From: Heliocidaris erythrogramma
Lineage: Eukaryota; Echinodermata; Echinoidea; Camarodonta; Echinometridae
Assembly (NCBI GenBank): GCA_025617745.1
Contig: CM046854.1
Span: forward strand, 63,693,606-63,757,605
DNA length: 64,000 bases
Direction: 5' to 3'
The position numbers were made by a program, and so were the translations under genes. Positions 1 through 64,000 of this stretch are shown one piece after another; the first letter of the stretch is position 1, and every line of letters begins with the position of its first letter. The notes below the pieces were generated by a model, which was given only the letters and a program-made list of their open reading frames with translations, was not told the DNA's origin and did not search any database.

Positions 1-234
1 GTGGCCACAAAAAAAATCGCCAGACCTTCAAAATTCGCTCAGTAGGGGGTGTTACCCTCCATAATTCCCTGACAAGCACCAAAAAAAAAAGGTCTTCATT
101 CTAAAAGGGGGGGGGGGGTTTCCCAATCGAGAAAATGGCGGATCGTCTATGGTCAAAATGCATACTTTTCTTCCAAAGGGGGGGGGGGGGGGGTACGGGC
201 CAGAAATCCCACCCCCCCCCCCCCTGGATCCGCC
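1..234. mobile_element. Right-hand part of a TIR element ending CCTGGATCCGCC
   Basis: The segment ends in CCTGGATCCGCC (223-234), the same terminal motif as the right end of the complete element at 1183-1361. It holds three long G or C runs (near 107-118, 176-193 and 211-224). Its left end lies outside the window or is lost. Apparent reading frames here are glycine/proline-rich products of the homopolymer runs and are not coding. Confidence 0.45.
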
Positions 235-270
235 AATGAAGTACTGTATAAATAACGGTAACATGTCGTT

Positions 271-541
271 TTCCCGAAGGTTCATAATTCCGAAGGTGCG
301 TTACTCCAACGGCTCGTAATTCCGAACGTTCATAATTCCGAAAATGAAAAAAAAGGTTCATAATTCCGAAAAAGAAATAGGGTTCGTAATTCCTAAAATG
401 AAATAGGGTTCATAATTCCGAAAATGAAAAGGGGTTGATATTTCCGAAGGTTCGTACTTCCGAAAAGTTATGTAGGCTCTATTGCATTTTCGGAAATACG
501 AACCTTCGGAAACATGAACCTTTTTCCATTTTCGGAATTAT
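271..541. repeat. TTCATAATTCCGAA short tandem repeats with an inverted part
   Basis: Units of about 25 bp built on GGTTCATAATTCCGAAAATG recur from about 271 to 478. From about 485 to 541 the same motif appears reverse-complemented (TTTTCGGAAATACGAACC, CATTTTCGGAATTA), so the array can fold back on itself. It resembles the subrepeat arms of foldback elements. No coding capacity is seen. Confidence 0.7.
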
Positions 542-555
542 TTTATATATTTTAA

Positions 556-656
556 TTTCATTTTCATCATCATCACCACCACCACCATCATCACTACCAA
601 CATTGAAAATCAACATCATCGCCATCATCATCATGACCACCACCATCATCACCATC
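556..656. repeat. CAT/CCA trinucleotide-rich microsatellite
   Basis: Imperfect runs of CAT, CAC and CCA triplets (CATCATCATCACCACCACCA and similar). Simple-sequence DNA. Confidence 0.85.
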
Positions 657-1182
657 ATTAACTAACTAAATCTGTCTATGTCATTAAGTAATTCAGAGCA
701 CGAAAATTGCCCTTGTGCAAAAGACCTGGAATTCCAGATCACATCTTTTTAATCCAGAGATAAATCCAGAGTCATTAATGACACTGACACTGGAGAGCAA
801 AAGTTTGGCAGAAATAACAGCTGCGACGCACAATGGTAGAATATTGTTAAGTTCTGATTTAATGACTAATATACACAGACTTTGAGGCCTTGATTCTTCT
901 AAAAAAATAAAATCTAATTAAATATTCATAGCATTTGTTTAAGAATATTATTTCGAAAAAAATTCATAACACTTACTCCAAATAAATTTGACATCCTTCA
1001 ACTTTACAACGTCATGAACATGAAAACCTGCTCAGGCTGATACGAGTTTGACATCTGAGTTATTAACCATCAGAAGCGTCAAATGTTTTTTTGACACCAC
1101 GTACAATCGCATATTACATTATGGGGGAGCTCTATTTTTTTTTTAATCCAATACCAAAACCAAAACCATACTTCAACCTGAA
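657..1182. other. No recognisable gene
   Basis: AT-rich unique-looking sequence upstream of POLR2H. I see no coding similarity, RNA gene or clear repeat. Confidence 0.5.
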
Positions 1183-1361
1183 GGGCGGATCCAGGGAGCC
1201 GAATCTTTTTTGTTGTTGTTACTGTGTTTTTTGGTTTTTTGTTTTGCTTGTAGAGAATTTTGGAGGACAACTGGACCAAGAAAATCTGATAGCCCTTATC
1301 TTTTTATTGGTGCTTTTCATTGTGTGCCCCCCTCCCCTTTACAAAATCCTGGATCCGCCCC
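1183..1361. mobile_element. Short TIR element (GGCGGATCCAGG ends)
   Basis: The left end carries GGCGGATCCAGG (1184-1195) and the right end its exact reverse complement CCTGGATCCGCC (1349-1360). The 179-bp interior is T/TTG-rich and non-coding, so this is a MITE-like non-autonomous DNA element. I see no convincing target duplication and cannot assign a superfamily. Confidence 0.65.
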
Positions 1362-3250
1362 TGTTCAACATGTTCAATTTAGGCCTACACTTTGTACTGA
1401 AAAATTAGGAATAATGATTTAGTCTTCGAGTCAGGATGGGGAAGATGATTTAATCTTCAAGTATATGGGGAATAAGATGAATTAATCCTCAATTTCGATG
1501 TCTTTGCAGATGAAGATTAATCCTACAGTTGATTTGATCTGTACTTACATTTATTTGTATTTGTTCTTATTACAGAATACATTTATTCTCAAAATATATC
1601 TTGTGTAAATGTGCTTCAGTGATTTGGCATTGGTGATTGATTTTGATTAATATTGTAGTGAGTACTAAGCAAGTGAAAGAGGTTGAAGCGACATAAAGTA
1701 TTCGGTTCCGTGGCCGACCTACAAATTTAATTCTAAAAAACTATGTTGTAAGGTAATACTGATATTGGTCTATAATTTCCACACTCGTGCTAAGATCCCT
1801 TCTTAATATACCGGTGTCACATTAGCGATTTTCATCTTATCAGAAATGTTCCAGTTTCTACTTTGGACATATCGTATAAAAAATGCACAGTTTTTTAAAG
1901 AAGGTGTTGAAATATTATCATGACCAATTGCTTTCTTTGTGTCTCTCACTCTTTCTCTTCACTTCTCTCGCTCTAAACTGTTATCCCACTCTAGCTCTCT
2001 GAACCTCTCTACCTTTCCTCAATATCATTCTCTTGTGCGCTCTGAAACGTAGGGTTTAATGTCGAATCTTACCTTTGGTAGAAAATTTCAGACTTCAGAA
2101 AAGCACCTATATAGTACAACAAGACTGTTCTGGCACACTTGACTGTTATGAGCGCTACTAAGCTTGTCATTTAGATGTTATTGTGCTTGATCATCGCTTG
2201 GAAATCCCCGTTCGACTAACCTTTTATTTCCACAAACCGTGATATACAAATAAACATGGTGAAATAGCGTGAATTCTAAAGACAGCCCCAAACTATCATG
2301 TATTTTTTCACCATGAATCAATCACCAAACTGCAGAACGAAACGTTTCAGTAAAGAATAGGTAATTTACCATTACTGTATGTGTATTTGCATTAGGTATG
2401 TTTAAAAATAGTTTGTGTGAGTTAAAATTTGATTTAATTTCTAAAATGAATATTCCTATAATGCATATGAGTGAATACGTATGTAAGTATATACCTATAT
2501 CTTATTGAAGAATATTAAAGAAAGATTTATTTATAGCTAAAAGATGCACATGTTGTTTACTAACCAAGCCCACAAGTGTTTTCGCCTTGATAAAATATTG
2601 TAAAACTGTAAAATACATGTATTGTAAAAACAGATCTATACGCACAGGTACACGAGCACCCCTCGTCCATGCTTGAGTTACCTATAAGGCTCGACCGAAA
2701 AATCGGCGCAACGTACCGCGTCGACCCGGTAAGATTGCATCTTGGAAAGGGCAGGGCAAGTGCAGTTGGAACTGTGCTGAAGATAATTTTGTTTTGTTTT
2801 GTTTTGTTTTTGTTGTTGTTGTTGTTGTTTTTTTTTTTGGGGGGGGGGGGTTCATTGTAAATATAGGGAAAAGAAATATTCCACCCCCCTTTTAATTTTA
2901 GCAGAAAAAAAAAACAAACAAGAAAGATAAAATTATAGAAAGTATATAAATAATATCCATTAATAGAGAGAAGGAGAAAAAAAAGTCATTGGCGACAATA
3001 GTCAAATATGACTGATTGCCAATTAACATTAACGAAAGAAGAAGAAGAATTGTAGACATTGTAGGGCCCTACACATCTATATGTATACCCAAAAGGGCAA
3101 TTATTATATGAAGCTGTCAGCTTATAGATCGGGCATTTAATATTCTCAGATTTCAGATTAATTTCCTATAATATGTCAAAAGGAAGTCATTATTTTGAGA
3201 AAGGTAATGGTTCATTTGCGTGATAAATAAGCATTCTAACTGTTAACAAA
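1362..3250. other. Upstream flank with low-complexity tracts, no gene seen
   Basis: Mostly AT-rich DNA. It holds a pyrimidine-rich stretch (about 1930-2030), a slightly GC-richer patch (about 2650-2780) with no recognised product, and a TTTTG/TTG run followed by a G run (about 2790-2850). No reading frame has protein-family features. Confidence 0.5.
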
Positions 3251-3251
3251 A

Positions 3252-3355
3252 TTATCATCGTAATCATCATCATCATCATCATCATCGTTATCATCATCAT
3301 CATTATTATTACCATTATCATCATCATCATCAATCCATCATCATCATCGTATAAT
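3252..3355. repeat. (TCA)n microsatellite
   Basis: Nearly uninterrupted TCA triplets with a few CGT and ATT interruptions. Confidence 0.9.
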
Positions 3356-4034
3356 CGTCATTGTCAAATCACCATCTTCACTTTTTGTATGAGGGGGACG
3401 CGACATTAAACGAGGACAAAATGCATAAAAAAGGGGGTGCTCTGCAGTTCTCCATTCCCAGAATATTAAAAGCAGATTTTGAGGTTTTGCGGTGTAAACA
3501 TTGCGCATGCTAGACACGCCCTTGGTTAAATCTTTATATTGACTGTTTTCTGAGGTCTCAGGGCGACCAAGTTAGAAAACTATTTCATCATTTTGTAGTG
3601 CAAATGGTACATTTTAGGAAAATATTATCTCCGCCTTTTTTCCGTTTCTCTTAATTGGATTAGGACGCGCTAAATCATTATTGAGACTCTTTAAAAAAAT
3701 CATTATTGTTGTTATTATTTTAAACGTCTTTATTATGGGTGATTTTCTGTCTGACTGCCGAACCTATTGGCGGAACCCCAAAATTAGGCCTGTAGCCTAC
3801 TGAGTTCGATGGACCACCAAGCGATCAGATGCAGATTTTTTTTGTTACATTCTTCTTTTCTTGCTTGCTTGTTTATAACAGAAAATTGGGGCGAGTGTCC
3901 CCTTCCAGAGAACTTCGATCCGCCACTGACTGATGTCGACACTGATAGGCTATATCGGTAGAGACCAAAGACCCGCGGTCACTCGGAAACCAGTGAAGTG
4001 GTAGGCCTACCCATGCTTGTCCGAGCATCTCAAA

Positions 4035-4200
4035 ATTCTACCCCTAAAAGAGGCCCTAAATGACATAAGATTATGTAAAATATACCCCTAAATGGCGTAA
4101 ATGGCGAATGACAATGTAAAACGTACCCTTTTATGGCGTAATTGGTACGGCACATACCCCAAATGGTGTAAATGGACAAAGAATGCTGTATGTACATCAT
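4035..4200. repeat. Degenerate short tandem repeat (AAATGGCGTAAATGG)
   Basis: Motifs such as ACCCCTAAATGGCGTAAATGG, TTATGGCGTAATTGG and CCCCAAATGGTGTAAATGG recur at irregular short spacing. This is a decayed tandem array. The minus-strand frames across it are not credible genes. Confidence 0.5.
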
Positions 4201-4381
4201 TAAATTGCATGACATGTTTGAAATAATACACTTGAATGAAGCCATCAGTGTTGCAGTGTTGGAAAATCAACAACAACAAAAAACGTCGAAGAACCATGCA
4301 GCTAAATGGTAACCCTTTTTCTAAAAAAACGCCGAATGTAAGACTGAAAAACACACCTTTTCCCAAAGACGTCGTCGACGC

Positions 4382-4640
4382 CGTGGGTCGGAAATCCGAC
4401 CCTTAATACCCACGCCGATAAAATCGGTAGGGCTATGTAAAGGGCTCCGTATGTTTGTTTGTTTGTTTTTTGTTTGTTTCTTTGTTTGTTTGTGTGTTTG
4501 TTTGTTTGTTTGTGTACAAGATAACTAGAGAACGGATGAACAGATTTGCACCAAATTTTCAGGGAGTGTTCGGATAGTGACAGGAAAGAATCGATTAGGA
4601 AAATAATCGATTAGATTTTGGTGATGATCGGTTATAGGAA
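4382..4640. repeat. Dispersed repeat with (TGTT)n tract
   Basis: A GTCGGAAATCCGAC palindrome (about 4387-4401) is followed by a TGTT/TTTG microsatellite (about 4452-4514) and a tail with ATCGATTAGGAAAATAATCGAT. The layout of a short hairpin, a microsatellite and conserved flank suggests a repeat family. There is only one copy in the window, so the family call is inference. Confidence 0.4.
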
Positions 4641-4737
4641 CTTCATTTCGGATATTTTTTTTTTGTTTTTAAGAATATTTATTACTTCCTTTTTAAAAAT
4701 AATATTTTTCATAATAATCAAGGTAAAACACACAAAC

Positions 4738-4782
4738 AAATGCAACACTGGCAGCACCTCTTGGGGTGCAATCTTGCACCCT
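4738..4782 (+). repeat. 45-bp inverted repeat, left arm (GGGTGCAA family)
   Basis: This arm pairs with 6747-6791 as an inverted repeat: 40 of 45 bases match by my alignment, including a perfect 20-bp block (GGTGCTGCCAGTGTTGCATT as read in the right arm). Further GGGTGCAA / TTGCACC motifs follow to about 4835. The pair could be the ends of a roughly 2-kb foldback-like element (4738-6791). Confidence 0.7.
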
Positions 4783-4849
4783 ACATGAAAAGGGTGCAAA
4801 AATGCACCTTTTGTTCTTGTTTGCACCCGAAAAGAACCAGAAGAAGATC

Positions 4850-6250
4850 ATAATATGTAAGGAAGATCTTGACTTTCTTTGATTCTGATACATGTTTTTA
4901 CTAATTATACATAACTATTCCCATTTTGTGAACAGTCTCTTGTTGTTTTGAATATCTTCAATGTGCAGTTAGGTAAGTGCATCTATGATATAGATATATA
5001 TTTTCATGTTTTTTCAGTTATGCATATGCATTATTTAATATTTTCAATGTCATAAATTTGATGACATATATCTGCTTTTTGTAATTTACAATTTGCAAAT
5101 GTCATAGACTGGTGAATAGATAAATATACGTCTGCTTTTTTTTTTCTCTCTCTCTTTTAATTATACTTATATGTTCAGCTATGTACTTTGTTAATGAAGA
5201 ACAATAGACATATATTTGTTTGCTTTTTTGTAATTTACAATTTGTCATAGATTTGGTTAATTGATATACATGTACTTCTACCTTTTTTGCTCCTTAATAA
5301 TACGTATATATGTACTGGTATGTACTAAAGTATTAATGGTGAAGAATAGGCATATATTTTCTGCCTTTTTGTAATCTTCAACTGGCAAATGTCATAGATC
5401 CGGTGAATAAATATACATCTGCCTTTTTTGCTCTTTTAATTTTACTCATATATACTTTATGTACTTAAGTGTTAATGAAGAACATAGACCTATATTGTTC
5501 ATGTTTTTCAGATTTTAGTTATATGCATACCGTTCTATGCAGTAACAGACTGGTAAATTTGATATATTTCTGCCTTCTGTTTTGCATATTCTTCTATACG
5601 GTTATGTTGTGAAGTGTAAATTATATTAAACCAATATATTTTACACAGGTATGCTTTTCAGTAATGCATATGTCATGTATTACTGTAATATTTTAAATGT
5701 CATGAATTTTTTTATGGCATATTACTATATTTTGTTGTTCACAGATGTCATAAATTTTACGACATGCAACTTCTTTTCCCCTTATGTATATCGGTATTCC
5801 TGAAATATTTATGAACTCATAATTAGACCAACATATTTTTATAAACACGTGGATTTCCTCACTTATTCCACATATATCCATCATGACTTCTACTGGCATA
5901 GTTATGATTTTCCTCAATTGTTCAATATTCTGAAGAAAAAAAAAATATTTACATGTATAGCTTTGTTAGAAATTCTGATATACTTGACTCCCGTTAATCA
6001 TCCCAATCTTCCCTCATATTACATATAGGTGCACACACAGGGTCTATTATATTTTTTTCTCTCTCTCTTTACTTTGTTTATACCGTTAGGTTACGTTTAT
6101 TTATTTGTAGTAAATTATGATGATCTATGCACAAAATAACAATTACAATACTTCTGATATATATTATAACTATACTATCCTCTGCTATAATATTGCTTCA
6201 TACCTTATTATAAATGTATATATAATAATGACTTCAACACTTCCCCCAAA
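4850..6250. other. AT-rich interior of the inverted-repeat-bounded segment
   Basis: Very AT-rich DNA with irregularly repeated phrases, including CATAGA..GGTGAATAGATAAATATAC..CTGC, TTTTTGTAATTTACAATTTG and TTAATGAAGAACATAGAC, recurring about every 120-140 bp from 5040 to 5500. This suggests an old tandem array. No gene is seen. Confidence 0.5.
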
Positions 6251-6256
6251 CTGTAC

Positions 6257-6735
6257 TTGATGAATAATCCCCTAGAAGATGTTGATCCAGACTTGCATGT
6301 ATTTAATTCTCCCCAATCTTCATACTATCTACCTTCAGAGTTTAATGTAAAGTTCTCATATAATTCATCTCTAAGTCTTATCCATTTTAATGCCCGAAGT
6401 TTACAGACAAACCTTGAAAATATTTCTCAATTCTTGTCAATGATAAATCATTCTTTCTCTTTTATAGCAATTTCTGAAACTTGGATATGTGATACAACCT
6501 CAGTTAATTTCAATCTAGATGATTATAATTTTTTGAATGTTAACAGGATATATATGGACGAGGGGGTGGTGTTGCGCTATTTGTGAAAAAAGATATACTA
6601 TATACTGTAAGAACAGATATCGTTTATAATCAAGAGTCCATTTTAACATGTGAATATTTGTTTATTGATTTCTCATATGTAAACCACAAGAGGTCTACTC
6701 TTGTGTATCAGGATCAAATCATGAAATATTTTTAT
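6257..6735 (+). pseudogene. Non-LTR retrotransposon (LINE) endonuclease fragment, frameshifted
   Basis: The conceptual product from about 6257 reads like the start of an AP-type (APE) endonuclease domain of CR1/L2-like non-LTR retrotransposons. It has a LIHFNARSL block (about residues 41-49), then a hydrophobic stretch and ISETW, whose Glu matches the conserved catalytic ETW of this family. The frame then breaks at about 6555-6585. It resumes in another frame as GGGVALFVKKDI, the expected GG(G)VAL(Y/F)V block downstream of ETW. A degraded counterpart of the usual YRPPN motif may lie near 6700. The rest of the endonuclease and all of the reverse transcriptase are missing, the sequence giving way to the inverted repeat at 6747. 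This is a dead 5' fragment just upstream of POLR2H. The family assignment is by motif order only. Confidence 0.75.
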
Positions 6736-6746
6736 ATAAGCTTCTT

Positions 6747-6791
6747 AGGGTGCAAACTTGTACCCAAAAAGGTGCTGCCAGTGTTGCATTT
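6747..6791 (-). repeat. 45-bp inverted repeat, right arm (GGGTGCAA family)
   Basis: Reverse-complement partner of 4738-4782. It ends 135 bp upstream of the POLR2H start codon, so repeat-derived DNA forms part of the promoter or 5' leader region. A second partial motif, GGGTGCAAAATTGTACC, follows at 6796-6812. Confidence 0.7.
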
Positions 6792-6812
6792 GAAGGGTGC
6801 AAAATTGTACCT

Positions 6813-6926
6813 TTACAAGTTAGCTATGTTTACTTCTGTTTTAGCTCCCTCTCTCGGTGTACCAGTGCCAAACTAAACAATCGCTGGAAAAACGAAATTT
6901 CATACCAACCAGTCAACACAAACACA
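6813..6926 (+). promoter_or_regulatory. Presumed POLR2H core promoter / 5' leader
   Basis: This 114-bp stretch lies between the last repeat motif and the POLR2H start. There is no TATA box at a useful distance, as is common for housekeeping genes. A pyrimidine-rich TTCTGTTTTAG (about 6835-6845) could equally be a 3' splice site for an upstream non-coding exon. The POLR2H frame stays open upstream to an ATG at 6750, but family comparison favours the ATG at 6927. Confidence 0.35.
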
Positions 6927-6999
6927 ATGGCCGGAGTTTTATTTGAAGATATTTTTGACGTGAAGGACATCGATCCTGAAGGAAAGAAATTCGATCGAG
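6927..6999 (+). CDS. POLR2H: RNA polymerase subunit RPB8, exon 1 (residues 1-24)
   Basis: The exon encodes [20 protein letters not shown] followed by KFDR, matching the conserved N-terminus of RPB8 (known as POLR2H, ABC14.5), a small subunit common to nuclear RNA polymerases I, II and III. The ATG at 6927 has a good context (A at -3, G at +4) and is the family's start residue. An open upstream extension to an ATG at 6750 has no family support and runs through repeat DNA. The exon ends one base into codon 25, at a GAG|GTAAAAG donor (intron begins at 7000). RPB8 folds as an OB-like beta barrel and sits on the side of RPB1/RPB3 in the assembled polymerase. This exon supplies its first strand region. 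The next coding exon is 35.3 kb downstream. Confidence 0.96.
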
Positions 7000-7108
7000 G
7001 TAAAAGATATTGTCGAATTATAAATTTGTGTCACATTTTACGATTTTGTTTGAGTTTTAAAGGATAATATCGACCGTTTTATGATCAAAAGCATGCAATG
7101 TCATGGGC

Positions 7109-7121
7109 GCGGCCATCTTGG
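7109..7121 (-). promoter_or_regulatory. YY1-like site just inside intron 1
   Basis: GCGGCCATCTTGG read on the opposite strand is CCAAGATGGCCGC, one mismatch from the YY1-type AAGATGGCGGC core. It lies 110 bp after the exon 1 donor, in a small CG-rich patch (7105-7142). YY1-type sites just downstream of housekeeping start sites are well known. A role here is inference. Confidence 0.4.
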
Positions 7122-7448
7122 ATCGCTCGCCGGCTATGTCGCTCTTTTTTTCAGAATTATTCGTTAGAAACATATAAATGTTGTCTCAAGAATTAGATGA
7201 AATACCGTTGAGTGTTGCTTTATATTTTATATTCTACATGTTGATAAAATATTAATGTGAGGGAACCCCAATTGCTTTTAACTTGTGGGACTTTAATCAC
7301 AAAACCTACACAGATATCCATATATGGGACCGATGTTAAGAAATATTATATAGTTCTTCCATATTGTATATATTAATATTATTATATATATTATTAAGAA
7401 ATAATTAATATATACATGTAGATCTAACTTCGGTCTACTTCAGCTTCA

Positions 7449-7927
7449 GGGCATCGTTTCATCAAACCGTCATAATTACAAGTTCACGGACATCCCAATG
7501 CCATTGGGCATTGAATTTTGAAACGTGTGTTAACCTGCTTAACTACCAGTACCTTAAAGGGAGTGGCAAGTCGTAATCCATGGGCCTGACCAGTTGGCCT
7601 GACTCGGGGAAATTCGGATACAATCAGGTCCAATCGTGCGCTACCGAAGGAATCCCTACATACGTAACCGACCAATGAGATTCAAATACTGTAATAATGA
7701 ACCTGCGATCTTTTTTACTCAAATTTGGGTCAATGTGCAAACTTTTATTAGCTGCGCGCGATAAATTGAAGTCGCTCTGAACTTTGATCCAGAGAAAGGA
7801 GCAGCCAACTGTAAAACCGCCCATAGATTGCGACTTGTCGCTCCCTTTAAGTTAACTTAAGTTAAGTTAAAATACTGGCACAAATTACTGGGATGTGAAG
7901 TTATGACGGTTTGATGAAACGATGCCC
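7449..7927. mobile_element. 479-bp TIR element (GGGCATCGTTTCATCA ends)
   Basis: The left end GGGCATCGTTTCATCAAACC (running on through GTCATAA) is matched exactly in reverse at the right end (TTATGACGG..GATGCCC, 7901-7927), giving a 27-bp perfect TIR. Similarity continues inward (GGACATCCCA against TGGGATGTGA). The interior is non-coding and includes a TTAAGTTAACTTAAGTTAAG run near 7849-7870. This is a non-autonomous DNA transposon of unknown superfamily. Confidence 0.85.
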
Positions 7928-7954
7928 AGACATGCCACAAGTTTAGTCAGACTC

Positions 7955-8132
7955 ATGGGGTGTTGCAAGAAAGTTGCGATTGATTGCAAGTTGCAACTGA
8001 TCGGTACTGACCATTCAAAATCATTGTTGCAAGCGCATCTTCTTGAATGGGCAGACCCTGAATCATTCAGAATGGTTGTTCTAATTTGCTTTACAATTTG
8101 CAATTGATTGCAACTTTCTTGCAACACCCCAT
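7955..8132. mobile_element. 178-bp TIR element (ATGGGGTGTTGCAAGAAAG ends)
   Basis: The terminal inverted repeats ATGGGGTGTTGCAAGAAAGT and its reverse complement at 8113-8132 extend to about 35 bp with few mismatches (ATTGATTGCAA inside both). The whole element can form a hairpin, making it a classic MITE. It starts only 28 bp after the previous element ends. Confidence 0.85.
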
Positions 8133-8168
8133 AAGTCATAGAAATTAGAACATGGACTGGATCATTCG

Positions 8169-9014
8169 TTTTTATGCCTTTTTATGGCCCATGTATGCAT
8201 ATGGGAGGGACGATGAACTGTTTAGATTTTGGGGTGTCAAGGTCAAAGGTCATAGAGGTCATTTTATATACATAAAAATGGTTCGTTCTTGTGATAACTT
8301 AGGAACCGTTTGCCGGATCAACTTCTAACTTGGCCCATGTATTCTTATGGGAGGGATGATGAACTGATTAGATTTTGGGGTCTCAAGGTCAAAGGTCATA
8401 GAGGTCATTTTATATACATAAAAATGGTTCGTTCTTGTGATAACTTAGGAACCGTTTGCCGGATCAACTTCTAACTTGGCCCATGTATTCTTATGGGAGG
8501 GATGATGAACTGATTAGATTTTGGGGTCTCAAGGTCAAAGGTCAAAGGTCATAGGGGTAATTATGTACATAAAAATGGTTCGTTCTTGTAATAACTTCAG
8601 TTGTTTGACAGATCAACCTCTAACTTGGCCCACGTATGCATATGTGAGGGATGATGAACTGATTAGATTTTAGGGGATCTCAAGGTCAAAGTTCAAAGGT
8701 CATAGAGGTCATTATATACATAAAAATGGTTTGTGATGTATGGAGTCTAGGCCTACCTATTTTAGAAATTTCAAGGGGACAGTGGTCTATTTGCTATAAA
8801 ATATCTATTTCCTTGGTGTATTTGATGATTGTAAGTCATCAATGGTAATTAAAATAAAATGAAATAAATTTTCTGTCTCCTGTGCTTTTGAAGTGAAAAG
8901 ATTTGTAATTTTGATGGACCAATCCTTTTTAAAGTGTTCATGTATGCCATACATTGCCAATCTGATGATGGCGGAGGCATAAATTCCGACCGGGCGTGGT
9001 CGGAGATTCATCTA
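8169..9014. repeat. DR1-rich tandem element, copy 1
   Basis: The core has about four units of roughly 146 bp (for example GTGATAACTTAGGAACCG at 8291 and 8437). Each carries GATTTTGGGGTCTCAAGGTC and one or more AGGTCAAAGGTCA direct repeats (perfect at 8240-8252, 8386-8398, and triple half-sites 8532-8551). The right end is GGCGGAGGCATAAATTCCGA plus a GACC-rich hairpin. The second copy at 41311-42290 has the same order, which fixes this as one element type. It is non-coding. Confidence 0.85.
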
Positions 9015-9093
9015 ATTTCAATTCTCTTTTTTTCTTCTTCTTCATTTTCTTCCTAAAGATTTACATGTACATTGTCATGATTGTTGATTGTAG

Positions 9094-10137
9094 ATCCACT
9101 CACGGAACCATCACTATGTGGGGCTGTGTCAATTTCGGCTGCGGTCAAGACCTCTACATGTGTAGCTTCTAAGTTGAAGAGGTGAAAACACCAATATAAT
9201 CCACAAAATTTTGACTTGAGAAAATACTTCAATCGACATTTTAGGATGATAGAATATCTAATTTCATGACAGATTCTTCAATAGAATCTTTATCATCTTG
9301 ATCAAGTGAAATTTCCAGGCTGTTTTTGGCCGGCGATCTTGCTCCTTTCGAGCACACATACATGTATGTGCTAGAGACAACACACTTGCTATGGGAGGCA
9401 ATTCCTTGCGGTACGAAGGTACAGAGTGCAAGGTTATCTCCAATAACCTTGCATAAGTGTGAGTGATTTAGATCTAACTGTGAGATGTAAGCTCTATATA
9501 TATCAAGATTTTAACTTTAATACATGTACATCTAAGTTAGATCTAGCTCTATTTCTCCCCTCCCCCCCCCCTTTTTTTTAAATTTTTTTATCTTTCTTTG
9601 GATCTTCATGATCATCATGACACTTGACTGGCGGTAAAGTGAAATAAAAATAATAGAGAGGGCATTTTGGGGGAATTTGTAGCCTGTTTTGTTTCTGAGA
9701 TTAAAAAAAAATATTAAGAGTTTAGACACTCGTAGACAGGTCTGTCTAAAGGGACTATTAAACAGCTAGTGAATACCACTCACACTATTGCAAGTTTACT
9801 TGTAGGTAACCTCGCAGTCTGTACCTTCGTACCGCAAAGAATTGCCTCCCATAGCAGTGTGTTATCTCTCGCACATATGTTTGCTGGAAAGGAGCAAGAT
9901 CGCCGGCCAAAAATAGCCTGAAAATTTCACTTGATCAAAATGACAAATACACTGTGGGATATCCTATTGAAGAATCTGGCATAAAATCAGATATATCCTA
10001 TCATCCTGATATGCAGAGGGAAGTATTTTCTCCAAATTTTGCTGATTATATTGGTGTTTTTAACTCTTTAACTTAGAGGTCGTGACCACCGCCAAAATTG
10101 ACACTGCCCCCACATAGTGATGGTTCCATGAGTGGAT
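9094..10137. mobile_element. 1-kb palindromic element with about 350-bp inverted arms
   Basis: The left arm starts ATCCACTCACGGAACCATCA and the right arm ends with its reverse complement (TGATGGTTCCATGAGTGGAT, 10118-10137). Matching continues inward through AAAATTTTGACTTGAG / AAATTTTGC, TTCAATAGAATC / TATTGAAGAATC, CTTGATCAAGTGAAATTTCC / AATTTCACTTGATC, CCGGCGATCTTGCTCC / GGAGCAAGATCGCCGG, and GGAGGCAATTCCTTGCGGTA / TACCGCAAAGAATTGCCTCC. The arms run to about 9470 and from about 9775, with a loop of about 300 bp that is T-rich and non-coding. It is a foldback-type or long-TIR non-autonomous transposon. Confidence 0.9.
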
Positions 10138-10395
10138 GAATACCGGTAAACATTCTAAACTGCCACTCAATAATCTGTGGCAATTGGACACCCAAAATAC
10201 AAGATTGCAAGTATAAAAACTTGAAATCTCACCAGCAAGTTGTCTAACTTGTCAATATTGATGATTATAATGTTAAAATGAAACTGCATTGGGAAGTTTA
10301 CGGTAAGTGGGAAGATGTACAAGGCACCAGCTCATCACCGGAAGCAGTTTCTGATTTCTGCACCCTACCTGACCTCATGTAGGACGGGGGGTTAA

Positions 10396-10698
10396 AGGGA
10401 TACTCAACCGCAGATTGTGGACATTTTTAAGCCGCGAAAGGGCACCGTGATCGTTACCTGATCGTGCCGTTGCCCCGCGGGGCGCAAACTTCGGCCATAC
10501 TGGTCGCCGCACAACTGTACATGCACGCTCCGCCTGAGCTTGAGCTCGAGCTCTCGTGCGAGATTCGTTCGGCTTCGTGCAATCCGAAATGTAATCCCAG
10601 CAGTCCGACGGACGCGTTCGACGCACAAACTTTGTGTACGAGTGAACGGGGCTTACGCAATCCTGACTTTCCCCACGGCCACCTAGTGGCGTATCCCT
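10396..10698. mobile_element. TTAA-flanked MITE (AGGGATAC ends)
   Basis: The element is AGGGATAC...GTATCCCT, flanked on both sides by TTAA (10392-10395 and 10699-10702). That is the signature of TTAA-duplicating transposons (piggyBac or Kolobok types). The 303-bp interior is much richer in G+C and CpG than the surroundings (GAGCTTGAGCTCGAGCTCTC near 10535), and its apparent frames on both strands are probably chance. It is non-autonomous. Confidence 0.85.
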
Positions 10699-11044
10699 TT
10701 AACAAAATTAAAGCTGCCACATTTGCCATTGGATTTCAGAAAAATATTTATCAAATGGCACTAACCTCCTCGAATATTTGTCATTTATAATATTGTGCAA
10801 CCAACATTTTGAAAAGATTCATGAATTAATTAATGCAATCTTGTTCAAATTGCCGTTCGAAATTGAAGATAACCCAAAAAACCTTGCAAAATGCAGATGA
10901 TTCATTTCAATCAACGCTAGTCTACGGCTTGTTGGGGAATCATTGCAGTGTGCTGCGATGGAAACAACACAACCTATCGCCTTATAGACTATACCGGACC
11001 CCGCTCCTCAATTAGCAAACAGCAGCAGCAGCACTAGCATAGCC

Positions 11045-11059
11045 GGGGGGGGGGGGGGG
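11045..11059. repeat. G15 homopolymer
   Basis: A pure run of 15 G after GCAGCAGCAGC (11018-11032) and TAGCC. Confidence 0.9.
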
Positions 11060-11229
11060 CAGATATCCCCCTGACATATTTTGACATTAAAAATTGTGCT
11101 CCCCCTTTTAGAAGTGATTTTTAAAAATTTATTTCCATTTTTGAAAAACTGGACCCCATAAAATCTGATCCCCCCAATCAACGACTTTTGGAAGACTGGC
11201 GAAACTGTTTAAAATTTTTGCCCCCCCCC

Positions 11230-11935
11230 CGATGGATTTCTTTCAAATTTTGCATGGTCATGTAACTTGGTATAATCTACACATCTTTACTTTTTGGTGG
11301 TGCTGCCCTCATTGTTCCATCCTTTAAAGTGTCAAAGGTCATTTGTCCATTTATTGCATCTTACTTCTGCATTTCATGACAGATTTTGTTCAAATTTTGT
11401 ATGGAAGTGTATCTTGGTATTAAAAGTCTACTCACGTATAGTTTCTGGTGATGCTGCCATCAGTGTCACATCTTTTATAGGGTCAAAGGTCATACTTTGG
11501 AGGATGGTATGAGTGAACTCTGCAGGCCACATTTCGTAATGGATTTCTTTCAAATTTTGTATGGAGGTGTATCTTGGTACAATCTACAAATTTATACTTT
11601 TTGATAATGCTGCCCTCATTGTTCTGTCCTTTATAGGCTCCAAGGTCATATGTCTTTTGTGCACTCTAACTTCCACATTTCTTGACAGATTTCTTTGAAA
11701 TTTTATATGGAGGTGTGTCTTAGTCAAATCTATACATCTATAGTGTTTGCTGATGCTGCCCCCAGTGTTCCACTTTTTATGGGGTCAAATGTCATATTTT
11801 GGTTGCATGCATTCTGGAGGACACATCTGTTAACTGATTTCTTTCAGATTTTGTATGGAGGTCCATCATAGACTACTCTAGTCCTCTACAGTTTTTGGTG
11901 ATGCTGCCCCCAGTGTTCGTCTTTCATAGGGTCAT
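11230..11935. repeat. About 150-bp tandem array, five units
   Basis: Five diverged units start near 11238, 11387, 11543, 11691 and 11840. Each reads TTTCTTTCAAATTTTGTATG, then GGTGTATCTTGGTA, GGTGATGCTGCCCCCAGTGT and a GGGTCAAAGGTCAT block. Period and block order resemble the DR1-rich element at 8.2 kb, so the two may be distant relatives. The short frame at 11294 is part of a repeat unit. Confidence 0.85.
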
Positions 11936-11939
11936 AGGG

Positions 11940-12085
11940 TCAAAGTTAGACCATAGACAAATTACCTTGCTATTCATAAGGACCTCCATTCATAAGGATC
12001 ACTATTCATAACTGTTCATAAGGACCGCTGTTCGTAACGCGTGTTACATGAATAGCGGTCTTTATGAATAGCGAGCGGACCTTTG
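11940..12085. repeat. GCGGTCCTTATGAATAGCG hairpin element, copy 1
   Basis: Complementary runs (CTATTCATAAGGACC and GCGGTCTTTATGAATAGCG) surround an ACGCGTGTTAC centre, so the segment folds into a long hairpin. Copies with the same core occur at 40561-40828 and 47572-47810. Confidence 0.75.
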
Positions 12086-12254
12086 CAGAGTATCCTCATA
12101 GAAGAAAGAAGATATTGCCTAGCTAGTACATTGACCTCCATGGTAGAAGTAGCAGTAGACGGAAAGGAGGCTACTGTAAATCAAAATTTCTTACTGGGTT
12201 ACCATGGCAATTTCCCTTTAATGCATGGTTATTATGGTTGTAAAATGGTCATAG

Positions 12255-12448
12255 TACAGTCAAACCTGCTTTAGCGACCACCTGTAAAGAAAGACCGCCT
12301 GTCTATAAAGACTACAATTTTTGTTTCCCTTGAAAAGTGTTTCTCTTTGAAACGTTTATTAAAGGAACCTGTACGTAAAGACCTCCTACTCATAAAGACC
12401 GCTTTTCTTGTCTCCCTTGAGTGGTCTTTATAGACAGGTTTCATTGTA
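12255..12448. mobile_element. TA-flanked MITE (TACAGTCAAACCTG ends)
   Basis: The left end TACAGTCAAACCTG and right end CAGGTTTCATTGTA are inverted with two mismatches. The interior repeats GACC(A/G)CCTGT and TATAGACAGG. A relative lies at 49028-49209. TA termini suggest a Tc1/mariner-type target, which is inference. Confidence 0.7.
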
Positions 12449-13507
12449 TTTATAGAAAATGCAGTAATGACTAATCAGTTTTCACTATAGCCCCGTTCAT
12501 ATACGAGAATACCGCAATATTGCCGATGCACATCGGTAAGCAGTTTCTCATGACCATTGAAAACCCCCGTTCATATACGCTGAAAATACCGCAATATTGC
12601 GGTATTTGATTTGGGGCGTATATGAAAGGGTGTCCGCGATAATGCGGTATTCTAGCGCGAACAAGTCGTGCAAGCATTGTTGTTACCCACAAAACTAGCG
12701 GATTTGAAGCAAAATGGCGGGCGGTGATCAAGTAAATTTGCGTATCAAGTTATTCTTTTGCTTTGGTGGTATGATCAGTTTCAACGTGAAATGATCATTA
12801 ATAGAATAAATACGATACAAACGTCACTAATGTACATATTTGTTTAGATAATGTTCCTTAAGCTGAGTGTATTTAACAAAATTATACGAAGTGACATTTG
12901 ACCATATAGATTGTAAAAAAAAAGGGGGGGGGCTTACATCAAAGCGAAGACCATAATTATGATATGTCCATTTAAAGTCCATGGTTAAGCTACTCAACAT
13001 TTGTTTTGTGCGCAAAATTATCAAAAATAATATTTTTCTCCCTTATTCATGAAGGTACATGTACAGATTAACATGTTTATGTATTTCATTTAGGATGTGA
13101 TGCAAGAACACATCACTAATTAGCATATTTTGGGTGCAATTAGGAGAAAACTATTATTTCAAGAAAAATGAAAATTTATGACATTACCTGACCATGTTGC
13201 CAATTAGTGTTTCATTTTCATCACATTTATAAAACACATAACTGCATTATTATTGAGATTTTTCTAAAAATTTTACAGATCTGTTGGTATTAAATACAGT
13301 ACATGCATTCCTACTTTAATTAAAGCAACTTGATGCCAGGTGAATCAAACTAGATACCCATTAAATAAAAGAAAATTCTTATTTTTTTAATCATTGTCTT
13401 CATGGGAATTGTGACATTTATCAAAGTTGTTATTGTTTTAATTATGGAAGTCATTGCTGCTGAATAAATCAGTGAAACACTACTACTGCAGTCAACTATC
13501 TTGTGTT

Positions 13508-13770
13508 TTGTTTGTATATTTTTTTTTGGGGGGGGGATGGAGGGGGGTGAAATATCTTTCTTCATCACTTTCGCATGTGTACTGCCCCTCCTCACTCTCT
13601 CTCTTCCCCTCTCTCATTTATAATCTCTTTATATTCTTCAGTATTCTTTATTGTACCTAAGCCTATTCCCTAACCCATCTCTCACTCCCCCTCTATCTTT
13701 CTCTCCCTCTCTCTCTCATTTGCTCTCAATTTTCCACTTATCCATCTTTCTCCATGACTCTTCTTGTTTC
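13508..13770. repeat. T/G runs and pyrimidine-rich low complexity
   Basis: TTTTTTTT followed by a G run and then C/T-rich DNA (CTCTCTCTCTTCCCCTCTC and similar). No gene. Confidence 0.8.
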
Positions 13771-14135
13771 TGAATAATGTAGTCAACTCAATGAATATGT
13801 GAATGTTAAAGTTTGGTTCATTTTATTACAAACTTCACAGAACATACAGAAAAATACTTTTATCACAAGATAAATTTGTTTATCCAAAATGGACCAATCA
13901 CATGATGTGTACAAATTAACTATAAAACCAATATGTCATAAAAAGGCAAGAACGACATACATGTACATGCACATTTCACAAGTGAAAAAAAGAAGAGAGA
14001 TTAAAATAAAAATTAACTTTAAATAAACGTTTTGGCAATGAAGACTGGCATTCATCTAATACTGCTAGTTTATCTAAAAGTTAAAAAGATTACTATCAAT
14101 GAACACTGAAAAATTGTATATTATATGTATCACTT

Positions 14136-14315
14136 AAATTTTTTTACATATTTCTCATAGCAGTTATAAAACATTGACTTACAAAAGCACTCTATCCTAA
14201 TCCTTCGGCGAGCATCATGCCTCGCTACACAAGCTGCAACTTTTGCAGCTTTCTTACGGATGCAGTTTATAAGAATCGGTATCTGTAATATTGCGGTATT
14301 TTTCCTAGGTTCCTA
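14136..14315 (-). pseudogene. Possible minus-strand exon inside the 12.49-14.45 kb element
   Basis: About 60 codons are open from just after an in-frame TAG (about 14316) to a TGA at about 14136. There is no ATG near the start, so it would have to be a terminal exon; a TTTTGCAG acceptor-like motif lies just upstream on the minus strand. The composition is Lys/Arg/Cys-rich, unlike chance AT-rich translations nearby. No family is recognised and confidence is low. Confidence 0.2.
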
Positions 14316-14573
14316 TCTGCAAAATAAGCGTAGAAAAGGAGGAAGCAAATACCGCACTATTTCATATACGCAGCCATCGGTAGCACATCCGCAAAATTGC
14401 CGCAACATTTGCGGTAATTTTGCGGATAGGTGGCGTATTACATATGAACAGGGTTTATGATGAAGCCTGCATCAAAGTCACTTAAATTTAGCTGCCTTTG
14501 GCATTGATCAACTGTTGGTTTTACCCTAGGAAGTTGCCTACCCTCAATTGTATTGTTGTTGTTATTATCATTA

Positions 14574-14792
14574 CTAGCCACAAATGTAAAAATTACCACA
14601 AATGTCAAAACATTGCACCTGCAAATGTCAAAATAACCACAAATGTCATAACATGTCAACCACAAGTGTAAAAATAACCACAAATGTAATAAAAATCGCC
14701 CACAAATGTAAAAACATTTCGCCTACAAATGTAAGAATTTCCATTTTTAACACAAATGTCATAACACGTCGACCGCAAATGTAAAAACTCAT
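14574..14792. repeat. CCACAAATGTAAAAAT short tandem array (outer foldback domain, left)
   Basis: About eleven imperfect units of roughly 19-20 bp (CACAAATGT followed by CAAAA, AAAAA or CATAAC). One reverse-complement unit (CTACATTTGTGTTATA) lies at 17447-17462, beyond the inverted inner array, so this array seems to be the outer domain of a larger foldback structure. Confidence 0.75.
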
Positions 14793-14837
14793 TGCTTGGA
14801 AATAATGCACCGATGTAAGTTATTATGGTAAATTGCC

Positions 14838-15492
14838 ACTTGGTCTAATGTCAATTGGTCTAAAAACCAAATGGTCCAACATCATTCGGTCTATTCGTCC
14901 ATCACCAATTCGTCTAATGTACATTTCGTCTAATATACATTTCGTCTAATAGCCATTTGGTGTAATAGTCAGTTTAATCACTTCGTCTAATCACTACTTC
15001 CTCTATAGCCAATTCGTCTAAAACCTATTTGGTTTAATACCCATTTAGTCTAAACATCACATGGTCTAATAATCAGTTCGTCTAATGTTCACTTGGTCGA
15101 ATCTATTTCGGCTAAAAACAATTGGTCTAATAACCAAATGGTCTAATCATCATTTCGTCTAATAGCCATTTTGTCTAAATTAACCCAGTTGGTCTAACAT
15201 CCACATCTTCAAATTATCACTTCATCTTATTACCATTTTTGCTAATCATCGTTTGGTCCAATTCTCAGTTCGTCTAATCAACAAATTGGCTAAACCCAGT
15301 TGGTCTAATACCCATGTGGTCTACACATCATTTGGTCCATTTGTCAGTTAGTCTAACCTCAGTTGGTCTATAATCATATAGTCAACACTCATTTAGTCTA
15401 ATAACCATTTGGTATAATTGTCATTTGGTCTAATTACCATTTGGTCTAATCATCATTTCGTCTAATGACCAACTGGGCTAATTTCTTGTTTT
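14838..15492. repeat. CATTTGGTCTAATAAC 16-bp subrepeat array (inner foldback domain, left)
   Basis: About 40 units of 15-17 bp (ATTTCGTCTAATAGCC, CATTTGGTCTAATAAC and variants) run head to tail. The inverse sequence (AGACCAAATGG, TTATTGGACCAAC) appears at 16569-16612 and 17266-17396, giving inverted arms around a central 1.1-1.7 kb. This two-domain modular layout resembles sea urchin TU foldback elements known from the literature. Confidence 0.85.
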
Positions 15493-15579
15493 CCCTCTAC
15501 AATACTACTCTAGGTGGCTTTGACTAAACAGGCCGAAATTTTTGAACTTTTTTTGCAGTAATTGCATGTTATATTTGTT

Positions 15580-16107
15580 TTTTTTTTAGGGGGGGGGGGG
15601 GATGGGGGAGTACAAAAAGGAGGAGAAAAGGGTGACCTGATCGAGCATGGCATGAATAATTGTTTTAATGCACTTTGCTTTGTTATATTGTTTTTTATCC
15701 CTTTATTTCTTTCGCTATATATATAGCTTTATCCTTCTATCATTTCTATATTTTTCGTTATGTTATTCCTTGGGTTTATCCTTTCATTTTCCATATTTCC
15801 TTTAGTTGTGTTATTCTTTAATTCCTTCTATCACCTCTTCCATCTTTCCATATGTTAATCTTTACATTATTTCTTTTATCATGTTTCTCTTTCTCTCTTT
15901 ATTCCTTGGTTTATCTTTCTATCATTTTGCCTATTTTGCATTATTCTTTCTGCTTTTCATCTCTAATTTCGTTATATTATTTTTCTTCTTCTTCTTTCTT
16001 TTTTTGTTTGTTTGGGCAGCGGGGGGGGGGGGGGGGGGGGGGGGGGGCTTGTTTACAATCTTCTCTTCCATATTTCTTAATGGGTTTTTTTTAATTCTTC
16101 TACCATT

Positions 16108-16138
<31 letters not shown>

Positions 16139-16300
16139 ATCTTTACGTTAGGCCTATGTCTTTATCCTTCCATCCCATTACTTGCAATCTTCTCTATTGC
16201 ATTGTTATTCATCGATTTTTCTTCACGTCCGTCTTTCCTTATAGTACTCTTTATATTCATTCTTCCATCATCTCTCTCATTGTGCCATCCTGTTTGTATT
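15580..16300. repeat. Pyrimidine-rich low-complexity core with G27 run
   Basis: Centre of the foldback region, with long T/C-rich stretches, (CT)n near 16109-16132 and a pure 27-G run (16021-16047). The 205-residue frame across it is a Phe/Leu/Ser artefact of base composition. Confidence 0.8.
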
Positions 16301-16568
16301 CGTTATTATCATCGATATAACTACATGTACCACAATGCAGGGAAATGGAACACTTTTCAACATTTTGCGAGCGAGCGAAGCGAGCAGCCAAACATTATTA
16401 TAATGTATATCTTTAAAATGTGATCTCTTTTAAATATATATATATATTGTGCATTGTGCATAATCATTAAACAAAATTATATGAAACGTGTCTACTCAAA
16501 AAGTGAAGGGACTGCAGCCCCAACACCACCCACCCCCCCCCCCCCCCCCACCCCCGGCCCGGTTACAA

Positions 16569-16612
16569 AATTGCCAAATAGACCAAATGGCCATTAGACG
16601 AATTGACCCGCC
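16569..16612. repeat. Inverted fragment of the GGTCTAAT array
   Basis: AAATAGACCAAATGGCCATT and AGACGAATTG are reverse complements of the 14.8-15.5 kb units. They lie just after a C-run (16531-16549). Confidence 0.6.
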
Positions 16613-17265
16613 GCCTCAAAACCTACAATAAGTCGCACGGACCACAACGTAGCAAACAGCCCAAAATAGTAAATTTGCTTGGATCAGTCGATTTTATGTT
16701 TTTGATAGAAATGGGTAGTTTCATTATCATTCTATCATGTCTCAAGTTTGTGAGTCGTAATTCGACTTAGAAATATGTTTTGGGGGCATTTTAAAATGAC
16801 TCCTTTTTTTCACCTGTCGAGCTAATGAATGTTTGGAGAGCTTTTGTAATACTTTCATTCAATGCCAAACTACTACTTTACCTCTAAAGGTATTAAATTG
16901 ATTTTTGGAGTGAGTAATGAATAGGTCCTCCTGGAGCAGTGTGCCAAAATTCAGCCTAATCTGATAATCCCTTCATACCGGTTGCTATGGCCATTTGAAT
17001 ACCCAGTTTTACTTGGGCGCACACAGAGAGCGAAGGTTTAGCACTCTTTTGTTCCGAACTTAAACGGCCATTTTCTCTGAATAGGAGTTATTGATTGCTG
17101 GTTACATACTGATTCTAAATGTGATATTTAAAGGTGTTATCATTGAGTAAACTAGGCAAGTGATATACCATTGGAAAGCTGAGAATCTCCACTTTCAGAT
17201 AATATATAAAACAAAAAAATAATTTTGGCGACTTATTGTAGGTTTTGAGGCGTCGGGTCACATAT

Positions 17266-17463
17266 AGACCAAATGGTAATTGGACGAGAATGATGATTAG
17301 GCCAATTGGTTATTGGACCAACTAATATTAGACCGAATGATGTTAGACCAATAGGCTATTAGACCAACTGGCTGTAGACCAAGTGGCAATAAACCCTTTA
17401 TTTTTAATCAAAATAACAGCGTGCGTTGTATAGTGTAGGCCCTCTACATTTGTGTTATATTTG
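17266..17463. repeat. Right arm of the foldback element
   Basis: Units AGACCAAATGGTAATTGGAC, TTATTGGACCAACTAATATT and GACCAACTGGCTGTAGACCA are inverted copies of the left inner array. They are followed at 17447-17462 by an inverted outer-domain unit. The right arm is much shorter than the left, so the element is asymmetric or decayed. Confidence 0.75.
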
Positions 17464-17646
17464 ATTTCAGGCATTCAGGTTTCAGGCATTTCTCAACCAT
17501 TAAATATTTCATCATTAAAAATCGCGTGAATAAAAAAAGTAATATTACCATATCAGACATCTGATCAATGCAATTTTTACATTTTATTGCCCGGCTTTGC
17601 CGGGGTATTGCGCGGTTTCGAAAGTCAATTGGATTTTGCGTGTTAA

Positions 17647-18118
17647 AGGGAAGGTAAACCCTGGCGATTTAGTTAGCTGTTTAGTTGAAGGGCACATTGT
17701 TGATTATATATGTTGAATTTCAACACATTTGGGCCCCCCTAACGCTATCAACAAGTAGTTAGAAATATCATTTTGTCATCTGCTAGAAGGTCGTATATCG
17801 ATCGTGTGCGTCGCCATTTTGAACAGATAAGCCCCGCCCTGTGACGTTTTGTCGGACCTCTCGGACAAGAAGTACCCGGATGCCGCCATTATTACACGTT
17901 TCAAAATGGTGTACTGCCAGGCGTTCGGATGCTCCAAGCGGTCGGGAAAAGGAGGAAATTTGAGTTTCCATTCCTTTCCTAACAAGGAGAAGAATAGAGA
18001 ACTATTTTGGAAGTGGGCTACAGCCGTTAAAGTGGAAAAATTTCTGTCGAACTCGTTAAAAAAAAACCCCAGCTCGATTGAGTGGAAAATCACGGAGAAA
18101 AGTGATTTCAAACAAAAG

Positions 18119-18158
<40 letters not shown>

Positions 18159-18165
18159 TTAGCCA
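17647..18165 (+). mobile_element. 5' end of a TTAA-type transposon with THAP gene remnant
   Basis: The segment opens with TTAA (17643-17646) then AGGGAAGGTAAACCC, terminal bases resembling the other TTAA elements in this window. About 260 bp in lies a THAP-type N-terminus (next entry). The right side dissolves into a (CAGA)n microsatellite at 18122-18161, so the remainder is missing. THAP-bearing transposases are known in P and Kolobok superfamilies. The TTAA site favours Kolobok, which is inference. Confidence 0.65.
17906..18120 (+). pseudogene. THAP zinc-finger domain, degenerate (transposase-like)
   Basis: Starting at ATG 17906 the product reads MVYCQAFGCSKRSGKGG, NLSFHSFPNKEKN and LFWKWATAVK. 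This matches the start of a THAP DNA-binding domain: the first two zinc-binding cysteines (residues 4 and 9, spacing C-x4-C), the FH.FP block (about residues 22-26) and the invariant Trp. The second half should carry C-x2-H as in a CSEHF motif. Here the equivalent stretch (18075-18115) reads SSIEWKITEKSDF with no Cys or His, which suggests small indels have destroyed the second pair of zinc ligands. No transposase catalytic domain follows. The frame upstream of 17906 back to 17849 is also open. It is a broken mobile-element gene, not a host THAP factor. Confidence 0.7.
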
Positions 18166-18210
18166 AATTATAGTAAGGATTATTATTACTATTATTATTA
18201 TTATTACAAC
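18122..18210. repeat. (CAGA)n and (ATT)n microsatellites
   Basis: CAGACAGACAGACAGACAGA at 18124-18158, then ATT triplets at 18180-18206. Confidence 0.9.
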
Positions 18211-18360
18211 ATTATATCCTACGTTACGGGGAATCCTATCAATGCGGTTTATTCCATCACAAAAGAAATTTGACGTTACGGTGAAAGTGTCCGTGCGTTA
18301 AGGCGAATGATAACAATAGGCTGAGATAAAAGGATTTCCCCTGACGCTGGAATAAGAGTT

Positions 18361-18418
18361 AGTACATGTAGTAGTAGGCCTAGTAGTAGTAGTAGTAGTA
18401 GTAGTAGTAGCAGTAGTT
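18361..18418. repeat. (AGT)n microsatellite
   Basis: A run of AGT triplets broken by one AGTAGGCCT. Confidence 0.9.
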
Positions 18419-18609
18419 TAGGGCTTAACAAACTCTACAATACCTTTAACTTAAGCATCGTTTTGTTGCTGATTAATTTGCTCAGACCACTGAGATTTTA
18501 CTTGGTCTATACATGTACTTGTACATGTTATGCCATACATGATCTAGTGAACACATGTGTACATTGAATACTGCATTCATCAGAGATGATGCTTGTAAAT
18601 GATCATGAC

Positions 18610-18640
<31 letters not shown>

Positions 18641-18682
18641 ACTCTTTCTCTCTCTCGTTCTATCTCTCTCTCTCTTTATTAC
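18610..18682. repeat. (CT)n microsatellite
   Basis: CT dinucleotides with interruptions. The Ser/Leu-rich frame starting at 18586 is an artefact of this tract. Confidence 0.9.
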
Positions 18683-18914
18683 TACTTAAATTTCATTTCT
18701 TTTGCTGTATGTATAGGAGAAGTCCTTTAGTTTTAGTTTCACTAACTTCAATACGTTGTGTACATGTACATTTCTCATTGGTTGACTGGAAACTGGATCT
18801 TTTGTATGATGTGCTATTCTGTGATTGGTCAGTTTTATTGCTGACAGGAGCATGTTACACTGAAGGCCTGATCTGTGTGCTAGGACAGAATCATACTAAG
18901 CAGGGGCAGCTACA

Positions 18915-19060
18915 GTCCTGATTTTGTAAAAAAGGGGGCACAATCCCCCAAAAGTACACAATCAAGGGGGAGGGGGGGGGGGGGGGGTTGTTGTATGTCA
19001 GTTGGGTTTCAAAAGAGGGGGCACTGGTTGGTTTCCCCCTGCGTAAATCTGCCAATCATG
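18915..19060. repeat. G-rich element fragment
   Basis: Two similar blocks, AAAAAGGGGGCACAATCCCC and AAAGAGGGGGCACTGG, surround a G run near 18971-18987. Probably a repeat fragment. No coding content. Confidence 0.35.
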
Positions 19061-20150
19061 TAGGATCAGACTACATGTACACGTACATGTAGCAAAAACA
19101 GTTTTATTGATGCCTTTTTCCCTGGTGATGGACATTCATACATGTACTTGTTACTGTAATTGTTTTGCTTTGCATTTAGTTCCCATGATTTTTCCGTAGG
19201 GGGGGGGGGATCATGCCCCCTCCTCTAGCCTCTTAATCTATTTTTATCTCACCATAATTTATGAAAGGGTTTGTTCATGCAAACATATTTTCTGCTTATC
19301 TCTCAGTTTTCACACCAGTTTTGTCTGGAAGTTACGTGAGGGATAGATGACTGTGCTACTAAGTTGATAGTCTGCAGGCACAGACCCTATTGTCACATCA
19401 ATTGATCAAACTTCATAAAGCCTTGAGCCTATCCTAATTGAGGGCCTACATGTACATGTATTAAGATAAATCTTACAGTTCAGACCATGTTATGTGATAT
19501 TAATAAAAGGGATTTGTGCCTGCTTATTATCTGATCATCGAGATAAACCATTAGTCTGGAAGATAGGCTAGATGAGCTGCTGCTGGGATGATGTCCCAAG
19601 CCATAGAGAGTAAACAAACCACTCATCACAGCATCATCCCTACTGACCTCCCTGATTCATAATGACTCATCCTACAAGACAACATGAATATGCATGCGTT
19701 GCTATATTAAGGTATGCTGTATTCAGCAGCCGTATAGACCAGTGCATTGTGCAGTAGGGGTGTCCATGCTTTATATGAAAAGGGCACAAATATTTGAAAT
19801 TTTCCCAAGTGATGCTGAAAGAATTTCTTGAGGGAAGTCCACCCTGCAATCAGCTTGCTTTTAGAAGAAACAGAACTATTAAAGGAGAATTAAGCCCTGA
19901 TTACAAATTTACTTATATTGGAAGGGGTAATATTTTCCTACTTATTGGCCTAAATCATTTTCTAATAAGATATCAGAAAAGGGTGTAAATAAATAAACTC
20001 AAAATTTAATCCCAGTAAATTGTCTATAAAACAAGCTTCATTTTAATGAGCAACCACTTCAAGATATTTAGGCTGGTACAGAAAGATAACTCACAAAAAA
20101 GCTCTGCAAAAATGTAAATAAAAAAAAATCTCGTTTTGTGTATGTTCCTA
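19061..20150. other. Intronic sequence, no gene seen
   Basis: TACATGTAC motifs, a G run (19199-19209) and a degraded AGGGAAGTCCACCCTG end of the TTAA family near 19831-19846. Short frames are not convincing. Confidence 0.45.
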
Positions 20151-20154
20151 TAGG

Positions 20155-20660
20155 GAAATGCCATGGTGTCCTCAGTAACAACCGTTACATAGAATATTGA
20201 AAATTATTTTAAACTTTTATTGTTGAGCACAAATGTTAATATACTTTAATTTGTTAAAATTGCAGCTAATATTATTGTGATAACAGTGCAGAATTTTACT
20301 CTGGGTACTTATTTTAGGCATGTTCAAAATTATGCGTAACGCGCGTTGCGGTTGGACACCAAAGAGAAAGAGGCAAGCAGATTCTTCCCAAATATTTTAC
20401 ACAATCTATAATCTTTTCTTTGGGGTACCCATCCTAGAAAGCAATTTGGAAAAATCAGAAACTACTGTAGAGACTAGAAGAAACTTGCATAATGAAAGTT
20501 CAAAATTACATGCGTAACGGTTGTTACAGAGGACACCAAAAATTTGGCAGATTGATTTTCAATATTCCCATCAACCTTTTTTAGGATATCAGCGTAACGG
20601 TTGTCGCACAAAAATGCAGTGGACACCAAGCATAACACGCGTTACGCTCCGTTTATAATG
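20155..20660. repeat. GTAACGGTTGTTAC / GGACACCAAA repeat element
   Basis: GGTGTCCTCAGTAACAACCG (20164-20183) is inverted relative to GTAACGGTTGTTACAGAGGA (20513-20532). Related phrases recur at 20332-20360 (GCGTAACGCGCGTTGCGG) and 20588-20648 (ending AACACGCGTTACGCTCC). This is a palindromic, probably non-autonomous repeat. The short frame at 20320 lies inside and is not convincing. Confidence 0.65.
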
Positions 20661-20959
20661 GCATTTTTAGTATAAAAAATGTTTATTAACAGGATTTTTT
20701 TGCATGTGTTGAAAAGTATGCATCTTTTTGAAGAAGTTCAGGCAAAGACACTCACAGAAAATGTAGAGTTTGGTTGTGTATGATGCACTTGGTCTTAGGA
20801 CCGCTAGTCATGTCACAATTTTGGTGTCCAAAAATCATCAATTTTTAAGCCTTCTGCTTTAAAAAAGGCATGAAAGTTTTCACCTGGTTTTATTTCCAAT
20901 ATCTTCCCTATATGTGAGCAACATATCCTGAACGTTTTAAGTCTTGATAGTGTTTAAAA

Positions 20960-21440
20960 TCTGAAATAGAGCTGATCAAACTTGATCTCTTTAAATCTCT
21001 CCAGTATTGGAAACATACACATATAGTAGTCTAACAAGTAGGAATAAATAACACCTTTGAACACTATCAAAATTTGAGCAAAATCAGATAAGAAACAAGA
21101 AAGATATGAATTTTTAAAAGTTGTTATCAATCGAACAAAAAGAATTCTGTGACGTATCTTGCGAGCTTCTCTCCCATTTGCCCTGTACTGAAAAAGCATA
21201 AATTTCCTTTATCGCCAAAGAAAATACTGTATCATACATGCACCTTAGATATAATAATTTCGCTTTTACACAAAACCGGTATGATACAAATGTGGTATGA
21301 TACAAATGTATTCCCTCATCAAGAACATTTAACAAAAAGGAAATTTATGAAAATTCATGACTTTCTTTATATTTCATAACGTATTTTGCTCAAACTTTCA
21401 ATGATCTTTTATTTAATTTTTCTGGTTCTTTTAAACGAAC
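20960..21440. mobile_element. AGGGAAAGTCCACC (TTAA) family, diverged internal copy
   Basis: Carries the internal blocks shared with the copies at 39.3, 44.6 and 48.3 kb: TTTTTAAAAGTTGTTATCAA, GTGACGTATCTTGCGAGC, CTCCCATTTGCC, and a tail with ATTTTGCTCAAACTTTCAAT. Ends are not recognisable. Confidence 0.6.
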
Positions 21441-22140
21441 TTTAAGAAAGATATGTACATGTCTGAAAAATACTTAAAAGACGTGAAATTCTGCCAGTGG
21501 TCCTTCATACAGGTATGAGTAGCAAAAGGGAATAATGAAATTGTCTCCTAGTCCTAGATGAAGTTTATTTTTCTTTTTTCTTTTTAGTTAATATTTCTTT
21601 GGCCTGTGATTCACATATTGCATAGGTCTGTTTTATATACATTGTAACAATCCAGAAAGGATTAATTTTAGTTATTTTACGTGCTGTACGAAACCCTCTC
21701 AACTATTTCATACTCCTGCCCAACAAAAACAAGTGTACATGTCTACATGTACTAGAATATATTGCTCTCAGAGCACCGGGTGAATATTTGAACCCACAAT
21801 CAATTTTAAAGTCAAAAGATTATGTGATGTACATATTTGGTGATAGGTGTGATGATGACTGATTTCCTCATTGAATTTACATGTAGTTATGATATTGATA
21901 ATATGAGTTTAGGATCAGACATGGGTCCTGGAACACAGAGAATTTGTATTCTTGTTGAAAATCAACATTGATATTTTTTCCACTTTAACCCTTTCGAGAC
22001 AATTGACCACAGTTTGTTGTTTAGCTCAATAACTTTTCATTCAGAGAGTGCTCTAAAAAATATACCAGATGCATATAAAGTAGAAAGAGCAAAAATTTCT
22101 GCACACTCTCTGTCCATTTTTGTTGAATGACCATATTAAT
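21441..22140. other. Intronic sequence, nothing recognised
   Basis: AT-rich with TACATGT motifs. No gene, RNA or clear repeat. Confidence 0.45.
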
Positions 22141-22510
22141 AATAATACAATACATTTATTAGGCGCTTAATACGGATGTTTCTAAGCGCACGGTTTACCG
22201 GGAAATTAAGATTAAATCCAAAATAATACAAAAATACAAAAGTTATTCAAACAATGAATACAGTGTATAAATACGGTAAATGAATATTGAAAATCAAAGT
22301 CGGTGTGCACCTCCATCGACTGACCCACAGGTAAGTTTTCAGCAGGGACTTAAACTGATTAGGGGAAGTGGCTAGATGTATATAGGCTGGTAGAGAATTC
22401 TAGAGAGAAGGGGCAATTGTAGAAAAATCACTATCACCATATACCATATTGCGTTTGATGCCAGGAATTTTAAAAAGGAGAATAAGCTTTAAAGTCCTTA
22501 AATTGGCAAC
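22141..22510 (-). repeat. Retroposon-like repeat
   Basis: AATAATACAATACATTTATT followed by GGCGCTTAATACGG and TTTCTAAGCGCACGGTTTAC resembles antisense 3' ends of invertebrate retroposons, with a poly(A)-rich start and a GCGC-containing block. A related phrase lies at 26590-26700. Assignment is tentative. Confidence 0.35.
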
Positions 22511-23060
22511 ACATTGAGCGGTTCAAAATCATTGTTTTTTATCAAAATTGGCAATTTTTTTCACTTTTCGACACTGTTCCTAACCATGTGTGTTGTTTTC
22601 AAAGACATTACATTATATGAGAACCATGTATCATTAAAAGAGAAATATTATTGTTGCCAATTTGAAGAACAAAATATGATCAATTTAGCCCTTAAATAAT
22701 TCCTGTCCTGAAAAGGTTAAGATGTTAATGATCATTAAAAATACAAAAAGTCAGAGCTGTTTTTTCTTAATTTATTGAAATTGATCTAGGCAATTCAATC
22801 ACTTTCACAAATAAATTGCTGTAGGGCTTATTCAGTACTACTTTGTAGTATAATTCAGTACCAGTTTGTAGCGCACCTTGCAAAATTATACCAAGGAATT
22901 GTGATCTTTAGAATGCACGTGTCTTTTTCCAGAGAAAGTGAACATGTACCGTTGTACTCTGCTGCCCTCGCCTGGTGAACTCAATAAGGGTGTGGCACTC
23001 TGCCTACCACTTCCTGGTATGGGCTATAGGCTATGAGGAGGAAGTATGACTGAGATCTGG

Positions 23061-23318
23061 ATTGCTTGTAGCGAAGATAACGGTAGGCTGATATAGCCTA
23101 GAGCAAGTATGGTGTCTTGAAGTTAAAATAGTGGTTGCTTTAGCAGGCATAGTTCGGTCACCATACCCAGTGTCTTACAGTGTATCTCGTTGCTTGTAGC
23201 GTAGATGATGCTGGGCACATAGTGCAACAAGTGTGTTGTCTGGTAGTAAAGATAATGGTTGCTATAGCAGGCATAGACCATTGTCAGTTAAAATGCATAA
23301 CCCAGTGTATGAATTATC
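23061..23318. repeat. About 129-bp tandem duplication
   Basis: TTGCTTGTAGCGAAGATAAC at 23064 recurs as TTGCTTGTAGCGTAGATGAT near 23193. TGGTTGCTTTAGCAGGCATA recurs as TGGTTGCTATAGCAGGCATA. ACCCAGTGT closes both units. Confidence 0.75.
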
Positions 23319-23429
23319 CCAGGTCTGTAGACTACTTTTACATAAGGCTTGTACTGTAGCTTTACCGTTGTTGCTCCAACCATTTGGGGAAACTATTCTC
23401 AAGCGAGGGTACAATTGAAGGAATAGTCC

Positions 23430-24895
23430 TGATATTATAATTAAAGTCTAAAAAGAAGTGGAACTTATCAGTAAAACTGTGAATTAAATATACAGGATAT
23501 TTTTATTTTGTAGAAATTCACGGATTTTGATCATTGTGATCTGCACGTATCAACAAAATAAATTTAAGACAGAGTATTTTGTTGGTCTCCAATTAGAGTG
23601 TACGCAAAATTGTTCCAAATATCCCGCCTCTTCATTGACGATACCTAAGGCATGTATTCAAGATTTGGGCAAAATGCAATTTCAAAAAAATTGGGTGTCA
23701 TTTTGGAAGCTTCATGTGCAATCACTGAGTGTTTAAGTTTTTGATTGTGTTTAACTGATCATGATGGAAAGGTTCCAAAATTAGCAAATCCAAAGTCCGA
23801 AATTCTTAAATTTAAGTGAATATTCAGTTTATTTGTTTAGTTTGTCCAAAACTTTGTAATTTGTATTAGGATGGCCGTGCCCCTAAAGTATGAAATAAGA
23901 GTCTTTGTTTCTAGACTAGCTAGGGTTATATGCCAGGAAGTATAGATGGGACATCATCACATAGATAAACCAGCAGGAAACACTGGGCATGGAGATACCA
24001 GCTATTTTACACATTTCGGCTTAACCAGGCCACGTGCTTGCATTGGTTTTATAACCTATTAGAAAAAATGGATACCAGGTGATATATTTAGTTCCTGCAG
24101 TTATATCGCACTGTACATTAGATTCGTTACACTTTATATAAAACGTACATGTATGTAGCAGATCGTTATATGCGCAATAATGAGACATATTGGGTTGAAC
24201 TTTAGACCACATTCTTTCAGTGATTTCAGTCTATTACGATAAATCGGAGGGAAAGTGACATTAATATTCATAATGAATACCACACTTGCAGTAATGTAAA
24301 TCCATTTTTTTTTTAAATTCTTGTTAAAGATTATCCTTACAAAGACCCTGTCTGCAAAAGTTGATGTGAGCCGTATTCATAATGGGATTATTTTGACTGA
24401 GAAAAGTTAAGAGACCAAAATTCTTGAAATAACACAAATGGATACATGTACATGTAATACAACATATTATGGAACACTTACAATAAAAAGGACCATAGGG
24501 CTTATAGAATCGCAGATTTGAAGAGAAACAAAAAATAGAAAAACTCAAAAAGTAAGGAAGAGTTGTGTTTAAGGGATCCTTTGAAGGTGGACAGACAAGT
24601 TATTTCTCTGATACAAAGTCAGGTGATGTTTGCATTCCATGGACTTGGTACATGTTTCTTCAGGCAATCATATTGAATGGTACACGCACATGAGTGCAGG
24701 TATATACCGTAGACAAAGTCATGCAATCCTTGTAAAGTTTAGTCTGATATACTGAGCTTGCAAGATTGTGCCTCATCCGTATACATAGCCACTGATGGAA
24801 AAAAAAATCACCGCTTTCCTAGAAGCAGAACTTATTTCCACTTTAACGTCTGAGTGGTGGTTACTGGGTTTTTTTTTAGTGGCAGGTTTGAAGAA
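23430..24895. other. Intronic sequence, nothing recognised
   Basis: AT-rich, with small frames lacking protein-family features. No structured repeat seen. Confidence 0.45.
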
Positions 24896-24900
24896 ATGTA

Positions 24901-25230
24901 ACCCCGTTCTCATTACAAGGGATAGCGTGCTCTAACTCTTGCTAGATCATGCCACCTCTAAGGTGCGAACGCGGCGATGTCGTGTCGGCGCAATCCACGG
25001 AGGTCCACATCGATCCCAAACTGGACCACCTCTTGGGGGGGTGGTCCACGCCAGATAGTGCGATCTAAAGCGCGCCTAATCGAGGTTTACTGTGCAGAGA
25101 GTGCCAAGATAGATCACGCTACCCTCTGCAGGTGTGAACCCGCGGCATGCCAGTGGACCTCCCTGGTCCGTACCATGGGTCACCCAACAATAGCACGATC
25201 CACTTTCCAATCTCGTAATGTGAACGGGGT
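24901..25230. mobile_element. 330-bp MITE (ACCCCGTTCTCATTAC ends), copy 1
   Basis: A 16-bp TIR with one mismatch (ACCCCGTTCTCATTAC against GTAATGTGAACGGGGT reversed). The GC-rich interior has GATCCCAAACTGGACCACCT and GCGCGATCC-type motifs. A full copy lies at 39585-39877 and a reversed partial copy at 38633-38809. Frames on both strands (for example at 24977 and 25076) arise from the GC-rich interior and are not genes. Confidence 0.85.
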
Positions 25231-25894
25231 CTTTGTCATCAAAAAGGCGGGAAGCCCTTGGATCAGTGTGTGATATTGATAACCTACTTACATTTAATTG
25301 CATGTTTTATCAATCATTACCATGCAGTCCTACATGTATTTCAAAATAGGAAAATGTGTGTAGTTCATTATCAAAGAAGTCATGTGCCCAGCAGAAGATC
25401 GTTAACAAAAATTTGTGAAATTTGTACTATTTTCTTTTTTGTGATGCTGGAGGGAAAACTGTGTACTGTAATAATTTTTCATGCTATACAGACTGAAATG
25501 AGTAGCTTAGATATGACATTGTACTCAAACAGTTTTAACTGTGAAATGAGTTTTTCTTGAAGGGGGACTCTACATGTAGATATGAGCAGTCAAATCACTG
25601 ATTTTTACATTACAATCATTTGGCTTTTAAAAAAACTCAGCTCTTTTAAGAATTTCTAGTACATTTATGAGCGAATCACCCTTAGCTCAGGACTGTCTAT
25701 TACATTGTATCTTCCCTTTTCTGACCCCCTCCCATTTTTTTCTGAATATGTTTCTCCTGCTTTACTTTTCACTTAAAGCAAAAAAGTCCTTTTAATAAAA
25801 AGTAAGGTATAAAATGATATTTTAGGGATAATTGAAGTGATATTAGAAGAAATACAGGCAAATCACAAATTAACACAGGCTAGCTCTGATCAGG

Positions 25895-26006
25895 GCCCCC
25901 GTTGCATTAATGGTAACTCCTATAGAAACCTTGATTTTGATTGGCTTTTGAATAATGTTACCATGGTAAGTTTTATGCAACGGGGGGGGGGGGGGGGGGG
26001 GGGGGG
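25895..26006. mobile_element. Short MITE (CCCCGTTGCAT ends) with G25 run
   Basis: CCCCGTTGCATTAATGG at the left is inverted as ATGCAACGGGG at the right, around ATTTTGATTGGCTTTTGAAT. The right TIR passes into a pure 25-G run (25982-26006). The interior GATTGGCT block is shared with MITEs at 32.1 and 38.3 kb. Confidence 0.7.
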
Positions 26007-26589
26007 TCAGAATTAGAGGGTTATTTTGAAAACTAGGGCTGATTAAGACAGGCGTATGCTGTACATGTACAGCATGACCTTCCACTACACTGTGTATTAA
26101 GCAAAGTAAGATACATTGTATGAAAATTTGTAAATGTAACGCCGTTCTAGATAGGAAAGGGAGAGAAGATTTGAGAATTAATTTCTTGTTGGAAATCTAC
26201 CAGTGCATCCCCTGCAGTAGCTTAAATTCCAGACTGAATGAATTTTTCTCCTTGATCAGTGAAAGTACATTTTTCAAACTGGATCTGATTCCATTTCTCT
26301 CTGTCCAACTCGCTCATTATATGAAAAACAATGGGAGACAGGGACATTACCGGACGCTAGATTATTTTGAGTCAAGAAGGGATCGGGGAGGGGGACACAC
26401 TCACCAAATTTCTGGATATAAAGTTGACTTGAATTTTTTTTTGTTATTGCAATTTGCTGACAGCATTTAGAAATCAGAAAATGGGAGGTGACACCCCCCA
26501 CCCACCCAGGCAATGCACGTGAAGAGAGAATAATAGTCGACATACTCTAAAGTGGGAGTCCTCTCTGGTATTTTGTTCAGTTTGATAAA

Positions 26590-26720
26590 TAAAAATAATA
26601 ATAAAAATAATTGCTTTTATAGCACATTATACAGGGGTGTCTCTATGCGCTGAGAGAAAGAGTTCAGTAAAAGTTGAGCCGAATCCGATATTAAAAAAGA
26701 AAATGGATGAAATCTAAATA
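26590..26720. repeat. AATAATAA-rich retroposon-like fragment
   Basis: AAAAATAATAATAAAAATAA then TTGCTTTTATAGCACATTAT and CTCTATGCGCTGAGAG. Similar in layout to 22141-22510. Tentative. Confidence 0.3.
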
Positions 26721-26739
26721 GAATGATTAAACTCATTTA

Positions 26740-27920
26740 GCCTGAAATCCAGGCAAACCCATATGGTAGAAAGAACCATAAGGCAGGGTCAAAATGGCGG
26801 GAAAAAGATATATCCTTATTGTGTGAGAGCATGGAGCACTCGAAACAAGGAAGCAGAATCACTAGAAGGATGAGAGCGCGTAAGATGAAACCGAAATATA
26901 CCCATCATAAAACCACTTCAGATCTCATTGTACCAGCATCGCGTCATTAAATATCAAACTACTCTCGCTTTCTCCTTAAAATCTATGCCAAGTTTGTTTG
27001 GTTTTTTTTTTTTAGTTAAAGACTATCAGAAGGGAAAGTGAAATATATAAATGGTGTTTGTGACTACATGTATGTGAGTGTGTGTATCTCTCTCTCTTTG
27101 TTTTTGCATGTTGCATATATTGCTTCCTCAAAGTGTGATATAAGAAAAATAATGCCATACAAGGAAGTTAGCTATGGGAGCACTCACGATGCTTTGTCTG
27201 CATGATTATGTTATCTTTTATGATCTAAAAGAAAAATGTTGAAATGCTATGTATCTCTTCATATAGAGATGGATACTCTTGAGAATGGTGTGTGATCCCA
27301 TCTAGCACATTACATGTATGTGAACATAATCATTGAGTGAAGAGCCATCGTTTGCTTCATACATGTAAAATTTACGCTTTGCTTTATTTTGTCAAAGATG
27401 GGGCTACGGCAGGGCTCAACCCTGACAGGCGCCTGCGATACATGGGCACCCAAATCTAAGTCGGGACCTCCCAAATTTAAAAACATTTCCGTACGGCTCA
27501 TGTATGCAGCAGACCGTACAATGTTCAGACGGGACCCCCAATGAAAAACCAGAAACTTTCGTGAGCATTTAAGGTCTGCGAATTTCGCGATTGATTCAGT
27601 TTTGCAAAAGTTTCATGCTGCAAAATCATTGATTCATAAGCATTAAGCTTTTGCAAATTGCGCAAGTTTCTTGCTGTGAAAATAGCTGTCATTTGCAATA
27701 CGAAAGTTCATGTTTCATGTCGTTTCTGAATTTACAGTAGTGTGGAGCTCTGACTATGGTAAGGCTTCCAATAGACTGGTTTGGTAATGCATGCAAATTT
27801 TATATGTACCTTTCAAACAAAGGCTGTTCTGGACAACCTGAAAGCTTGCCAGACATAGCTACAAGTAATGTACATGCAAACCGCTTGCAAACATTGAGGC
27901 TCATTTATAAAAAGCAGGTA
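26740..27920. other. Intronic sequence, no gene seen
   Basis: Contains a T run near 27003 and a short CT tract near 27087. The minus frame at 27310-27501 is GC-richer than its surroundings but matches no family I know. Confidence 0.4.
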
Positions 27921-27924
27921 TAGC

Positions 27925-27990
27925 TCGTCACTAGGTGCTCAGAGAAGAAATGTGGATAAATTTGAATACATTACAGAAGCGGTCAATTGG
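27925..27990. repeat. Dispersed repeat, copy 1
   Basis: GATAAATTTGAATACATTAC with flanking TCACTAGG is shared with 51553-51620 (GTATAAATTTGAATACATTA). Two-copy match within the window. Confidence 0.55.
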
Positions 27991-28446
27991 ATTTGAGGTT
28001 ATGTTTATGGCTATGGGTAGGGTTAAAGGCATAATGTTTAGTCCAGGGGTGAGGAACTTTACTAATTTTGGATATTGACCACAGAACAATCGTCGCTGGA
28101 GCATGTTAGCACCAATCTTGGTGTAGTCCAGCTCTGGGATACAGTGGTCATGCACCAGTCTTGAAAATAGCAAGGAAATATCACATTGAATATTTTATAT
28201 CACAAAGTTCATAGCCAGATATTTATGGAAATTTTTTAATGGAAACAAATGTCAACCTTTGTCTCTCATATGCACTGTTCTTCCGCGACATATTCATCAA
28301 CAAATGGACACCGAATGCTTGTTAACAAGAATAAAAATATATATATCGTATGAAATTAATCAAATTATGAATGGCAGGGGGGGGGGGGACGGTTAATAAA
28401 GAGTATCTGCACGTAACAAAGACCGCTAAGATAGCTTAGCAAAGTG

Positions 28447-28708
28447 TTAATGGCACAAAAAGACACGTCTGGAAGACCGGAGCGCAAAATGCATATTGTT
28501 GGAAATTATAATTTTGTTACATTAAGAGGTAGAGACATCATTACACCGTAGAATGGCTAAAAATACCTTTATTACATGTACCTTGACTAGCCTTAATATT
28601 ACCAAAACTGTCATCACGTTACATGCATGTCAAATTCCACATTTTGATTCACCACAATAACCAACAATTTCACAATTTGCGTTCCGGACATGTCTTTTCG
28701 TGCCACTC
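28447..28708. mobile_element. TIR element (AGTGGCACGAAAAGACA ends), copy 1
   Basis: Left AATGGCACAAAAAGACACGT and right GTCTTTTCGTGCCACT are inverted. The interior includes ATACCTTTATTACATGTACC and GGCTTAATATT-like blocks shared with copy 2 at 30672-30890. It lies next to a G run near 28378-28389. Confidence 0.75.
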
Positions 28709-28719
28709 TGTTTCGCTAT

Positions 28720-29870
28720 AAGCTTCTTTAGCGTACTCACTTATCTGTGAATTAGATACAGAAATGTAAGTAAGGTTCACTTGTAGGCTTTTGCCATAGC
28801 AGACTTTGGAAGCAGTTCCTTGAACTGTCATATGGGAACAAGGCTTAAGAATGGCAGAACCATGGTCTGAAATTTCTCTTTTGCTGATGGAAACTTTTAA
28901 AAGTTTTGTTTTTCGGAATGTTTCGTTTTCAGGCCCTGTTACTTTCCTGATACAGGATTTTCCAGGCTTTTATTGCATTTATGGGGCTCCAACACATCTT
29001 GTACTCTTTTTGGGAATTTGAATTCAATGAAGTGGAATACATGTACCAGTACTTGTTTTAATCTGTTGTAATTGATATAAGCAATGTTCTCAGTATCATT
29101 TTGAAAAATTTATAGATTGATAATTTTCTAATTTCTGCAAAATTTAGAAACGATATTATGCCAGCAAATAGTGAGAGATTCAGTGCGAACAATGTAGTGA
29201 TATTTTGTGAGAATATAGGCCTGTATGTATCTATCCCAGTATCTGTTTTTTAAAAGGAAAACCAACCTTAATGGCATGTTGTTCTGAAAGAAAGAGGAAA
29301 AATCAGAGAAGCATTTAGACCTTGCACACTGTCGGGTTTCGTGGGAAGCTCATGAACATGTACGAGTCTCTCCCTTGCGCAGTACGAACTTTGTACGGGC
29401 TTTGCGCATTGCGTTTATATAAGCCCCGCCAACTTATATGACGATGTATGGATATGAGAGCATTCAGACATAAATATATGTCGTATGAATATAGGATCAC
29501 CATACGAAATGATGCTTTTAGCATTGTTTCGATGTACGACGTATCACTATAAGAGCATTCAGACACGTAAAAACATCTTATATCCATATGAAAACTCTCT
29601 AGTCTGAAAGGGCGGTAAGATTTAAATGAATAATGCAGAACAGTTGTGTAGGGCAAGCAGAAATATTCTGCAGTTTTTGAGTTTCCTTGATTGTGAGAAC
29701 AATACAGGACATTAAACTGATTTGTCTACAAGATTAATTTCCTCTTCAGGATTCAGGATATCTCTAGTTGAACTTGACTTGAAATTTGCATGGTGTTTGT
29801 TTCTTTAGTATTGGTCTTTCCAGAGAATACTCGAGAATGAATTTGTCCAAAGGAGGGTCAGTAATATTAA
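28720..29870. other. Intronic sequence, nothing recognised
   Basis: AT-rich. The minus frame at 29315-29656 spans two CATACGA-type repeated phrases but has no family features. Confidence 0.4.
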
Positions 29871-29883
29871 GTAATATTATGTA

Positions 29884-30325
29884 CAGTGTTATAGCTAGGA
29901 ACTTTTTAGTGGTGGTTCAAATTTCACTGACTGACGAGCAACAAGTCATTCTAGCGAACGGAGCCTCGCAATTAGCAGCTTCCGGTATACGCTACGTAAA
30001 CATGATATATATTTGTACGTGCAAATTACGAACAGTAGTACAGTATAGTGCGTAACAAAAGACAACAAAACTCGGCAAATCTTTAAGAAATAATCATTTA
30101 TTGTCATATAGAAAGCATGATTCTTGTACGATTGCAAATAAAACAAGAATAAAGATGGAAATATGAATGTAAGTACCACGTTTCTTCACAAACAGTTACG
30201 TTTAATGCTGTTTCTTATGTGAAATTAGTGCCGGTCGGAAGCAGTGTTTTTCACCCGAGTGGTGGACGGAAATCCCCCGTGCTGGTCGGGCCCGTCCACC
30301 GCCGACCACCGTAGCTATAACACTG
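29884..30325. mobile_element. 442-bp hAT-type non-autonomous transposon
   Basis: Starts CAGTGTTATAGCTA and ends with its reverse complement TAGCTATAACACTG. It is flanked by a perfect 8-bp direct repeat, ATTATGTA (29876-29883 and 30326-30333). An 8-bp target duplication with CAG-type ends is diagnostic of the hAT superfamily. The interior has no transposase. It has a GC-rich right part (GGTGGACGGAAATCCCCC) and an AT-rich middle. The intact duplication suggests relatively recent insertion. Confidence 0.92.
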
Positions 30326-30455
30326 ATTATGTACATGTATCACAACATAGTAAAGTAACCTTGATATTTCTAATACAGACTTCAAAGTTTTTAAAAAGGT
30401 AGCTCAAAACTCAACAATAATCCATGTACATACATACATTATCAATTAAGGCAGT

Positions 30456-30668
30456 TTGATAACATGTATTGTTTCTTTATGTTGTAATGTATTCTATGTA
30501 AAACTATTCTATGTATTCTGTATCTCTGTATCCTCTTTTCATTGTATATATATATACACTTATATGTATGTTGTATTCCTCACCATATTATTGTCAAACT
30601 TGTCTATGGACCTCTGTCGTGTGCAGATGAGTCTGAAATAAAGTCTTGAACTGAATTGAAAAATTGAA
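30456..30668 (+). repeat. Probable LINE 3' tail
   Basis: Ends in GAAATAAAGTCTTGAACTGA followed by ATTGAAAAATTGAATG, a polyadenylation-like signal plus pentamer repeats typical of CR1-like 3' ends. Only the tail is present. Confidence 0.4.
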
Positions 30669-30671
30669 TGT

Positions 30672-30890
30672 AGTGGCATGAAAAGACGCCTCCGGAACGC
30701 AAAATGCATTTTCTTGAAAATCACAATTTTAGTGTATTAATGTAGAAATATATCATTAAGCCATATAGAGTGGGTAAAATACCTTTACTACCTTGATAAG
30801 GCTTAATATTGCAAAAACTTGTCCAATTACAACTTATAATTTACCACTATCACCAACGTTTGCGTTATGGACGTGTCTTTTCGTGCCGCT
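30672..30890. mobile_element. TIR element (AGTGGCACGAAAAGACA ends), copy 2
   Basis: AGTGGCATGAAAAGACGCCT at the left and ACGTGTCTTTTCGTGCCGCT at the right. Same internal order as copy 1 (ATACCTTTACTACCTTGATA, GGCTTAATATTGCAAAAACT). It starts directly after the LINE-like tail. Confidence 0.75.
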
Positions 30891-30899
30891 CTGTTTTTC

Positions 30900-32100
30900 G
30901 CTAAAGCTACTTGACATACATACTTCATTGCATTGTATATTTTTGTGTCTGATACAGGCTTCATTGTTTTTAAAAGGTAGCTCAAAACATACTTTTTACC
31001 AGATCATTAGCCTGTTATAACCCTTGGTTAAATATTGAGTTGAAGGATGGCACAAGGTCGCTGGCATACTCACAGTAGTTTGAGTTCCTTTCTTGACAAA
31101 ACTGTTCTGCTATCGACATCTACAATGTATATTCTGGTTTTGTTCCAATCAAATTCTTGACCTACATGTGTATTTAGAGTAGGCCTACATTTTCAAAAAC
31201 TGATATTGGATTTTTAGTTGTACTTTACCATTTCGTTGGTATATGTAGTGAGCAAGTTTTGAGAAGTAGTTAACAAGATTAATAGAAGTAGTTATTAAAG
31301 TAAACTTTTCAACCTTCCAATTTTTTTTTTAAATTTCTGGGATTGGCATGCCACCCTTCCACCCCCCCAAAAAAAAAAATGAAAGCGTTAAATACATGTA
31401 AAATACTCTGTAAAATTCACCCCTGCTCCTCACATCACGTATTTTGCTTTGAGGCCTAAAGTGCAGTAGATAATGTAGAATTCTAATTTTGTTTTTCTGC
31501 AGTTTTTCTCATGGCATTTTGCCCAATGATAAAAGAATTGAACTCAAGATACAAGATCGCAGAAAATATAAAAACACATGGTCTTAATATTGAATCATCA
31601 TTCACATGTTATAGCAGACTTGAAGTAGCCTCGTGATCGAAAGCAATTTCCACCAATCTCATGTTCATGCACTTGTCGTACATTTGGCGCCATTTCTCTG
31701 AAGAGGGTTTGCGGAATAAACTTATTTTGGAACGATGAATAAATAGCAATGAAAACAGACCCTTGGTGGACGTGGGTATTGGTGGGACATAAAACAGCTG
31801 AGAAAACAAAGAGTTAGATACTGGCATTGATCTGGTATACCGTGATATCAAGCGGCCTTTTCCGTCAAAATTTCCTGTTTCTTCTTGGGCTCAAAAGTCA
31901 TTTAAAGCTGCAGTACTCAGTAAAACCAGAAACTAGATCGTCTCCTTGAAACTGTTGCAAATTAAACGAGAGGTCCAGATTAGTGAAGTTTCATGCCGCA
32001 AAATGAATGAATTACTACCACAGAATTTTTTGCAATTGGTGTTTCTAGATGCAAAAGTGACCATTGCGAACAATCTCTGCAAGTTTCGGCTACCAAGTTC
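30900..32100. other. Intronic sequence, nothing recognised
   Basis: AT-rich with TACATGTA motifs and a C/A run near 31360. Short frames only. Confidence 0.4.
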
Positions 32101-32105
32101 TCGGC

Positions 32106-32245
32106 CCTGTTTCATAAAACTTGTTATAAATGACAAGTTACAATGGTTGTTATAAGCTACTGAAATCATTGAATTTGATTGGCTAAGAACAAAGCTGTCG
32201 TAGATCTGCAGCATTGGTTAGTAATAACAAGATTTATGAAACACG
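32106..32245. mobile_element. 140-bp MITE (GTTTCATAAAACTTGTTA ends), copy 1
   Basis: CTGTTTCATAAAACTTGTTA and TAACAAGATTTATGAAACA are inverted. The interior GTTATAAGCTACTGAAATCA and GATTGGCTAAGA is shared with the copy at 38330-38460. Confidence 0.8.
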
Positions 32246-32249
32246 TGCC

Positions 32250-33230
32250 CTGGTCTTTTAGTACTCCTGCTATACTTTGTTAACAACACGGAGGACTGTA
32301 TGGCCTGAAATAAGCATTTACCTTTATTAGTACCATTGATCATCTGTTACTGCCCCCCCCCCCCCAACCCCACCCGTTTACCAATTCTAGAATCTTACCT
32401 TTTTGGCCCTGAATGGCAACTAAAGAATCTCACAAAGTATTTACTATTAACATCCTGAGAATGTTTCCATTTGATTTTGCTGGAAGCCACTATTTACAGG
32501 CAAAGCCACCAAAAATTGACTTTTTCTTCCAAGAAATTAAAGAGACCTTTGGGGGGGGAGGGGGCTATCGATTAAAATTGCAAGAATCCAGACATGACTG
32601 CGCTGAAAATTTGTTGAAGAAGAATAGTACCAAGAGGCTACTTGTGGTAAAAATATTAAGACTCAAGTTTTTCAACTGAAGAAAAAAACTTTGATTAGAC
32701 TGTGCTTCAGAGACTCATCTACCTTTAGCGCACTGAAAGATATGATAGAAACATTGTCATATCTTTCCATTACACTATTGGCTCAAATATTATCATATAT
32801 AGAATTTTTGCAGTTTTAGGACAATGGCTTTAAATTTACTTTTGTAATCCAGTCTCAGTATGGCCCGTTTATGAAGGCTTGCGGTGTTTTCTATCTTTGC
32901 GCTGCAGAGCACGATAAGAGCTCTCAGCTTCCTTAACGAGGGGCGTGGGTGTTCCTGACTTATATATACAATGTATTCTCTAGGACTAGGTCTTTCAGTC
33001 CAGCATATGCGGAGAGCAAAGACCTTTGAATCTAAATGCCCCCCCCCCCCAACCCCCAAAGTTTAGCATAGTACATGTAGAAGTTACAGTCTTGTAAATG
33101 TAAGAAAAGAGAAAGAAAAATTAAGGAAATGGATTCGTAAAAGTTTGGGGAAAACCTGAATTTATGACTTTCATTTTTTTCAATCGGGTATATTCAGAGA
33201 CCAATGACCAGGACCTTAGAACAAAATGTA
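32250..33230. other. Intronic sequence with C runs, no gene seen
   Basis: C run near 32353-32365, G run near 32551-32558, C run near 33039-33050. No coding evidence. Confidence 0.45.
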
Positions 33231-33890
33231 AGCCCCTCCCCCCCCCCCCCCCCCCCCACACACACACTTCCAGCATGAGTAGGTTTTTAATGTACTTTGA
33301 TGAAAAATTAATGAAAGAAACACAGCAGTGAATGCAAGTTTGAGGGAAATGTAGTCTTGTGGAGAAAAAAGCTATGAATTTTCATTGTTTCATGCTGGTG
33401 TTTTCAGAGAGCAAGGACCTGTTATTTAAAGGAAAAAGAAAAAAAATGAAGGCACCCCTCCCCCATATAATGTATGGATTCAATGATATTTCTAAAGCAT
33501 TATGTAAAAGATTGTATGATGAAATAAAGTAGTATTAAAAGAAAGCAGATGGAGGGGGAGGGTTGACACCTTATTCATTATGATAAAATAACAATGTAGT
33601 TTGGTCTACTTTCCACAACTGTATATGTATTTAGCATTCTCCCATAGGATTATGTGATGAAATAGCATCTCTAGGAGGTCCATGTGAAATAGCAAGGTAT
33701 CACAATATATACAAGAACAAAACAAAAAGGGGGACGGTGTTACACTTAATTCAAAGTGATAAAAGAACAACGTACATTCTTGTATGTAAGCCTATTGATC
33801 ATTATCCTTTAGGGGAGGATCATATGATCAAATAAAAAGATATTAAAAGCAAGAAATGAGGGTGGGGTTGGGGGGGGGGGGGGGGGGGTT
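33231..33890. repeat. Degenerate tandem region with G/C runs
   Basis: GTATGATGAAATAAAGTAGT.. (33514) and CATATGATCAAATAAAAAGA.. (33820) start similar blocks about 305 bp apart, each followed by a GAGGG-rich stretch. A 20-C run sits at 33238-33257 and a G run near 33869-33888. Confidence 0.5.
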
Positions 33891-33989
33891 CCTACCAGTA
33901 TACCAGGAAAGGAACAAGGATGTAGGTATGACCCTGTCCTGACCCTTTGATACCATTACTACCAGCAGATGTGGATAAAGATAGTAGGC

Positions 33990-34085
33990 TATCCTTCCTT
34001 CTCTATCTCTCTCTCTCTCTCTCTCTATCTCTCTTCCTATCTTCCTCTCTCACCTCCTTCTTCTGTCTCTCACCTTCTCTCATTC
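33990..34085. repeat. (CT)n-rich microsatellite
   Basis: CTCTCTCTCT runs with TTCC interruptions. The Ser/Leu-rich frame from 33947 is an artefact. Confidence 0.9.
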
Positions 34086-34088
34086 TCT

Positions 34089-34175
34089 CTCAATTCAATT
34101 CAATTCAATTCGGTTTTATTGATATCAAAACACATGACAAAAGTCAGAAGACTAATGCTGTCATATTTGCAGTAG
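34089..34175 (-). repeat. LINE 3' tail, antisense
   Basis: CAATTCAATTCAATTCAATT followed by CGGTTTTATTGATATC. Read on the minus strand this gives AATAAAACCG and a (GAATT)n tail, as in CR1-like 3' ends. Confidence 0.5.
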
Positions 34176-34339
34176 TTACGATAAAAACATCAAAAATATT
34201 AGAAACATACAAAATTATTAATTCACATTCTCAACCTCACTTTGTATCATTAACAAATTTCTCTTCCTTTCTCTCCTTCTCTCCTCCTCAGACACGTATC
34301 TCCTTTTATCTGTCAGTCTGTCTCTTGCTCTTTCTCTTC

Positions 34340-34650
34340 TTTATCAGGCTATATAATATGCATCTCTCTCTTTCTCTCTCTCTCTCTCTGGATGTCAATT
34401 TGTAATAATCTCTCTTTCTCTTTTGTCATTCTTACATATGTCTTCCACTTTCACCCTTTATCTCTCAGTTATCCCTATTTCTGTTTTTTTTTATTCATTT
34501 GTTTATTAAACCAAGTAGGTACATGTATCTCCTTGGTTTAACCTTTCTCCCCTTCTCTCTCGCTCTCTCTCTCTCTCCCCTCTCCCCCCTCTCCCTTTCT
34601 CGCCTCCCTCTCCTCCTTCTCACTCTCTCTCTCTCTGTCTTTCTCTCAGA
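34340..34650. repeat. Pyrimidine-rich low complexity
   Basis: (CT)n tracts at 34363-34389 and 34556-34636. Arg/Glu-rich and Ser/Leu-rich frames here are artefacts. Confidence 0.85.
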
Positions 34651-34739
34651 AGAATTAGTTACAGTAGTTTCATCCCTCAAACTTAAAATATAATTTTTCC
34701 TCAGAAGGCTCTTTTCAAATTTGTATTCCATAGTGAAGT

Positions 34740-35520
34740 TGTCCTACTGAGGGAAAATACATGTTGACATTAAAAAAAAAAAGAAATGCAGAAGGTAGTA
34801 GACTGGGAGGGCTATTGATTGATTGGAGATTTTTCAGGAGAACCAAGGATGAGATCACCATAGGGGCCCCTGTATTTTAAGCCCTGCATGTATTTACATA
34901 AGAACCTTATGGTTTGATACACATTGTATTTACTGATTCCTGCTGGTATCATTACTTCATCTTGAAGAAACCTATCCTGTGACTTTGTGAAGATTTAGAG
35001 ACATTGGAGATTAGCATAAAACACACACACCATGTATTACCTACAGTCTGCATTATACTATCTTATGAGAGCAAGGAGGCTCTATGAGAGATGGTTTTAT
35101 TCAAATGTTCTATTTGACTTTAAAAAATTATTCAAACGACTCAGTCCTGAAGGCCATTGTAATCAACATTGTATTGCTGACTTTGCTAGTTGACTACTTT
35201 GAATTTATGTACTAGTATATGTGTGTTTGCAATTACATCTGGGATTTTAGAGGTTTTTATTTTGCCACTTTACAAGTAGGATTCTTATTATTCATGACTA
35301 AAAAATGATGTCATTTTATCTTAGTAAATGGTGATACTGTGTATTAAAGTCACTGACATGGATAATTGAATGGGCCAAAAACAGAAATATATTTGTACTT
35401 GGAAGTTCATTTAATCAGCAAGATTATTGTTAATAAATAGTGTTTTATCTTCCCAGTAGTAACGTAATACACTCCTTTTCAGCATATATACATGTAGGTT
35501 TGTAAATTGGGTAGGAAACT
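34740..35520. other. Intronic sequence, nothing recognised
   Basis: AT-rich, no clear repeat or gene. Confidence 0.45.
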
Positions 35521-35527
35521 CATATAG

Positions 35528-36051
35528 GCCCCAATTCACAAAGGTGGTAATAGATTTGTACCATGGTTTATGCAGATTTTGTGGTATAAGTGCGCTTGAT
35601 TTTGCATGTACACTTAGAAAGATCCAATAATGAACGCGCGTGATTAGCACAGTGCGCAAATTTAACGCTAGTTGCCATGGTTTAGACCATGGTTTATGTA
35701 AATTAATTGAAATAAACTGGGCAGAAATTTACATAAACCATGGCAACTAGTGAGCCCTAAGTGATGTCACATACGTTGACTTAGCAAGTCATGGTCTTGC
35801 AAGGATAGAGAATCTCAGTGTACTTCCTAAGCTAGACACACTGATTTAACGCTGTTTGCCATGGTTTAGACCATGGTTTATGTAAATTAATTGAAATAAA
35901 CTGCACGTAAATTTACATAAACCATGGCAACTAGCGTTAAATTTGCGCACTTTGCTAATCTAAGAGTACGCGCGAAACCAAGTGCATCTTATACCACAAA
36001 ATCTGCATAAACCATGGTACAAATCTATTACCAACTTTGTGAATTCGGGCC
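35528..36051. mobile_element. 524-bp foldback element with duplicated internal hairpin
   Basis: The outer arms match for at least 64 bp with two mismatches (AATTCACAAAGGTGGTAATA at the left, reversed at the right). Inside, an 80-bp hairpin unit beginning TTGCCATGGTTTAGACCATG and closing with ACATAAACCATGGCAACTAG occurs twice in direct orientation (35671-35750 and 35853-35934), about 180 bp apart. It is non-coding. The frames at 35411 and 35982 translate the arms. Confidence 0.88.
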
Positions 36052-36521
36052 ATAATCTTTTTGTGACTCCTTTCAGAATGATTAACAAAAATCTTACAAT
36101 TTTAACATGTACATGGAGAAGGCATTGGCATTTTTCTGTGGTTCTTTTTATGAATTATATAAAATTCCTGCATACATGTAATATGTGAGAAATTCAGAGT
36201 CTACAGGTGATTGTACAGGACAGTTAGAATCCAAGATGAAAATACAAATTTGTTATCCTGTACGTGTAACACAGTGATGCAACAAAGAACAAATTACCAG
36301 TAAGTTCTACACTCCAAATAGGGTATATTGCAGCACTTTGATGTAATTAATTATTTCCTAACAACGTTATTCTTTAGACAGTAGCATAACACTTACCCCA
36401 GGAATTATTCCTCTTTCTACAAGTAACATAGTATACAAACAATTCAAATATTTGTGCATTTGGCTGATTAAGAAAAGGGGAAAAGTTATAGTTTATGACA
36501 AGTTATGTAATTCCAACTCCT

Positions 36522-36618
36522 CTCTCTCGCTCGCTCGCTCTCTCAGGGTTTTTTTTTTCTCTCTCTCTTTCTCTGTCTCTCTCTGTCTCTCTGTCTCTCT
36601 GTCTCTCTCTCTCTCTGG
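36522..36618. repeat. (CT)n / (CTGT)n microsatellite
   Basis: CTCTCTCGCTCGCTCGCTCT, a T run, then CTCTGTCTCTCT units. Confidence 0.9.
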
Positions 36619-36953
36619 TCATTCTCTTTAGACTTTATTTTAACACTTAGATTAGAAGTGAGATTCAAACTGCAATTAAACTTGCACTTTTTTGGGTAGG
36701 GGGCGATGGCTTAGTTCACACTTTTTCATATGTACATGTAATTATGCATGTATAAACTTGATTTTCACATTTCACTTCTAATGGATCTGTTGTAAGAGCA
36801 TGTACAATAAATATTCACAATTATTTTGTAAGAGATAAAAGCAACAAAGTGTTAGTGTGCTTTGAATTATCACTGATCCAAACCTCACCAATAAGTGATA
36901 TTTTATTCGTTCACTCACAAAAAACAATGAGATTCTGATCATGCTTCAAATAA

Positions 36954-37165
36954 TATTTAAAGATAAACTTGAGTTCTGGTCATGTGATTATACTGTGAAA
37001 GAAATTGTCTTGAAGCAATTAGGAAAGGTTGATCATGTCTACATTGGAATTGGTGTATACATACTGTGAGGTTTTGAAATCATCAAAATGGCAAGAAATT
37101 GACCCAATCCCGCTGAAAAGCACGTGTACTGCACACAGAAATGGGTATGAACGCTTCATACACTA
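36954..37165. repeat. Dispersed repeat shared with 52398-52575
   Basis: GTGAAAGAAATTGTCTTGAA, GGAATTGGTGTATACAT, AGAAATTGACCCAATCCCGC and CACACAGAAAT occur in the same order and spacing in both places. Confidence 0.7.
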
Positions 37166-37711
37166 ATGTGAAGGACAGACCTGCAATGTACCGGTATAGT
37201 ATGTATCAAGAGTGTAATATGAGATGAATTTATATTTGCTGCAATTTAACATAGCATCTTGTCGTTAAAGACTTATTCTTTACAAAAAACGTGAAATTCA
37301 ATCTCACTTTGAAACTGCTCTGTGAACAAATCCTAATGCAAAAGCCAGACCTACAAAGTAATAGTACTTATGTATCAGGAGTGTAATAAGAGATGAAGAA
37401 ACATTAATTTCAATTTGGTATTACTATAATAAATTTGTTCTCTACTCTTGAAGTTTAAACCGTGCCATTTTTCTTTTCTCAATATATCAATTTATGTCTC
37501 ATCTCTGTCATGCCCTCAGTCATCAATTATCATCAAGCTCGTGCTATTTCTCTCTCGGTTTCAGTCTTGAAACCATTGATAGCTTTACACAGACAAAGGT
37601 CATTAAAAGTTTTAATTAATCATTTTGCAATCAGCGTTTTGTAACAAGGAAGAGAGATCGCTCAAGGCTAGAATGTTCTATCGGCCACGCCACTTCCCGC
37701 CAGTGGTTTAA

Positions 37712-38212
37712 AGGGAAGTCCACCCTGACAATTGGGTGGACTTGGCTTGAAAAAATTCATAAGCAGTTGTGAGAAGCAGATCTGTGAAAGGTAGAGCAAA
37801 ATCCATTAAATTTGGCAACCGCTGTAGGTGCGTTCCCATTCGCTTTTTATTTTCCTTACAAGTAGTTGTTGATGAAGGAATACATTTGTTTCATACAGGG
37901 GTTGTGTGGAAACTTACATGTACTTGCAAATTGCAATGATTATACATGTATCTAGGGTGTATGAATGATCATGGTTAAATATTTTCTTGAGAGAAACAAA
38001 AATTAATCCATTTTCATTACAGAGTAAGTTGGAATGACCTCTTAAGCTACATGTACGTCACAGAATAGCCAATTTGTGTTTGATAGCTTACAAGTTAGAA
38101 AAGTTTCTTATATTTATCAGATTTTTCTCAATATTTCACTTAAATACAATGTATGTTTGTCTAATATTTTTTGCTTCTATTAAAACCAACTCAGTATCAG
38201 GGTATACTTCTA
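37712..38212. mobile_element. TTAA-flanked MITE (AGGGAAAGTCCACC family), copy A
   Basis: Left end TTAA (37708-37711) plus AGGGAAGTCCACCCTGAC. Internal GAAGCAGATCTGTGAAAGGT, GAATAGCCAATTTGTGTTTG and a degraded right end AACTCAGTATCAGGGTATAC. Non-coding. Confidence 0.75.
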
Positions 38213-38213
38213 A

Positions 38214-38300
38214 TGATGAATCAGTGGAAGAGAGGTCTCGTATTAAACCCGAAGGTCCTGGGTTCAGACCCAGTGGTACGATGACTCAGTGATGGAACAA
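38214..38300 (+). repeat. tRNA-related SINE head
   Basis: GAATCAGTGGAAG (A-box-like) and GGTTCAGACC (38261-38270, B-box-like) sit in a T-arm-like CCTGGGTTCAGACCCAG. It is not a valid tRNA: there is no acceptor stem and the anticodon arm is poor. Confidence 0.4.
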
Positions 38301-38329
38301 TTGTCAAGTTAAATTATCAAGTACAGGGG

Positions 38330-38458
38330 AGCGTTTCATGAAAGGACGTTGTCGGATATTTTATCCAACACCTGTTATAAGCTACTGAAATCCTTGCATC
38401 TGATTGGCTGAGAGCAAATTTGTTGGATAAAATATTGTGACAAGTCTTTCATGAAACG

Positions 38459-38460
<2 letters not shown>
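38330..38460. mobile_element. 131-bp MITE (GCGTTTCATGAAA ends), copy 2
   Basis: GCGTTTCATGAAAGGAC and GTCTTTCATGAAACGC are inverted. The interior GTTATAAGCTACTGAAATCC and GATTGGCTGAGA matches 32106-32245. The right end runs into a 38-C tract. Confidence 0.85.

Positions 38461-38496
<36 letters not shown>
38459..38496. repeat. C38 homopolymer
   Basis: A pure run of 38 C, the longest G/C run in the window. Confidence 0.95.
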
Positions 38497-38497
<1 letters not shown>

Positions 38498-38510
38498 TCA
38501 TCTCTTAGGA

Positions 38511-38632
38511 TGCGCCATGTGGCTCAGTATTGGAGCATTGCTGTCATAACTGAGATGTGTTGTGTCCTTTGGTAAGGCATTAATCCTCATTAACAAGTCC
38601 ATCAGAGAGATTTTAAAGCCATTAGTCTTCTG
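38511..38632 (+). repeat. tRNA-derived SINE body, B box deleted
   Basis: TGGCTCAGTATTGGAGCATT is A-box-like. It is followed by TGTGTCCTTTGGTAAGGCAT and TCCATCAGAGAGATTTTAAA, which have the order seen in tRNA-derived SINE bodies of marine invertebrates. No B box lies between. Confidence 0.45.
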
Positions 38633-38809
38633 GACCCCGCTTTCATTACGAGATTGGAAAGTGGATTGCGCTATTGTGGAGCACCCCCTAGAGGTGGTCT
38701 AGTTTTGGATCACCGTGGACCTCCATGTATCGCGCTGGAACGTTGCTGCGGTCTCAACTTAGAGATGGTCGCGTCTAGCGCGCGCTATATCAGTAATGAC
38801 AACAGGGTA
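38633..38809 (-). mobile_element. ACCCCGTTCTCATTAC MITE, reversed partial copy
   Basis: CATTACGAGATTGGAAAGTG matches the right end of the copies at 24.9 and 39.6 kb in reverse. GTGGATTGCGCTATTGTGG and CACCCCCTAGAGGTGGTC follow. It ends CAGTAATGACAACAGGGTA. Confidence 0.75.
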
Positions 38810-39296
38810 CTTGTTGCTTACTTACAAGCATACACATACTTGCTTAACACTCGGGTAAAATAAACCATCACACCAACAACAATTCAAAAGTTTTTGAAAA
38901 GAACAAGCATAAAATGATAGTGGCCTGCTATAGAATCTATAGAGTTTTATATTTTCTTAGCCTGACTGATAGATTGATTGAGCAGAACTCGACACAGCTT
39001 TGTCTGTAAACCAAAATCATCAGGGAAATGTACCAAGAGTTACAATTCCCCGATATTATCACTGATTGTCCTTTAATGTGCATGTTCTGGTCGCGTGTTA
39101 ATCTAAAGTGAACTTGATCATGATAGTTTGAGGAAGTGAGAGGACATTTTAATGTACAATTAACACATCACACATGTGCCTGCAGGTACTCAATGCATAT
39201 CACATGTATCAAGGAAATAGGAGAACTGTGCTTGGTTTTCATAATTCTAATCCTACAACCCATTGACACGTATTGCTTTTCCAGTGGCTCTTTTAA

Positions 39297-40101
39297 TGGG
39301 AAAGTCCACCCTGATTGGTTTTAAAAGTTCTAAGCAGAAAAATTAAAGAAACAGATCAGTGAAGGTTAGAGCAAAATACGATAAGAAATAAGAAATTGGC
39401 CGCTCCATGACGTATCTTGCGAGCTCCTTACCCATTTGCCATGTAGCCTAATGAATTTCCATTTTCTCCAAAGAAAATAGTCAAATATACATGCACCTTT
39501 AATAGATATAATCATTGCTCATATATAGCATGTTTTTACACAAACCTCTATGAAACAAATCTATTCCTTCATCAGAAACTAAGACGCGTTCTCATTACAA
39601 GGGATAGCATGCGCTAGATGGCACCACCTCTAAGGTGAGAACGCGGCGACGTCATTTCGGCCCGCTCTCCGGTGGTTCACGGTGATCCCAAACTGGACCA
39701 CCTCTGGGGGGTGGTCCATGAGAGACAGCGCGATCTAAAGCGCGCCTAATCGCAGTTTACTGTGCAGAGCTATATCACGCTACCCGCTGCAGGTGTGAAC
39801 CCGCAGCGTGCCAGTGGACCTCCCTGGCACACCCCACGATAGCGCGATCCACTTTCTAATCTCGTAATGAGAACAGGTTCTAAGAAAATGGACATTTATA
39901 AAATGTTTTGTACTGGGCAGATTGGAGAGGAGCTCACAAGATACTTTACAGAGTTGCCAATTTGTGTTTGATTGATTACAACTTTTAAAAACACAACTTT
40001 TTTAAATTTTTGATGAGAGTTTTCTCAAACTTTAACTAATCTGATTCTCTCATTTTTCTGCTTTTATTCATATTAACTAAATACCAGGGTGGACTTTCCC
40101 T
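39297..40101. mobile_element. TTAA-flanked MITE (AGGGAAAGTCCACC family), copy B, interrupted
   Basis: TTAA (39293-39296), TGGGAAAGTCCACCCTGATT at the left. CCAGGGTGGACTTTCCC and TTAA (40102-40105) at the right. The internal blocks of the family are split by the inserted MITE at 39585-39877. Confidence 0.85.
39585..39877 (+). mobile_element. ACCCCGTTCTCATTAC MITE, nested copy
   Basis: GCGTTCTCATTACAAGGGAT at the left, CTCGTAATGAGAACAGG at the right, interior GATCCCAAACTGGACCACCT as in 24901-25230. It lies wholly inside the TTAA element, so it inserted later. Confidence 0.85.
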
Positions 40102-40129
40102 TTAATTTTTAAGCAAAGATTCAACCAGA

Positions 40130-40400
40130 TTACAATTTGAAATACAACAGGTGCCCGGCACACATGGGCCCCAAATTCTTATCTCCAAACCCCCTCCTTT
40201 GGAATGATCATGAGTCCCTTGCACATGTATAGACCTTAAACATTTCAATCAAAACCCCAGTGCACAAAGTTAGTATGGAGCCCGCCTCATCAATTACGAT
40301 ACGGTAGTTGCGTGCATACATTTGTTCATGTATAAAAATCAATTTTGCTGTAGGAATTTAGTCTTTTCCAATCATTGACAAGGTATTTCTACTGAATACA
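40130..40400. other. Intronic sequence, nothing certain
   Basis: ACAGGTGCCCGGCACACATG.. resembles a phrase near 27430 (GGCGCCTGCGATACATGGGC), perhaps a repeat. No gene. Confidence 0.35.
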
Positions 40401-40560
40401 GATGCTTCTCAAAGTTTTGGTTAAATACATTTCCATCAGTCCCCTTTTGTTCATTCCATTGACGTGCTTGAATGATGCACTGTTAGCCAGTAAAGGTAAA
40501 TTCTTCCCCCCCCCCCCCGCCCCTTCAGATTGGGATAGTACTTTGTACTATAACTCCATT

Positions 40561-40828
40561 GTTTTAGAGGGGGGTCTGCTCGCTATTTATAAGGACCGCT
40601 ATTTATAAAGGACCGCTGTTTAGTCACGCGTCATGGATTGTGGTCTTCATGAATTGCGGTCATTATGACTAGCGGTCCTTATGACTAGCGAGGTAATTTG
40701 TCTGTGGTTTGCTCGCTATTTATAAAGGACACTGAGCTGTACATTTAGTCATGCGTTATGGATAGGCGTCCATATGAATAGCGGTCATTATGACTAACGG
40801 TCCTTATGACTAGTGAGGTTACCCCCTT
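40561..40828. repeat. GCGGTCCTTATGACTAGCG hairpin element, copy 2 (two hairpins)
   Basis: Two head-to-tail hairpin units, each CTCGCTATTTATAA.. , a CACGCGT or CATGCGT centre, then GCGGTCCTTATGACTAGCGA, joined by GGTAATTTGTCTGTGGTTTG. A C run (40506-40518) lies just upstream. Confidence 0.8.
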
Positions 40829-40923
40829 TAGAGTGGTATTTGATCTCGTCTTTTGTGAACTTGGTATAACGTCCAGTTTATAATGTGTAAAGAAAAGGCC
40901 AAACAGGTATTTCTGCATTTTGG

Positions 40924-40985
40924 AAAATAGCGTTGAACACGGACATAATATACTAAAATAGCGTTGAACACGAACATAATATACT
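40924..40985. repeat. 31-bp tandem duplication
   Basis: AAAATAGCGTTGAACACGGA (+11 bp) is followed directly by AAAATAGCGTTGAACACGAA (+11 bp), one mismatch. Confidence 0.85.
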
Positions 40986-41310
40986 AAAGCTTTTGGACAT
41001 GCTCTCATCAGAGTAAATTCGCATAAATGAGCAGAACGCCAGAAACGAAAACAATATAATAGAGCCGAAAGAACAGTGGACGCTAAATGGCGCGCTATGG
41101 TTGGCTGTCACGCTAAACAAGGTTAGGCTTAGTAACAGCCGTTCGGTCGAACAAAGGCTAAAATAACGCAAGTGTTCTTACAAACTCCTTCTGACGGCAC
41201 AGAATGGGGTCAGTAAGCCGAATATATGATGCCTCGAGTATGCGCAGGTGATTGAAACTTCTCGCTCGGCTGAGAACCCTGAACCAAGATGAACAGTATT
41301 GTTCCGCGCA

Positions 41311-42444
<1,134 letters not shown>

Positions 42445-42599
42445 TGATGCAGTGTAAAAGCAGTTATGTCTTTGTTAATATGTAGTAGCTGTACAGGTAA
42501 ATGTGAGATTTTCTCAAGGCAATTCTCAGATATTTTGAAATTCCATAACCTTTTAAGAGCTTTCAAGAGCTTTCAAGAACTTACCGGTATTCATTTTTA

Positions 42600-42840
42600 T
42601 CTTCCTCTCTTGTTTTTGTGTTTATTTGTTTGTTGTCTTTTATTTGTTATTTTTGTGGGTATAGGGGGTATTGTGTTGTTGTTGTTGTTTGTTTTGTTTG
42701 TGTTTTTTTGCTTTATTTTTATTTTTTATTTATTTATTTATTATTATAATTTATTTATTTTATTTTTATTTTTATTTTTTATTTTATTATTTTTTTTTTT
42801 TTTGGGGGGGGAGGGGCTGGTTTGTTGTTTCTGTTGTTAT
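42600..42840. repeat. T-rich low complexity (TTG, TTTA, T and G runs)
   Basis: GTTGTTGTTG, TTATTTATTTATTTATTATT and a T run then G run near 42790-42810. The 193-residue Phe-rich frame from 42466 is an artefact. Confidence 0.9.
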
Positions 42841-42957
42841 TTTTCACATAATCCCCCTCCCCTCCCCCTTTCCTTTATGTATCTGTCTCCCTCTCTCACT
42901 CTCTCTTTCTCATTCTATCTCTGTCATTTGTTCTATGCCACCCCCTACCCTTCCTAC

Positions 42958-43625
42958 CAACTCCCCCTTCAAACTTTCTTTCTCTCACTGCTTCTAATCA
43001 TAATTCTCTTTGGTAATTTTCACATTAAAATATCTGGTTGGAATTAAAGTATTTCACAATGATAGCATCTGTTGCTACGCAACCCCCCCCCCCCCCCTTC
43101 TCTCTCTCTCTCTCTCTTACTTGCTTTTTTTCTCTTCACGCCCCCCTTTCAAACCCCATCCTCTTTACTTCTATATGCTTCTAATCATGCTCCTCTAGGG
43201 TGAATTTCTCATAAAAATGGTTGGAATTAAAGTATTTCAGAATGGAGCTATTCCATAAAATATGTACGTCTGATCCCCTATATGTGGGATCTTCCTTTAA
43301 ATGGATTTCTCTCTATTTTCTTGTTCATGTGAAAGTTTGTAATGCTCTTAAATTACCATTGCTTGAGCAGTTCATGAAGTGAAGTAAGAATGTAGAAAAA
43401 TAGGGGTCGGACGTACAAAAGGTTGATTATTTTGTGGAATCGCCCGATGATAACATCTGTTGCTACTCAACCCCACCCCCCCCCCCCTCACTTCCTTCTT
43501 TTCTCTTCACGCCCCCTTTCAAAGCCCATCTTCTTTACTTCTATATGCTTCTAATCATGCTCCTCTAGGGTGATTTTCTCATTAAAATGTCTGGTCGGAA
43601 TTGAAGTATTTCAGAATCATAATGT
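42958..43625. repeat. Local triplication, one unit split by a MITE
   Basis: Three units share CTTCTAATCAT.CT, a CTCT.GGGTGA or GGTAAT block, then GGAATTAAAGTATTTCA.AAT and CATCTGTTGCTAC. They sit at about 42958-43085, 43131-43243 (continuing after the insert) and 43450-43625. C runs and (CT)n occupy variable positions (43083-43118, 43471-43487). Confidence 0.8.
43244..43449. mobile_element. About 205-bp MITE inserted in the triplication
   Basis: CTATTCCATAAAATATGTAC and the reverse of ATTTTGTGGAATCG are inverted, with TCTGATCCCCTAT against ATAGGGGTCGGA further in. The undisturbed sister unit reads straight through this point (AATGATAGCATCTG), which defines an empty site. Confidence 0.75.
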
Positions 43626-44224
43626 CCACTGAATGCCTGATGTGTATATGGCATTCAATATTTGATGAACAACAAAGAGTGCAGTGCAAGAGAAGATAGC
43701 CTGCCTATGTCATGACTAAGAATGATTCACGCAACCAGAAATAGACCATCAAAGGATGATAGGATGGATGGAGGAGGATGATGAGAAGATGATGTCTGGG
43801 AGCTTAGGTATAATCAATCATAGGTCACTGCAAGATATTGTACCAGCATCATTGTAAAGAATATCATTTTTTATTGCACCTACACCAACCGACTCTTTTA
43901 AACCATATTGATTTGCTTAAACACTAATGATAGTTGATACAGTGCCTAATATAATCTGAAGTTGAATGACTTTGACAAATGATTTGATTATTTGAGGGGT
44001 GTTTGTTTGATTAGAGTTTATCTAAGCAAAGAGCGTAGAAAGCAAGTAGCCTATATTATGGCAATAAAAGCATTTGGAGAATCTACTTGTAGGGCTTTAT
44101 GCTTTCCACCTCCCCACCTCCCCCACCCCTCCCATGAACCCCTTCTTGTACCCCCTCTCATGATTGAATCCTACCAGGGGAGGTTGTTTCTTAAAGGGCA
44201 GGTTTACCCAGGGACATACCATGT

Positions 44225-44360
44225 GTCAAGACATTTTTGTTTGGGGGGGGGGGGAGGGGGTGGGCACTGGGTGGGCACTGGTTTCTTTGATTCTCTTTTC
44301 TTTCTTTTTTTTCCTCTCTCTTTTTTTTTTAGAGGGGGGGGGGGGGGCAGGGGCCTATAT
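44225..44360. repeat. G-run / T-C low complexity
   Basis: G runs near 44242-44260 and 44334-44347 separated by a T/C-rich stretch. Gly/Phe-rich frames here are artefacts. Confidence 0.85.
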
Positions 44361-44619
44361 ATGCCCCTATCCCTGGAGCTATCCCTTTGAACCTACATAT
44401 ATGTGGTTTTCTGACCTAATGGGTAGTTGTGTTTTTGGAGGGTTGGGGTAAGGGCGGCGTCGTAGGTGTCATTAAACCAAAGGCATTCATAGGAGGTCCA
44501 TGTGTACTGTGCTTCAGTCAAGGGCACTTGTTCATGAACCACTTGGCCTGGAAAGCAGAATTGTGTGGTTCTCAGATCAATGCCCTATCTCATGACCCAC
44601 ATCACAGCCAGAGCTTTAA

Positions 44620-44992
44620 AGGGAAAGTCCACCCTGGTATTTGGTTGATTTGAATAAAAACAGAAAATGAGAGGAACAGATGAGTTTGAGCAAAATCAAA
44701 TAAGAAATAAGAAAGTTATGAATTTTTAAAGTTGTAATCAATCAAAACACAAATTGGTAACTCTGTGACGTATCTTGTGAGTGCCTGTCCCAGTTGCTCA
44801 GTAAGGAAAATTTCATAAATTTTCATTTTTTTTAAGTTTCTGGTGAAGGAGTAGAATTAACAGTAATGTTTTTTTTTTTTGGGGGGGGGTGGGGGGCAAA
44901 TTTCTTAATGTATTTTGCTCAAACCTTCACTGATCTGTTTCTTTGATATTTCTCCTTTTAAAACCAGCTTGTAATCAAAGTGGACTTTCCCT
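44620..44992. mobile_element. TTAA-flanked MITE (AGGGAAAGTCCACC family), copy C
   Basis: TTAA (44616-44619) AGGGAAAGTCCACCCTGG at the left, AAAGTGGACTTTCCCT then TTAA (44993-44996) at the right. Cleanest copy, 373 bp. Interior GTGACGTATCTTGTGAGTGC and TTTTGCTCAAACCTTCACTG. Confidence 0.9.
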
Positions 44993-44999
44993 TTAATTC

Positions 45000-47560
45000 C
45001 TTTGCTTGCAAGCACAGTTTGACTTGGAGCTTCAGCATAACCCTGAATTTGAAGCTCCGCATTGTGTCTGCAGTGAAGTGGAAAAATAACGGTACATTTC
45101 ATAGGTATTTACTTTAATCTCCCTCTTGTATAATCATTTGTGTCAAATTGATACTTCAACAAGCATCAACATGTTCCATTTACTACCTTTATTTCATTCT
45201 CTAGTCCATTCATAAACATAATATGTGGGCTATGTACACTATTCACTCCCATTCTTTACAGTGTTGGGGATAGTCTCATAGCACAGACCTGGTTTAGATT
45301 TCAGTTACAAATGAAAAAATGCTAGTCTTCCATATCTTGTAGATTTATAAGCCAGTTAAGTTTCTTGTAATTAGGCCTCTGTAGAAATGTGTATATTATA
45401 CATGTATTGAAGTTTGTTTTTTTACACTGGAGAAGTGAGATTTTTTTGTAGGTGATCTTGATAACTTTTTAATTGTTTATTTGTCAAGTTAAAAAAAAAA
45501 AATTTCCATTATAGAATTACTCAGCCTTTGTAGCTGATTGTGGACCCCCCCCCCCCACAGCAAAAACAAAATGCAAGTTCATACAAATTGAGTTTGTTTG
45601 TCTTCATTTTAGTCAACACTTCCTTTGACAAACTTAGAAAAGTGTATGACCTCTTTACACTATTTCTTTTTTAAGCTGCAAATTGTAGACTGAGACTATC
45701 CCTCTGTTAGACTATGAATGAAGCATACCATTGTCCCTGTTATTTGCATTCAAGTTTGGAATGGATTAGCGTCTTTGAGTTTCCATGCTTTTAATAATCC
45801 CACGCACAATATACTAGGTGTTAAAAGGGACTTTAGAATTTAAATAATAACCCCAATGTAAATACAACTTCTTGTACTTTGTAAAATTGAAGGGTATCAA
45901 ATTGAAAACTCAAGTGTTATGGCCTTTCAATAATCTTTCCAAATACATATTTTTAACTTGCAACAATTTTTTCACTCTTTGACATGTCAAGGCTATGAAA
46001 TATTTACATGTATGTATCATGCAGTACATGTAATTGCAGTTATTAATAAAAAACAAAATGATGCAGCAGTCAGTCCATGATTTTTTACCCAGTGCTGTAA
46101 TAATGTAGCAAAAAATGCCCCTGTCAATATCATTGAATAGCATTTTTGCTAAAAGCTCAGTATGAATTCAATATGCTTACAGTGAGGATATTGAGGTTTT
46201 ATATTGAGACAAACGAAATGAAACAATACATATCAAAATAGCTGGCTCTGATGTTAGAAATTACATTGTACTTTAAAAAAACAGAAGAACAATTGTACAA
46301 ATGAAACACATCTGAAATTGCTAGCAATAATTTTGATTACATCCAATGTTGAAGGTGTTTCTAGAGGTTACTGTCATTTCTGTGTTTGCTCAATCAGCTG
46401 TTTTGTTTACAATGCACTGAAGATGCCCATGGCTAATGATGGCTTCCTGTCATTCTGAAAGGCTCTCATGTATGGAAGGATCATTGAATCCCTCAGCTTT
46501 ATTTAGGGTTAATCATTTTTAACCTCACTTTCAGCTTCATTTTCTTGAAATACATGATTTATATATATCTTTAGAGTATTTTCTCTACTTTTTTTGTAAG
46601 TAAAATAATATGAAGTTTTATAGGGTCTGGATATCAGACTAGGTGAACTTGAATAGGGGTGCAAAGTCTCACCTCTCCCCAAACTTGTCTGGACTTGCCA
46701 CCAACCACATGGCGCCTCCATTAAGACTCTACCATTGTCATTTTAGGGGTGTGGTTTAGAGTCCCGAGTGGAGGGAATAATAGCTTGTTGATAAACAATG
46801 TCATTCTTTTCTTTCTTTGTGTTTCTTCAAGCAAATAATATGCAATTAGGTGGAATGGTAGTGTAATTATCTAACTGGTACCAATTCCTGTGCTAGTTTT
46901 TAGCATTGGATAAAGCTAGCAACGTATTTTTAGTCAGAAGATGTTTTACCAAAGAGGTTCTCCCTAAATACCCCCTATTTCTAAAGTAGGTGATATGGTA
47001 ATGATGCTCCTCTCGTAGAAAACATTGAAATCTCTACGTTCTGCCAACGTTGGCTTCCTAAATCATATGCTATTCGGCCATACCTGTAATTATTGACGGA
47101 TTTCCTGTTTTTTTTACTGCAAAATAACAACAGACCTGTCAAATATGTAAGTGCATGTCATTATTTTTTTTAAAAATTAAGTTCATTATTTAATTTGTGT
47201 AGGTATATAGACCTATGGCTACATAAAGTACAGACATACTTGCACACCAACTTGTGCATATCTATACATGCATGTACATGTACCAAGGTAATTATATGTG
47301 AATAGACATGCAGCCTTTGTAGGCTTATAAAATTGTATCTGTATAACGGTACCTCGCTGATCATCAACCTTGTGACGTACAGAGAGAATCACCTAGGAGT
47401 CATTTGGGTGTGAAACAGACCCACATTAAAACCAGCAACAACAAAAATGTATAATTTTTAACTTTAATAGAGGAGGTCCACACTCGTATCACTTCACCTT
47501 TTTCAATAGCGGGATGAAAAAAAATCGTCGACAACAACAAAAAACTCAAAATACATACAT
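45000..47560. other. Intronic sequence, nothing recognised
   Basis: AT-rich, with a C run near 45545-45556 and scattered TACATGTA motifs. No frame with family features. Confidence 0.45.
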
Positions 47561-47571
47561 GTGCATGTCGG

Positions 47572-47810
47572 GTCCGCTCGCTATTTATAAGGACCGCTAT
47601 GCATAGAAAACCGCTATTCATTTAACATGCGTTATGAATAGCGGTCCTTTTGAATAGCGAGGTAATTTGTCTAGATGGTTTGCTTGCTATTCAGAAGGAC
47701 CGCTATTCATACAAAACAGCTATTCATTTAGTCACGCGTTATGGATAGCGGTCCTTATAAATAAGTGGTCCTTATGAATAGCGGTCCTTATGACTAGCGA
47801 GGTTACCCCG
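47572..47810. repeat. GCGGTCCTTATGAATAGCG hairpin element, copy 3 (two hairpins)
   Basis: Two hairpin units joined by GAGGTAATTTGTCTAGATGG, centres CATGCGTTATGAATAG and CACGCGTTATGGATAG, ending GACTAGCGAGGTTACCCC. Same architecture as 40561-40828. Confidence 0.85.
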
Positions 47811-48225
47811 TGCATGTAATGTACCACAATAGGCCTAATGATGCAATTGCAAGGTAGGCTACATGTAGGAATTCACAAAGTTTACTTGGTAATGAGATAA
47901 ACTTGAAAAACTTGAAATGAATGACAGAAAGGGGGTGGGTTGGGGAGAACTTGAAGTCTACCTTTGGCTTTGGAAGATTTTATTTTAATCTCTAAATTGT
48001 AATTTCCAATAATGTGCACTCTTTTTCCGTGCTGTAGCACTGGAATGATTGACTACAAAATAAAATGCATTACCACGCATATAAATGACAGGTTCTTTTT
48101 GATCTAGTGTCAGGTTGAGAGATGCAGCTTGAATATTCTCTTTGTAATTCTACATATCAATAAAATTTGTATTGAATTCTGTGTATTTGGTGTAAATTTT
48201 GTTGAAAATATGTTCACAAAGACTT

Positions 48226-48312
48226 CTTCTTTTTTTCCTTCTCTTATTCCTTCTCCTATTCCTTCTCCTATTCCTTCTCCTTATTTTCTCCTTATTTTCT
48301 CTTTTTTTTTTG
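48226..48312. repeat. CCTTCTCCTATT tandem low complexity
   Basis: CCTTCTCTTATT/CCTTCTCCTATT units of 12 bp, then T run. Confidence 0.85.
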
Positions 48313-48325
48313 CTCCATATTCATG

Positions 48326-49004
48326 AACCCTGATATTGAGTTGGTTTTAAAAAGAAGCAGAAAAATGAAACTTATTTCAGAAATTGCTTACAACTAGTCA
48401 TATATTCTTGTCTTTCCCAGGTAGAATCATGAACAGACATTTTGGTAGTTTTTCAGTCTCAACAGCGCCTTTGATTAGGCAACTAGATATTGGCGCTATA
48501 TAAAGACCCTGATTGGATTGGTAGAAATAGATCAATGAGATCTGATAAGAAATAAGAAAGTTATGAATTTTTGAAGTTATAATCAATCAAACACAGACTG
48601 GCAATTCTGTGATGTATCTTGCGAGCTCCTCTCCCATTTGCACCATCCACAAACATTCATAAATTGTCATTTTCGTTGTTTTTGATGAGGGAATAGATTT
48701 GTATCATACAGGTTTTGTGTAAAAGCATGAGTGAAATGAGAATATCTAGGGTGCATGTATGATAAAATATTTTCTTTAGAGAAAATGAAAAATTTTGATT
48801 TTATTTCTTCAGTGAAGGGCGAATAGGAGAGGACCTTGCAAGGTACTTCACAGAGTTGCCAATTTGTGTTTGATTGATTACTTCTTCAAAACTTCATAAC
48901 TTTCTTAAATCTTATTGGATTTTGCTCGAACTTTCATTGCTCTGTTTCTTTAATTTGTCTGCTTCTTTTAAAACCAACTGATCATCAGGGTGGACTTCCC
49001 CTTC
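48326..49004. mobile_element. AGGGAAAGTCCACC (TTAA) family, copy D, with insertion
   Basis: The left end is truncated (ACCCTGATATTGAGTTGGTT), the right end is CATCAGGGTGGACTTCCCC. The interior blocks GTGATGTATCTTGCGAGCTC and TTGCCAATTTGTGTTTGATT are present. About 48430-48535 is foreign and includes TTGGCGCTATATAAAG, a phrase typical of tRNA-derived SINE tails. Confidence 0.75.
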
Positions 49005-49027
49005 AACGACAGCAATAGGTTTACATG

Positions 49028-49209
49028 TACAGTCAAACCTGTCTATTAAGGCCACCCAAGGGAAACAGAAAAAGTGGCCACTGTAGACAGGTGGCCTTTA
49101 TAGACACGTTCTAAGGCACATATTTCGTGCTACAGGGAGGCAATATAAGTGACCACTATAGACAGGTGACCGCTATAGACAGGTGGTCACTAAGACAGGT
49201 TTGACTGTA
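49028..49209. mobile_element. TA-flanked MITE (TACAGTCAAACCTGTC ends)
   Basis: TACAGTCAAACCTGTCTATT and the reverse of ACAGGTTTGACTGTA are perfect inverted ends. The interior alternates GACAGGTGGCC / GACAGGTGACC with CACTGTAGACAGG, so it folds completely. Relative of 12255-12448. Confidence 0.85.
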
Positions 49210-49479
49210 GTTACTAGTTACTAGTTACTAGTTAGTAGTTTGAATGTATGAGCCGTGTCAGCTCAAAGTAACATGTGCCTGGGAACCAGGATCCATCTAG
49301 GCTAGGTGATATCATTGTGATGGAGGAAGCAGGGCAGGAAGGGGTGTAGAAAGAGATTGCTGGATGTGTTTCCTTTATTTCATCAGACCTTTATCTTAGC
49401 AGCGGGGCTTTAGAGAAATAAAGCACATTATGATTTCGTGGTTATGAGCCTAAAGGTTACCTTGCTCTACACAGTAAAA

Positions 49480-49680
49480 AAATATTTTAAACCACTCTTC
49501 AATATTTTTAAACAACGCTGTTTAAGCCGGTCACTCTAACAACTACATGTATTGTTTAAAATGTTAGACAACAGAAGGTTGTTTAAACTAACAGCCTCTT
49601 GTTTAAGATTTTAAACAATTTTTCTGAACAACAGCTTTTAAACAACTAGGTTGTTTAAATTAAGTTGTTTAAAAGCACAC
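49480..49680. repeat. TTGTTTAAA motif cluster
   Basis: At least eight TTTAAAC/GTTTAAA motifs (TGTTTAAGCC, TTGTTTAAACTAACAG, AGGTTGTTTAAATTAAGTTG). Probably a repeat element with palindromic subunits. Confidence 0.55.
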
Positions 49681-49702
49681 AGTCACAAACAACAACAACA
49701 AC

Positions 49703-50008
49703 GAGGGTTCACAAGGGCCTAAAACAACGATGCTCGTTGTTATGAGATTACAAGCTGAGCGGTCGTAGTTAAGTTTAGTAACATGAAGAGAGAGGTCATC
49801 GTTAACAGTGGGTTTGCTAAACTTAAAGTTTACTCTGTCCACACGGTCCATAACTACGAGGGAGGACCCCACCCCTGCTTGTGGTTCTGGACCTTCAAGT
49901 AGACTCAAAGTTTCGAAATTACAAACCCGTTCATACTGTCTGAAACTTAAAGTTTTGAAACTACAAGCGAAACTTAAAGTTTAGCTTCCTCCCTGTGAAC
50001 CTGACTTT
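49703..50008. repeat. ACTTAAAGTTT repeat element
   Basis: AACTTAAAGTTT occurs at 49818, 49947 and 49972. GGGTTCACAAGGGCC at the left opposes CCTGTGAACCTGA at the right. Possible MITE. Confidence 0.45.
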
Positions 50009-50009
50009 A

Positions 50010-51550
50010 GAAAGACATGCTAAAAAAATCACAAATACTGAATTTCAAAAATTAACAGCACAGGTATGCACATGTGGGTGAAGACCTAAACCCTACCCCT
50101 ACCCTCGATGTCAACCATGCCTCTCTCTCTCTCCCCTTTCAAAAGTCTGGCTGTGCACCATTGTCTTTCCTAACATAGAATTTTTACTCAACCACTGTAT
50201 ATTTTCCATGAAACATTAAATTTTTATTCCAATTTTTTTCTTTTTCTTCTTTTTTTCTGATTCTGTGTGAACTTTTGGTTTTGTCAGTAGCAGTAATCGA
50301 TATCATTTTTGATGTGTTCATTTTAATTATTTTCTCTTTGCCCCACAAGCTAAAGTATCCCCCCCCCCCCCCCAAGAAAAAGAAAAAAGAAAAAGGGTGG
50401 AATAATAATTCAGACCGTGAAGGGAAAGCAAAATTGTATTGTTTGTAAAAATCCAATGCAACTTACAAGGTTTGCACAAGAGGATCTAGAATCAAATGAA
50501 AATTAATGTTCCTTTTTTAATCTGGAAAGAAAGTATTCAACTGGACTATTGACTTGTAAATGATCAGCATCATTATTATTATTATTCATTTGACCATTCA
50601 TAATAATAAGCACAGGTACATAACAAGAATGCGAAGATCATTTAAAATCAAGTATCATCATGGCCATGATCAGTAACAAAGTTAGAAAGGAAATAAATTC
50701 CAAATAAATGTTACCTTCTTCCTTTTAACTATGTTTAAATCATTCTTAGGAATATACATGTATATATGCGAGTTAGGATTCTGGCCAATTTCTGGATTCG
50801 AGACTGGATTCTTAGAAAAGAGTCTTAACTTTCATTTTGTATGTTTCCTGTGCAATGGGGAATTGTGGGCCTGGTTCATATACAGCTTTATTTCCTTTAC
50901 TATGAAGCCCATTCAAATAACCTGATCTCTTTTAAAGTGATCCTGAATCTTGGCAAGTAATTAACGGAAAAGAGATATTATATCATCTTTCATGTAATGA
51001 AACAACCTAAATCAATGCAGTCACTGCACTTTTGTATTACTATTGTGTCATGTTGTAAATAGTAATTTGAATACATTACATGTATATGTACATGTACAGC
51101 AAGAGCAAAGAAATATTTCCACAATTTGCTTCCCTCATTGTTTTTTAGATTGTTATCCAAGCATGCAGTTTCATGTATTTGGGATGTGTAGGAGTATTCT
51201 GCCTCCACAATTCAGACAAACAATGACTCTTAAAATTATACTGAGATCTACGAACAGCAATACATATTTCATATTGGAATAAAACAATAGCCAAACAATT
51301 TCACAATATCAAATTCAGCAAAAGGCCATTTTCATAATGCATTCTAATTGAATGCTTACCTCTTTGTCAAACTCCTAGTAATGAACTATTCATCCACCTA
51401 TTACAAGTCATTGTATTTCAATAGTCAGAATGCAGATCGCGCACTTTAAGTGTTGCTAGGTTGGGCAAGCCAAAATGTTTGTCCAACCTAACAGTGCCTA
51501 ATACTAGTTATACATGCAATTCTATTGAAAAGGAATAGCTTTTTACAGGT
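50010..51550. other. Intronic sequence, no gene seen
   Basis: C run near 50359-50373 and AT-rich DNA. A TACATGTATATGTACATGTA palindromic run lies at about 51078-51097. Confidence 0.4.
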
Positions 51551-51552
51551 GA

Positions 51553-51620
51553 ATGTAATAGTTTGTCACTAGGCCAATGTGTATAAATTTGAATACATTA
51601 CGAAAATGGCCTATTGAGCA
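51553..51620. repeat. Dispersed repeat, copy 2
   Basis: Matches 27925-27990 (TTGTCACTAGG, GTATAAATTTGAATACATTA). Confidence 0.55.
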
Positions 51621-51769
51621 AGAAAAGAAATAAGGTAGGAAGGTAATTAATTTGTTTGACAGGATCATGCGATAAAGAGAATTTTGGATTGGCAAACTCA
51701 AGTGAAGACCTATGGTGTCACAGAGGATGTATGTATTTCTATCTGTATATGCAATGTTGGAAATTTCCA

Positions 51770-51895
51770 TACCTCCCCGAAAAATGAAGGAAGTTTCACT
51801 TTTATTTAGCCTCGATTCAACCTAAATTTCCATACCTCCCCCAAAATGAAGGAAGTTTCATTTTTATTTTAGCCTGGTTTTAACCCGAAATTATT
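51770..51895. repeat. About 60-bp tandem duplication
   Basis: AAATTTCCATACCTCCCC.. , AATGAAGGAAGTTTCA.TTTT, TTTAGCCT occurs twice in a row (51771 and 51822). Confidence 0.85.
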
Positions 51896-52397
51896 TTTGG
51901 CAGAGTCACTGACAGGTTATGATAATGTAGCATGTCCTCGTAAATAGATAGGGAAGTTAGTTTGAAAGATTGTTTGTACAAAAAGAAAAAAGAAAACTGG
52001 TTTTCATTGCCAATACAGCACATGGTTTAACTACTCTCTCATTTCCTCTGTTATTGCATTTTCTATTAGTGTATTATTTAGTTCTGGTAATTTCCCACAA
52101 GCCAGTTAAATGATGTGTACATGAAAACTCAAAACTGAGTAGTTTTCAGTTGACTTTGCCAGAGTTCCCTCCCGAAAGAACATGATTTCTCAGGAAATAT
52201 TTTACCAACTTGCTTGTATGATTGTGAGCTGTGATGTCACTTTTTAAAAATATATAATCGTCTCTGATTTGTTGATAAGTGATGATGTGCAAATTGAAGT
52301 GGAAATTACTGATCATGGACAGAGTTCATTACTAGTAAGACTAGAAAGGTAATCATTTTGCTCCGAAGTGCCAAAAAAATAACACCTGGAACCTGAA

Positions 52398-52575
52398 TAT
52401 TTTAAGATAAAGTTGGTCATGAGATTGAATTGTGAAAGAAACTGTCTCAAAGCAATTGGGAAAGGATGATTATATAGCACATATGAATTGGTGTATGCTG
52501 TATGACTAGAAATTGACCCAATCCTGCTGAGAGTCACATGCACTACACACAGAAATTTGTATATGGGACTACACA
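52398..52575. repeat. Dispersed repeat shared with 36954-37165
   Basis: GTGAAAGAAACTGTCTCAAA, GAATTGGTGTATGCTGTATG, AGAAATTGACCCAATCCTGC and CACACAGAAAT in matching order. Confidence 0.7.
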
Positions 52576-52599
52576 CAAATGTTTGGCCCAAACATTTCA

Positions 52600-54715
52600 G
52601 CTGTTGCTGTTGCATTTCATGCAGGGGACATATCTACTATAATGATAATCTTCCAAACTAACATAATAAGAATGAGAAAGCTCACAAATTATTTTTTACC
52701 TTTCCCAGAACTCACCCTTTTCTTTAGAAAGAAAGGAAATTAAATAAAACAGTCATTTTGTCTGAAAATTAACCTTTTGGATAGCCATATCTTCCTTTTT
52801 TCTTTCCTGTAAGAGAAGTAGGATGGGTGGAACACTCAGTTGCTTCGAGGAAGTAAACCTGGATATCCATACATGTTTGATAAGACTATATTCCTTGTAA
52901 TACTCCTGATGTGAATTAGTGATTAAGATGAATCTCTTGATGTAGTCTAAATGATAGGCTAAGCAGCCTTACTTACAGGATAAATATTATATTGATATAT
53001 ATATACATAATTCCTACTTAAGGCGATTTTTTTTTTTTCGGCGAAATATTCAACGGAAGGGGGAAGCCGATGTTAAGTCGCATTTTTTGATTTGCCTTAA
53101 TGTTTTTGGCACTGTTATTTCCCATTTCCGTAGGGGTAGGAGGCATTCTATCGATATAAATGTAGAGAGTGCCAAATTACTTATATTACTACAAAGTTTT
53201 GTTCGGTAGAGAGAACTCATTTTCGTATAATATAACATGGAAAATCTATATTTGTATAACTCCTGGGTATAAATGTCCTAAGTTGGACTTAGGGCGATGT
53301 CTGTTTTTCTTGATTATATCAATAGTTTGGGGATTTACTAAAAATACCTTATCGCATACAAAAGGTAGTTGTGCGATTCATTTTTTTTCTCAAAAATGCA
53401 AATTAAATCAAATTAATTCTAAACATATACCAACATTTTGGATCCATTAATTCTCTTTAGTGTCCTTTTTGTGATGATATACGTTTATACAATTTTTTTT
53501 TAAATGCCTTTTTGTAGGATCTAGGTGTATATATAAATTCTTTATTTTTTGTATTTTTGGCAAATACACTTTTCTGAAGTAGGTGTTTGTAGTTCTAATA
53601 CCCCAGTTTCATGTATTGAAGGGAAATCTAACGGTGATAGGATGTTCTGGAGGGAAATGAGACAAATCAGAGAAATAGATTAGTGAAAACTTTGAACAAA
53701 ATCAGATGAATAGTGAGATTTTAAGAAATCACTTCACATGTAAGAATTTCCAATTTTGAATGTAGTGGTGTATAAGTGTGATAATGATGGAGGACAGTTG
53801 TACCATTTGCTGCCTGCAACACACAAAATGACTTATAAAACACAAGTTTTGAATCCTTTTTAGAGGACCTGTAAGAAGATGCTATCCATTAGACATGTAT
53901 TTGGGTCATTCCATGGGGTTGGGGCAAAAATTATGACAATATCCATGTAACACTGGTTTGAGATCTTCTGGATTATGAAATCGTCTGTTGAAGATTTTTA
54001 TGCAATGAATATGTATAGTGGTGCCCAGCCAGAATCATGTCCGTTTCAGTTGGTACTATTTCAAAGCTTTGCTTAAAATGCATTTCTATTTTTTTAACCC
54101 CTATTACATGGACATCACATTTATATAACATTACATACCATTTTGGTCTGCCATACTGATTCATCATGAAGCTAAATTATTTCTCAACATATTAAAGTGG
54201 CTATGCTTTTTACACTGAACACAAATTTAGCAAACATTGTTATGGTCGATAAGAGACATGGTTCCTCACTTCTGGTATGTCACAAAAATTGTCCCATCTC
54301 AAATATGGCATTAAATTAAGGGGAAAACTTCATTTTGAAAAGAAATGGAAATTATGCATGATATTTTAGTATACCACATTACATGAAAACTGTCACTTTG
54401 GTGTCCAAAGATATTTACATATCGTATAGATTTTAAGATATAAACATTTCTAAAACTTGCTTTTTTTCTCTCTTTTATCTGGATAGAAACTGAAAAGAAC
54501 AGAGTCTGTCATGTACCCTAACAATTTATTTTTTATATGATTTTGTAGGTCCATTTAAAAGGTAAAAAGTAATGTAAAGTCTGAAAGAAGGTTAGTAATG
54601 AAGAAGGAAGTAAAAGGTGCATCCTGCCTGGGATGCAAAATGCTTCCTCTCAAAACACAAAGATACTTGTATCACACTTTATCAAACTTATAGCATTTGA
54701 TTGATGTTTATTCAT
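52600..54715. other. Intronic sequence, no gene seen
   Basis: AT-rich. A weak resemblance to the AGGGAAAGTCCACC family appears at 53624-53720 (GAGACAAATCAGAGAAATAG). Confidence 0.4.
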
Positions 54716-54735
54716 GAATGGGAGAAACTCCACTG

Positions 54736-55093
54736 CTGATTGGCCCTCTGAAGTTCCAGGGCACACTTCCTCATGACTGGTGCATTGCTACAGACTCCTC
54801 ATTGGTGCACACTGCACAGTGCATAAAGATTATGAATATTCATTCCTTTGCATTGCTTCGTGTCAGTGGCTTGCATGCTCACACACAATGACTTGTATGC
54901 ATTCTAGCCTCATGAATATCGATAAGGAAGGTTCCCCTCATTGCATTGGGTATGCAGCCAGTTAGCTTATGAATATGCATGAGTGAAGTTGCTCTCTGTC
55001 GGTTGATTGGGTGAGTCATGTGTCACATGGTGAGTCATGTCGAGCTGGATGATGCACTGGCCTATATATAGCTCCATACCTGTCTGAACAAGC
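54736..55093 (+). promoter_or_regulatory. TATA promoter with CCAAT, POU-like and AP-1 sites inside intron 2
   Basis: Seen: four ATTGG (inverted CCAAT) boxes at 54739, 54801, 54945 and 55006, all in one orientation. Three POU-like palindromic motifs: ATGAATATTCAT (54832-54843), ATGAATAT (54912-54919) and ATGAATATGCAT (54969-54980). Two perfect AP-1 sites TGAGTCA (55012-55018, 55031-55037). TATATATA at 55063-55070. A CAGT initiator follows, whose A at 55094 puts the TATA start at -31 and the proximal CCAAT at about -88, textbook spacing. Such density is unique in this window. Octamer plus CCAAT plus TATA is known from sea urchin histone promoters, but no histone follows. It is either the promoter of an unknown intronic transcript or the U3 of a solo retroviral-type LTR. 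Confidence 0.6.
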
Positions 55094-55334
55094 AGTATCC
55101 ATAGCTTGCTGCACTGGGAGAAACAGTACACGTTGGAGGTTCTCTCTCCGCCAAAATTTGATCTCATTTCGGAGTTGGTTGTTGAGGAATCTGGTTGGGG
55201 TTGAGTCAAAGCTCTTTACTGCTGGAAAATGGCCACCATCTTTGTATATTCCAGAGGATATTTGCCTGGTATTGGATCACATATTATAATATCACTCCTG
55301 CCGTCATGATGCAATATATTCTGGTGTTTCAGTG
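55094..55334 (+). other. Candidate first exon downstream of the intronic promoter
   Basis: From the predicted start at 55094 to a plausible donor TG|GTATGT at 55335. The first ATG (55229, context GAAAATGG, strong) opens a 26-codon frame, MATIFVYSRGYLPGIGSHII.., ending in TGA at 55309. Its stop overlaps a second ATGATG (55306) that opens MMQYILVFQ into the donor, a hydrophobic start that could be a signal peptide if a later exon continues it. A perfect C/EBP-type palindrome ATTGCGCAAT lies just after at 55344-55353. No later exon is recognised before 58.7 kb, so this exon is hypothetical. Confidence 0.3.
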
Positions 55335-55399
55335 GTATGTATGATTGCGCAATCGCTTATTTTATGTGCCAATACTTGTTTGTGCAGGGTTTATTTGTG

Positions 55400-57020
55400 T
55401 TCTGTTTTAAAAGACAATAGAATAGTAAAGGTCAATCCTTTTTTGCCGATGCTTGTCTAGTTTATTTTCACCATTAATACTGTTAGATTAATATATATAT
55501 ACTCTGATTCGTCTGTTCTTTTTCCCTGTTCTCTGGTGATTATTTTTTTTTACATTTAGATGAAGAATGTCCACTGAACACTGATGAAAATGCAAATATT
55601 TTTTTTTTAGGCCTATACATGTAATTCTATTTAGATCTAGATCTATTTATATATTTTATTTAATTTGATTTCATTATCAAAATTGGATGTTAGATCTAAG
55701 TAACAGTTACATTGTCCAGTCGTGACAGTAGATCTACATGTACATAGATATATCTCTAGGATCATGTTAGTTTATCTAATTAATGTTCAATTTTGCTTTG
55801 AACTTCTGAAGTTTGATAATTGAACATGCGAATCAAAGCATTATGAATGTTGGATTCAGATAGGCAGTTTCCATCAAGTTTCTTTCAATGTGCATGACAT
55901 GCTTGTTTTTTCTGGATTGTTGCATTAAAAAAAATAGTTTTTTAAATTGTAGGTCTACCAAACCACTGTCACTGTTTAATGTCTGTACACTTTGGCTATA
56001 CTTTATATTTGAATGTAAAAGAGGAAATTGATGTTAATTCTAAATCAATCTCCCTGTAAACTTTGAGCAAGACACAGAGAGGTCTTCAGCACTTCTATCA
56101 GTGAATTTGAGAATTGTTATTCTAAATGAGTCAAATTTCCTACAGCTTACTCAGAATGTGAAGAAAGTGGATAACTGGTCATTTTTAAATATAGACCTAG
56201 ACCTATATATTCAAATGTACTCAACATATATAATGTAATTTTAATCATACTATTAGCGAAGCATCACAAATTGAATACAATGAAGCAAGCCAAGGTGTAA
56301 TTTATTAGAAACAATTTAAAAGCACCCATGGTGCTGATGGAGAATCGATTCAAAGTAGAAAGAAAAATGATAATTTAATACAATGAAAACTTCATTTTAG
56401 TCTTTTTGTGATAAAAATGATAAGCATTTTTTTAAACTTTGGGGGGGGGGGAGGAAAGAGAAGGGTCAGCTTTATAATCATAATCACTCATAATCCATGA
56501 GACATACATATAAAGCCGATAATAGATGTAGGAGAGGCACCCTGCTTATTTCATTTTATGATTCCCTTCAGACCTCTACATTTTTAATCTTTCTTTGTTA
56601 GGTGATATTTGATAACTACCAGATGGCTAATATAACACATATCCTTGTTAAGTTATAAGGGTATGCTTTTCCTTTAGTTTCCATGGAAAGCTTGCTGTAT
56701 CTACCAGCACAAAAAAGAAGTGTATCAAAGGATCTTAGCGGTGTATAAAGATGGGGGTATCCAGATGGCAATGTGATGTTAGTATAGTAGCTCACTCTTT
56801 TGAAATGTATACATTTAAGGGTACATGTATGTGTGTAGGCTTAATGTAGCATTATAAAGGAAACATAGATGCCATATTTATATTCAGGCAAACATAATAC
56901 ATGTACTTTGCTGATGGTGGCTACATACATGTATACAAAGCCATATAGGCCTACCCTATATTTTTTTTCAAACAAATCTGATTTAACTTCTTTTCTTTTG
57001 CTGGTCCAAATGCATTGGTT
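55400..57020. other. Intronic sequence, no gene seen
   Basis: AT-rich, AGATCTAGATCT-type motifs near 55632-55645, G run near 56441-56450. No later exon of the hypothetical 55-kb transcript is recognised. Confidence 0.4.
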
Positions 57021-57029
57021 GATGGTATC

Positions 57030-57146
57030 TCCTTTTTAAAAATTTTATTTTCTATTTATCTGTGATTGTACTTAATGTTCTTGTATCCTGTGTTATTGTT
57101 CATTCATGGAAATGAAATGAAATGAAATTAATAAAATAAAATAAGT
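57030..57146 (+). repeat. Probable LINE 3' tail with (ATGAA)n
   Basis: TGTACTTAATGTTCTTGTATCCTG-like 3' sequence ends in GAAATGAAATGAAATGAAAT and AATAAAATAAAATAAG, a pentamer tail as in non-LTR elements. Confidence 0.45.
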
Positions 57147-57342
57147 CCTGCATGATAGTAGAAGAACTAGAAGGACTCTGGAAATTCCATTAATCAACAA
57201 ACGATGTGAAAATTATACTTTACTTTTTCAATCTCTTTTGTGTGGGGAAATTTATATTTTATCTTCATTTCTTTTCATAGTCACTTTCTGCTCCCTTATA
57301 TGTTATATTTTTCATGCTTGCACTTATGCCTGGTTTCTTTAC

Positions 57343-57511
57343 TCTCTCTAAAAAAAGAGTGAATTTTCACTATATTTTCACTCCCCCGGGAGTGATGACA
57401 GTGATCACTTGTTTAGGAGTGAATATCGAGTGACTAACAAGTGCTCTATAAGAGAAAGAGTGAAGTTTCACTCTATTTTCACTCCCCAGGGAGTGACATC
57501 AGTGATCACTC

Positions 57512-57552
<41 letters not shown>

Positions 57553-57571
57553 AGAGAGAGAGAGAGAGAGA
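57343..57571. repeat. GAGTGA..TTCACTC duplicated hairpin with T38 and (GA)n
   Basis: The block TTTTCACTCCCC.GGGAGTGA followed by CAGTGATCACT occurs twice (57376-57411 and 57475-57511). It is followed by 38 T (57514-57551) and (GA)10. The long frame from 57409 reads through this tract and is not a gene. Confidence 0.8.
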
Positions 57572-57599
57572 AAGTATTTATACTGAAAGTGATGAGGAA

Positions 57600-58440
57600 A
57601 ACTAAGGAAATCTTGAATATTCAGGGCTTGAAAATAGTGTGCAAGGTGCACATGGCTGCCTTGAAAAAAATTCCACACTCCAAAAAAGTTCAAAATGTTA
57701 AAGAGGGCGGCTGGGCCGTATTGCACTTGAACCCCCTAAATATAAATCCAGACATCCCAGAAAAACCTTTTTGTCTAGAACCCTGCTTAAAGTTGCATGT
57801 ACGTGTACAAAGTTTGAAAGGTTATCATTCCTGTCAATCCCTAAACATTCAATCATGACCGTAAAAAAAAAAAGAGTTGACGTACATGTAGAACCCAATG
57901 TGTATGCTTCCTTGTTATATTACAGAAAATAATGCTGTGCAATGATGGCCATTCCTCTTTCTAATTCAGAAACATCTAATAAAAGAACTGTCAAATTTAC
58001 TATTCATAATTCTTACCACAATATTTAGAGGTATGTGCATTGTTGTCACGGTAATTTGTGTAGGTGTACACGGTCACCGTGTATGCACGTAATCAATAGT
58101 TGCAGCTTGTCTTTGGAATGCGAACAATTTTGATGCCTTTGTTCCGAAAAATATGAGGAACAAGTGAAGTGCCACCTTTCTTTTTTTCAATAATACAGTT
58201 GTATGTATAAATAATTTTTTAAGGATGTTTAAAAGATATTCTCCATAACATTATTACTGTACCAACCTTCCCTGTACTCACATGTACAATACACATATAT
58301 ATTGTTCTCTTAATCAAAAGTACAGCATTCCCAAGACAATGAAATCTATCACTTTTGATTTTCAGAACAAGAAATTGGACCACATTGTTATTATTCTTAT
58401 TTATCATTGTATATGTCCTGCTACATGCAGTTTTGGAAAA
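57600..58440. other. Intronic sequence, no gene seen
   Basis: TTCAGGGCTTGAAAATAGTG and nearby text look like an old repeat. The rest is AT-rich. Confidence 0.35.
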
Positions 58441-58444
58441 TCAG

Positions 58445-58612
58445 TATAAAGAGGTCTGATATAACAATATTCCTGATATATAACAAGGTAATATCCTGGT
58501 CCCAGCTTTATATTCTAGTGTTTTTTTAACCTGATATTACGAGATTCCTGCTATAACAAGGTGATTTTGATGGTCCTAAGAACCTCATTATACTGAGTGT
58601 CCACTGTATCAT
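58445..58612. mobile_element. Possible MITE (CAGTATAA.. / ..AGTGTCCACTGTA)
   Basis: TCCTGATATATAACAAGGTA and TCCTGCTATAACAAGGTGAT are internal duplicates. CAGTATAAAGAGGTCTGAT at the left opposes CCTCATTATACTG at the right. Confidence 0.5.
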
Positions 58613-58764
58613 GATCTTAAGAAAGACTTTAATTCCTAGTATGACAGCCATACATGTAGAAGATAAATGTCTGCTAATATGGCCTTTTTTCCATAGTATG
58701 AATATGAACCAATTCCATTAGACCGATTCAATAATTTCATTTGTCTTTTTTAATGCTCTCCTAG

Positions 58765-58945
58765 GTGACAAATTCCGTCTCGTTTTGGCGACGACGTTAC
58801 GTGAGGATGGTTTCCCCGATGAATCAGACTACACACCATTAGACGACGGTCAACCAAGCCGAGCAGATAGCTTTGAGTATGTGATGTTTGGCAAGGTGTA
58901 CCGGATCGAGGGCGATGAGAGTCTCACCGAAGCTGCCACCAAATT
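58765..58945 (+). CDS. POLR2H: RNA polymerase subunit RPB8, exon 3 (residues 53-112 plus part of 113)
   Basis: The 181-bp exon gives [40 protein letters not shown], and [20 protein letters not shown], plus two bases (TT) of a Leu codon. This is the central RPB8 segment with its hallmark SRAD-FEYVM-GK-YRIEGDE block. The acidic loop before it ([14 protein letters not shown]) is variable across the family. The acceptor is CTCTCCTAG and the donor AAATT|GTAAGT. The remaining about 38 residues (normally beginning SAYVSYGGLL and ending KKLAF) are not found by reading 58946-64000, so the last exon lies outside the window. The minus-strand frame over the same place is a shadow. Confidence 0.97.
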
Positions 58946-61900
58946 GTAAGTTTATTTTGCAATTCTGGAAAACCCCAAAGATGGGGCTTATCATTACCAG
59001 GTTCCTAGGACACATGAGCAGTAAAAAATCCACACCCTGTGACCCTAAAATTATACAGTTGAGACCCTAAAAACAATCCACCCGACCGCCAACAACTAAA
59101 GAAATTTGGGTTGAGGCCCGATGTAGGCCCAGATTTTACAAACTCTCAAACATTACTATTTTAATTCCATTCTGTTTTATTTGTGATGATATAAAAAGTG
59201 TGCAAAAAAGAATTGAAGCTCAAAAAGGAACAAACTAGAAATCAATTTTCCTTGGCCTTATCATCACACCATTCATATGTGAATCGTCCAATAAATCCAC
59301 ATGAAACTTCCTTCTCTTTCTCTCACAAAACGCAATGATGTGTTCGTAGGATATTTTAGAAGTTTGTAGGAGGTGCATATAGATAGATTAGCTGGAGGTA
59401 CACACACACACCATACAAGTAGTTCCAGCTGGGAGTTTGGATCGAATGCCACCGTCAATAACCAAAGCCAAACTTCCTGATGGCTATCCAGTATATGAAT
59501 ATTCTGTGATCCTTTTTATATCTTCTTTGTACCCCTGCAAGTTTCACTTTCTAAATGAATAATTTTTTGGAGGGGGTTTATATGTAATGACACTGGCCAG
59601 CAATAGCTGTATTCTTCATCAAAACCCTCCATATTAATATTGGAAGTGTCTATCAGACACATGGATGCCTTTTGTTCAGTATCCTTTTTTGTAGATTCTA
59701 GTGCTTCCGCTCAATACCAAAAGTTCCCAAAGCAAGGCAACTGATTAAATACGGCATCCCCTTCTTACCATCCATGCTCCTTTTGGGGGTGGTTTTTTTT
59801 TCATCAAAATTTAGTGGTTTCATTTTTGATAGTGTGAAGGGTTTGCATACATGCAGCTGAATACCAGCTGTACTGTACTATCAACTCTAGGTAGGATGTT
59901 AACGTTTCCAAATCAAACACTGTATCGATATTGAGATACTGTGCAGATGGTATTTAGTTTCATGTGATTTCAGCTGCATGTCTGACTCACAGACTGCAGA
60001 ATTTGGCATTGATCAGGAACAGGAATTGAATTACCCAAAAGAAAGATTAAAAGGCTGTACACCCATGGAAAAAATATTATTAGACCGAGAAAAACGACTG
60101 AAAATCTTAATTTTTGTGGCAAGAAGAAATAAAATCCCATAATTGGAAAGTGCAGTTGCTTTCGTATGTAAGTCATTTAATGGAAATAAAAAGAAAATTC
60201 TATATTTTTTCTTAATTACATGCATGATATAATATCCCTGTAAATGGAACTTGTTTTGATAATTTTTTAGGGCTGTATATAGCTCAACTTGAACCATGAT
60301 TCCTACTTTGAAATTTTGGGTCTGCCGGCAATTAAAAAAAATGTGCATGTATATAAAGAGGAACATGTTCCTAAAGTAAACTGTATCACATGAAGAGAAG
60401 GAATTTTAATTGCTCCTAAAAGCCACCTGCACTTACATGTATATTAGCACCTGCTGATGGTTCATTTGGTCCTGGTTTCCGTTCTATATTGACTCTTGGA
60501 ATGTGTTTCTTTGTGATATGGACCTGCGTGGGTTTAGTAACACCAAACACGTGTCGTTAGGCACCCAGCAATAGGAGGGAAGAATTGTCTTTGATAAAGA
60601 CTGATATAGTTTCAGTTTGATGGACCTTCTTCATTTCAAGGTCATCTTCTGTTCAGCTGGTGATTATGTGCAATCATGATACACCCACAGGGACTGATAA
60701 TGAGAGACTACTGTTTGTAGTTCAAGTAGCTACATGTACATGTATTTAGTGCAAGTGCCAGATCTAGTCTACGATATCTTAGACTTATTCTGACATATTT
60801 GACTGAATTCATGGTGGATGGTGCCAAGTCTAAGCCAAACTGACAATTCTAGTACCAAGAATAGCTATAGCAACATCACATGAACATGTTTGTATAGCAC
60901 TGTAGCCTACATGGTTAGTCTCTTGCTGTGAATAGTTTAGCCCCTGCATTGCGCTTGTGAGCTGGGTTTGACAGTGTCTGATATGATAGACTAGCCAGTG
61001 CATCAACCTTTGAGACTCACACCCTCCTGAGCTGATAGAGCATTCCATTGTATGATGTAATGCATGGCTGGGGAGTCCCCTTATGGATCATGTGACCTGA
61101 TGGTGTTGTTCAATGGGGGTGCAGTGTGGTGGGTGATACAGGGTTTGGGGTGTCTATACAGTGATAGTGACAATGGGGGGAGGGGAGAGGGAAGGGGGGC
61201 ATGATGAGGTACTGGACAAATGTTAATCGTTTGCTATCGTGGAAATGATTCTCTTGAATTTGGTTAGATTTTGCCAGGTTCTATTTTGATTTATTAAAAT
61301 GTTACAGTCTAAGTTTTTGGCCAAGGGTAATCATTACCAGAAGAATGGTAGGAACTCCCTCCTCTAACCTCTCTCCAAAATAAAAGAAGAAAAAAAAATG
61401 GGAAGAAAAGGTGTATCATTGCTTCAGATCGTAGGGACTCGAAGCAATTGTGCCTTGAAAAATACTGAAACTGTTCTAGCGGACCCGAGTCTTCAGGCTC
61501 TTGGATTGTTTGTAAATTTTATATTTCAGAGACAATAGTTTTTTGAATTTTGAAAAGGCCCCCCCCCCCCCCTCGAAAGAGAGAGAGAAATAAAGGGAGG
61601 ATGTTGTCGATAAAGGTATGTTTATAATGCACTTCTACATGTACACTGTACATGAATAGAAGCAATTCTGCCCTCCAGATATTCGTCAGCTTTATTATCA
61701 AGTTCTTTGTATGGCCTTTAGTTTTCTGGTTGGATAGTGTGTATCTATTCATATATTCATGTTTTCATATATTCACATATTCTTTTTTGATGATGTATTA
61801 TTTTAACGGGGATGTATTGAGGTATGGACGTGAATTCATCAGACTGATAAGACCAACAGGTGTTATTCTCATGTGTAATTTACAAAGCTGTGAATACATC

Positions 61901-62370
61901 TGCTGGTTTTTATGAGTCTGTGTGAAGTATCAACTGTCACCCCTTCGACTTCCTCAAAAATACTCCCACTTCACACCATCTTGAGCAAAGGTTATATTGC
62001 GCAATCCTTAGTGGAATGTTTGCCTTTTCTGTCGTGTTGCATTGCACTTGTAGTCAGTGGAAAAGTAGTATTATTCATATTGCAGGGCTCTACAATTAAG
62101 GGCGTGTTAGACTTCATCAATAAGGATTATAACAATAACCAGATTTTTCATTACAAGTATACATGTACCTCCTACAGAGCTCTGTCCTACTATTAACATA
62201 CATACATGTACACGAGCATACTTGAATGTACAAAATAGGAGAAAATCTCTGTATCATTGCTATCGCCTATTGGTGAGGTCTGTCCAGTGCTTTACATTTT
62301 TCTCAGGGGGCCAGGATTTAAATTTGTATAAGTTGTATGTACATGTATGAGGTCCTTGTTTGAATTTTTA
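58946..62370 (+). other. Start of POLR2H intron 3, no gene seen
   Basis: Donor GTAAGT at 58946. AT-rich with a G-rich patch near 61160-61200 and a C run at 61559-61572. No terminal POLR2H exon recognised. Confidence 0.6.
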
Positions 62371-62622
62371 TACTGTATACACTGTATATTTCGCAGGGGT
62401 TTTATTTTCGCATATAGCGCGAGTGGGTCGCAAATTTTAACAACACGCTTTATTAAACAGTCAGTTGAATTAATTTGTCTCCTGATCAGAAATTCACTGC
62501 TTTGCTAAATGTATTTATCATCATTGCTGTTTGTTGATTTGAAAATTTCCCGATCACGAATTCAACCACTCGCGAAATTATCGGGTTAGTCCTATTCGCG
62601 AAAATTTATGGCGCGTACAGTA
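62371..62622. mobile_element. Probable MITE (TACTGTA ends, TTCGCGAAAA motifs)
   Basis: TACTGTATACACTGTATATT with TTCGCAGGGGTTTTATTTTC at the left. TATTCGCGAAAATTTATGGC and GTACAGTA at the right. ACCACTCGCGAAATTATCGG inside. Recurrent CGCGAAA motifs contrast with the CpG-poor surroundings. Confidence 0.6.
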
Positions 62623-62629
62623 CTTCAAA

Positions 62630-64000
62630 TTGAGGTGGTGGAATAGTGTCAGCGTTTTTTAGTAGTTGGAAACTTCTGGAATTTGATTTGATACATCTGC
62701 TTTTCTGATAACAACGACACCTACCTTCTACTCCAAAATACTCCCACCTAAGACATCTGGCGTAGAGATTCTTATGTTGAAATCTCTTCGCAGCAGTCCT
62801 TTGTGGGAACGCTCCATTCTATTCAATAGACCACATTACTATTTCATGTCCATTTTATACTTGTTTCTCTTACTTTACAAGTAAAGGAAATTTGCCCTTG
62901 ACAACTCAAATGCTTGTCAAAGACTTGCCCAATATAATGCACAAATACTAAATGCAAATTGAACTAAATCAATACCCGCAAATAATTCATGAATTTTGAG
63001 ATGTAATTAAACTTATCTACATCTTTTTTAAAGTTACCTCATAGAGTAAATTCATTGTTTCTGAAAGAAGTTTCTGGACTTGTTCAAAATCTAAAGTTGA
63101 TTAATATCACTCCCCTTTGTCTTTGAGCAATACTCTTCTTCATGGTGTATCTCAGCAGTAGCCATTCAAGTTTGTCTCTGATAAATCACCCGTTTAAGTA
63201 CTCTTATACAAGTCCTTCTTTCTCTTTCTGTTTACGATTGGTAGGGGGTGATTCAAGGGTAATAAATTCATCTAAAAAGTCACAGGATCTGATCACTGAT
63301 TTCCTGTTGCCAGTCCGTGAAATTCCCACCTTGGGTTTCCTCTTATCTCACTAGACTTGGCCCTGTTTGGATCGCCCGCCATGTTGCTGGGGCACTCTAA
63401 ATATTGAATGGCAGCCGACCAGGGTCAATCAATTGCAAAATGGCAATGGTCAATCAAGATCATCGTTGCATGCACGTATTGTCCAATAGACTGACCATTA
63501 ACCAATCAGAATATCAGAATCGTTGTTTCAAATTTGCAATTTTTTGCAAACCTTTGTGTTACAAAGGTTTTCATATTAACCAGGCTGAAAATTCCCAGAA
63601 GGGGTATAAGAAAAGTAAAGTAAATTGGACCTGATTGAAAAACAAAATAAAAAGTATTAAGAAAAAGCTACATTTAGTGTATATAATATAATTTCTGAAA
63701 GTATTAAGAAAAAGCCCCAGTGAGAGTGAGTGATAAGGACATACATGTACCCCTCTGTGGGGAACTGATGAGTTTATTATTAAAGTTACTCTCATTGTAG
63801 TATGATATGTTAGACATTGTTCCTCGTGTTAGATTTCCCTTTATATAATATCCTTATTTATCCTAAATTTGCAATCAAATATTGAAGTCTGACCATTGGG
63901 TAAGGATCTCGTGAACCAGAATTTTCTCCAAATTGAAAAGTCTACAAGTCCAGGGCAAATCGAATGTTGAGAAACTGAAGAAAAATTTCAGAGTTCTGAT
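62630..64000. other. Intron 3 continued, no exon recognised
   Basis: A small CG-richer patch with GGATCGCCCGCCATGTTGCT (63369-63388) and several CAAT motifs (63424-63508) could be regulatory or a repeat. Otherwise AT-rich. No RPB8 C-terminal exon. Confidence 0.4.

Follow-up and report, generated by a model that had tools for sequence, protein, structure and literature searches.

The window, by which we mean the whole analysed stretch of 64,000 nucleotides, contains exons 1 to 3 of POLR2H on its + strand, and exon 4 follows beyond its end (Table 1). Further pieces of the same genome are designated L003 to L026; position 1 of L003 is window position 63001, and places past the window are given here as window equivalents. 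The exons were located by tblastn with a human RPB8 sequence as query. Between exons 2 and 3 lies an intron of 16.3 kb, and it is inside this intron 2 that a promoter-like cluster of motifs is found, where a preliminary description had placed it. The sequence also shows a TATATAAG at 6733, some 190 bases ahead of the POLR2H ATG; a TATA element is therefore not peculiar to the nested site, and a contrast of promoter types gives no argument. Tandem arrays with a similar unit of roughly 146-151 bp and many AGGTCA words occupy window positions 8185-8731 and 41398-41993. Past exon 4, a long inverted repeat (L003:9762-9911) scored 55.8 bits for the family MIR2606, whose cut-off is 139.7; the resemblance of this hairpin-shaped repeat to the family is probably fortuitous.

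Table 1 Features of the POLR2H locus; positions are those of the window unless another piece or contig is named
Feature	Position	Strand	Evidence or remark
Window	C2:63693606-63757605	forward	contig of a 1.06-Gb genome, 26 contigs
POLR2H coding exon 1	6927..6999	+	tblastn 88.9% over 27 aa; donor checked
POLR2H exon 2	42341..42424	+	tblastn 90.3% over 31 aa; splice sites checked
Upstream cluster	54736..55062	+	ATTGG, ATGAATAT and TGAGTCA sites; enrichment counts
ATTGG (reverse CCAAT)	54739, 54801, 54945, 55006		one strand, upstream of TATA
ATGAATAT POU sites	54832, 54912, 54969		
TGAGTCA (AP-1)	55012, 55031		
TATA box TATATATA	55063..55070	+	
Initiator-like CAGT	55093..55096	+	predicted start A at 55094
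Putative non-coding first exon	55094..55334	+	sequence reading
Predicted splice donor GTATGT	55335..55340	+	best GT of 55100-55400
ATTGCGCAAT C/EBP-like palindrome	55344..55353	+	just inside putative intron, past donor
POLR2H exon 3	58765..58945	+	tblastn 68.7% over 67 aa; Pfam PF03870 7.5e-14; splice sites checked
mir-2002 hairpin	61847-61913	+	Rfam RF03821 90.7 bits vs gathering score 49; POLR2H intron 3
miR-2002-3p	61891-61913	+	identical to spu-miR-2002-3p as tabulated in PMC4669494
mir-34	L003:4499-4571 (window-equivalent 67499-67571)	+	POLR2H intron 3, outside window
POLR2H exon 4	L003:9038-9155 (start = window-equivalent 72038)	+	

The cluster had been described as four same-strand CCAAT boxes, two AP-1 sites and a TATA box at -31 from a CAGT initiator, with a nearby donor and a C/EBP palindrome behind them, and every one of these elements is present at the positions in Table 1; a fifth ATTGG (55271) and a third TGAGTCA (55202) come in addition. 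The three POU-like palindromes that had also been claimed stand as three ATGAATAT sites, with a full ATGAATATKCAT palindrome at 54832 and at 54969 but an imperfect one at 54912. We take the ATGAATATKCAT palindrome to be a MORE dimer site of Oct factors. The cluster thus has the same kinds of binding site as promoters combining such a site with NF-Y/CCAAT and TATA, the factors being candidates assigned by consensus sequence. From the first T of the TATA box (55063) to the A of CAGT (55094) the spacing is 31 bases, so that a TATA element stands about 30 bases before a pyrimidine-purine initiator as in TATA-dependent Pol II promoters; this arrangement is weak evidence by itself, and an initiator-like word occurs at 28-34 bases in 26 of the 47 TATA-like sites found on the + strand from POLR2H exon 2 to mir-34. 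The longest ATG frame in the putative first exon, judged by eye, has 26 codons, and the frame 55053-55289 gave no Pfam match. With a simple matrix the donor at 55335 scores 2.5, similar to the donors of POLR2H exons 1 and 3 (2.2 and 2.9; exon 2 scores 5.4). Two copies of ATTGCGCAAT occur in the window, the one at 55344 and another at 61996, which is 83 bases past the mir-2002 match.

How unusual is such a cluster? Our comparison set consisted of 284 kb of the same genome, namely the window and L003 to L024, with 1,000 N and with the last 1 kb of the window repeated in L003, and it was divided into 55,144 overlapping 360-bp windows read on both strands. Three joint definitions were applied: at least three same-strand ATTGG with at least two POU words, at least three POU words, or a sum of ATTGG, POU and AP-1 words of at least six, the palindrome at 54832 contributing two POU words. 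The cluster alone satisfied them among all 55,144. Its TGCAT/ATGCA words number 11, against a background mean of 1.16 and a maximum of 9. The preliminary description had seen no parallel to the combination elsewhere in the window, which is true of the joint definitions within the whole 284 kb; the single motifs are less special: four or more same-strand ATTGG also occur at six other places (L008, L009, L010, L015, L023 and around window position 17,000), and two or more AP-1 words at L004, L015 and L021. A control scored 13,786 windows for 39 consensus motifs. After tandem repeats had been masked, the cluster took second rank among the places that do not overlap; the first, L004:4761, owes most of its score to 10 TATA words. 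Unmasked, the cluster ranked tenth, and masking drops eight of the nine higher places below it. This control was not blind, two POU words having been added once the finding was known. Because the motifs were partly picked post hoc, we attach no chance probability to the cluster. A genome search with 54700-55400 returned a single match, the query itself, match counts from this search being lower bounds, and no copies of the promoter and first exon were present in the 288 kb compared locally.

Which RNA would a promoter at this position produce? Two microRNA hairpins lie downstream in intron 3 of POLR2H, both on the host strand and 5.6 kb apart. The first, mir-2002, is the sole Rfam match over threshold in the window, folds with a z of -4.2 and matches the genome once. 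The second, mir-34, scores 52.7 bits with RF00456, just below the gathering score of 53.4 (E 7.2e-10); its mature sequence is identical to spu-miR-34 as given in PMC4669494, its hairpin reaches z values of -3.0 and -3.6, and the genome search reported no second match. When the + strand was folded in a sliding frame, the best energy fell at window-equivalent 67494, which is mir-34. Both miR-2002 and miR-34 appear in one table of PMC4669494, and the accessible passages of PMC11076791 call miR-2002 echinoderm-specific, with an eleutherozoan origin. Together with the identity of both mature sequences to those of the sea urchin, this makes an echinoderm source very probable. The predicted start at 55094 is 6.75 kb from mir-2002 and 12.4 kb from mir-34, with POLR2H exon 3 in between. 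Between the two microRNAs, another hairpin at 63700-63810 (z -4.0) has no Rfam match over threshold and no second copy in 288 kb once the stretch shared by L003 and the window is set aside; it may be a microRNA or an inverted repeat. A further hairpin about 120 bases past mir-34 was rejected (z -0.6).

We consider it somewhat probable, judging from sequence, that 54736-55094 is an independent Pol II promoter for a primary transcript carrying mir-2002 and mir-34. NF-Y at the reverse CCAAT boxes, POU dimers at ATGAATATKCAT and bZIP proteins of the AP-1 type would recruit the TATA-dependent machinery and set the start at about 55094; the RNA would begin with a short non-coding first exon ending at the donor, continue across POLR2H exon 3 into intron 3 and be cleaved by Drosha at mir-2002 and at mir-34, both of which would thereby be freed from the POLR2H promoter. 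The identity of the bound factors, a start of transcription at 55094 and the reach of the RNA as far as the hairpins are what we infer; an intronic microRNA pair with a promoter of its own is a known kind of arrangement. We favour this reading because TATA and initiator are correctly spaced and the joint cluster is unmatched in 284 kb, and because the overlapping pair of TATA-like sites at 55063/55065 has the richest upstream cluster among the 47 (10 NF-Y, POU and AP-1 words, or 9 with a single count for the palindrome at 54832, against 3 at the next place). It is further favoured because the two microRNAs share a strand and an intron with one genome match each, because POLR2H exon 3 alone passed the Pfam cut-off among the ten + strand frames scanned (out of 136), and because the fly mir-317/277/34 cluster uses alternative start sites according to the pertinent passages of PMC6066331. 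Finally, it is favoured because the order of POU palindrome, ATTGG and TATA recurs in L026 (palindrome at 359, ATTGG at 387, TATATAA at 422, then a short frame read by eye) and CCAAT with a POU palindrome in L025, a repeat whose two copies both have three CCAAT and one such palindrome; both pieces come from the listed fraction of the 2,341 places with ATGAATATKCAT followed by ATTGG at 15-45 bases and illustrate the arrangement rather than measure it. Genome-wide this pattern occurs 1128 times forward and 1213 times in reverse, whereas the reversed pattern occurs 1 and 3 times; the places listed are all on contig C1 and many are the same strings repeated, and the count, inflated by repeats, does not suffice to establish a promoter class. 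The nested, probably regulated promoter of the preliminary description fits the motifs, the position and the single genome match, but the microRNAs as its target had been missed. Deprived of them it would be an ordinary nested promoter; with them, if the reading is true, there is a defined promoter for asking how an echinoderm regulates the widely shared mir-34 apart from its housekeeping host.

Against a promoter of the microRNA pair it may be said that intronic microRNAs may simply derive from the host transcript. The distances to the two hairpins and the exon between count against it as well, as do the TATA element that POLR2H itself possesses, the sub-threshold Pfam frame past the donor described below and a rival TATAAAAG at window-equivalent 67006 (L003:4006), about 490 bases before mir-34, which has zero NF-Y, POU or AP-1 words upstream and could be a private start of mir-34. 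This rival start, close to mir-34, would equally suit an intronic enhancer at 54736-55094 acting on POLR2H or on a microRNA promoter located elsewhere, with an incidental TATA and initiator and at most short enhancer RNAs, and dense mixed binding sites are just as typical of enhancers; we nevertheless think an enhancer unlikely, as TATA and initiator stand correctly spaced at the 3' edge of the cluster and are followed by the best donor of 55100-55400. Quite improbable, in our view, is a nested gene, for a long non-coding RNA or a small protein, whose end lies short of the microRNAs. The promoter anatomy would serve it, 3.4 kb of intron 2 remain past the donor, and the frame 55864-56028 in this remainder has a sub-threshold Pfam match (PF10203, 17.3 of 24.4 bits, E 0.0059); however, all nine frames tested besides POLR2H exon 3 fall below the Pfam cut-off, nine being a small part of the 136, and from the promoter to exon 3 there are zero Rfam matches over threshold. 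On the frames scanned, a nested protein gene was rejected. An alternative promoter of POLR2H itself, with 55334 spliced to exon 3 at 58765, would make use of a donor and an acceptor in the same orientation, but it would cost a conserved polymerase subunit the residues of exons 1 and 2 in exchange for the first exon's own 26-codon frame, and we hold it to be very improbable. Weakest is a remnant of a retroelement LTR or another mobile-element promoter, which the preliminary description had named as the alternative and for which the skewed genome-wide counts of ATGAATATKCAT before ATTGG would speak: with 54700-55400 matching nothing but itself in a genome search whose counts are lower bounds, and with no copy in the 288 kb compared locally, a recent multi-copy LTR is unlikely, the repeat origin was rejected and we give the remnant hardly any credence.

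The microRNA pair itself is possibly related to a cluster familiar from flies and worms. The passages of PMC6066331 on the fly cluster give its order as mir-317, mir-277, mir-34, with members separated by alternative start sites that set the output of each, and state that the organisation is conserved in Capitella. Here, too, mir-34 lies downstream of a miR-317-like microRNA in the same order and on the same strand, with one genome match each. In contrast to Drosophila, the pair resides inside POLR2H, intron 3 yielded no mir-277 (the best candidate ortholog, rejected, reached 13/20, no better than the 12-15 of 21 background 10-kb pieces) and the seed of miR-2002-3p mismatches that of miR-317 at position 5. 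Comparing mature sequences rather than whole hairpins, we found 14 of the first 17 bases of miR-2002-3p identical to insect miR-317 as tabulated in PMC9170749, a match seen in 0 of 200,000 shuffles. Among 67 insect sequences, one per family, miR-317 is the best partner with 15/20, and miR-283 has 14; of 20,000 shuffled queries, 42 score 15 or more against some insect family. In the 284 kb, read on the + strands, two places reach 15/20 to miR-317, the miR-2002 position itself and window 56742, and seven reach 14/20; what gives the similarity much weight is solely its location, in the mature register of a known microRNA that neighbours mir-34. At E up to 10, no mir-317 model was among the matches of the mir-2002 hairpin, though Rfam may contain none. 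On these sequences we put the chances that miR-2002 is the echinoderm ortholog of protostome miR-317 at about even. The fuller proposition, that it is this ortholog, that the pair predates the protostome-deuterostome split and that it survives inside POLR2H with its own POU/NF-Y/AP-1/TATA promoter, we offer tentatively and with more doubt than belief, since it joins several claims and since 56742 shows that such a match also arises by chance. If it were true, miR-2002, a supposed echinoderm invention, would be a diverged member of an ancient cluster, and the origin of the mir-317 family and its linkage to mir-34 would move back to the bilaterian ancestor. The relevant passages of a preprint (PMC11482908) argue that fly gonads make miR-317 and miR-277/34 from separate transcripts, which is a point against a common promoter of mir-2002 and mir-34.

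Among the open-licence matches listed, none linked miR-2002 to miR-34 or miR-317 or paired it with miR-34 in POLR2H, and the pairing may be on record in subscription papers or microRNA databases. The main text of PMC11076791 contains neither POLR2H nor miR-34; its accessible passages report measurements of miR-2002, name neither its host gene nor its promoter, and mention ATAC-seq data of sea urchin embryos. The same passages describe sea urchin miR-1 in an intron of Mib1, likewise an echinoderm microRNA within a protein gene, and one for which independent regulation was considered.
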